Virus record (IMG/VR): IMGVR_UViG_3300020457_000028
Location: 1 to 37,623 of that record
Reading direction: 5' to 3' (one strand)
DNA from: a virus
Length of the DNA stretch: 37,623 bases
Positions 1 through 37,623 of this stretch are shown piece after piece; within the stretch, counting starts at the first letter, position 1; the number at the start of each line of letters is the position of its first letter. Below the pieces are notes generated by a model. That model saw only the letters and a program-made list of their open reading frames with translations. It ran no database searches and had not been told where the DNA came from. Made by a program: the position numbers and the translations under genes.

Positions 1-347
1 GTGCAGTTCCTCAATACATATTATTTTAATTAGTGTTGAAAATGTTAATTTTCTTTTTCTTTCTCTAAATAAAAAAAAATTGGGGCGGGGGATAAAAGGA
101 AGATTGCGAGCGTGTCAACTTCCGATAAACGAAAAAGAATTTAAACGGGGGTCTTTTGGTGGTGGGGTATGGGGTGCAAATAGTCAAAAAAAATTAGCTA
201 AAAAATACAGCCGAACGAAAATTTAAAAATTAAAATTGAAAATAAAATTCCGATTTTTTTTTTGAGCCGTGTTCTCCTGTGATAGTATATTATCTCCCAC
301 CCCGGTGTATCTGAAAATTTTGTATCTTTGAGCAAACACGTGTAATT
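1..347. other. Non-coding left end with G-run cluster and repeat copy
   Basis: No convincing gene is seen here. Positions 34-52 hold a near copy (one mismatch in 19) of the sequence at 834-852. A cluster of G-runs lies at 82-85, 87-91, 147-151, 164-167 and 171-174, conspicuous in otherwise AT-rich DNA. Frame 2 is open from position 2 to a TAA at 224-226 but has no ATG and low-complexity content, so it could at most be the tail of an upstream gene. A promoter for the next gene lies at the right edge. Confidence 0.5.
323..330 (+). promoter_or_regulatory. Bacteroidetes-type -7 box (TATCTTTG)
   Basis: TATCTTTG matches the Bacteroidetes -7 consensus TAnnTTTG and ends 17 bases before the ATG at 348. 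No TTTG -33 element is seen at the expected distance. Confidence 0.6.
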
Positions 348-569
348 ATGGAAAAAATAAATAGAGACAACAAGGTTAGCGATTACGTTGACGGGTTGTA
401 TGTAAAGAACGGGAGGTTAATAAACGGTCGTCCCAATGGTATGACTGGTATTCAGAGTGCTGCCAACATGAAAAGGATCATTGATGAGGACAGAAAGATA
501 AAGATGATTGCTGATGGTATAGAGCGAGCTGATATTCGTAAGGAAATGCGAAAAGATATATTTGGATGA
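348..569 (+). CDS. Small charged hypothetical protein
   Basis: A 73-residue charged protein that I do not recognise. It starts at the first ATG after a TATCTTTG box and is followed within 30 bases by a strong intrinsic terminator, so it forms a one-gene transcription unit. The C-terminal half (about residues 38-73) is rich in K, R, D, E and I and probably helical. No signal peptide, membrane segment, Cys cluster or catalytic motif is visible. An isolated, separately promoted small gene at the edge of a non-coding region could be an early or regulatory gene, but this is inference from position only. Confidence 0.65.
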   Translation: MEKINRDNKVSDYVDGLYVKNGRLINGRPNGMTGIQSAANMKRIIDEDRKIKMIADGIERADIRKEMRKDIFG

Positions 570-595
570 TTTGTTGGTTATTATCTAGGTTAATT

Positions 596-621
596 AAAGC
601 TACTTTCGGGTAGCTTTTTTT
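596..621 (+). terminator. Rho-independent terminator
   Basis: Perfect 8-bp stem AAAGCTAC/GTAGCTTT (596-603 with 610-617), loop TTTCGG, then a T run. It ends the transcript of the 348-569 gene and separates it from the groEL unit. Confidence 0.85.
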
Positions 622-645
622 ATTATAAAAATGAGCACCAATCGA

Positions 646-852
646 TGTTGATTTTTAAAAAAGGTGTTGATTTTGAGCTATGAATTTCGAATTTTTTCTA
701 ATCGCCTTTTTGTTGGTCTTATATATAGTATACGAACAGTCATCTAACAACTAAGAAACCAACATTACCAACACCTAAAATGCTTGTTTTAATGTTGATT
801 TTTTAAACCTAACTAACTGGCTATCAACACTGATGTTGAAAATGTTGATTTT
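646..852 (+). repeat. TGTTGATTTT iterated repeats in a 417-bp gene-free stretch
   Basis: The gap 570-986 contains four exact direct copies of TGTTGATTTT at 646-655, 665-674, 793-802 and 843-852. It also has an inverted repeat TCAACA-CTGA-TGTTGA at 824-839 and a variant TGTTGAAAA at 834-842. Further TGTTGG/CCAACA half-sites lie around 571, 710 and 759-775. A 19-base block at 834-852 recurs with one mismatch at 34-52. Iterated sites in otherwise non-coding AT-rich DNA are typical of replication-origin iterons or of operators bound by a phage regulator. The sequence alone does not decide between them. Confidence 0.6.
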
Positions 853-948
853 AATTTCAATTTGAAAAATAATTTTAAGTAAAATAAAAAAAATATATAT
901 TTAAAGTAGGGACCAAAAATGAGCATCGCCCATTTTAAAAAAAATTAT

Positions 949-956
949 TATCTTTG
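949..956 (+). promoter_or_regulatory. Promoter -7 box and leader of the chaperonin operon
   Basis: TATCTTTG lies 30 bases before the groEL ATG. The leader from 963 to 986 is AATTAAATTTAATC followed by tandem TAATC units. The same leader type precedes six other genes in the window. No Shine-Dalgarno sequence is present. Confidence 0.65.
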
Positions 957-986
957 ATTTGTAATTAAATTTAATCTAATCTAATC

Positions 987-2564
987 ATGAATGAATCGGG
1001 AGGATATTCACCAAAGGATTTGCATTTTGGCAAAGACGGACAAAGCAAACTTATATCGGGAATAACGAAACTCTGTGATGCGGTGTCGAGTACGCTTGGT
1101 CCTATGGGTAATACCGTACTGATTGAATCGCCGCAGCATACCCACGGGATAACAGTAACTAAAGACGGGGTGACAGTAGCCAAGTCCATACAACTTCTTG
1201 ACCCTGTTGAGAACCTAGCCGTTCAGATAATGAGAGAGGCTGCCGACCGGACTGCTTCTGAGGCAGGGGATGGGACCACCACGGCGATCGTGATCACTCA
1301 GGGTATAGTAAGAGCAGGCCTTGAGAAAATAAAACCCCAGGATAATAAAACTGAGATACTTCGTGACATTGTAAAGGCCAGTGAGAGGGTGATAGAGAGA
1401 CTATCCAAACAAGCACAGCCTGTAAGTGATAAGAAATTATTAGACGTGGCGACAATCTCATCGAACAATGACCCTGAGGTAGGGGCCATAATTGCAGATA
1501 CTTACAAAGCGGTAGGTGAGCATGGGATCGTGACGGTTGAGAAAAGTCAAACCTCAGACACTACATTTGAGACCACCCATGGGATAAAAATAGACCGCGG
1601 GTACTCCTCACATCTGTTTGTAAACAACCAGAAAAAAGATGAGTGTATACTTGAGGACGTTCATATATTGGTATGTGACGGTGAGATAAACAACATACTC
1701 TCCATTGAGAGGGTGCTAAAACCGATCATTGCAGAGAATAAGAAATTATTAATAGTAGCGCCTTGTTCACAAAATGTTATCAACACTTTAGCTGCTAACG
1801 TAATGAAGAACAATCTAAAGCTATGTACCATAATTCCTCCCAATTTTGGATACAAGCAACATGAGCTGATGAATGACATAGCTCTGTCAGTCGGCGCTAC
1901 TTATTTTTCTGAGAAAACCGGTGATGACCTAAGCCTAATAAACTTTACTGATCTGGGTAAAGCAAAGAAAGTAATTGTAGGCGCTGACCAAACAATAATA
2001 TTAAAAGATGAGAACCATGTGGACCAAAGTGAGATAGACAAAAGAGTCGATGAGCTATGGGAGGCCCACAAAGGAGCGTCAAAAAAAGTAGATAAAGAGT
2101 TTATAGCATCCCGCATCGCTTCTCTCACCGGAGGTGTAGGTGTAATTAGAGTAGGTGGGACAACTGACTTAGAACAAAAAGAACTGATAGACAGAGTAGA
2201 TGACGCTGTGTGCGCCGTACGCTCAGCTCTGGTGGAGGGGATCCTCCCTGGGGGTGGAGTGGCGCTATACCAGATAGGGATTGAAATGATGAAATCGCAA
2301 AAAATCGCTGACGCGATTTTAGGGGAGGCAATTATTCAGCCGTTAGAACAGATATTCTGTAATGCAGGATTGCCTTATGGCAAGGATGATGTGACCATCG
2401 GTACGAACGTGAAAACGGGAGAGACCGGGGACATGATCAAAATGGGGATCATAGACCCCATGAAAGTAACCAAGACCGCGCTTCAAAATGCGGTCGCCGT
2501 TGCAAACACTATTTTATCAACCAACGCCATAGTGACTATGGCCCGAACTTATGAAACAAAATGA
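987..2564 (+). CDS. groEL: GroEL-type (group I) chaperonin, phage-encoded
   Basis: A 525-residue Hsp60 subunit, slightly shorter than the usual ~545. It shows the family signatures in order: the LGPMGN segment (about 38-42), TVTKDG with Asp60, the ATP loop GDGTTTA at 94-100 with Asp95, GGVGVIRVGG from about residue 382, an Asp near 405-406 matching the GroEL hydrolysis aspartate region, and EGILPGGG. Such proteins form seven-membered ATPase rings that fold encapsulated substrates with a GroES lid. The C-terminal GGM tail of cellular GroEL is absent and the apical domain is divergent. The gene heads an operon with groES but in the reverse of the normal bacterial order. The start follows a promoter and a typical leader. 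A phage copy probably folds virion proteins; the substrate is inference. Confidence 0.96.
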   Translation: MNESGGYSPKDLHFGKDGQSKLISGITKLCDAVSSTLGPMGNTVLIESPQHTHGITVTKDGVTVAKSIQLLDPVENLAVQIMREAADRTASEAGDGTTTAIVITQGIVRAGLEKIKPQDNKTEILRDIVKASERVIERLSKQAQPVSDKKLLDVATISSNNDPEVGAIIADTYKAVGEHGIVTVEKSQTSDTTFETTHGIKIDRGYSSHLFVNNQKKDECILEDVHILVCDGEINNILSIERVLKPIIAENKKLLIVAPCSQNVINTLAANVMKNNLKLCTIIPPNFGYKQHELMNDIALSVGATYFSEKTGDDLSLINFTDLGKAKKVIVGADQTIILKDENHVDQSEIDKRVDELWEAHKGASKKVDKEFIASRIASLTGGVGVIRVGGTTDLEQKELIDRVDDAVCAVRSALVEGILPGGGVALYQIGIEMMKSQKIADAILGEAIIQPLEQIFCNAGLPYGKDDVTIGTNVKTGETGDMIKMGIIDPMKVTKTALQNAVAVANTILSTNAIVTMARTYETK

Positions 2565-2788
2565 AAACACTAATTATTTTACTACTATTTAATTTTTCTG
2601 TACAGAAAACTTTCTGCGATGGATGGGACGATGGATACTGCCAAGGATGGGAGTATGTGAAAGGTCCTGAATTTTCAATATGCCCATTACCCCCTCTATG
2701 CCCTATGCCTAGAATACTTGAAGAAGAGTATACCGATGGATACAATAGAGGGTTTCTAAAAGGTAGAGAGGACGCACAGAATCAATGA
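2561..2788 (+). CDS. Small exported Cys-containing protein between groEL and groES
   Basis: A 75-residue protein linked by ATGA overlaps to groEL upstream and groES downstream, so translation of all three is probably coupled. Residues 1-18 look like a signal peptide or membrane anchor (Lys2, then a hydrophobic stretch). The mature part has a duplicated motif, DGW-DDGY-x2-GW (about 20-30) and YTDGY-x2-GF-x2-G (about 57-68), on either side of a Pro/Cys-rich centre with Cys41 and Cys47. Cys19 and Cys27 are also present. I do not recognise a family. Its position suggests a role tied to the chaperonin, yet an export signal would place it away from cytoplasmic GroEL. No function can be assigned. 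Confidence 0.75.
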   Translation: MKTLIILLLFNFSVQKTFCDGWDDGYCQGWEYVKGPEFSICPLPPLCPMPRILEEEYTDGYNRGFLKGREDAQNQ

Positions 2789-3042
2789 AACCTATTGGGA
2801 AAAATATAATTATAAAAACAATCGAGGAGGAAATTAAAACCTCCTCAGGGTTGTTACTTTCTTCTGAAGATGCGAGCCAGCTTCGCTACAAGAAAGGCCG
2901 GATTGTCGAGATAGGCACTGACGTGGTAGCAATTGAGAAAGACTGTGAGATATACTACGACAAAAGAGCCGGGTATACTATGCTTATCCATGATATTCCT
3001 TATACGATTATTCAAGAGAATGACGTTGTTGTTGTCTTATAG
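2785..3042 (+). CDS. groES: GroES-type co-chaperonin
   Basis: An 85-residue Cpn10, shorter than the ~97 of E. coli GroES. It shows the family layout: N-terminal strand MKPIGKNIIIK, a mobile-loop region about 15-32 with SGLLL (GGIVL in bacterial GroES) that docks on GroEL, KGRIVEIG (compare RGEVLAVG), and a C-terminal strand resembling the ESDILAIV end of GroES. The dome/roof loop seems shortened, as in some phage co-chaperonins such as T4 gp31-type lids, though the sequence is closer to GroES. It overlaps the upstream gene by ATGA. Its 3' end overlaps the convergent regulator gene by 35 bases. It should cap the GroEL ring encoded 220 bases upstream. Confidence 0.9.
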   Translation: MKPIGKNIIIKTIEEEIKTSSGLLLSSEDASQLRYKKGRIVEIGTDVVAIEKDCEIYYDKRAGYTMLIHDIPYTIIQENDVVVVL

Positions 3043-3457
3043 CATCATTACGCTTTACTGTAGCATCACGGTATAGCTTGAAGGTGTATGGGATTTTAGT
3101 CTTTTTAAAAAAAGGGTTATTGTCTTTGTGCTCGGGCATAAGACCCCCATTTAATATTTTATATACCCAGCCTATCATTCTGGTAGCTTTGTAGGTAAGT
3201 CCGTAAATAGCTTTGCGTGTATTGAGTTTAGGCTTGTAATTTTCTATCCAGCCGTCTTTTATCATTCCATGAAAACGAGCACTGTCCCACTGGAAAAGTT
3301 TTTGGTATTCAGTAAATTTTTCTAACGTAAAATACTCTTCGCTGTAAAGAAAAAATAAAAAGTCTAACTGTTCAGTTCCTACTCCATACTTTTCTTTGAC
3401 GAGTTTCCTTACTATTCTCCAATACTTCATATAGTCATTAGGCGGGCTTGATTTCAT
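3008..3457 (-). CDS. Winged-helix (MarR/PadR-like) DNA-binding regulator candidate
   Basis: The only convincing minus-strand gene in the window. The open frame reaches 3538, but the start at 3457 (149 residues) is preferred. It is preceded on the minus strand by ATAAAATTTAATCAA, the leader seen before other genes here, and by a TATCTTTG box at 3490-3483. The longer start would lie upstream of that promoter. Residues ~30-70 look like helices of a winged helix (FTLEKF, then SARFHGMIKDGWI). Residues ~71-95 look like a wing followed by a helix (RKAIYGLTYKATRMIG), as in MarR-like proteins. The 45-residue C-terminus is basic. The fold is my reading, not a search result. The likely site of action is the shared promoter region it faces. 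Confidence 0.6.
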   Translation of the reverse strand: MKSSPPNDYMKYWRIVRKLVKEKYGVGTEQLDFLFFLYSEEYFTLEKFTEYQKLFQWDSARFHGMIKDGWIENYKPKLNTRKAIYGLTYKATRMIGWVYKILNGGLMPEHKDNNPFFKKTKIPYTFKLYRDATVKRNDAIRQQQRHSLE

Positions 3458-3471
3458 TTGATTAAATTTTA

Positions 3472-3490
3472 TAACTTTGTAACAAAGATA
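3472..3490. promoter_or_regulatory. Overlapping divergent promoters around a 13-bp palindrome
   Basis: TAACTTTG (3472-3479, plus strand) and TATCTTTG (3490-3483, minus strand) face each other. Between them CTTTGTAACAAAG (3475-3487) is a perfect palindrome around one central base. Each box lies in the start region of the other transcript. The two units could therefore compete for polymerase, and a dimeric regulator could cover both. Confidence 0.6.
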
Positions 3491-3497
3491 TTTATTA

Positions 3498-3893
3498 ATG
3501 TGGAAAAAAATAATGCCGATGCAAAAAGATATTGCCAAAGAAATTAGAAATTACGTAGGGGCTCTTGGAATATTTATAGTGGTGATAGGGCTTCTATTCT
3601 TTTTGTCCTTTCATCAAATACCTACTGAAAACAAAGATTTGTTTGTTTCTATAGTAGGTGTTATTTCAGGATCTTTATCGGTAATTCTATTTACAATCAT
3701 TGGAAGGAATCCTAATGAAGTACAAGAATTGAAAAATACTAATGAGAAACTCAATGGTCAGGTACATCAGCTGATACGTCAGAAAGATGAACTAGAAGGG
3801 ATGCTCATTGAAATGCAAAAAGAAATCGTGGATAAGCTTTCAATAGCTGGCATATACTTTGAGCTAAAAAATAAAAAGAAACAAGAAAAATAA
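3498..3893 (+). CDS. Two-TM coiled-coil membrane protein, holin-like
   Basis: A 131-residue protein with two hydrophobic segments (about 19-37 and 48-68). A long charged coiled coil follows (about 74-118) and then a Lys-rich end. The layout resembles phage holin-like proteins, and the second segment ending in GRNPNE recalls the end of the holin-like protein at 15265. Alternatively it is a membrane protein acting early in infection, since it is paired with a regulator rather than with the endolysin. It starts 18 bases after a TAACTTTG box; an in-frame ATG at 3513 is an alternative start. Function not established. Confidence 0.65.
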   Translation: MWKKIMPMQKDIAKEIRNYVGALGIFIVVIGLLFFLSFHQIPTENKDLFVSIVGVISGSLSVILFTIIGRNPNEVQELKNTNEKLNGQVHQLIRQKDELEGMLIEMQKEIVDKLSIAGIYFELKNKKKQEK

Positions 3894-3926
3894 CAAACAA
3901 TATAATTTTAATTTAAATCAATAATT

Positions 3927-4046
3927 ATGGCTAAGACTAAAAAAACTGCAGAGAAAAAAGCTGCACCGAAAAAAGAAAAAAAAGTAGAAGCTCCTAAAAC
4001 TAAAAGAGTTTGGAATGGAGAAAGATATGAAACCTTAAATATATAA
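3927..4046 (+). CDS. 39-residue Lys/Ala-rich peptide
   Basis: ATG at 3927 opens a 39-codon frame. It has a histone-tail-like N-terminal part (Lys, Ala, Glu, Pro) and ends RVWNGERYETLNI. It begins a run of tightly packed small genes, and the next ATG follows 3 bases after its stop. No known domain. The composition suggests nucleic-acid contact or a structural tail; this is inference. Confidence 0.6.
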   Translation: MAKTKKTAEKKAAPKKEKKVEAPKTKRVWNGERYETLNI

Positions 4047-4049
4047 ATT

Positions 4050-4199
4050 ATGCCTAAAGTAAAAACTAAAACCATGACAAGAGTATTTCCTTACAACGCC
4101 GTAGGGAAAGCACAAGCCGATTCATTTAGAAGGATGATGAATGGAAAAATTTCTTATAACCCTGGATACGGGATGGAGAAAAAAATGGGCGGATATTAA
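4050..4199 (+). CDS. 49-residue basic hypothetical protein (FPYN motif)
   Basis: A basic 49-residue frame with RVFPYNAVGKAQADSF in the N-terminal half and a Gly/Tyr/Met-rich end. The RVFPY motif recurs at the C-terminus of the protein at 5680-5835. Its stop overlaps the next start as TAATG, so translation is likely coupled. Function unknown. Confidence 0.65.
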   Translation: MPKVKTKTMTRVFPYNAVGKAQADSFRRMMNGKISYNPGYGMEKKMGGY

Positions 4200-4357
4200 T
4201 GGCGAAAGGAAGAACTAAAAAGAAGGGAAACAAAATTTGCCCTGCTGGTATAGCTTGGGCAAAACGTACCTTTGATACTTATCCATCAGCCTATGCAAAT
4301 ATGGCTGCTAGTAAGTATTGCAAAGATCCTAACTACGCAAAAAAATCAAAAAGATAA
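4199..4357 (+). CDS. 52-residue basic hypothetical protein
   Basis: TAATG overlaps at both ends join this frame to its neighbours. The protein is basic with two cysteines. Its centre, CPAGIAWAKRTFDTYPSAYA, looks like an amphipathic helix-turn, and the end is Lys-rich. Short conserved proteins of this style are common in marine phages, but I cannot name a family. Virion-associated or DNA-binding roles are possible. Confidence 0.65.
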   Translation: MAKGRTKKKGNKICPAGIAWAKRTFDTYPSAYANMAASKYCKDPNYAKKSKR

Positions 4358-4479
4358 TGGACGGAAAAAAACTAAAAGAGATAGCATCTCAACTAAGAAA
4401 AGCTTCAGCTCTACACAAAGGGCAAGCAGCAAAGATAGACAGGATGATAAAAAGCATGAATAAAAGCAAAAAGAAATGA
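4357..4479 (+). CDS. 40-residue Lys-rich helical peptide
   Basis: The frame is almost entirely a predicted amphipathic helix with regularly spaced Lys, Leu, Ile and Ala and a terminal Lys cluster. It starts in a TAATG overlap with the previous gene and ends in an ATGA overlap with the next. Function unknown. Confidence 0.6.
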   Translation: MDGKKLKEIASQLRKASALHKGQAAKIDRMIKSMNKSKKK

Positions 4480-4556
4480 AATATCAACCTATGTGCCAGT
4501 GTGGTAATACATCTAATCCAGATGGACACTGCGATGGCTCACACTTAAATAAATAG
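4476..4556 (+). CDS. 26-residue CDGSH-like iron-sulfur peptide candidate
   Basis: A tiny frame with C7-x-C9-x9-C19-D-G-S-H23. It has the three Cys and one His that bind a 2Fe-2S cluster in CDGSH proteins (mitoNEET family), in the same order. It differs from the consensus CxC-x8-CDG(S/A/T)H by one extra residue between the second and third Cys, and the Pro sits four rather than two residues before the third Cys. Family domains are normally about 39 residues, so this would be a near-minimal version and may need to dimerise or bind a partner. The ATGA overlap with the previous gene supports real translation. Zinc binding is the main alternative. Confidence 0.6.
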   Translation: MKYQPMCQCGNTSNPDGHCDGSHLNK

Positions 4557-4558
4557 CG

Positions 4559-4696
4559 ATGAGCAAGTTAAGTAAAAAACAAAGACGCATTGCGCGTGCA
4601 GCGTTTCCTATGAATAAAATTACTGGTGCTGATTTTAAAAAGCTTCGCGCCATGAAAGGAAAAAACAATAATGGGAGAGCTCAAAAAATGGCGTGA
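4559..4696 (+). CDS. 45-residue very basic hypothetical protein
   Basis: A short frame two bases after the CDGSH-like gene. The N-terminus is rich in Lys/Arg (KLSKKQRRIARAAFP) and the remainder is Gly/Asn/Lys-rich. Its last 26 bases overlap the start of the next gene. The charge suggests nucleic-acid contact. The ITGADFKKLR segment is probably helical. No family recognised. Confidence 0.6.
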   Translation: MSKLSKKQRRIARAAFPMNKITGADFKKLRAMKGKNNNGRAQKMA

Positions 4697-4913
4697 ACAG
4701 AAGTGGGTTCGTATTGGTACTGATGGTAAAATAAAAGGTCCCTGCGGCACCAGTAAAGATAAAAAGAATCCTGACCGTTGTTTGCCTTTATCAAAAGCTC
4801 GACGATTGTCAAAAAGACAATTAGCTGCAACGGCAAGAAAGAAAAAAAGAGAAGGCTCAAGAGGCAAAACTGTTGTATCTAACACAAGAGCCGCTAAAGT
4901 AAGAAACGCATAA
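4671..4913 (+). CDS. Small basic protein, DUF5872-like
   Basis: An 80-residue basic protein with the pattern KWREQKWVRIGTDGKIKGPC, then CG...NPDRCLPLSKARRLSKRQ and a Lys/Arg-rich tail. I recall this pattern (W, dGkIkGpCG, PdRClP) from a family of small proteins of unknown function in phages and large eukaryotic viruses, probably DUF5872. That name is from memory and should be checked. Two invariant-looking Cys could bind metal. It overlaps both neighbours. Confidence 0.8.
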   Translation: MGELKKWREQKWVRIGTDGKIKGPCGTSKDKKNPDRCLPLSKARRLSKRQLAATARKKKREGSRGKTVVSNTRAAKVRNA

Positions 4914-5203
4914 TGGCTGATAAAAGCAAAATGAAATGTAATGTCGTTACCAAAAGCGACAGGGCAGGAAAAAAGAAAATGGTCAAAGCTTGTTCTGGGG
5001 GACAAGAAAAACTTATACACTTCGGAGCCAAAGGATACGGACATAATTACAGCAGCGCAGCACGCAAATCATTTCGCGCTAGACACAAGTGCGGTCAAGC
5101 AAAATCAAAACTTACAGCAAGATATTGGGCATGTAAAACTCTTTGGTCAGGACCAGGAGGATCAACTAAAAGTTCACCCAAAAATAGGAAAGGAAAATAT
5201 TAG
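4913..5203 (+). CDS. Small basic Cys protein of the same viral group
   Basis: A 96-residue, strongly basic protein coupled by TAATG to the previous gene. Key features are a Cys at residue 9 and the segments KACSGGQEKLIHFGAKGYGH, SAARKSFRARHKC and TARYWACKTLW, then a Ser/Gly/Lys tail. The spaced Cys and aromatic residues suggest a small compact, perhaps metal-binding, domain. Similar proteins occur beside DUF5872-like genes in viruses (recollection). Role unknown; virion or DNA packaging association is possible. Confidence 0.8.
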   Translation: MADKSKMKCNVVTKSDRAGKKKMVKACSGGQEKLIHFGAKGYGHNYSSAARKSFRARHKCGQAKSKLTARYWACKTLWSGPGGSTKSSPKNRKGKY

Positions 5204-5211
5204 TATCTTTG
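5204..5211 (+). promoter_or_regulatory. -7 box TATCTTTG
   Basis: This box lies 30 bases before the ATG at 5242, at the end of the preceding gene. It probably makes 5242 onward a separate transcription unit leading into the virion genes. Confidence 0.6.
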
Positions 5212-5241
5212 TTGTATGTTTAATTTAAAAATATAAAAATT

Positions 5242-5469
5242 ATGCCTACAGTAAAATATTCACAAGGATACAATGCTAGACTAGACGAGTCTCTAGGAGC
5301 AAAAAACGGAAAAAAATCTCAAAGCTATAAAGCTCGTAGAGATGAAAGTAAAGCTATGTCAAAAAAATTATATGGACATGCTTATGGTGGAGACCATTCA
5401 ATGGCTTATGAGTCACACACAGAAAAAGGAAGTGTAAAAAGCCACATAGGATCTCTAATAAGAAAGTAA
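5242..5469 (+). CDS. 75-residue basic hydrophilic protein
   Basis: A hydrophilic Lys/Ser/Gly/His-rich protein. It carries a short internal duplication: YNARLDESLGAKNGKKSQS is followed by YKARRDESKAMSKK, that is Y-x-AR-x-DES twice. No hydrophobic core of any size is visible, so it may be disordered or fold on binding. It has its own promoter and overlaps the next gene by TAATG. Function unknown. Confidence 0.75.
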   Translation: MPTVKYSQGYNARLDESLGAKNGKKSQSYKARRDESKAMSKKLYGHAYGGDHSMAYESHTEKGSVKSHIGSLIRK

Positions 5470-5675
5470 TGGCAGTTAGAGGTAGAACTAAAAAAGGCGC
5501 TTTCCCTGATATAAAGGAAAAAAATCAAGGCAAATTTACTCGCTGGGTAAAAAATAATATGCCTGGAAAAAGCACTTGCAGTGCTGCTTCGGCCGTAATG
5601 AGAAATAAGGGTAAATATTCTAAAGGTGTAGTGGCGATGGCTAATTACGCCAATAACTTTGGATGTAAAAAATAA
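5469..5675 (+). CDS. 68-residue conserved phage protein (Cys/basic)
   Basis: A basic N-terminus is followed by GKFTRWVKNNMPGKSTCSAA and a second half KYSKGVVAMANYANNFGCKK. The W, the two Cys and the MANYANNFGC end look like a small conserved domain that I associate with marine phages, without a known function. It overlaps the previous gene by TAATG. It could bind metal or DNA; unproven. Confidence 0.75.
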   Translation: MAVRGRTKKGAFPDIKEKNQGKFTRWVKNNMPGKSTCSAASAVMRNKGKYSKGVVAMANYANNFGCKK

Positions 5676-5679
5676 TTAA

Positions 5680-5835
5680 ATGAAATCAAGAGGGTTCGGA
5701 GATACAGTTGCTAAGTTTACCAAAGCCACAGGAATTAAATATGTTGTGGATAAAGTTGCTCAGGCTACAAATTCTGATTGTGGGTGTGATGAAAGACGTG
5801 ACACTTTAAACAGAGTATTTCCTTATAAAAGATAA
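5680..5835 (+). CDS. 51-residue protein with CGC motif
   Basis: ATG at 5680 opens a frame with an N-terminal amphipathic helix (FTKATGIKYVVDKVAQAT). Then comes SDCGCDERRDTLNRVFPYKR. The D-C-G-C-D-E-R-R element plus LNRVFPY looks like a conserved short viral motif, and RVFPY is shared with the 4050-4199 protein. It sits four bases after the previous stop and just before the structural genes. The paired Cys could bind metal or be redox-active. Function unknown. Confidence 0.7.
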   Translation: MKSRGFGDTVAKFTKATGIKYVVDKVAQATNSDCGCDERRDTLNRVFPYKR

Positions 5836-5840
5836 ATAAT

Positions 5841-6344
5841 ATGGCATATCAAAAATTACAAGCAGGAAAAGCATGGGCGGTTTACCCTAGTGATAATACT
5901 GTTATTCCTAACACCGGCTTGGGAGGAGCAACAGGAACTACAACAACAGGTTCGGCTACTCAACTTATAGACGCAAACAGAGTAGGTACCGATCCTGACA
6001 ATATGGTAACTTTAAACTTTGTAGAAGCAGGTATCAAACCAGGGATGATTGCAGTTAATACAACTGACGGTACGCAAACCACTATTAGTAGAGTAGTGAA
6101 TGGAACAACACTAGATGTTGATCAAAATATATTTGCAGTTACTGCAAAAGCTTATGCTATATATGGAGGAACTCAAGAGGGGGCCGTATTGTATATTGGT
6201 TCTGGAGGGAATATTAGAGTAACAACAGTAGCAGGAGACGATGTTATTTTTCAAGGAATTAATGCGGGTACTTTTTTTCCAGTAAACGTATTAAAAGTTT
6301 GGAATACCTCAACTACTACTGATAACATAATAGCGCTTTGGTAA
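5841..6344 (+). CDS. Virion structural protein candidate
   Basis: A 167-residue, Thr/Gly/Val-rich, nearly Cys-free beta-type protein. It opens with YQKLQAGKAWAVYPSDNTVIPN. Later parts (AGIKPGMIAVNTTDGTQTTISRVVNGTTLDV and VLYIGSGGNIRVTTVAGDDVIFQGI) resemble beta-sandwich capsid-decoration or tail proteins. It is the first gene of the fibre cluster and follows the small-gene chain with a 5-base gap. A decoration, spike or fibre-base protein would all fit. Confidence 0.7.
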   Translation: MAYQKLQAGKAWAVYPSDNTVIPNTGLGGATGTTTTGSATQLIDANRVGTDPDNMVTLNFVEAGIKPGMIAVNTTDGTQTTISRVVNGTTLDVDQNIFAVTAKAYAIYGGTQEGAVLYIGSGGNIRVTTVAGDDVIFQGINAGTFFPVNVLKVWNTSTTTDNIIALW

Positions 6345-6368
6345 TAGGCATCACAATATCTATATAGT

Positions 6369-6557
6369 ATGCCTAATTTAATTGCCATAGCGAATTTTAT
6401 AGGAACTAATCAACATGGTTCTTTACCACCATCGGGTGGGACAAATATAGTAACAGAAATAAATACCCCTAGTGTTGGTGCGGGGCCATTACAAATGATA
6501 AGTGAAAATGGAATGTCTCCAGCTAACGCTAATTTAATAACACAAAAAATAATATAA
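6369..6557 (+). CDS. 62-residue hypothetical protein
   Basis: A small Asn/Pro/Gly/Ile-rich protein in the same frame direction between two structural genes; the next start comes one base after its stop. There is no membrane segment or known motif. Its position suggests a small virion component, but this is only inference. Confidence 0.55.
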   Translation: MPNLIAIANFIGTNQHGSLPPSGGTNIVTEINTPSVGAGPLQMISENGMSPANANLITQKII

Positions 6558-6558
6558 A

Positions 6559-7722
6559 ATGGCAGTTAAATTTTCAGATTTCTCCCCTAAAACTTTGGTT
6601 AGCGACGTAACCGAAGTAGTAGGTTATTTAACCTCAGGAGAGCTTAATGTAAGGATACCTCCAGCAAATCTTGACACCACCTATGCGGTATCAACAGGTA
6701 ATGCAGGAGCTTCTCCTACAATTAATCTTCAAGGAACAAAGCCAGGGCAACCAGCTATTACCCCTTCAACGGTTAGCCTAACAGGATCAGGAGCCACATT
6801 GCTTAACGGTAACGGTAGTACTACTATTGACTTTGCTAGTACGGCCTACGCGCTTTCAGCAACTGACAATGCTGACCCAGCTCAAAACACACCAGTTGTT
6901 CTTACGGGAACTGGCGGTGGAGACGCTGGAACAGACACTATAAATATAATTGGATCAGGAACTGTTGGTGTAACCTCATCAAGTGGAACCATTACCATAA
7001 CAGGATCTGGTGGAGGAGGAGGCGGTGGAGTTACTAGTTTCACCAATACAAACGGAACATTTATTTCTGCAGCTACAGCAAATACAGGAGCCACAGGCGC
7101 TGTGACTACTGGTGTAATAGATTTATCTGCTACAGGTTCTCCAAGCGCATCGACTTTTTTAAGAGGTGATAATACTTGGGCAACACCAGCAGGGGGATTT
7201 TCTAATTTTGATATTACAGGAGATTCAGGAACTGCTGAAACTGTTAATTCTGGTGATACTGTAACAATAGCAGGGGGTACCGTATTATCAAGCACAGTTA
7301 CTAGCCCCGCGACTATTACAGTAAATCACAATGGTGTTACCCGAACAGATACAACATCTTCAGACAGTCCTTCTGCTGGAGGAACAGTTGATTTGGTAAA
7401 AACTATAACCACATCTACAGAAGGTCACGTGACGGCTGTGGACGTATCTACAGTAACATGGCCCGCAGGTGGAGCACCTACTATTTCTAAAACGCAACTA
7501 ACAGGAAATAATAGTACAACAGTTTTCGCACTTACAGGAGCCCCAGCTGGACTTACGGTAGCAAACTTAAATATATTTATATCTGGAGTATATCAAAATC
7601 AAAAAGATACAGGCGGTACTGACAATTATAGTGTCGGATCTGGAGCAAGTCCAAATTTAACTTTTGTTACAGCTCCTCCTGTAACCGCTGCAAATGGTAT
7701 AGATGTAGTAATAACTTCTTAA
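6559..7722 (+). CDS. Tail fibre protein
   Basis: A 387-residue Thr/Gly/Ser-rich protein with recognisable tail-fibre elements. The N-terminal part (KFSDFSPKTLVSDVTEVVGY) may attach to the virion. FLRGDNTWATP near residues 200-210 is a motif I know from many phage fibres. The EGHVTAVDVSTVTWP segment around 290-305 is another fibre-shaft element. A C-terminal domain from ~315 has VANLNIFISGVYQNQKD and ends with a run typical of fibre tips. A polyglycine stretch lies near 150-160. It begins the main adhesin cluster. Confidence 0.85.
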   Translation: MAVKFSDFSPKTLVSDVTEVVGYLTSGELNVRIPPANLDTTYAVSTGNAGASPTINLQGTKPGQPAITPSTVSLTGSGATLLNGNGSTTIDFASTAYALSATDNADPAQNTPVVLTGTGGGDAGTDTINIIGSGTVGVTSSSGTITITGSGGGGGGGVTSFTNTNGTFISAATANTGATGAVTTGVIDLSATGSPSASTFLRGDNTWATPAGGFSNFDITGDSGTAETVNSGDTVTIAGGTVLSSTVTSPATITVNHNGVTRTDTTSSDSPSAGGTVDLVKTITTSTEGHVTAVDVSTVTWPAGGAPTISKTQLTGNNSTTVFALTGAPAGLTVANLNIFISGVYQNQKDTGGTDNYSVGSGASPNLTFVTAPPVTAANGIDVVITS

Positions 7723-7732
7723 TTTTATTTAA

Positions 7733-8815
7733 ATGTCAACAACAAAAACCACTACTAATGTGATTGACATGAGTGATAACACAGGGGGTCTTACCTGGGT
7801 TAAAGGAACTACTGCGCAACGAACTACCACAACTCTCGGCGATCTTCGTGCAAACACTGAAACTAATAGGGTTGAAATATATACCGACCAAACAGGTACA
7901 GCAGAGTGGAGAAATTTAAAACAAACCAATACTTCTTTTCAAGTTGACTTTTTAGTTGTAGCGGGCGGCGGCGGCGGCGGTGGAACTACTTCAGATGCTC
8001 CTGGCGGCGGCGGAGCAGGTGGACTAATAACATCATTTGGAAGTAATTCTGGAGGAGGCGCGAGTTCAGCTCCAGCTTTAAATTTAGATAAGTCAACAGA
8101 ATATACCGTCACTATTGGAGCAGGTGGAGCAGGTGGAGTCGGAAGAAACCATGGTAGTGATGGCATAAATTCTGTATTTAACACAATAACTGCAACAGGC
8201 GGAGGTGGCGGCGGAACATCAGAGGGCACGGCTGCTGAAGATACAGGAAGAACAGGTGGATCTGCGGGCGGGTCTGGAACCGGAGCGAGTTCTTCAACAA
8301 GACCATCCACTGCAGCGGTAAATAATCCAGTGCAAGGATATGCTGGTGGTGCTTCTGTAGTAAGTCCTAATAAACGTGGAGGCGGCGGCGGCGGTGCTGG
8401 AGAGACTGGAAACACTGACGGCCAAGGGCATGGAGGTGATGGTTTAGAAGTTAATATAATAGGGGGCACTGGAAACTATTATGCCGGCGGCGGCGGCGGC
8501 GGATATTTTGGAAGCTCCGCTCTAGTGCCTGGAGGAGAAGGCGGCGGCGGTGATTCCCCAGCGTACGCAAGTCATCCCGGAGATAATGGATCAGCTAATA
8601 CTGGCGGAGGTGGTGGTGCTGCTAAACGTGGATCTGGAGGGGGTTCACAAAATGGCGGTGCTGGTGGATCAGGAGTTGTTATTTTACGGTATACAACAGC
8701 AGATGTGTCTAGTTTTTCAGTTACAGGAACCTTGAACACTCCAACGCCCGTAGTAGACGGGGCATTCTCTTCTATAACTTTTACAACAGGAACTGGAACA
8801 GTAACATTTAATTAA
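7733..8815 (+). CDS. Polyglycine-rich tail fibre/adhesin
   Basis: A 360-residue protein. Residues ~1-65 form an N-terminal attachment module (MSTTKTTTNVIDMS then RVEIYTDQTGTAEWRNL) like those at 9855 and 11372. From ~75 it is extremely glycine-rich: FLVVAGGGGGGG, then many GGGG blocks separated by short polar loops, with a YTVTIGAGGAGG strand. Residues after ~320 form a short beta tail. The design recalls receptor-binding adhesins built from packed polyglycine-II helices (Salmonella phage S16 gp38). That comparison is by composition only. Many Gly codons are GGC runs, unlike the GGA/GGT use of neighbours. Confidence 0.85.
   Translation: MSTTKTTTNVIDMSDNTGGLTWVKGTTAQRTTTTLGDLRANTETNRVEIYTDQTGTAEWRNLKQTNTSFQVDFLVVAGGGGGGGTTSDAPGGGGAGGLITSFGSNSGGGASSAPALNLDKSTEYTVTIGAGGAGGVGRNHGSDGINSVFNTITATGGGGGGTSEGTAAEDTGRTGGSAGGSGTGASSSTRPSTAAVNNPVQGYAGGASVVSPNKRGGGGGGAGETGNTDGQGHGGDGLEVNIIGGTGNYYAGGGGGGYFGSSALVPGGEGGGGDSPAYASHPGDNGSANTGGGGGAAKRGSGGGSQNGGAGGSGVVILRYTTADVSSFSVTGTLNTPTPVVDGAFSSITFTTGTGTVTFN
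7964..8550 (+). repeat. GGC triplet-repeat tracts within the adhesin gene
   Basis: In-frame GGC runs occur at 7964-7980, 8003-8012, 8381-8394, 8485-8501 and 8541-8550, coding for Gly blocks. They are GC islands in an AT-rich genome. Triplet slippage would change the length of Gly segments without shifting the frame. Confidence 0.7.
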
Positions 8816-8816
8816 T

Positions 8817-9851
8817 ATGGCACACTACGCAAAAATATCAAACGCAGAGTTTACCGTCACACAAAGGCAACGAATAAAAGAAATAGACATTGAAATATCA
8901 ACTATTAAAAGCTCGAATAAACAAACAGAGGAATATAAAAATCTTAAAAGCTCGTATGAAGAGCCTTTAGATACATCAACTTTAAATATTTTAAAGGGAG
9001 AACTACTTGAAATACATCCTGAAGGATCAGAAGAATATTTAGCTAAACAAGCTGAAATAGATGCTGAGTTCAATTCTTTAATAGCAGAAAAAGAAAATAT
9101 ATCGAGTCAAATGACGACTCTTGAAAATCAAGGCACTGATGCTTTGGTTAGTGAAAAACAAACATTACAAACGGCTATCGATAATTCTATAGCACGAGTG
9201 ACTGCTGTGTTTTCAGGAGCAGATGAAATTTATCAAGCACCAGCAGACACTTCTTCCATTGATCAAGAAATCAAAACTTTAGAAGAAAGTAGAAATGGTA
9301 AAACGCCTGAAGAGATTCTTGAAATAGATCAACAAATACAGGCAAAACAAGAAGAAAAAAATGCCGTTCCAAAAACAGATGTTGATAATACAGTTTATTG
9401 GGAAGGTTATGTTGGCAGCTCAAAAAGAACTTCATATAATACAAGAGGAGGCGTTCACAGATTAGGTGGCACTCCATTTAGAAAAAATTATGCAGGTGTA
9501 GGACATATCTACGACCCTGTACGAGATGCATTTTATACGGAAAAACCATATGAAAGTTGGGTGTTAAATGAGGACACTTGTTATTGGGAAGCGCCAATTG
9601 AATCACCAGGAGAAACATTCTTGTATTGGAATGAAGCAACTCAAGAGTGGCTAGAGCACCCCTACAAAAGATTTAAAAGCTGGATTTATGGCAACAAACC
9701 TACATCTTGGAATGGTTATTATGAGGGAGATACCTCAATAGATGATTGGTTTGCGCCATCTGAGTGTCCAGACGCTTCCGAACTTTCATATTCTAAACGT
9801 CTTTCTTCGTATATTTGGGATGAAGAAACATTAACTTGGGTAGACATATAG
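8817..9851 (+). CDS. Coiled-coil tail protein with WEAP-type C-terminal domain
   Basis: A 344-residue protein with two parts. Residues ~15-195 are heptad-rich and acidic (EIDIEISTIKSS, LEESRNGKTPEEILEIDQQIQAKQEEK), predicting a long coiled coil. Residues ~205-344 are aromatic-rich with NYAGVGHIYDPVRDAF, PYESWVLNEDTCYWEAP and repeated W-x-E/W-x-D units ending WDEETLTWVDI. I know the YDxxRDAF...SWxLNEDTCxWEAP pattern from structural proteins of marine phages including cyanophages. It is probably a fibre-associated or chaperone-like tail protein. The gap to each neighbour is one to three bases. Confidence 0.8.
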   Translation: MAHYAKISNAEFTVTQRQRIKEIDIEISTIKSSNKQTEEYKNLKSSYEEPLDTSTLNILKGELLEIHPEGSEEYLAKQAEIDAEFNSLIAEKENISSQMTTLENQGTDALVSEKQTLQTAIDNSIARVTAVFSGADEIYQAPADTSSIDQEIKTLEESRNGKTPEEILEIDQQIQAKQEEKNAVPKTDVDNTVYWEGYVGSSKRTSYNTRGGVHRLGGTPFRKNYAGVGHIYDPVRDAFYTEKPYESWVLNEDTCYWEAPIESPGETFLYWNEATQEWLEHPYKRFKSWIYGNKPTSWNGYYEGDTSIDDWFAPSECPDASELSYSKRLSSYIWDEETLTWVDI

Positions 9852-9854
9852 ATT

Positions 9855-11366
9855 ATGGCAACAACAAAAATTATACCTAACGTACTAGAGCTAAACCCAG
9901 GTAATCCTGTAAATGTTTTAAAAGCAACTAATGCTGTTACTGTTTCAAATGCTTCAGGAGCAAACAAATATTATTTTGATGGGGTATATGACGGGAAGTT
10001 TGGTCTTAGAATTGGCACAACCGTTTTAACAGGCGTACCTAGTGGTCATCCCATTGCGATTATAAATAACGGTAAAACTTCTCAAATATCTTATACTGGA
10101 ACTACTAGCGCTGGAACGGGAACCGGACCTGATGGAAACACCTATACATTTTATTATGGCGATATTACTATAACCGTTAGTGCAGATTTTGGTACTGTAA
10201 GCTATTATTGCCAGATTCACGGATATATGGGAGGGCAAGACAATTTAGTTTCTGTTTATTCAGATGCAGGTCTTAAAATGCCTAGTGGTACAGCTTTTTC
10301 AGGAACACCCTCTGAAGGAATGATGCGTAACGATACGGGACAAGAATCTGAAAGTTCAGCGTCTACCATGCAACATTACAACGGCACTGTTTGGAAAAAC
10401 TTTGTCAATAAACCCGATACGACACCTTTTAACGCAGACATGCTAATTGTGGGCGGCGGAGGTGGTACAACTAATCTTTGTGGCGCTGGAGGCGGAGGCG
10501 GAGGTGGTGTATTAGAAGGAACGCTAAGCATTGTTCCAACAACAAATTATAGTATACAAGTAGGAACAGGAGGAACGGGGTCAACAGGACCTGGTTATAG
10601 TTTTGGTTTTACTAATGGCGAAAACTCATTTTTTGACGCATCAAGTTCAGGGGGAAATACTTTTACCGCTAACGGCGGTGGGTATAGTGCTGGAGCTGGA
10701 GGCAGTTTTTCTGGAGGAGTTTGGCCTACCTCTGGTGCCCCTGGTGGTTCAGGCGGTGGAGGCGGCGGTTATTATGCTAACGGTTCATCGACTACAGGAG
10801 GGGCATCTAACCAATCAAGTATATCTCCATTAACAGGCTATGGACATGCTGGAGGTAGTCACGTTTATACTACCCCACCTGATTATGTTGGTGCAGGAGG
10901 TGGAGGAGCTGGAGGAGCAGGTCAAGATGTAAACAACTCTAATAATGCTGGAGGCAACGGTGGAGTTGGTCATATTTCAACAATTATAACTACTACTATG
11001 GCGACAACTTATGGTGTTGGAGAGGTAAGCGGCTCAGATGTTTATTACGCAGGCGGAGGTGGAGGCCAAGGTGTTGGTGGCAACGGAACAGGTGGCCTAG
11101 GCGGAGGAGGCGATCAGCTAAATAATGGTACAGCATCTACAGGAGGCGGCGGTGGAGGCGCTCAATGCGGAAGTAATGCTGGAGGTCATATAGGAGGCAC
11201 AGGCGTGCTTATAATAAAATATCCCGACTCTAAAACTTGTAATTTATCTAGTGCGACCAATTTAACACAACAAACAGACACCACCTCAATATCAGGATTT
11301 CATGTGAGTGTATTTACAATAACTTCGGGTGGAACAAACGGAACGGGAACAATAACATTTACATAA
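9855..11366 (+). CDS. Polyglycine-rich adhesin with cupredoxin-like module
   Basis: A 503-residue fibre protein. Residues 1-35 resemble the attachment segment of sister fibres. Residues ~38-135 form a beta module with His65 (SGHPIAI) and C119-x2-H122-x2-M125, the ligand order (His, Cys, His, Met) of blue-copper cupredoxins, though Cys/His/Met spacing is tighter than plastocyanin. A short fibre element follows (MPSGTAFSGTPSEGMMRND, ending in W-x-NF). From ~200 the protein is polyglycine-rich (MLIVGGGGG, GAGGGGGGG) like the 7733 gene. The last ~50 residues are a beta tail similar to that gene's end. A receptor-binding fibre is likely; copper binding is speculative. Confidence 0.82.
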   Translation: MATTKIIPNVLELNPGNPVNVLKATNAVTVSNASGANKYYFDGVYDGKFGLRIGTTVLTGVPSGHPIAIINNGKTSQISYTGTTSAGTGTGPDGNTYTFYYGDITITVSADFGTVSYYCQIHGYMGGQDNLVSVYSDAGLKMPSGTAFSGTPSEGMMRNDTGQESESSASTMQHYNGTVWKNFVNKPDTTPFNADMLIVGGGGGTTNLCGAGGGGGGGVLEGTLSIVPTTNYSIQVGTGGTGSTGPGYSFGFTNGENSFFDASSSGGNTFTANGGGYSAGAGGSFSGGVWPTSGAPGGSGGGGGGYYANGSSTTGGASNQSSISPLTGYGHAGGSHVYTTPPDYVGAGGGGAGGAGQDVNNSNNAGGNGGVGHISTIITTTMATTYGVGEVSGSDVYYAGGGGGQGVGGNGTGGLGGGGDQLNNGTASTGGGGGGAQCGSNAGGHIGGTGVLIIKYPDSKTCNLSSATNLTQQTDTTSISGFHVSVFTITSGGTNGTGTITFT

Positions 11367-11371
11367 AAAAT

Positions 11372-14284
11372 ATGGCAACAACTAAAATTGATAATCCAAA
11401 TTTATTTGACTTTAGCTCTTTAAACACAGCGTTACAGTTGCCAACAGGAGACACAGCGTCAAGACCTTCTAGCCCAAGCACGGGTGAATGGAGATATAAC
11501 AATGAGGATAAATATGTTGAATATTGGGATGGCGGTGCATGGAGACAGATAGAGACTGAAGAATTTCCAACTGTTCCATCAGAGAATTTTAATACTGTTT
11601 TATATGTTGGAAATGGAGGCACGCAAGCAATTACAGGGGCGGGGTTTTCTCCTGATTTGATTTGGATTAAAAATAGGACAGATAATTCAACACAGCATTT
11701 ATGGACAGACACAGTTAGAGGAATTGGTTCACAAGGTGGTGCAAATATTCTTTATTCAGATTCTTCTGAAGTAGAATCAACTAATGCAGACACCACTTTT
11801 TTATCTTCTTTTGATTCAAATGGTTTTACAATCGGAAGTAGTTCTGTGTATAATAATTCAGGTAAAAGTTATGTAGCTTGGTGTTGGAAAGCAGGAGGTA
11901 CTGCTGTGCCAAATAGTGTCGGTACTATTGCTTCTTCAGTATCAGCTAATCCAGCTGGAGGGTTTTCTATTGTAAGAAATACTGGAACCGCTAGTTACAC
12001 GGATACAATCGGAACAGGTTTGAATCAAGCACCTGAACTTGTAATACAAAAACCTATTGGTTCCGTCGTTGATTGGTATGTATTATTTAATATAAGTGGC
12101 ACAGGCGCATGGGATTATGGAAAATTAAATGAATCCGATCAGTTTACAACAGATAATCCTCAAAGATTTGCCACAAGTGCTACTACAATAAATAATTGGG
12201 GATGGAATGGTTATGATATGATTAACTACTGTTTCCATTCAGTAGCAGGTTACCAAAAAATAGGAACATATAATGGCGATGGAAGTACAACAGGGCCTGT
12301 AATAAACACTGGTTTCGAGCCTGCTTGGCTAATGATTAAAAGGACTGATAGCCCTGGTGGCTGGAGGATACAAGACAATAAAAGACTTTCAGAGGGATTC
12401 GGTAAAGATGTGCTTGAGGCGAATGATACAGCCGCAGAGCAAGATAATTATGTGCAAATAGCATTTTTAACTAATGGGTTTCAATTACATTCAACCGCTG
12501 GAGATTATAATGCGAATGGGGGAACTTATCTATATTTAGCCATAGCTGCAGATGCTGATACAACAACCCCAACACTAGCTAATAGTTTCGCAAACTCTTT
12601 ACATGTTGGTAACGGAACAACACAAACAATCGGCGGGCATCTCAATGGTGCCGCACAATTTAATGGCAGTTCATCTGAAGTAAATATAACAGGTCAATTG
12701 CCTTCGAGTGTAGCTTCAGACTACGCTGTTTCATGCTGGGTAAACCCTAACGCACTGTCATCTTCAGGACATGCGCTATTCACAAATTTATTCGCTGGTG
12801 GTGCTTATGCGACAGGTCAAGCTGCTATACTTATATGGAATTCCAAAATAAGATTATATTTATCACACAGCGGCACATCTAATACTTACGTTTATGATTC
12901 TGCAATTGATGTTCCAACGGGATTATGGAGCAATATAGTTGTAAATATTGATGTAAGTGCAGGAACCTCATCAATTATTACAGCCTACCTTAATGGTGTA
13001 TCAAATAATTTAACTTACTTAGCATCTACTAATGTAGGACCAAATGAAAATAACAATACTGTATTTGGTAAATTTCAAGGAATTAGTTTTTACGATGGAA
13101 GCATCGATCAAGTTAGAATTTATTCTAGTGCTCTTACAGCTTCACAAGTAAGTCAGCTTTATAACGAAACAACAGCTACTGCCAACACTTTAGATTTTCC
13201 CACAGGCGCTGGATGTGTAGCGGCATATCCTTTAGATTCAAACGGTGATGATTTGAGCGGTAATTTTAATGCATCTTCTATACCTAATGTAACTTTTTCT
13301 AATTCTATAACTTTCAGACCTGATTGGTCGTGGGTCAAAAACAGACAAGTTAGTGCATCACACGCTCTATTTGATTCAGTAAGAGGGGCTATGAGAATTG
13401 TTTCAACGGAATCCCTAAGCACACAATCCGATTTAAGCCCTTACGGGGTAACTAGTTTTAATAATTATGGTATAACTGTTAAAGATATAACATCAGGTAA
13501 TTATGGAGTTAATGGAGCTGCTGGAGGTACATATTCAGGTACGCCTCCTAATTATGTCTCGTGGAATTGGAAGCTAAATAAAAGAGGTACTATTTTAACA
13601 AATGCCACAAGTTTAGCTGTAGATGTCGTTGCTAATGTAAATGATGCTGCTGGGTTAAGCGTGGTAAAAGGAACTTTAAATGTAGGATCAGGTGTAACAA
13701 AAATACCGCATGGCTTATCTGCCGCTCCTGAGTTTGTGGTAGCAAAGTCGACTGGACCTGGTTCATCAGAGACTTCTGGTTGGCAAGTATATCACTCTTC
13801 GCAAGGCGCAGGTAATTATGCCACTATTAATAGTACAGATGCTTTTAGTCCAAATGCTAATGTATGGGCAAATACAACTCCAGATGCTGAATTAGTAAGC
13901 GTTCAAGGGGGTTATGTATTATATGGAGGAGCAGATTTTATTATGTACTCATGGAGAAGTATCTCAGGTTACAGTAAAGTTGGTTCTTATGCAGGAAATG
14001 GAGGAACTAAAGATATTTATACAACAGATGATGGCTCTTCGGGGGGAAATAATCCTTTCCAACCAAAATGGGTATTGATTAAAAATATATCTAGCGGATA
14101 TAGTTGGGTTGTCACAGACGCAGCGAGAGGAACTAATAAGGTACTATACACTAATTTAGCACAAGGAGAAGACACAGTATCAAATGGAATTACTGCATTT
14201 AATTCAAATGGCTTTAGTTTAGGAAGTGCTGTAAGTTTTAATGACGGGAGTAGCACTTATGTATATTTAGCAATAGGCGGATAA
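11372..14284 (+). CDS. Large modular tail protein with LamG-like domain
   Basis: A 970-residue protein. Residues 1-65 are a fibre attachment module (LPTGDTASRPSSPSTGEWRY, then EYWDGGAWRQ). Then comes a unit of three modules: A (~90-172, SPDLIWIKN to AWCWK), B (~210-300, APELVIQKP to FHSVAGYQKIGTYNGDG) and C (~310-395, FEPAWLMIKR to YLYLAIA). A LamG/concanavalin-like domain occupies ~420-600 (AAQFNGSSSEV, SCWVNP, ISFYDGSIDQVRIYSSALT). A second A-B-C unit fills ~645-970 (FRPDWSWVKN; APEFVVAKS; FQPKWVLIKN to YVYLAIGG). I recall the A/C module from marine-phage tail proteins (DUF7483-like, from memory). The LamG domain suggests glycan binding. It is the last fibre gene before lysis. Confidence 0.85.
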   Translation: MATTKIDNPNLFDFSSLNTALQLPTGDTASRPSSPSTGEWRYNNEDKYVEYWDGGAWRQIETEEFPTVPSENFNTVLYVGNGGTQAITGAGFSPDLIWIKNRTDNSTQHLWTDTVRGIGSQGGANILYSDSSEVESTNADTTFLSSFDSNGFTIGSSSVYNNSGKSYVAWCWKAGGTAVPNSVGTIASSVSANPAGGFSIVRNTGTASYTDTIGTGLNQAPELVIQKPIGSVVDWYVLFNISGTGAWDYGKLNESDQFTTDNPQRFATSATTINNWGWNGYDMINYCFHSVAGYQKIGTYNGDGSTTGPVINTGFEPAWLMIKRTDSPGGWRIQDNKRLSEGFGKDVLEANDTAAEQDNYVQIAFLTNGFQLHSTAGDYNANGGTYLYLAIAADADTTTPTLANSFANSLHVGNGTTQTIGGHLNGAAQFNGSSSEVNITGQLPSSVASDYAVSCWVNPNALSSSGHALFTNLFAGGAYATGQAAILIWNSKIRLYLSHSGTSNTYVYDSAIDVPTGLWSNIVVNIDVSAGTSSIITAYLNGVSNNLTYLASTNVGPNENNNTVFGKFQGISFYDGSIDQVRIYSSALTASQVSQLYNETTATANTLDFPTGAGCVAAYPLDSNGDDLSGNFNASSIPNVTFSNSITFRPDWSWVKNRQVSASHALFDSVRGAMRIVSTESLSTQSDLSPYGVTSFNNYGITVKDITSGNYGVNGAAGGTYSGTPPNYVSWNWKLNKRGTILTNATSLAVDVVANVNDAAGLSVVKGTLNVGSGVTKIPHGLSAAPEFVVAKSTGPGSSETSGWQVYHSSQGAGNYATINSTDAFSPNANVWANTTPDAELVSVQGGYVLYGGADFIMYSWRSISGYSKVGSYAGNGGTKDIYTTDDGSSGGNNPFQPKWVLIKNISSGYSWVVTDAARGTNKVLYTNLAQGEDTVSNGITAFNSNGFSLGSAVSFNDGSSTYVYLAIGG

Positions 14285-14310
14285 AATGAATATTAATTAA
14301 ATTTAATCTT

Positions 14311-14610
14311 ATGAACACAACAATAATTATTTTAATCGGATTAGTATCATTACTAATTATTATAAACATAGCCTCAATATGGCTAACTAAAAAAGGTCTG
14401 ACCAAAGACGAGAACAACAACATGATACCTGACATTTTAGAAGAAAAGTTTGCTGTAATGCAGGCAGATGTTTCAAGACGTGTTGGTCGTGTGGGTGAAG
14501 AGCTCAAAGATGTAGCTAAAGCAATCAAAGAGGTAGGTAATCAAATAGGAGATGTACCAAGCGCTATGAAAGGCAAAAACCGATCTGGCAAAAAAGCAAA
14601 GAAAAAATGA
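14311..14610 (+). CDS. Membrane-anchored helical protein, lysis region
   Basis: A 99-residue protein with one N-terminal transmembrane helix (about 4-24). A polar helical region follows (about 40-85, with VGRVGEELKDVAKAIKEVGNQIGD), then a Lys-rich tail. It is preceded by AATTAAATTTAATCTT, the leader found before several phage operons here. Heading the lysis cassette, it could be a spanin-like or holin-accessory protein. No lipobox is seen. The assignment rests on topology and context. Confidence 0.65.
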   Translation: MNTTIIILIGLVSLLIIINIASIWLTKKGLTKDENNNMIPDILEEKFAVMQADVSRRVGRVGEELKDVAKAIKEVGNQIGDVPSAMKGKNRSGKKAKKK

Positions 14611-14681
14611 AATATACCACAACAACAACTGCGGGAGATATAAAAATAAAATATATATATACTAAAAATGTCACTAACTGA
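14607..14681 (+). CDS. Possible 24-residue leader peptide
   Basis: A very short frame in ATGA overlap with the previous gene that ends 14 bases into the next. It is Thr/Lys/Ile-rich with no motif. It may simply be read-through linking translation of the flanking genes. Confidence 0.25.
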   Translation: MKYTTTTTAGDIKIKYIYTKNVTN

Positions 14682-14823
14682 TTTGAAAATATATGCTTTG
14701 AACTTTGTTGCGTTGATGACATCTCTGACGAATATCGATGTTGTTCTTAAAATAATCTTGTCTCTTGTTGCAATAGGATATACTTTACACAAATGGTATA
14801 TAATGCATGGAAAAAATAAGTGA
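14668..14823 (+). CDS. 51-residue membrane protein, small holin candidate
   Basis: A 51-codon frame. A weakly hydrophobic helix (~9-20, YALNFVALMTSL) is followed by a strong transmembrane helix (~24-40, DVVLKIILSLVAIGYTL) and a short basic end HKWYIMHGKNK. Its 3' end overlaps the peptidase gene by 17 bases. Small one- or two-helix proteins immediately before an endolysin are typically holins or pinholins. Identification is by position and topology. Confidence 0.6.
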   Translation: MSLTDLKIYALNFVALMTSLTNIDVVLKIILSLVAIGYTLHKWYIMHGKNK

Positions 14824-15268
14824 GCACGTATCGTACAAAGAAGGTGTAAAGTCAAACACCGCTTCCAGACTAGGAATAGACAACACTCCAAGTGCTTACG
14901 AACTCTCCAATATGGGAATATTATGTGATCACATATTTGAGCCATTAAGAAAATGGGTTGGTGGACCTATAAAAATAAATAGTTTTTTTAGATGTGAAGA
15001 TTTGAACCGAGCTATCGGGGGAAGTTCTAGCTCACAGCATTGCCAAGGCAGAGCAATAGATATAGATGATACCTTTGGTCATAAAACAAATGCAGAAATG
15101 TTTCATTACATAAAAAACAATTTAAGTTTCGACCAAATAATATGGGAGTTTGGAGATGATAACAATCCCGATTGGGTTCATGTAAGCTTTATCTCAGAAA
15201 GCGATAATAGAGGTAGAGCTATGAAAGCTGTTAAAGAAAGCGGTAAAACTTCTTATCAACTAATATGA
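14807..15268 (+). CDS. Endolysin: zinc D-Ala-D-Ala carboxypeptidase (peptidase M15)
   Basis: A 153-residue enzyme of the M15 family, which cuts peptide bonds in peptidoglycan. It shows the zinc-site motif SQH78-x2-G-R-A-I-D85-I-D, the glutamate region IIWE114FG and the final metal ligand in WVH125VSF. The upstream segment IKINSFFRCEDLNRAIGG matches the SGYRS...N region of VanY/M15 proteins. There is no signal peptide, so release probably depends on a holin. It overlaps the small membrane gene before it and the holin-like gene after it (ATGA). Length is typical for single-domain M15 phage lysins. Confidence 0.9.
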   Translation: MEKISEHVSYKEGVKSNTASRLGIDNTPSAYELSNMGILCDHIFEPLRKWVGGPIKINSFFRCEDLNRAIGGSSSSQHCQGRAIDIDDTFGHKTNAEMFHYIKNNLSFDQIIWEFGDDNNPDWVHVSFISESDNRGRAMKAVKESGKTSYQLI

Positions 15269-15762
15269 GCAAACCAAAGAAAAAATTTGGACAAACAACT
15301 GTAGGAAGGCTATTAAAAGCTTCAGTCGGCTTAATAAACCCAACTCTAGGTAGTCTAATCCAAGGAGATATGTCAGTAGAACAAGTCGTATCTTCTATAA
15401 AAAACTCTGATGCGCCTGCTGAAGACAAAATACGTGCACAAGAAATGGTGCTTGAAGCTTACGAAGCTGAAGTTGCAGATAGAGCTTCTGCTAGACAAAG
15501 AGAAATGGCAGCTTTAGCCGCAGGATCAAATGATATATTATTTAAAACAGTTGGATGGGGAATAACAATATGTTTTGTGGGTGTTGTAGCGGGAGCAATA
15601 GGACTTTGGGAGATACCTAAAGAATCACAAAGATTATTTGATATGGGATTTGGTGCGGTAGTAGCAGCATTTACCCAAGTTATTGGATACTATTTTGGTT
15701 CATCGGCGGGCAGTAAACAAAAAACTAATATATTAAATAATGGCGAAAGCAATCAATTATAG
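15265..15762 (+). CDS. Holin-like membrane protein
   Basis: A 165-residue protein. A basic N-terminus is followed by an Ala/Glu-rich helical domain (about 36-88) and two transmembrane helices (about 92-114 and 125-146) separated by EIPKESQR, then a polar tail. This layout resembles the phage holins of the '3TM holin' type, in which the amphipathic helix counts as the third element. ATGA overlap with the endolysin gene supports a lysis role. The pore-forming function is inferred. Confidence 0.75.
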   Translation: MSKPKKKFGQTTVGRLLKASVGLINPTLGSLIQGDMSVEQVVSSIKNSDAPAEDKIRAQEMVLEAYEAEVADRASARQREMAALAAGSNDILFKTVGWGITICFVGVVAGAIGLWEIPKESQRLFDMGFGAVVAAFTQVIGYYFGSSAGSKQKTNILNNGESNQL

Positions 15763-15877
15763 TTCGTATCAAACGAAATCCAAAGTACGTAGACCAGGAG
15801 TACACGCAAAAACAAAAACATCTTTCTTAAAATCTTCAAAAAATTATCGCAAGTCCTACAGGGGACAAGGGCGTTAA
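15740..15877 (+). CDS. 45-residue strongly basic protein
   Basis: ATG at 15740, within the end of the holin gene, opens a frame rich in Lys, Arg, Ser and Tyr (KSKVRRPGVHAKTKTS...NYRKSYRGQGR). I recall near-identical short proteins next to packaging genes of marine phages, but no function is known. Its charge suits DNA binding. A promoter follows its stop. Confidence 0.7.
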   Translation: MAKAINYSSYQTKSKVRRPGVHAKTKTSFLKSSKNYRKSYRGQGR

Positions 15878-15885
15878 ATTATTTG

Positions 15886-15893
15886 TATCTTTA
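15886..15893 (+). promoter_or_regulatory. -7 box TATCTTTA before the packaging genes
   Basis: TATCTTTA differs from TAnnTTTG at the last base. It is followed by the leader AAATTAAATTTAATCTA (15899-15915) directly before the ATG at 15916. It probably drives the terminase unit. Confidence 0.5.
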
Positions 15894-15915
15894 TATTTAA
15901 ATTAAATTTAATCTA

Positions 15916-16140
15916 ATGGACATCCGAAAGATTTCTGTAGGACCAGATTATAAATCTGGCGCTATGCATTACATTGTAGGACAAGAAATATTAAACGGAA
16001 AATACTTTATTCATTTAATTCAATATGTTTCTGAAACTCAATCAATTAAAATATGGATTCAGCGTAAAGATGAAATATTGTTATGGAAAGAATTTAATTC
16101 ACACGTTCCTGTATCTATTGAATATAATATAAATTTTTAA
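15916..16140 (+). CDS. Conserved small phage protein before the terminase
   Basis: A 74-residue beta-rich protein (ISVGPDYKSGAMHYIVGQEILNGKYFIHLI, then IKIWIQRKDEILLWKEF, ending SIEYNINF). The VGPDYKSGAMHY and SIEYNINF ends look strongly conserved and familiar from Bacteroidetes/marine phages, but I know no function. The start follows a typical leader. The stop shares a base with the next ATG. Confidence 0.75.
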   Translation: MDIRKISVGPDYKSGAMHYIVGQEILNGKYFIHLIQYVSETQSIKIWIQRKDEILLWKEFNSHVPVSIEYNINF

Positions 16141-16703
16141 TGAGATCCCCATTTTATTTTATTGTTAAGCCTATGTTTGGAAAAAGATATAATAATACTA
16201 AATCCATTGCCGGACTAGATTTTATTACTAGTTCATCGGAAGAAGATTATAAGTATTCAAACAGATATGCTATAGTAAAAGAGCTCCCCCTTAACTATAA
16301 AGGAGATATAAGAATATCTGATATGCTTTTAGTTCACCATAATGTTTTCAAATACTATAATGATATGAGAGGTAGGCAACAAAGTGGTAAAAGTTATTTT
16401 AAAGATGATTTGTTTTTTATAGACAACGATCAGTTCTACATGTATAAACAAAACGGCAAATGGTATAGTCATGACCGTTATTGTTTTATAAAGCCTTTAA
16501 AAACAAAAAAATCGTTTATATTCAAAAGAGGACAAGAAGAACCTTTAATGGGAGAAATGAAATATCCGAACAAGTATTTAATTTCTCAAGGAGTTCAAAA
16601 AGGACAACACGTAAGCTTTAAGCCGGAAAGTGAATATGAGTTTGAAGTAGATAAAGAGAAACTCTACAGAATGTATGATCATCAAATAACATTAATGTTA
16701 TGA
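16140..16703 (+). CDS. Hypothetical protein, possibly GroES-like fold
   Basis: A 187-residue protein without membrane segments. Residues ~15-115 follow a pattern seen in GroES-like beta barrels: a mobile-loop-like stretch (SIAGLDFITSSSEEDYKYSN), AIVKELPLNYKGDIRISDMLLVHHNVF (compare the 'G-x-V...V-G-D-x-V-l-f' of Cpn10) and a final FIKP strand. The family is not certain, and a plain phage structural or assembly protein is the main alternative. It overlaps both neighbours by a few bases in the packaging operon. If correct, the phage would carry a second, enlarged lid-like protein besides groES at 2785. Confidence 0.45.
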   Translation: MRSPFYFIVKPMFGKRYNNTKSIAGLDFITSSSEEDYKYSNRYAIVKELPLNYKGDIRISDMLLVHHNVFKYYNDMRGRQQSGKSYFKDDLFFIDNDQFYMYKQNGKWYSHDRYCFIKPLKTKKSFIFKRGQEEPLMGEMKYPNKYLISQGVQKGQHVSFKPESEYEFEVDKEKLYRMYDHQITLML

Positions 16704-16978
16704 GTTCTGAATTATTAAAAGTACAAATTATAGAGGCTGGGAGAAAAGCCGTAGAGCAACTTATCAAAGTGGCCAAAGAAAATATTATTAAGCCTGATCC
16801 CGAGGATGAATTAGCTGCAGACAGATTAAAGAACGCAGCGGCTACTAAAAAGTTAGCAATTTTTGATGCATTTGAAATATTAAATAAAATAGATGCAGAA
16901 CAAGAAAATATAAACATGTCTGTTAATAATCAAAAGACAGATACAAAACAAGGTTTTGCAGAACGAAGATCAAAATAA
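16700..16978 (+). CDS. Small terminase subunit candidate
   Basis: A 92-residue, almost wholly helical, charged protein. The central region (AVEQLIKVAKENI...ELAADRLKNAAATKKLAIFDAFEILNKIDAEQENI) recalls proteins found just before TerL in marine phages. ATGA overlap with the gene before and a 23-base overlap with TerL after it fit a small-terminase role (DNA recognition). No clear helix-turn-helix can be read by eye, so the function is inferred from position. Confidence 0.6.
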   Translation: MSSELLKVQIIEAGRKAVEQLIKVAKENIIKPDPEDELAADRLKNAAATKKLAIFDAFEILNKIDAEQENINMSVNNQKTDTKQGFAERRSK

Positions 16979-19202
16979 AATATATAGCAGTGTTATAAAT
17001 TATATACCTAGTGCTATTAAAAAGCGTAAGAACAAAGCACGCACTTGGTTTTATGGTTATAATGAAAAGTATAATATAGTAGTTATTTCAAAATCTGGAA
17101 AGATAGGTGAGGTGGTAGAGATAAACGGGCTACATATAGCTCTTCCACCTATTGAAGCTCCGATATATAAAAGGTCAGAGATTAAATCAAATCAATATTG
17201 GGAACGTAAGCCTTTATCTAGAGAACTTTCTAGAATATCTTCTATATTTCAATGGAATGAAATGCCTGCTGCATTTAAAAATAAATGGGTAGATTATATA
17301 GAGGGAGAGTTTGATAGACGGGAGTTAGGATATACTTTTTATAATAACGGAAAGCCAACTTATATTACAGGAGCTCATTATATGTATTTGCAATGGACTA
17401 CAATAGATGTAGGGTATCCTGATTTTAGAGAAGCTAATAGAATCTTTTTTATTTATTGGGAGGCTTGTAAAGCAGACAACAGATGTTTCGGTTTAGATTA
17501 TTTGAAAATCAGAAGATCTGGATTTTCTTTTATGGGTTCTTCAGAGTGCGTAAATACCGGGACTTTAGCTAAAGACTCTAGAGTAGGGATTCTGTCTAAA
17601 ACTGGATCAGACGCTAAAAAAATGTTTACAGATAAAGTTGTGCCTATTGCAAATAGGTTACCATTTTTTTTCAAACCGATACAAGATGGTATGGATAAGC
17701 CAAAAACAGAATTAGCTTTTAGAATCCCTGCTTCTAAAATCACTAAGAAAAACATGTACGATGTAGCCGATGATGAGTTGTATGGATTAGACACTACAAT
17801 AGATTGGAAGAATACAGATGAAAACTCTTATGACGGTGAAAAGCTTTTGCTCTTAGTACATGATGAAAGTGGTAAATGGTTAAAGCCAAACAACATATTG
17901 AATAATTGGAGAGTTACCAAAACGTGTTTAAGACTAGGTAGCAAGATTATTGGTAAATGTATGATGGGATCTACATCTAATGCATTAGGCAAAGGAGGGG
18001 CTAACTTTAAAAAACTATTTGAAGATTCAAATATAGCCAATCGAAACTCGAATGGGCAAACTAAAAGCGGGATGTATTCGTTGTTTATTCCTATGGAATG
18101 GAATATGGAAGGGTTTATTGATAGGTACGGAATGCCTGTTTTTTATAAACCAGAAAAACCAGTAATGGGGGTGGACGGTGAAATGATAACAAATGGGGCC
18201 ATAGACTACTGGCAAGCAGAAGTGGACTCTTTAAAAAAAGATCCTGATGCTTTGAATGAATACTACCGTCAGTTTCCTAGAAGTGTATCTCATGCATTTA
18301 GGGATGAAAGTAAATCTTCTCTTTTTAATTTAAGTAAAATATATCAACAGATCGACTACAATGACTCACTAATAATGGGTCAGCACGTTACTACCGGAAG
18401 ATTTTATTGGAAAGACGGAGTGAAAGATACTGAGGTTATATTTAGCCCAGACCCCAAAGGAAGGTTTAAAGTTTCTTGGACACCCAACAAATCATTAACA
18501 AATAAAAAACAAAACCGAAACGGAACTTATTACCCTGTTAATGAACATATAGGGGCTTTTGGATGTGACTCCTATGATATTTCAGGAACAGTAGGAGGAA
18601 GAGGTTCTAACGGTGCATTGCATGGATTAACTAAATTTAGTATGGAGCAAGCTCCTAGTAATGAGTTTTTTTTAGAGTACGTTGCTCGCCCTCAGACTGC
18701 TGAAATATTTTTTGAAGAAGTTTTAATGGCGTGCGTATTTTACAGTATGCCTATTTTAGTGGAGAATAACAAGCCGAGACTTTTGTACCATTTTAAAAAT
18801 AGGGGATATAGAGGATTTAGCATGAACAGACCAGACAGACACTTTAATAAACTATCTAAGGCTGAAAAAGAATTAGGAGGAATACCTAATACATCTGAAG
18901 ATGTGAAACAATCACATGCCGCAGCTATAGAATCCTATATCGAAAAGTATGTAGGATTAGACCTTGATGGAACATATAGGGACCCGAATGCTATGGGGAC
19001 TATGTATTTTATGAGGACACTAGAAGAATGGTCTAGATTTGATATTAACAACAGAACTCAGTTTGACGCTAGTATTAGTTCGGGTTTAGCGGTAATGGCT
19101 AATCAGAAAAACCTCTATTTGCCTGAACAAAAACAAACCAAAATAAATATTAACTTTGCAAGATATGCTAATAGTGGAATTTACAGCGAATTAATTAAAT
19201 AG
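16956..19202 (+). CDS. terL: Terminase large subunit (TerL)
   Basis: A 748-residue DNA-packaging motor. The N-terminal ATPase has an unusual Walker A-like stretch RRSGFSFMGSSE (~186-197; lysine-free, as in some Bacteroidetes phages), a Walker B LLLLVHDES with Asp303-Glu304, and a following coupling region. The C-terminal RNase H-like nuclease starts near residue 530 with AFGCDSYD (Asp538, Asp541). Later elements are PILVENN and HFKNRGYRGF. No ATG is available before residue ~100. The most likely start is TTG at 16956, inside the preceding gene. Order TerL-portal-capsid supports the call. Confidence 0.88.
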   Translation: MQNEDQNKIYSSVINYIPSAIKKRKNKARTWFYGYNEKYNIVVISKSGKIGEVVEINGLHIALPPIEAPIYKRSEIKSNQYWERKPLSRELSRISSIFQWNEMPAAFKNKWVDYIEGEFDRRELGYTFYNNGKPTYITGAHYMYLQWTTIDVGYPDFREANRIFFIYWEACKADNRCFGLDYLKIRRSGFSFMGSSECVNTGTLAKDSRVGILSKTGSDAKKMFTDKVVPIANRLPFFFKPIQDGMDKPKTELAFRIPASKITKKNMYDVADDELYGLDTTIDWKNTDENSYDGEKLLLLVHDESGKWLKPNNILNNWRVTKTCLRLGSKIIGKCMMGSTSNALGKGGANFKKLFEDSNIANRNSNGQTKSGMYSLFIPMEWNMEGFIDRYGMPVFYKPEKPVMGVDGEMITNGAIDYWQAEVDSLKKDPDALNEYYRQFPRSVSHAFRDESKSSLFNLSKIYQQIDYNDSLIMGQHVTTGRFYWKDGVKDTEVIFSPDPKGRFKVSWTPNKSLTNKKQNRNGTYYPVNEHIGAFGCDSYDISGTVGGRGSNGALHGLTKFSMEQAPSNEFFLEYVARPQTAEIFFEEVLMACVFYSMPILVENNKPRLLYHFKNRGYRGFSMNRPDRHFNKLSKAEKELGGIPNTSEDVKQSHAAAIESYIEKYVGLDLDGTYRDPNAMGTMYFMRTLEEWSRFDINNRTQFDASISSGLAVMANQKNLYLPEQKQTKININFARYANSGIYSELIK

Positions 19203-21638
19203 ATGAAGGACGTAAAAATAAATATTTCATCTGTAGGTTTTCCAAGTCAGTTTGTGTCAGACGCCGAAAAAGCCACCGACCAGTTCGGATTACAGATAGG
19301 ACAAGCGATACAATACGAATGGTTTAGAAAAGACTCTAATGGGTGTAGATATTACAGCCAGTGGAGAGACTTCAATAGGCTAAGACTTTATGCTCGTGGA
19401 GAGCAGTCAATTGCTAAGTATAAAAACGAATTAGCTGTTGACGGAGATTTGTCTTATCTAAATTTAGATTGGACGCCCGTCCCTATTCTTCCTAAGTTTG
19501 TAGATATAGTAGTAAACGGAATGCAAGACAGACTGTTTAAAGTAAAAGCTTATGCACAAGACGCATTATCTCAATCTAAAAGAAGTAAATATCAAGACAT
19601 GATAGAAGGGCAAATGGCCGCTAAACCTGTATTAACTACCATAAAAGATGAAACCGGTTTTGATCCATTTATAATGGATCCTGACGAATTGCCTGCATCC
19701 GATGAAGAGCTTTCATTGTACATGAATTTAAATTATAAGCCAGCAATAGAAATAGCGGAAGAAGAAGCTATAGATACTATGTTTGCAGAGAATCATTATG
19801 AAGATATTAGAAAACGAATAGACTATGACCAGATGGTTGTAGGTGTAGGCATGGCAAAGCATGAGTTTTTGCCAGGATCAGGAGTGAAAGTTTCCTACGT
19901 AGACCCCGCAAATGTGGTATATAGTTATACAGAAGATCCTTACTTTAAAGATTGTTTTTACTGGGGGGAAATAAAAACGGTTGGAATAAGCGAGTTAATA
20001 AAAATAGACCCTACATTAACTAGAGAAGATTTAGAAAAAATATCTCAATATAGCCAAAGCTGGTACGATTACTTTAATACTGCTCAGTATTATGAGAATG
20101 ATATATTTTATAGAGATACTTGTACTTTAATGTATTTTAATTATAAGACCACTAAAAAAATGGTTTATAAAAAAAAGATTACAGATACAGGGTCTAGTAG
20201 AATGATTGAAAAAGATGATACTTTTAATCCACCAGAAGAAATGTTGGAAGAAGGTAAGTTTGAGAAAATAGAAAAGACTATTGATGTATGGTATGATGGT
20301 GTTATGGTCATGGGGACTAACATAATCTTAAAATGGGAACTTGCAAAAAACATGGTAAGGCCTAAGTCTTCATCTCAACATGCTTTACCTAATTATGTTG
20401 CGGTTGCGCCTAGAATGTATAAGGGGGTAATAGAATCTTTAGTAAGAAGAATGATTCCTTTTGCAGATCTAATTCAAATGACACATCTTAAACTACAACA
20501 AGTAATAGCTCGAGTAGTTCCGGATGGTGTATATATAGATGCTGATGGTTTAAATGAGGTTGATTTAGGCACAGGAGCCGCGTATAATCCTGAAGATGCA
20601 CTTCGGCTTTATTTTCAAACAGGTAGCGTCGTTGGCCGTAGTTACACACAAGAGGGAGAGTATAATCAAGGGCGTACTCCTATTCAACAATTAACAAGTA
20701 ATTCAGGGGCCTCAAAAACTCAAATGCTCATAGCAAATTATAATCATTACTTGGATATGATTAGATCAGTTACAGGGTTAAATGAAGCTAGAGACGGTTC
20801 CACCCCAAACCCAGACGCTTTAGTGGGTGTACAAAAATTAGCGGCACTCAACTCAAACACAGCTACCCGCCATATATTAGACGGAAGTCTTTACATATAT
20901 CGCACGTTAGCTGAAGCGCTAACGTATAGGGTGGCTGATATATTAGAGTTTTCAGATTTTAAAGATGACTTTATAAATAAAATAGGAAAGTATAACGTGA
21001 GCATATTAGGAGAAATTTCTCAGCTTTACATCTATGACTTTGGGGTGTTTATTGAGTTGTCTCCCGATGAAGAGCAAAAAGCTATGCTTGAGCAGAATAT
21101 ACAAATGGCTTTATCCAAACAAGATATTAATCTTGAAGACGCGATTGATATTCGTGAAATTAAAAATCTCAAACTAGCTAATCAGCTATTAAAAGTAAAA
21201 AGAAAATCTAAACAAGAAGCTGACGAAAAAAGAGAAATGCAAAAACAAGCTATGATTTCTCAACAACAACTTAAATCTCAAGAGATGGCTGCTCAAGTAG
21301 CGGTACAAAAAATAGAACTTGAGGCGCAAGCTGAAATGAAAGTGAAGCAAGCTGAAATTGCTTTTGAGATAGAGAAACAAAATAATGAAGCAAATCTTAA
21401 AGCTCAGCTTATGAAACAGGAATTTGCTTATAATCAGCAACTTAGAAATGTATCTGAAAACGCTTTAGCTTTTAGAGAAGGGGCTAGAGAAGAGGCTAAA
21501 AGTAAAAGAATTAGTCAACAAAATACAGAACAATCTCAATTAATTAACCAAAGAAAAAACAATTTACCGCCTAAAAACTTTGAGTCAAATGAAGATTCTA
21601 TGGACGGATTTGACCTTGCGGAGTTTAATCCTAGGTAG
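19203..21638 (+). CDS. Portal protein
   Basis: An 811-residue protein directly abutting TerL (stop codon then ATG). Size and position are those of a podovirus portal, the dodecameric ring through which DNA enters. The N-terminal half is alpha/beta with VSYVDPANVVYSYTEDPYFKDCFYWGE around 230-257, a pattern typical of portal wing regions. The centre has GASKTQMLIANYNHYLDMIRSVTGLNEARDGSTPNPDALVG (~500-540), resembling the portal stem/clip region. Residues ~659-790 are a Gln/Lys/Glu-rich coiled coil (barrel-like extension). Such long C-terminal coils also occur in crAss-like portals. Identification is by pattern and gene order. Confidence 0.85.
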   Translation: MKDVKINISSVGFPSQFVSDAEKATDQFGLQIGQAIQYEWFRKDSNGCRYYSQWRDFNRLRLYARGEQSIAKYKNELAVDGDLSYLNLDWTPVPILPKFVDIVVNGMQDRLFKVKAYAQDALSQSKRSKYQDMIEGQMAAKPVLTTIKDETGFDPFIMDPDELPASDEELSLYMNLNYKPAIEIAEEEAIDTMFAENHYEDIRKRIDYDQMVVGVGMAKHEFLPGSGVKVSYVDPANVVYSYTEDPYFKDCFYWGEIKTVGISELIKIDPTLTREDLEKISQYSQSWYDYFNTAQYYENDIFYRDTCTLMYFNYKTTKKMVYKKKITDTGSSRMIEKDDTFNPPEEMLEEGKFEKIEKTIDVWYDGVMVMGTNIILKWELAKNMVRPKSSSQHALPNYVAVAPRMYKGVIESLVRRMIPFADLIQMTHLKLQQVIARVVPDGVYIDADGLNEVDLGTGAAYNPEDALRLYFQTGSVVGRSYTQEGEYNQGRTPIQQLTSNSGASKTQMLIANYNHYLDMIRSVTGLNEARDGSTPNPDALVGVQKLAALNSNTATRHILDGSLYIYRTLAEALTYRVADILEFSDFKDDFINKIGKYNVSILGEISQLYIYDFGVFIELSPDEEQKAMLEQNIQMALSKQDINLEDAIDIREIKNLKLANQLLKVKRKSKQEADEKREMQKQAMISQQQLKSQEMAAQVAVQKIELEAQAEMKVKQAEIAFEIEKQNNEANLKAQLMKQEFAYNQQLRNVSENALAFREGAREEAKSKRISQQNTEQSQLINQRKNNLPPKNFESNEDSMDGFDLAEFNPR

Positions 21639-21693
21639 CAAAAAACGTATTTCTTTTTTTATTAATTTTGTTTTATAAATCAAATCTAATCAA

Positions 21694-22872
21694 ATGGACA
21701 TAAAAGTAAGAGAAGTCACCGATGTGGTTGAAAAATCTAAACAGCAAATAGAACAAGAGCTTTTAGATAAACATGAAGCTCAGCAAAAGCTAGAGTTTGA
21801 TGATAAGCCAGAACAAAAACAGGTAGTTAAAGATGTATCTTCTGATCCTGAACAAAAAACAGAAGAGCCGGTAAGCGAACCAGAGCCTGTCGAAAGTGTT
21901 AAAGAACCTGAAACGGAAACACCAAAGACAGAACAAAGTGAGCCTCCGCAAATACAAGAAACAGATGTTCTTTCATTTATTGAAAAAAGATATGGTAAGC
22001 AGATTAGTTCTTTAGAGGAACTTACAGCTGAAAGAGAAGAGGCCGAGCCTCTGCCCGAAGATGTAGCTGCTTATTTTAAATATAAAAAAGAAACAGGAAG
22101 AAGTTTAGAAGATTATGTAAAGTTACAGCAAGATTTTTCTAACATGAATCCTGACTCTTTGCTTCGAGAGTATTTAACTATAACTGAAGAAGGTTTAGAC
22201 CCTGAAGACATTGATTCCTTAATGGAAGAATATGACTACGATGAAGAGGTTGACGAGCCAGCAGCTATAAAAAAACTCAAACTAGCAAAGAAAAAAGATA
22301 TTGCCAAAGCTAAAAAATTCTTTAGAGAACAGCAGGAAATATACAAACAGCCTCTTGAGTCAAGAGAAAGTTCAGCCCCGCCCTCAAAAGAATATGAAGC
22401 TTATAAGCAATATATGAGTGAAGCTAAAACGCAACAAGAAGAAAGTAACCGCAAGTCTCAGTGGTTTGCGAAAAAAAGCGATGAGTTATTTAATACCGAG
22501 TTTAAAGGTTTTAAATTCAAGGTAGATGATTCAGAAGTAATATTTTCTCCTGGTAGCCCAGCTGAGTTAAGGAAAGTCCAAGATACTCCAATGAATTTTG
22601 TAAATAAATTTTTGGATGACTCGGGAATGCTTAGTGATGCAGAAGGATACCACCGCTCTTTAGCTATAGCAATGAATCCTGAAAAGTTTGCTCAGTTCTT
22701 TTATGATCAAGGCAAATCTAATGCGACTGAAGATGTTATGCGTAAGACTAAAAATATAAATATGACAGAGCGCACAGCACCGGAGGTTTCAACTAAAGGA
22801 GGAATGCAAGTTAAATCAGTATCTCAACCTTCGAGTAGAGGCCTGAAAATTAAAAGTATTAAACGAAGTTAA
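21694..22872 (+). CDS. Scaffold-like acidic head protein
   Basis: A 392-residue, highly charged protein between portal and capsid, the classical place of a scaffolding protein. Residues ~1-100 are Glu/Gln/Pro/Thr-rich and probably disordered. Residues ~100-250 are predicted helical (EAEPLPEDVAAYFKYKKETGRSLEDYV; KKLKLAKKKDIAKAKKFF). The Lys/Ser-rich end GLKIKSIKRS may dock on capsid. The leader before the ATG is AAATCAAATCTAATCAA. A minor capsid protein is the alternative. No protease motif is seen. Confidence 0.65.
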   Translation: MDIKVREVTDVVEKSKQQIEQELLDKHEAQQKLEFDDKPEQKQVVKDVSSDPEQKTEEPVSEPEPVESVKEPETETPKTEQSEPPQIQETDVLSFIEKRYGKQISSLEELTAEREEAEPLPEDVAAYFKYKKETGRSLEDYVKLQQDFSNMNPDSLLREYLTITEEGLDPEDIDSLMEEYDYDEEVDEPAAIKKLKLAKKKDIAKAKKFFREQQEIYKQPLESRESSAPPSKEYEAYKQYMSEAKTQQEESNRKSQWFAKKSDELFNTEFKGFKFKVDDSEVIFSPGSPAELRKVQDTPMNFVNKFLDDSGMLSDAEGYHRSLAIAMNPEKFAQFFYDQGKSNATEDVMRKTKNINMTERTAPEVSTKGGMQVKSVSQPSSRGLKIKSIKRS

Positions 22873-22901
22873 ATTTAAAAATTAATTAAAAATTATATAT
22901 T

Positions 22902-24359
22902 ATGGCTGGACAAGTAAAATCGACTCCAACATTTGCGTTGACTCCGAGTTCGGAAAGAATTCCAACATCGGAAAACTACATAACTAATTTTGACTTTTTG
23001 AATCAGTATCTACCTGATACTTATGAAAAAGAGTTTGAGCGTTATGGAAACAGAACTATCTCATCCTTCCTTAGAATGGTTGGAGCTGAGATGCCTACCA
23101 ATTCTGACCTTATTAAATGGGCAGAACAAGGTAGATTACACACTAAATACACTCAAGTAGGTTCAACGGGATCTGCAACAGATGATCAAGTTGTTTTTCA
23201 AGTAAATGATACATTAGACCCAACTGCAGCAGAGCAAGTTATCAGAGTAGGACAAACTATAGTTGTTGTTCAAAACGATGGCTCAGGTTCTAACAAAGCA
23301 GTAGTTAGTGCTGTGGATAACGCAGCCGGTGGTAGAGGTAGATTTACTGCGGATTTTTATGAGGCTGGTGGATTAGTAACTTCAGGAACAGGATTAACTA
23401 ACGCTGATGTTACTGTATTTATTTACGGATCAGAATTTAAGAAAGGAACTGCTGGAATGGTTGGTTCTCTTGAATCTAACGACTTCATCTTTGACAATAA
23501 GCCTATTATCATTAAAGATACTTACAATGTGTCTGGATCAGATATGGCTCAAATTGGATGGGTAGAAATTACTACTGAAGATAGAGCTACAGGATACCTT
23601 TGGTATTTAAAATCTGAGCATGAAACAAGACTAAGATTTGATGATTATTTAGAAACTGCAATGATTGAAGCTGTACCTGCAGAGCAAAACTCTGGTGCTG
23701 CAGCAATCCTTGGAAGCGCAGGTGGTGCAGCAAATCCTGGAGCAGGATCTGATGGTATCTTCTATAGCGTACAACAAAGAGGTAACATCTGGGATGGTGG
23801 AAACCCAACTACATTAGCTGACTTTGACAATGTAATTAGTAGACTTGATAAGCAAGGAGCAATTGAAGAAAACGTAATATTCGTTGACAGACAATTTGCT
23901 TTTGATATTGATGATATGTTAGCTGCTCAAAATTCTTATGGAGCAGGTGGTACATCATACGGTCTATTTGACAATGATGAAGAAATGGCTTTAAATTTAG
24001 GTTTTTCTGGATTCAGAAGAGGTTATGACTTCTATAAAACTGACTGGAAATATTTAAATGACCCTACTATGAGGGGTGGACTTCCAACAGGAGCAGGATC
24101 AGGACGTGTAAACGGACTACTTGTACCAGCTGGATCTACAAGTGTTTATGATCAAATTCTTGGTAAAAACGCTAAAAGACCTTTCTTACATGTTAGATAT
24201 AGAGCTTCAGAAACTGAAGACAGACGTTACAAAACTTGGATTACTGGTTCTGCTGGTGGTGCAAGAACAAGTGATGTGGATAACATGCAAGTTAACTTCT
24301 TGTCAGAAAGAGCTGTGTGTACTTTAGGTGCTAACAACTTCTTTATATTTCAAGAATAG
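22902..24359 (+). CDS. Major capsid protein
   Basis: A 485-residue protein placed after portal and scaffold candidate and followed by a strong terminator, as expected of the most abundant virion protein. The N-terminal region is charged (TNFDFLNQYLPDTYEKEFERYGNRTISSFLRMVGAEMPTNSDLIKWAEQGR). A beta-rich centre, an SNDFIFDNKPIIIKDTYNVSG segment and a C-terminal half with VDRQFAFDIDDMLA and LHVRYRASETEDRRYKTW follow, as in HK97-fold capsids of Bacteroidetes podoviruses. It uses abundant optimal codons (many GGA, GCA, ACA). The fold is inferred from order, size and composition. Confidence 0.85.
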   Translation: MAGQVKSTPTFALTPSSERIPTSENYITNFDFLNQYLPDTYEKEFERYGNRTISSFLRMVGAEMPTNSDLIKWAEQGRLHTKYTQVGSTGSATDDQVVFQVNDTLDPTAAEQVIRVGQTIVVVQNDGSGSNKAVVSAVDNAAGGRGRFTADFYEAGGLVTSGTGLTNADVTVFIYGSEFKKGTAGMVGSLESNDFIFDNKPIIIKDTYNVSGSDMAQIGWVEITTEDRATGYLWYLKSEHETRLRFDDYLETAMIEAVPAEQNSGAAAILGSAGGAANPGAGSDGIFYSVQQRGNIWDGGNPTTLADFDNVISRLDKQGAIEENVIFVDRQFAFDIDDMLAAQNSYGAGGTSYGLFDNDEEMALNLGFSGFRRGYDFYKTDWKYLNDPTMRGGLPTGAGSGRVNGLLVPAGSTSVYDQILGKNAKRPFLHVRYRASETEDRRYKTWITGSAGGARTSDVDNMQVNFLSERAVCTLGANNFFIFQE

Positions 24360-24377
24360 TTAATAATTGTTTTTTCT

Positions 24378-24404
24378 GGGGAGCTTACGGGCTCCCCTTT
24401 TTTT
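24378..24404 (+). terminator. Rho-independent terminator after the capsid gene
   Basis: GGGGAGC/GCTCCCC stem (24378-24384 with 24391-24397), six-base loop and a T run. It lies 18 bases past the capsid stop and should limit transcription into the downstream head genes. Confidence 0.85.
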
Positions 24405-24425
24405 ATAAAATTTAAATTTAATCTA

Positions 24426-25181
24426 ATGAAAACTACTACAAAATACGTAGATAAAATCTACAAACTAATGCGCGAAACAGCGCCTTTATCATTAACCTTA
24501 GCGTCGAGACATACTAAAAGATTTCCGCTTTTATGGTTTGATGAAAAAAAAGGAATCAATAAAGCATTAAGGTATGCGAGGAATCAAAACTCACCATTTC
24601 AAGATGAGCAAGACGATAATGCTATTATAGAGCCTATTGTGTTTGAGGATGGATTTTTAACTGTCCGTAAAGAAAATCAGGTACTACAAAAATTTTTGGA
24701 ATATCACCCCGGCAAAGGAAGAATCTATGTTGAGGTAGATAAAGCAAAGGAGGCTTCTGATGTTGTAGAAAACTTAAATTTAGAAGTAGATGCTTTAATT
24801 GAAGCAAGGCAACTGACAGTTGATCAAGTGGAAAATGTTGGGCGAGTTTTATTTAAGAAAGACGTAACCAGAACGACGACGGCGGAGCTGAGAAGAGATA
24901 TTCTTGTTTTTGCAAAAAATCAGCCTAAAGATTTTATGATGCTACTGCAAGATCCAATGCTTAAAATGAATGCAACCATACAAGGTTTTTTTGATAAAAA
25001 CATTCTACAGTTAAGAAATCAAAAGAAAGAGGTGTGGTTTAATACTCCTTCTAATAAGAAGAAAATGTTAAATGTACCTTATGGAGAAGATCCAATTTAT
25101 ATGGTAGCTTCTTTTTTTGAATCGGAAGATGGTGTAGAAGTATTGAAGCATTTATCGGGATTGGCTAAAAACATGCAATAA
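24426..25181 (+). CDS. Conserved head-region protein, function unknown
   Basis: A 251-residue protein after the capsid terminator, with the leader AAATTTAAATTTAATCTA. The N-terminal region (PLSLTLASRHTKRFPLLWFDEKKGINKALRYARNQNSPFQDEQDDNAIIEPIVFEDGFL) is dense in conserved-looking residues. A helical stretch (~105-180) and PYGEDPIYMVASFFES near the end follow. I recognise the N-terminal pattern as recurring in marine phages at this position but know no function. A head completion or internal virion protein is plausible. Confidence 0.75.
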   Translation: MKTTTKYVDKIYKLMRETAPLSLTLASRHTKRFPLLWFDEKKGINKALRYARNQNSPFQDEQDDNAIIEPIVFEDGFLTVRKENQVLQKFLEYHPGKGRIYVEVDKAKEASDVVENLNLEVDALIEARQLTVDQVENVGRVLFKKDVTRTTTAELRRDILVFAKNQPKDFMMLLQDPMLKMNATIQGFFDKNILQLRNQKKEVWFNTPSNKKKMLNVPYGEDPIYMVASFFESEDGVEVLKHLSGLAKNMQ

Positions 25182-25200
25182 AGTGTGTTTTTATTTTCCG

Positions 25201-25208
25201 TATATTTG
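25201..25208 (+). promoter_or_regulatory. -7 box TATATTTG
   Basis: This fits TAnnTTTG and lies 29 bases before the ATG at 25238, in the gap after the 24426 gene. Confidence 0.5.
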
Positions 25209-25237
25209 TTTTTTGTTTAACCCATAAATTTTTTAAC

Positions 25238-25525
25238 ATGGCAAAATATATACAGATTACCACAGGAGCGGGAAATGAAATGATCCCGATTGGCGAAGGA
25301 TTATTCGTTGAAAGAACAAGCGCAACCGCAATGAGAATTTATAGTACAGCATCTTTTTCACATCACTATGCACTAGTTACAGTGGGCAGTACGTTTGCAA
25401 TGGTTACAGCTATTAACGCTGCTATTGAAACTGCTTGTCAAACAAGCTGGACAAATGCCGTAGTTCCCGTAGCACTTCCTAATGGAGAGACTGTTACGAG
25501 TATAGCAGTTACAGTATTTTCTTAA
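25238..25525 (+). CDS. 95-residue structural protein candidate
   Basis: A small beta-rich protein (KYIQITTGAGNEMIPIGEGLFVERTSATAMRIYSTASF) with Ala/Thr/Val-rich later strands. It has its own promoter and terminator, so it can be expressed strongly. That pattern suits a capsid decoration or head-tail joining protein. No known domain can be named. Confidence 0.65.
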   Translation: MAKYIQITTGAGNEMIPIGEGLFVERTSATAMRIYSTASFSHHYALVTVGSTFAMVTAINAAIETACQTSWTNAVVPVALPNGETVTSIAVTVFS

Positions 25526-25558
25526 TTCTTTATTTCATTTTTTATAGTTTAATTCAAG

Positions 25559-25590
25559 AGAGGTCATGAAAAATTGACCTCTTTTTTTTT
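25559..25590 (+). terminator. Rho-independent terminator
   Basis: Perfect 8-bp stem AGAGGTCA/TGACCTCT (25559-25566 with 25575-25582) with an 8-base loop and a T run, 33 bases after the 25238-25525 gene. Confidence 0.85.
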
Positions 25591-25594
25591 TACT

Positions 25595-25602
25595 TATCTT
25601 TG
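25595..25602 (+). promoter_or_regulatory. -7 box TATCTTTG before the connector genes
   Basis: This box follows the terminator by 4 bases and lies 15 bases before the ATG at 25618. A TTG at 25600 that extends the open frame falls inside it, which argues against that start. Confidence 0.65.
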
Positions 25603-25617
25603 TGTAAAAGAATAACA

Positions 25618-26349
25618 ATGATAAATTCTGTAAGAAATACAGTTTTAGCCGTCCTTAATAAAAATAACTACGGCTATATATCACCACAAGATTTTAATTT
25701 ATTCGCAAAGCAAGCACAACTTGATATTTTTGATGATTATTTTTATCAGTATAATCAATTAATTAATCAAGAAAACGCTAGAATGGTAGGGTCGGGATAT
25801 GCTGACATACGAAAGGGTTACGAAGAGGTTATAGATTTATTTTCGGAAACTAAAACTTTAACTCAAAATTTACTTAACCAATATTTTTTACCATCTCAAA
25901 GCACAACAGGGGACGACTATTATTTAATAAATAAAGTTCTTTGTTCTAGTGGAGGTGTGTATCAAGGAGAAGCGGAAAAGGTATCCAATAGCAATATAAC
26001 TCTTTTAAACGGTTCTAATTTAACATCACCAACACTTACATATCCAGCATATACATTACAAGGAGCATTTATAACAATATTCCCTGCTCAGTTTAATGGA
26101 GCTACAGATATTGAAGCACAATATATTCGCTATCCTAAAGATCCTAATTGGACGTATTTAAACGTAGCTAATGGAGAACCTGCATTCAACCAAAGTAATG
26201 CAGATTTTCAAGACTTTGAGTTATCTAGGGATGATGAAACATCTTTAGTGTTCAAGATATTACAATACGCCGGAATGTCTATCAGAGATATTCAAGAGGC
26301 ACAGTTTGGTGCAGAACAAGAACAAATGGAAGAACAAAAAGAAAACTAA
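25618..26349 (+). CDS. Head-tail connector/adaptor candidate
   Basis: A 243-residue protein from ATG 25618; the longer frame from TTG 25600 is rejected because it begins inside the promoter. The N-terminal part (VRNTVLAVLNKNNYGYISPQDFNLFAKQAQLDIFDDYFYQYNQLINQENARM) is helical. A beta domain with EAEKVSNSNITLLN and DIEAQYIRYPKDPNW and an acidic Glu/Gln end follow. Order after capsid genes and size fit a connector or tail-stabilisation ring protein of Bacteroidetes podoviruses. The TAATG overlap with the next gene implies coupled expression. Confidence 0.7.
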   Translation: MINSVRNTVLAVLNKNNYGYISPQDFNLFAKQAQLDIFDDYFYQYNQLINQENARMVGSGYADIRKGYEEVIDLFSETKTLTQNLLNQYFLPSQSTTGDDYYLINKVLCSSGGVYQGEAEKVSNSNITLLNGSNLTSPTLTYPAYTLQGAFITIFPAQFNGATDIEAQYIRYPKDPNWTYLNVANGEPAFNQSNADFQDFELSRDDETSLVFKILQYAGMSIRDIQEAQFGAEQEQMEEQKEN

Positions 26350-27269
26350 TGGCATATTTATCTCAATATCAATATTACGAAAACGCAGGTGTATCGCCAT
26401 CAAATGCTAATTGGGGGTCTTACCAGTATGTTCCCTTAACAGATATTGTTAATAATTTTTTATTGATGTACTCTGGAAACCACTCTTTAGTTAATAACGA
26501 AGAGCGATATAAAATATTATTTCATGCAAAGAGAGGAATACAAGAATTAAACTACGATGCGTTTAAAGAAATAAAAGCTTTAGAAATGAAGGTGTTTGAT
26601 GATTTAAAATTCATTCTTCCTTCAGATTATGTAAATTGGGTGCGTATCTCTTTGTATAAAGATGGCTATTTAAGGCCTCTAACAGAAAATATTCAAGTTA
26701 ATGCTGCGGTCTCTTATTTACAGAGCTCCTCGGGTTCTTTAAGTTTTAATGCCGATGGTACTATACAAACTACTACTTCAACTTTAGATACGCAAAGAAT
26801 AGATGGGTCACAGCAAAGTATATATTTAAATCAAAATAATTCTAATGATGCATCAGATATAGCTTCAGAAAATCCTGACGCATGGAAAGATTATAATATT
26901 GGAGCACGGTATGGGCTAAATACTGAAACAGCAAATTTTAATCCTACGTTTCGAATAGACAAAAAATCGGGGGTAATAAATTTTGATTCTACAATGGCTA
27001 ACGAGCAATGTATATTAGAATATATAGCTGATGGCATGGAAGGTGGAAATGATTCATTAGTTAGTGTAAATAAACTATTTGAAGATTTTTTATATGCTTA
27101 CATAAAATATGAAATATTAAATAACAAATTTGGAGTACAGGAATATATAATAAATAGAGCGCGAAAAGATAAAAGTTCTTTATTAAGAAACGCAAAAATA
27201 AGAATAAGTAATATTCACCCTGGTAGGCTATTAATGAATCTACGAGGAGAGAATAAGTGGATTAAATAA
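26349..27269 (+). CDS. Tail tube/adaptor (gp4/gp11-like) candidate
   Basis: A 306-residue protein coupled by TAATG to the gene before. Its pattern (LTDIVNNFLLMYSGNHSLVNNEERYKILFHAKRGIQELNYDAFKEIKALEMKVFDDLKFILPSDYVNWVRISLY) resembles ring/adaptor proteins that join portal and nozzle in short-tailed phages (compare T7 gp11 or P22 gp4, position-based). The C-terminal third is helical (LFEDFLYAYIKYEILNNKFGVQEY...SLLRNAKIRISNIHPGRLL). It directly precedes the giant nozzle-like gene. Identification is by pattern and order. Confidence 0.7.
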   Translation: MAYLSQYQYYENAGVSPSNANWGSYQYVPLTDIVNNFLLMYSGNHSLVNNEERYKILFHAKRGIQELNYDAFKEIKALEMKVFDDLKFILPSDYVNWVRISLYKDGYLRPLTENIQVNAAVSYLQSSSGSLSFNADGTIQTTTSTLDTQRIDGSQQSIYLNQNNSNDASDIASENPDAWKDYNIGARYGLNTETANFNPTFRIDKKSGVINFDSTMANEQCILEYIADGMEGGNDSLVSVNKLFEDFLYAYIKYEILNNKFGVQEYIINRARKDKSSLLRNAKIRISNIHPGRLLMNLRGENKWIK

Positions 27270-27270
27270 A

Positions 27271-30200
27271 ATGGCAAACCTACAAAGAAATTTTATCGCG
27301 GGAAGGATGAACAAGTCTCTCGACGAAAGGCTTGTACCGAATGGAGAGTATATAGACGCATTAAATGTTAGGTTAGGTTCTACTGAAGATTCTGAAATAG
27401 GATCAGTTGAAAACTCAAAAGGTAATACTAAAATGACAAGTTTGCAGTATGAGCAAACAAACAGTGTTACTGGAGCAGTACTTTTAAGTAATCAAGCAAG
27501 GTGTATCGGGGCTTTTGAAGATGGACAAAACAATAGAATCTATTGGTTTGTACACGACCCTGCTTTTTCGGTAGGAAATACAGGAAAAATAGATATGATT
27601 GTTTCTTTTAATCCAACTACAAAAAATTTAACCTACCACATAATTAGTATTGATGATGGATTTGGAGGAAATACTACCCTTAATTTTAATCCAAAGCATT
27701 TAGTTACTGGAATTAATTTAGTAGAGGATTTATTGTTTTTTACAGATAATATAAATCCCCCGAGATTTATAAATGTTACGCAAAATTATCCCAACCCTTT
27801 ATTTGACATAGATCAAACAACTGCTGAGGAGTTTATGGTTATTAAAAAACCCCCAGTAACTGCGCCAGTTTTAACTTTAAAACAACAAATAAATAATTTA
27901 GATGATTTTTTAGAAACTAGATTTATTTGTTTTGCATATCGTTATCAATACGCTAACGGTGAATTTTCCGCTACATCTCAATGGTCAGAGCCTGCGTTTG
28001 ATCCAAACAATTATAACTACAGTTATGCCACAAATTTAAATGAAGGCATGGTGAATACAGTAACTGGAGTGAATGTTCAATTTAATTCGGGAAGTGCGTT
28101 AGTTAAAAACATAGAAATTTTATATAAAGAAATTACCGATGGCACTGTTAAAATAGTAGATAAGCTATCTAAAGACCTTCAAGGGTTTGCTGATAACACA
28201 AATTATAGTTTTACGTTTGACAATAGTAAAATATTTACAGTACTCCCTTCAACAGAATTACTTCGTCTTTACGACAATGTTCCTGTAAAAGCACTGGGTC
28301 AAACTTTGATGGGCAATCGATTAGTTTATGGTAATTATGTTGAGGGTTATGATTTAAAAGATATATTTAACAACCCGGTTAAATTAGAATTTTTAACTAA
28401 TTTAATAGAAAACCAAATTCAAAATTTTTCTTTAACGACAAGTCTAGAAGCTGGATCTTATACTTTTGGAAGTGTTCAGACAATTCCTAATTCGATAGCT
28501 AAAGTAGATTTTTCTAGTGTGGATACTTTTACCCAACTAAAAGCAGGAACTTCTTTTGTTATATATTTTACGTTTGAACATTCTAAATATGATCCAACAG
28601 CTAGTCAACCTACCACTACTACAGAAAACGTAGAGGTTCAGTTTTCTTATACTTTACCTCAAGACTACACCTCTATATATGACTTGGTTGCAGCTGCAGA
28701 TTTTCAAGAATCTATCGGTACAGCCTCTAATATAAAACCCGTTTATGATACGGTAAACCCTACTTCATGTTCGGGATTTACTTTAACAGATTTTGTAAAT
28801 TGTTTTATTCCTACTACTCAAACCACTTCTTCAGGAACAGTAACTAAATTTTCTAGTGGGATTACTGCTGCAGGAGAGCCCATAAAAATTGTAGACAATA
28901 CACCAGCTACTACAAGTATAAAACTGCAATTACCGGCAATGCGATATGTAACGGACCCTGCAATTCCAACCGGAGGGTGGTATGAGTATTACAAATATAT
29001 TTCCTTAACTGCCCAATTTACTACTGTATCTAATCCAAAAAGTTTACATAGTAATAGAGGTTATGAGGTGGGCGTTGTATATATGGATGAGTTTTTGCGC
29101 TCTTCTACTGCTTTAGTTAGTCCCAATAATACTATCCAAATTCCCTGTACTAATTCGGTCACACAAAACCAAATACAGGTAACTATACCTTGGGCGCAAA
29201 GAGCTCCATTCTGGGCTAAGTATTATAAGTTTGTTCTTAAACCAGATCAGTCAACTTATGAAACAATTTATAGTGAAATATTTTTTAAAGATCCTCAAAG
29301 CAATAGTTATTTCTTTTTATTAGAAGGAGAAAATGCAGCCAAAGTTGAAGCGGGTCAAAGACTGATAGTCAAAAGAGATAGCGGAGGAGCAGTGGAGCAA
29401 TGTGTTGAAGCTGTGGTAACGGACAAACAAGTACAGTCTTCTAATTTTTTAAAAATACGAAACCCTTTTGACACTACAACTTACACTCAGGAACCACCAG
29501 AAGACCCATTTGCTGTAGGATATTACATTAATCTCCCAGCAGGGCCTTACATGGAAATGGTTCCTAGTGGATTTAATATAACTGAAACAACTAGTGTGGG
29601 TGGTAGCGCAGTAGCAAATACACCTGTAACCTCGACTTTTCCACGTTTGCAAAAATCTAAAGGTTTCCCCGTGGGGCGTGCGTTGGTAAATGTTCCAAAC
29701 TTAGATCCAAATGCTAGTCCTACCGCAAAATTTATAGATTATACTATTCCAGTTAATAGTCAAATTAACATTACAATAGAGCAACGAAGAGAAGGTTTAA
29801 GAGGCGGTTTTTTAGGTGGGTGTGAATATAGGTATAACACTTATGAGTCTCCAGATTTATTTGCTTCAACAGATTATGCAAATTTTCAAGCATGGTTTGA
29901 AGGTGATAATATAGGAGATTTAATTACACAAAATAGTATAGTAGATAACGGAGACGGCAGTCAAACTACGAACACTTATATTTCAGGAACTCCAATAGAT
30001 GGAACTGCTACGGGATTAAATGTCAGTGTACCACCTGAAACCATAAACAGCACTGATAAAAATCCATTTATTCCTGTTGCTTTAGGAACCAATTCGTATC
30101 AATTTTTTAACGCTAATGATGGGTCTAAATGGTTGTTAGCAACTGGTACACAAAGTTGTAAGTCTGGACCTTTCAATGCGGGGGGGCGTTCGTCTTCTGT

Positions 30201-32997
30201 GTTTATGAAAATTACAGTGCAAAGAGCTGATCAAGGAGGAGTGGTTGTTTTTGAAACAATTCCTTCTGACGCACCCCCTGATATATGGTATGAAAATGAT
30301 GTTAATTTTGAGGTCAATGCTAATGGAGAACATCAAGGCAGTTACGGTTGGCAAAATGTTCAAACAAAAACTTCAGCGGTATCAGACACTGGATTTTTTA
30401 ATTGTTATTCATTTGGTAATGGTGTAGAAAGTTATACTATAAGAGACTCTGTAAAAGGAGAAGCTTTAGCTTTAGGAAATAGAGTGACAACAACATCAGG
30501 GCAAGATTATAAAGAGGCTCATAGGTTTGCTGATTTAACATATAGTGGAGTATTTAACGATGAAAGTAATGTAAATAAACTTAATGAGTTTAATTTAGGA
30601 TTAGCTAATTTTAAGCCACTTGAAGATTCTTTTGGTTCTATTCAAAAGCTTCATGCTAGAAAAACAGATATACTTACTTTGCAAGAGGATAAAATCTCTT
30701 ACGTATTAGCTGGCAAAGATTTGCTTACTGATGCAGGGGGATCAGGCAACCTTACTTCCGTCCCAGAAGTATTAGGGCAGCAAATATCTCGAATAGAAGA
30801 GTTTGGTATTAGTCGAAACCCTGAAAGCTTTGCGGTTTTTGGAGCCGACAAGTTTTTTACAGATGAACAAAGAGGAGCTGTTATACAGTTAAAAGGTGGC
30901 GCTTATAATGAAGAGTCATTAACTGTTATTTCTGAATTAGGCATGCGAGGTTGGTTTAGAGACTTATTCCATGATAATTTTGATGCTCAAAAGTTGGGTG
31001 GATTTGATCCGTATATGAATGAATATGTTTTATCCGCCAACAGTATAACTTTGCCATTTGTTGGAAATTGTGATTTATGTGGAAGTTCTAGAGATATAGC
31101 TATACCTGTAGGCGAAACTATATCTTATTGTGTGGATGTAACACAAGAAGTAGGGACGGTAGAGATTGAATATGTAATTCCTAGCGGTGGTAATAACAAT
31201 GTTATCACTGAAGCGAATACACCCAACCCTAGCGCTGGTTTGGTTAATGTTATCACCGAGACTAATTCAACTGCTTCAACCGGAAATGAGATAGTTGTAG
31301 ATGACTCTACTTCAAACAACACTTATACTATAACAGCTTTATATAATGGAACGACTACTAGTGTAACTACATCTATAAATGGAATTTTAACTGTAGCTAA
31401 AAACTCTGTATATGCAGAAAATATAACTGTTGAAGTTTCGTCTAATAGTATAACTGAAGATACTATTGAGATTACAGTAAATTGTCCTACACCCGACGAC
31501 ATAACTATTATTCAAGTAGGTATTGGAAGTAATGCCAATAAAGGTAAATTTATTCATAATGAATATAGATGGCAAGATGGTTTGTTTAATTCTCCTTTAC
31601 ACAGTGAATTAATGGAGTTCAAAAGTGGGAAAGAAAATCCATTAGTAAGTCAATATTTAAGTTTAACTGGAAGCCAAGGAGCGGGGGTTATCCCAGATGA
31701 TGACGCCAAGGTGACAATCATAAGTAATAAAATTAATTTTGATGACTATGATTTTCAGCCTAACACAAACAACTTTAGATTTTTAAGATCAGCAACAGTT
31801 TATGGTAATATAACTTCCGATATAGTTTCTTTATTAGCAGCATCTACTAATGTAACACCGCTTCAAAATAATGCGCCAGAATTTTCTGCTACATTTACTA
31901 TGCCAAGCGGGGCTACTAATGATAATTTATATTTAATATATGATTACAGGGATTCAACTGCGGTACAATTATGTTATTCAACAGTAGATTTAAATGATGT
32001 ATGTTGTGTAGGGTGTAATGTAGAAGCAACGCCCTTTCCTACACCGGAGCCAACAGCTGCTCCCATAGGATGTATATCCTATACGTTAGCATCACCATCT
32101 ACTTGTACGAGTTATGATGTTAGAGCAAACGCAGATTCAATTCGTATTGATTTTACTAATTGTGATGGCAATCCTGATTTTATAGCAAATCTTCCGGCTG
32201 GGGATTCGGTAGACGTATGTTCAACCACTGTGCCTACAACTACCCCTGGAACAGGTACTGTTACAGCAGGTGTGAGTTGCGGAGGTACAGCCAATACATT
32301 TACTTGGCTAGCATGTAATGGAGTGCAATTAGAGGAGACTGTAGGAGGGGGAGATTCAAGTGTCGTTTGTGCTTCAAACATACCTGTAAGGTCAGTGGGT
32401 ACTAATGGAACAGTGACGGCAGGAACAGCTTGTGAAGAAAAATATTATGCAGCAATACAATGCGGTAGTAGTGGTACAAGAATTTTCTTGTCGGGAAGTG
32501 CTTCTCTTGGAGTATTAAGTGTAGGGGATGTTGTTTACTATGATGAAATAAATTTAAGCGGCTCAAATATACCTATAAGAAAATGCGCTACAATAGAAAA
32601 AATTAATTGGGGTAATGGTAATAATGGAGAAATAGTAGGTCAAGCTTCTTCGTGTAAAGATGCAACAAATTGTCCAAGCGATTTAACAAATAATCCTGTA
32701 TGGATGTTTAACACGAATCAAGATGGAGGCTTTGATACTCCTGCTAATTTAACGTGTAACAATACAGTATTTTGCGCTGCACCTGTATTTACTTCTATTA
32801 CTACTGCTGCGAATTTATTTGCTAATAATACTTTATTTTTCTCAGACAGAGATTTCAATTTACCTTTCAATGGGAATAATAAATATTATGGATTTGTAGC
32901 GCCTCCAGCTGGAAGCAAGTTCGCAATCCAAGATTTTATGGAAGGATGGGTGCAAATAGGTAGTGACGGGCGAGTAATCTCATTCTTTACATGTTAA
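27271..32997 (+). CDS. Giant nozzle/stabilisation-type tail protein
   Basis: A 1908-residue protein. The N-terminus (RNFIAGRMNKSLDERLVPNG, EYIDALNVRLGS, GSVENSKGNT) is a pattern shared by tail-nozzle or DNA-stabilisation proteins (T7 gp12/P22 gp10-like). It continues with CIGAFEDGQNNRIYWFVHD, a propeller-like repeat, and long beta-rich regions. A Pro/Thr linker (~1586-1598, TPFPTPEPTAAP) leads into Cys-containing modules (VC...GTVTAG-x2-C occurs twice) and a segment VLSVGDVVYY...RKCATIEK like those in the next gene. Such giant proteins occupy the 'muzzle' position in crAss-like phages. Enzymatic domains are not seen. Identification as the tail nozzle end is inferred. Confidence 0.8.
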   Translation: MANLQRNFIAGRMNKSLDERLVPNGEYIDALNVRLGSTEDSEIGSVENSKGNTKMTSLQYEQTNSVTGAVLLSNQARCIGAFEDGQNNRIYWFVHDPAFSVGNTGKIDMIVSFNPTTKNLTYHIISIDDGFGGNTTLNFNPKHLVTGINLVEDLLFFTDNINPPRFINVTQNYPNPLFDIDQTTAEEFMVIKKPPVTAPVLTLKQQINNLDDFLETRFICFAYRYQYANGEFSATSQWSEPAFDPNNYNYSYATNLNEGMVNTVTGVNVQFNSGSALVKNIEILYKEITDGTVKIVDKLSKDLQGFADNTNYSFTFDNSKIFTVLPSTELLRLYDNVPVKALGQTLMGNRLVYGNYVEGYDLKDIFNNPVKLEFLTNLIENQIQNFSLTTSLEAGSYTFGSVQTIPNSIAKVDFSSVDTFTQLKAGTSFVIYFTFEHSKYDPTASQPTTTTENVEVQFSYTLPQDYTSIYDLVAAADFQESIGTASNIKPVYDTVNPTSCSGFTLTDFVNCFIPTTQTTSSGTVTKFSSGITAAGEPIKIVDNTPATTSIKLQLPAMRYVTDPAIPTGGWYEYYKYISLTAQFTTVSNPKSLHSNRGYEVGVVYMDEFLRSSTALVSPNNTIQIPCTNSVTQNQIQVTIPWAQRAPFWAKYYKFVLKPDQSTYETIYSEIFFKDPQSNSYFFLLEGENAAKVEAGQRLIVKRDSGGAVEQCVEAVVTDKQVQSSNFLKIRNPFDTTTYTQEPPEDPFAVGYYINLPAGPYMEMVPSGFNITETTSVGGSAVANTPVTSTFPRLQKSKGFPVGRALVNVPNLDPNASPTAKFIDYTIPVNSQINITIEQRREGLRGGFLGGCEYRYNTYESPDLFASTDYANFQAWFEGDNIGDLITQNSIVDNGDGSQTTNTYISGTPIDGTATGLNVSVPPETINSTDKNPFIPVALGTNSYQFFNANDGSKWLLATGTQSCKSGPFNAGGRSSSVFMKITVQRADQGGVVVFETIPSDAPPDIWYENDVNFEVNANGEHQGSYGWQNVQTKTSAVSDTGFFNCYSFGNGVESYTIRDSVKGEALALGNRVTTTSGQDYKEAHRFADLTYSGVFNDESNVNKLNEFNLGLANFKPLEDSFGSIQKLHARKTDILTLQEDKISYVLAGKDLLTDAGGSGNLTSVPEVLGQQISRIEEFGISRNPESFAVFGADKFFTDEQRGAVIQLKGGAYNEESLTVISELGMRGWFRDLFHDNFDAQKLGGFDPYMNEYVLSANSITLPFVGNCDLCGSSRDIAIPVGETISYCVDVTQEVGTVEIEYVIPSGGNNNVITEANTPNPSAGLVNVITETNSTASTGNEIVVDDSTSNNTYTITALYNGTTTSVTTSINGILTVAKNSVYAENITVEVSSNSITEDTIEITVNCPTPDDITIIQVGIGSNANKGKFIHNEYRWQDGLFNSPLHSELMEFKSGKENPLVSQYLSLTGSQGAGVIPDDDAKVTIISNKINFDDYDFQPNTNNFRFLRSATVYGNITSDIVSLLAASTNVTPLQNNAPEFSATFTMPSGATNDNLYLIYDYRDSTAVQLCYSTVDLNDVCCVGCNVEATPFPTPEPTAAPIGCISYTLASPSTCTSYDVRANADSIRIDFTNCDGNPDFIANLPAGDSVDVCSTTVPTTTPGTGTVTAGVSCGGTANTFTWLACNGVQLEETVGGGDSSVVCASNIPVRSVGTNGTVTAGTACEEKYYAAIQCGSSGTRIFLSGSASLGVLSVGDVVYYDEINLSGSNIPIRKCATIEKINWGNGNNGEIVGQASSCKDATNCPSDLTNNPVWMFNTNQDGGFDTPANLTCNNTVFCAAPVFTSITTAANLFANNTLFFSDRDFNLPFNGNNKYYGFVAPPAGSKFAIQDFMEGWVQIGSDGRVISFFTC

Positions 32998-33017
32998 AAA
33001 TTAATTAATTTTACACA

Positions 33018-35243
33018 ATGGCAACAGCTGGAATATACCATATAGACACATTTAATTTTGCGGATGCTACTGCAGTATATACAGATGCGGCCTTAACGAC
33101 GTTTGCTCCCGATGGTTATTATCAAATGGGTGGAGTAACTGCGCGCCAACAAGTAGGTGGTATATTACTACCCGCAGAACCTTGTCCTTCTTGCTCTAAA
33201 CCATCACCGGATCCTACTCCAAATCCCAACAATGCTTTTAAAGTAACAGATAAGGTAACCTCAATAATTGATCACGTTGTTCTAGATAACAATTTTACCG
33301 TGGGTGAAGAGGTGACTACGGATATTTCTTCTAATTGTTGGCTTATAAATGAAAAAGCAGTAAATAGCACGACTAATGTTATTACAGGCAAATGTGCTGT
33401 TATACCACCGCCGCCTGCTGAGTATTATGAATTAGATTTGTGTCCTATTTCTGCTAATACGGGCGTCCCTACTAAAATTTACAGTTCATTAACGCCTACT
33501 GCAGGACAGAGATTATATATAGTTAATACTTTTAATAACGCTTATTATATATACAATAATGCTCAGCCTGTAACTACTCCCGTAAATAATATACCATTAA
33601 TTGAAGCAGGCATTTCTTTAACTGCTGCTAGTGCTTGTCCTACAGTTCCAACCATTTATACATATTGGAACGCTCAAGAGTGTAATAACCCTAACATTAC
33701 TCAAATAATTCAAGCTCCCGATGGAACTAGTTTTGTAGTGGGTCAGTCAGTTAAAATATCTAATACGTGTTATGAAATAACAAGTCAAAGGGTAGGATCA
33801 GCTACTACCTTTGATATACAATATTTAGCAGGAGAAGCCGTTTACACAGGTTGTACTACTGGAGCTTCGCCTTGTATTGTGGCTGTACCACCAAACACTT
33901 CTTTCTTAGCTCGAGAGAATACTACAAATGCAGAATATCATGTTCTAATGAATTCGAGTTTTAAAGTGAATGATAATGTAGAAATACAAACAAGCGGGGG
34001 TGTACAAATTGCAGGGTGTTATAAGTTAGTTAGCCAGTCTACTACTCCTACTACTAATACAATAATAAATTTCTGCCCTGATGTATCTGCTTGTGCAACG
34101 TATAGAGTTATTGGCAGTGGTACATTTAATAGGTGTTCAGACGGTCAAAGTATTTATAGAGATTATAGCTCAGACCCTTATGGAGAAGTGTGTGCACGAT
34201 TAGAAACTGCGAATTTTTCAGGTGGTGCAACACAAATTGGAACTTGTGTTCACGACATTCCTTTTGAGCCTACAGGTTATGATTATTACACTGCAGAACC
34301 TTGTGATGGAGGCGCAGAAATAATTGTGCGAACCGATGGAGCAGTTCCCGCTACTGGGAGTGCGGTTAAACTAGACGGTGGAAGTACGTGTTATAAAATT
34401 ACAGGAACTTCAGGACTCAAGACAGCAACCAATAATATAACTAATAGGTCAGATAATTGTAATGTTTGTAATCCTCCTGCTACTTGTTTTGTTCATCAAG
34501 TAGAATATAATTCTAGCACTAATGTTTGTCCCACTGGTGGATTTGGAGTTACTTTTGCTGACAACAATGATTTTTCTGCAGCCACTAAATTATTTTCATC
34601 GGATGGATGTGTAAGCTCGCAACCTGCGCTTGGTGGAACTTATGCTGTTACTACATCGGGCACTAAAATATCTAGATATTGGAATGGTGTTACACTTGGA
34701 GCGGCTACTGTATGCAGCAGCACACCGCAAAATGTAACAGCTACTATAACATCATTTGATAATAATATTCAAGGAAGCACTGAAGGTGTGGGTTACACAA
34801 TAACAGGGTCAGGAACAAATTCCTCAACTACTGGTGCATCACCTTTGGCTATACCATCTGGAGGAAATTCACCTTTTAACACTGCTATATCAGTAAATCC
34901 AGGCTTTAGTATAACAGGCGCCGACGTTATTTACAATCCTACGAGCATAACCCAAAGTTCAAGTGTTACAGTAAGACTAGAAGGGACAATAACGGAAGAT
35001 GCGCCTACCAATGTTTATTTTGTGTTATCATGTGGTAATTTACTATACTATAGAGTTGAGTCCTCTTCTGCTTTATCAAACGGAACAGTAATTTACTTTA
35101 GATCTACCGCTGGTCAAGTGTTGTGTGGAACAGTACAAGGCACAGATTTAGGGGCTAAGAACGCTGACTTGATTCAAATAATTACTTCTCAAGGTTGTAA
35201 CAACAGTTTGTGTACGCAAGGAAGTTTCAATCCTCTGTTCTAA
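33018..35243 (+). CDS. Cys-rich repeat tail/adhesin protein
   Basis: A 741-residue, Thr/Asn/Cys-rich protein built of short beta modules. One repeated module has the form 'F-x-V-G-x-x-V...CY-x-I': NFTVGEEVTTDISSNCWLIN, SFVVGQSVKISNTCYEIT, SFKVNDNVEI...GCYKLV, ATGSAVKLDGGSTCYKIT. Another, 'F-x-(D/A)AT-x-(V/L)(Y/F)', occurs at the N-terminus (FNFADATAVYTDAAL) and near 510-525 (NDFSAATKLFSSDGC). The end (~570-741) is a separate beta region. A Pro/Ser/Thr linker lies near 55-75. The CY-x-I module is shared with the C-terminus of the preceding giant gene, so the two likely assemble on the same tail structure. Confidence 0.75.
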   Translation: MATAGIYHIDTFNFADATAVYTDAALTTFAPDGYYQMGGVTARQQVGGILLPAEPCPSCSKPSPDPTPNPNNAFKVTDKVTSIIDHVVLDNNFTVGEEVTTDISSNCWLINEKAVNSTTNVITGKCAVIPPPPAEYYELDLCPISANTGVPTKIYSSLTPTAGQRLYIVNTFNNAYYIYNNAQPVTTPVNNIPLIEAGISLTAASACPTVPTIYTYWNAQECNNPNITQIIQAPDGTSFVVGQSVKISNTCYEITSQRVGSATTFDIQYLAGEAVYTGCTTGASPCIVAVPPNTSFLARENTTNAEYHVLMNSSFKVNDNVEIQTSGGVQIAGCYKLVSQSTTPTTNTIINFCPDVSACATYRVIGSGTFNRCSDGQSIYRDYSSDPYGEVCARLETANFSGGATQIGTCVHDIPFEPTGYDYYTAEPCDGGAEIIVRTDGAVPATGSAVKLDGGSTCYKITGTSGLKTATNNITNRSDNCNVCNPPATCFVHQVEYNSSTNVCPTGGFGVTFADNNDFSAATKLFSSDGCVSSQPALGGTYAVTTSGTKISRYWNGVTLGAATVCSSTPQNVTATITSFDNNIQGSTEGVGYTITGSGTNSSTTGASPLAIPSGGNSPFNTAISVNPGFSITGADVIYNPTSITQSSSVTVRLEGTITEDAPTNVYFVLSCGNLLYYRVESSSALSNGTVIYFRSTAGQVLCGTVQGTDLGAKNADLIQIITSQGCNNSLCTQGSFNPLF

Positions 35244-35255
35244 AATTTAATTTAG

Positions 35256-35263
35256 TATCTTAG
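35256..35263 (+). promoter_or_regulatory. -7 box TATCTTAG and leader
   Basis: This near-consensus box lies 18 bases before the glycosyltransferase ATG. AATTAAATTTA (35271-35281) abuts the start codon. Confidence 0.5.
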
Positions 35264-35281
35264 TATATAAAATTAAATTTA

Positions 35282-36505
35282 ATGAAATCTATATTTGTGC
35301 AGATAGCTAGCTATCGCGACCCCGAACTTATTCCCACTATAAAGGATCTAATTGAAACGGCTCATAAACCTGAGAATTTAAAAATATGCATTGCTCATCA
35401 ATATGCAGAGGAAGATGAGTGGGACCGCTTAGATCAGTTTGCTGATGACGGACGATTTACCGTCATACAAATTCCTTATCAAGACTCTCAAGGAACTTGT
35501 TGGGCGAGAAGTGAAATCCAAAGACATTATAATGGTGAAGATTATACTCTTCATTTAGATTCTCATCATCGTTTTGAAACTGGGTGGGACACGGAATGTA
35601 TAAACACGTTAACAAAACTACAAAAGCAGGGTTTTAAAAAACCATTACTGACCTCTTATTGTCCAGCTTATGAATTAAATACCACTAAGCCTAGAGACAC
35701 CACAGCTTATGGTATGCAAATTAATGTTTGGAATGATGGTGTAGCTTTATTTCATCCTTATGCAATGGGAAAAACTACGGCTCCAGTTCCTTCAAGATTT
35801 TACTCAGGGCATTTTGCATTTACATTAGGACAGTTTTGTAAGGAGGTTCCTCATGATCCTCTTATGTATTTTTATGGAGAAGAAATATCTATTTCAGTAA
35901 GAGCTTTTACTCATGGCTATGATTTATTTGCACCCCACAAACCTGTGGTTTGGCATGAATATACTAGAGAGGGAAGGTCAAAGCATTGGGATGATCATAG
36001 TAGATGGTTTGATAGAGACTCCGCTTCAAAAGCCCGGGCCCGTCAACTATTAGGTGTCAATGGAGAAGTTTGTTCACCTTGCAATAAAAACACTTTTAAA
36101 GAATATGGCCTTGGTGAGGTAAGAACATTAGAAGAGTATGAGCTGTATGCTGGGGTAAAGTTTGCAGATCAAACTATAACCCACAGGTGTAAACAAAACC
36201 TGCCTCCCCCTGGAATGGAAGGAGACTCTATCTACCATGAGTCAAAAGAATATCATATAAAATTAAACAAGCATGACTTCTTATATGAAGATACTGCATT
36301 TGCAGCGCTTGTAATGGAAGATAATAACGGGATGGTAGTTTACCACGACACAATAACAAAAGACGAAATAAACGCCCTTAAATCATCTAATGTGGCCTAT
36401 ATGAATATATCTAGAAGCATAGTTGGGGCTAAACCTCTTAGATATTTGATGTGGCCTTACAGTCAATCGCATGGATGGGGCGATAAAGTGGTTAGTTATT
36501 TTTAG
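35282..36505 (+). CDS. GlcNAc-transferase family glycosyltransferase
   Basis: A 407-residue enzyme. The N-terminal IFVQIASYRDPELIPTIKDLIETA is the hallmark of the GlcNAc transferase family that includes the Skp1 prolyl-hydroxyl GlcNAc transferase (GT60 type, Pfam GlcNAc). Further family elements are GTCWARSEIQ (71-80), the metal/nucleotide motif LHLDSHHRF with Asp93 and His95 (in place of DXD), a SGHFAFTLG segment, and YFYGEEISISVRAFTHGYDLFAP near 196-220. Residues ~300-407 form an extra C-terminal domain that I cannot name. Acceptor unknown: virion protein, phage or host glycan. It has its own promoter between two virion genes. Confidence 0.85.
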   Translation: MKSIFVQIASYRDPELIPTIKDLIETAHKPENLKICIAHQYAEEDEWDRLDQFADDGRFTVIQIPYQDSQGTCWARSEIQRHYNGEDYTLHLDSHHRFETGWDTECINTLTKLQKQGFKKPLLTSYCPAYELNTTKPRDTTAYGMQINVWNDGVALFHPYAMGKTTAPVPSRFYSGHFAFTLGQFCKEVPHDPLMYFYGEEISISVRAFTHGYDLFAPHKPVVWHEYTREGRSKHWDDHSRWFDRDSASKARARQLLGVNGEVCSPCNKNTFKEYGLGEVRTLEEYELYAGVKFADQTITHRCKQNLPPPGMEGDSIYHESKEYHIKLNKHDFLYEDTAFAALVMEDNNGMVVYHDTITKDEINALKSSNVAYMNISRSIVGAKPLRYLMWPYSQSHGWGDKVVSYF

Positions 36506-36513
36506 TAAATTTG

Positions 36514-36523
36514 TATATCTAAA
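36514..36523 (+). promoter_or_regulatory. Weak -7 box region
   Basis: TATATCTAAA after TTTG resembles the other start regions but matches TAnnTTTG poorly. It lies 9 bases before the ATG at 36533. Confidence 0.3.
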
Positions 36524-36532
36524 TTTTTTATT

Positions 36533-37327
36533 ATGCCTGACTATACTTTAACTTATAGTGAAACATCTAATGGATGGCCTTCTTTTTATTCTTATTATCC
36601 TGAGTATATGGTGGGTATGAATAATTATTTATATTCATTTTCAGGCGGGAATATTTACCAACACAACACCAATACAGTTAGAAATAATTATTATGGCATT
36701 CAGGGTATATCAGAGATAACGAGCGTTTTTAATGATGAACCTTTAAGTAATAAAGTATTTAAAACTTTAAATTTAGAATCAGACTCTGCATGGTCTGCTT
36801 CATTAGAAACAGACCTTCCTAACACAGGGCTTATTGACTTTAGTTGGTTTGTCCAAAAAGAAGGAGATTGGTTTGCGTATATTAGAACTGCAGGCGGTGA
36901 CCCTGCCGCTTTAACTGAATATGCTTTGAGATCTATGAACGGTATTGCACAAAGTCTTTCGGTAACTGGAACTGTTAACAATCCTATTATTAATTTTGCA
37001 ACTTCCATAAACATAGGAAATATTATAAGTATTGGAGATAATCTATATTCAGCCAACCCACCTTATACAGGCCCTACACTTATTGGCACGGTTACCGCTA
37101 TTGAAATAGATTTAGTTAATGGCATCAATAGAATTACCACTGACGCCACAGTAGTTGGAGGCGCTGCTCCTACCCTTCAAGACTCTTTTATCCTTTACAT
37201 AAAAAATCAAGAAGCAGAATCTCATGGAGTCCTGGGTCACTATATGAAATTCGTCTTACAGAATACAGCAACAATACCAACTGAGCTGTTTGCTGTAGAG
37301 TCTCAGGTGATGAAAAGCAATCCTTAA
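36533..37327 (+). CDS. Virion structural protein
   Basis: A 264-residue, aromatic and Asn/Tyr-rich beta protein. It begins DYTLTYSETSNGWPSFYSYYPEYMVGMNNYLYSFSGGNIYQHN, a pattern I recall from structural proteins of marine phages (WPSFYSY...MVGMNNYxYSFxGG). It has no signal peptide or membrane segment. It follows the glycosyltransferase gene and precedes a promoter and a GNAT gene. A tail or capsid component is likely. Confidence 0.75.
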   Translation: MPDYTLTYSETSNGWPSFYSYYPEYMVGMNNYLYSFSGGNIYQHNTNTVRNNYYGIQGISEITSVFNDEPLSNKVFKTLNLESDSAWSASLETDLPNTGLIDFSWFVQKEGDWFAYIRTAGGDPAALTEYALRSMNGIAQSLSVTGTVNNPIINFATSINIGNIISIGDNLYSANPPYTGPTLIGTVTAIEIDLVNGINRITTDATVVGGAAPTLQDSFILYIKNQEAESHGVLGHYMKFVLQNTATIPTELFAVESQVMKSNP

Positions 37328-37334
37328 AAATTAG

Positions 37335-37342
37335 TATCTTTG
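37335..37342 (+). promoter_or_regulatory. -7 box TATCTTTG, near-leaderless start
   Basis: The box ends only 7 bases before the ATG at 37350. The transcript would have a leader of a few bases. Confidence 0.55.
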
Positions 37343-37349
37343 TTAACAA

Positions 37350-37623
37350 ATGGAATTTAACATAAGACCATTGAACGACACTGACTATGAAGAAGTTCTT
37401 GTAGGCTGGTGGCGAGATTGGAAATGGACGGCTCCAGTTCCTGCATTTTTACCCGATAACGGTAAAGGTGGCGTAATGGTTTTAGATAAAAACATACCTG
37501 TATGTGCAGGATTTATATATATGACTAATTCACAAGTAGCTTGGGTAGACTGGATTATATCTAATAAAGAGTATAAGAAAAAACCACATCGAAAAGAGGC
37601 TTTGACATTACTCATTAAAACAT
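37350..37623 (+). CDS. GNAT-type acetyltransferase (partial, cut by window end)
   Basis: The first 91 residues of an open frame running off the window. It begins MEFNIRPLNDTDYEEVLVGWWRDW, the N-terminal strand/helix pattern of GNAT N-acetyltransferases. Further on it has GGVMVLDKNIPVCAGFIYMTNSQVAWVDWIISN, strands beta-2 to beta-4, and KKKPHRKEALTLLIK begins the acetyl-CoA-binding helix region. The R/Q-x-x-G-x-G/A acetyl-CoA motif, if present, appears only as a variant (KKKPHRKEA) here. The target is unknown; adjacency to virion and glycosyltransferase genes could mean modification of virion or host molecules. Near-leaderless promoter spacing supports this start. Confidence 0.7.
   Translation, partial: MEFNIRPLNDTDYEEVLVGWWRDWKWTAPVPAFLPDNGKGGVMVLDKNIPVCAGFIYMTNSQVAWVDWIISNKEYKKKPHRKEALTLLIKT

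Follow-up and report, generated by a model that had tools for sequence, protein, structure and literature searches.

A marine phage chaperonin operon with a variable cargo slot between groEL and groES, occupied by a gene for a predicted exported protein

Phage EL has a single chaperonin and phage T4 a single co-chaperonin, and neither phage is known to have the two genes linked around a cargo slot. EL gp146 (PMC7185714) and T4 gp31 (PMC6318259) are phage-encoded parts of a folding machine, as the two chaperonin gene products of the locus described here probably are. Both GroEL and GroES are encoded by Maribacter phage Panino (PMC11590407), and a survey reported at least one GroEL/GroES analogue for most viruses of the Southern Ocean (PMC8407431). 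Phage chaperonin pairs are thus already known; in the phage group described here, the operon contains a clearly variable site for cargo, with direct evidence of transfer between phages and with host-type promoter signals.

The window, by which we mean the whole stretch of DNA that was analysed (37,623 nucleotides), is a 37.6-kb IMG/VR virus record carrying terminase, portal, and virion genes. It represents a marine phage of Bacteroidota-type bacteria that encodes its own GroEL and GroES, like many of its relatives. A glycosyltransferase of the moron family phrog_24687 (35282–36505; E 5e-149) is found among its virion genes. The ORFs of the chaperonin locus match exactly the three genes placed at 987–3042 in a preliminary description, and the ATGA link that it reported at each of the two junctions was read in the sequence (Table 1). 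Since the end of groES lies within a convergent gene, the operon consists only of groEL, the gene that follows it (hereafter the middle gene), and groES. Genes placed like this convergent gene also occur in L087, L088, and L090, and the −4 left junction of the middle gene recurs in L083, L084, L090, and L010. TAnnTTTG is the consensus of the Bacteroidota −7 promoter element (PMC6847099). Within the 110 bp before groEL, it occurs in 62 of the 65 distinct upstream regions from the phage group, versus 4.8 expected from shuffling. Promoter-like TATCTTTG elements recur on the plus strand of the window at 323, 949, 5204, 25595, and 37335, and at least the first two of these closely precede gene starts (348 and 987, respectively).

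Table 1. Coordinates of the features of the chaperonin locus in the window.
Feature	Position	Strand	Description
Promoter element TATCTTTG	949..956	+	Bacteroidota −7 consensus TAnnTTTG, just upstream of groEL
groEL	987..2564	+	525 aa, no GGM tail; Pfam PF00118 (Cpn60) E 6e-46, phrog_5725 E 2e-131
groEL stop/middle-gene start ATGA overlap	2561..2564	+	Read in sequence
Middle gene	2561..2788	+	75 aa with four Cys, predicted exported; slot family F01; one unit of Flavobacteriales exported domain
Middle-gene stop/groES start ATGA overlap	2785..2788	+	Read in sequence
9-bp direct repeat ATGAAACCT	2785..2793	+	First nine bases of groES; flanks extra PAPS-like gene in L082 (alignment)
groES	2785..3042	+	85 aa, mobile-loop motif SSGLLL; Pfam PF00166 (Cpn10) E 4e-11, phrog_3188 E 2e-11
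Convergent gene, phrog_17028 (function unknown)	3008..3538	−	Overlaps groES 3' end

The GroEL of the window shares 36% identity with that of E. coli, and its match to PF00118 spans residues 31–518 of 525, making it a full-length member of the Cpn60 family. Its top TIGRFAM GroEL match (413.8 bits) is below the equivalog cutoff of 582 but above two subfamily cutoffs, and among PDB entries it best matches a reconstructed FCB-group chaperonin. The ATP-site residues T30, K51, D52, D87–T91, D398, G414–G416, and D495 are the same as in E. coli and nearly all invariant across 85 relatives, the exception being G415, replaced by A or S in 24 of them. On the apical surface for GroES and substrate, Y199, F204, and L237 are kept, while four residues are replaced relative to E. 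coli (Y203L, L234E, V263A, and V264A), replacements that predominate in the phage group. The residues corresponding to E. coli inter-ring K105, A109, E434, R452, and E461 are unconserved, and these positions vary within the phage group. As for GroES, its PF00166 match is over the cutoff, and its mobile loop keeps the hydrophobic tripeptide (SSGLLL vs. AGGIVL in E. coli). Since the ATP-site residues and the mobile-loop motif are kept, GroEL and GroES are likely to be a functional pair, i.e., a working folding machine. Together with the Pfam and PHROG matches, this bears out the earlier identification of a phage-encoded GroEL/GroES pair. In the source contig of one relative (L084; G010:C1:6951-8368), the groEL match is split over two open frames (303 and 256 aa), pointing to a frameshift or an error in sequencing.

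A scan of viral contigs yielded 165 confirmed relatives of the window GroEL, of which 80 were kept. In nearly all relatives whose contigs extend far enough, groES is downstream of groEL. The preliminary description had held that complete phage-encoded GroEL/GroES pairs are uncommon and had called the groEL–groES order reversed, but neither the pair nor the order proved unusual: this group of phages, with genomes of roughly 60 kb, commonly has linked pairs, and this order is the norm both in the group and in Elemovirus (Flavobacterium phages). The possibility that the order is an oddity of the window contig was rejected, since it is the same across the surveyed loci and in Elemovirus. The bacterial order, given there as groES then groEL, is seen in E. 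coli and in a Fluviicola genome where groES is upstream of groEL on the minus strand.

We then examined what lies between the two chaperonin genes in 85 groEL–groES loci. This slot has no gene in 20 loci and consists of a short gap with no called ORF of at least 30 aa in six others, while each remaining locus holds at least one slot gene, with 37 gene families in total. These include PhoH, a 2OG-Fe(II) oxygenase, a nucleotide-modification domain, recombination endonuclease VII, a PAPS reductase-like protein, a DNA methyltransferase, and small hydrophobic or membrane proteins. A phoH gene is inside the chaperonin operon in 11 of the 85 loci (L025, L030, L033–L038, L040, L042, and L054), at two places on the GroEL tree. 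On this tree, a quick one with some short rows and without a shuffled control, slot content changes about 40 times versus about three times for the middle gene. Other gene junctions in these phages vary too, not the slot alone.

Direct evidence of exchange comes from locus L082, which differs from the window at 12 of 434 bases in groEL and 1 of 258 in groES (97–99% identical) and has an identical middle gene across 233/233 bases. Its slot contains four cargo genes, three more than the window. The PAPS-like gene of L082 (phrog_424, E 1e-13) has 3 mismatches in 800 bp when compared to that of L002, with identity falling abruptly at groES, and the groES of L002 is 76.6% identical to that of the window. 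Such near-identity despite diverged groES genes indicates that slot genes move between phages. In L082, ATGAAACCT, i.e., the first nine bases of groES, occurs again just before the PAPS-like gene; since this repeat flanks the insert, gain or loss through it would yield the exact ATGA junction seen in the window. Most relatives are uncultivated IMG/VR contigs, which raises the question of whether the slot and its contents are metagenome assembly artefacts. This is extremely improbable, since arrangements recur across metagenomes (the PAPS-like genes of L002 and L082, for example, share one position, with frames intact) and an annotated cultured phage has the same groEL–groES order. Taken together, these findings show slot turnover and one horizontal transfer of cargo.

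Judging by its substitution pattern, the middle gene is a real gene under purifying selection, with a dN/dS of about 0.1–0.4 wherever calculable, although synonymous sites near saturation limit any single tidy figure. Its product has the 75 residues previously described, with four cysteines and a hydrophobic N terminus. The duplicated DGY-x2-G(W/F) motif that had been noted is present (DGYCQGW at 24–30 and DGYNRGF at 59–65), and the near-invariance of its G, Y, and W/F positions in 11–12 homologues argues against chance. A recent internal duplication was nevertheless rejected: each half corresponds to a different part of a single conserved unit, which is itself found in tandem in Fluviicola.

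Homologues of the middle protein are found in 11 viral loci, near-identical pairs being counted once, and in about 19 bacterial genomes. Eight of the viral loci are in the groEL–groES slot (the window, L082, L083, L084, L010/L085, L087, L088, and L090), with only groES visible in L087 whose contig begins just before the middle gene. A distant version (38% identical), in the near-identical pair L091/L092 that was counted once, sits directly after a Cpn10 gene. This pair is a distant relative of the phage group in which groES precedes the middle gene and no groEL is seen in the 6-kb contigs; a search for longer relatives found only these two contigs. The other two viral homologues (L089 and L093) have no cpn60 or cpn10 match in their records. 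The whole-record search for the groES family missed the L091/L092 gene, which a single-protein scan found over the cutoff, calling for caution on negatives for weak groES genes.

In bacteria, the domain was detected in 15 of 399 genomes from Flavobacteriales, 5 of 240 from the Fluviicola family, and 4 of 395 from the class (overlapping samples), with profile matches from E 1e-35 to 5e-5. The bacterial homologues look exported and exhibit the domain as a single unit, as tandem units (six in a Fluviicola homologue), or at the C terminus of low-complexity proteins. Its core, GW-x2-GY ... P-x-(C)P ... GY-x2-G with paired cysteines, is present in the middle protein, which on these sequence grounds belongs to an as yet unnamed Flavobacteriales exported domain family that phages share. 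No groE genes were found in the flanking sequence retrieved for the bacterial loci examined (at most about 1.5 kb on either side), and in five bacterial genomes that were checked the groES gene lies either on a different contig or well away from the homologue (e.g., 4.31 Mb vs. 0.63 Mb in a single chromosome). Of the bacterial single-domain relatives, the closest to the middle gene (L117, 4629–5270; genome G087, contig C52) is ~0.7 kb from a gene matching the defence protein PD-T4-5 (PADLOC E 4e-18) and, weakly, Abi_2. A search of 50,697 named-phage records with three family members gave no significant match, and Pfam, NCBIfam, PHROGs, and PADLOC offered no family for the middle protein; its matches to Alvin2107_sulfur and to phrogs were rejected as weak, below cutoff, and resting on short motif stretches.

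We next analysed the cysteines of 37 distinct copies of the domain. C19 and C47 occur together in 32 of them and are jointly missing from five, and no copy has just one of the two. C27 and C41 occur together in ten copies, nine with all four cysteines plus L100 in which the outer pair is lost, and other copies carry a shifted inner pair. When signal-peptide cysteines are left out, their number is even in 36 of the 37 copies. Since the cysteines co-vary as two nested pairs, two disulfides are predicted, C19–C47 and C27–C41, and the protein would fold outside the cytoplasm, away from GroEL. An AlphaFold model of modest quality (pLDDT 80, pTM 0.62), with helices at 2–34 and 60–73 and a Pro-rich loop between them, is compatible with these nested disulfides; it has no fold match in the PDB or among viral folds. 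Weighing against export, the hydrophobic stretch is moderate in the longest slot member of the family.

These properties bear on the earlier proposal that the middle gene modulates the chaperonin or its client. A protein working with the chaperonin might serve as its third subunit, modulate it, or be a client held by GroEL until export, its position setting stoichiometry. The ATGA overlaps on both sides of the gene would fit such a role, as would its rather stable history on the GroEL tree, with only three changes, and the fact that 9 of 11 phage loci adjoin groES, including the distant one with the opposite order. We nevertheless find it unlikely. An accessory protein would be expected to show constant association with groE, yet the middle gene is present in only 7 of the 85 surveyed loci, 37 families are swapped through the slot, and close relatives have unrelated genes or none there. 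The host homologues checked are unlinked to groE, two viral records contain the middle gene but no chaperonin gene that could be found, and predicted export and paired cysteines place the protein outside the cytoplasm. The preliminary description had named homologues lying mostly apart from chaperonin genes as evidence against its proposal; this holds for the bacterial homologues and not for those of phages. The proposal is therefore disfavoured yet kept, because the middle gene stays near groES more than a freely moving passenger would: the eight slot loci and L091/L092 are not scattered, so some link to groES is possible. A version in which the chaperonin, or tight co-translation, serves a small exported disulfide protein during infection, with the other slot genes likewise clients or partners, also appears improbable. 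If true, it would make the slot a client-swapping site rather than a neutral insertion site.

The explanation that we favour, with a probability of roughly 0.7, is a chaperonin operon with an exchangeable passenger, the middle protein being exported, disulfide-bonded, and most likely acting at the host envelope. The operon would be transcribed from the Bacteroidota-type promoter just upstream of groEL, and GroEL and GroES would provide the phage with a folding machine of its own. The middle gene would be a passenger ("moron") in a variable cargo slot, where genes would come and go by recombination between related phages while the start–stop overlaps would keep groES translated after the cargo, putatively by translational coupling. 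The exported middle protein would be a short helical hairpin with two nested disulfides outside the cytoplasm, where it would probably act on the envelope, perhaps excluding superinfection or modifying the surface, the former being our leading guess. A narrower form of this passenger explanation holds that there is no groE link at all and that the middle protein is a host-derived envelope protein directed against the host or rivals, specifically a superinfection exclusion factor, the host domain being a surface or envelope repeat protein. Exported-looking host homologues (tandem and C-terminal), purifying selection on the middle gene, and the strong hydrophobic stretches in 9 of the 37 slot families, at least two of which look lipoprotein-like by eye, are in keeping with it, whereas searches of Pfam, PHROGs, NCBIfam, and PADLOC matched the middle protein to no known exclusion protein. 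We regard this narrower form as possible but tentative.

The slot is a natural system for asking what a phage gains from genes under a chaperonin promoter, and the analysis defines an exported, predicted disulfide-paired domain without a name that phages and Flavobacteriales have in common. The chromosomal proteins that share the C-x-GW-x2-GY ... P-x-CP ... Y-x2-GY-x2-G domain, such as a Fluviicola multi-repeat protein (L086; JARWZO010000010) and a 94-aa single-domain protein (L096), differ from the middle gene in being unlinked to groE and often tandem, with tandem units lacking the inner cysteine pair. The nearest annotated relative of the locus, Podoviridae sp. ctfjg026 (MW202828), has groEL and chaperonin 10 genes in the same order and about 59% identical, but no middle gene. 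The 60-kb Flavobacterium phage Elemovirus vB_FspP_elemoC_14-1A (NC_062743) likewise has overlapping groEL and groES genes in that order followed by a convergent gene; however, its GroEL is only 37% identical to that of the window, and its slot is empty. In the moron sites of tailed phages, non-homologous small genes are swapped at one site between conserved genes. Unlike these usual sites, the slot in the window lies inside a chaperonin operon and is joined to its neighbours by start–stop overlaps.
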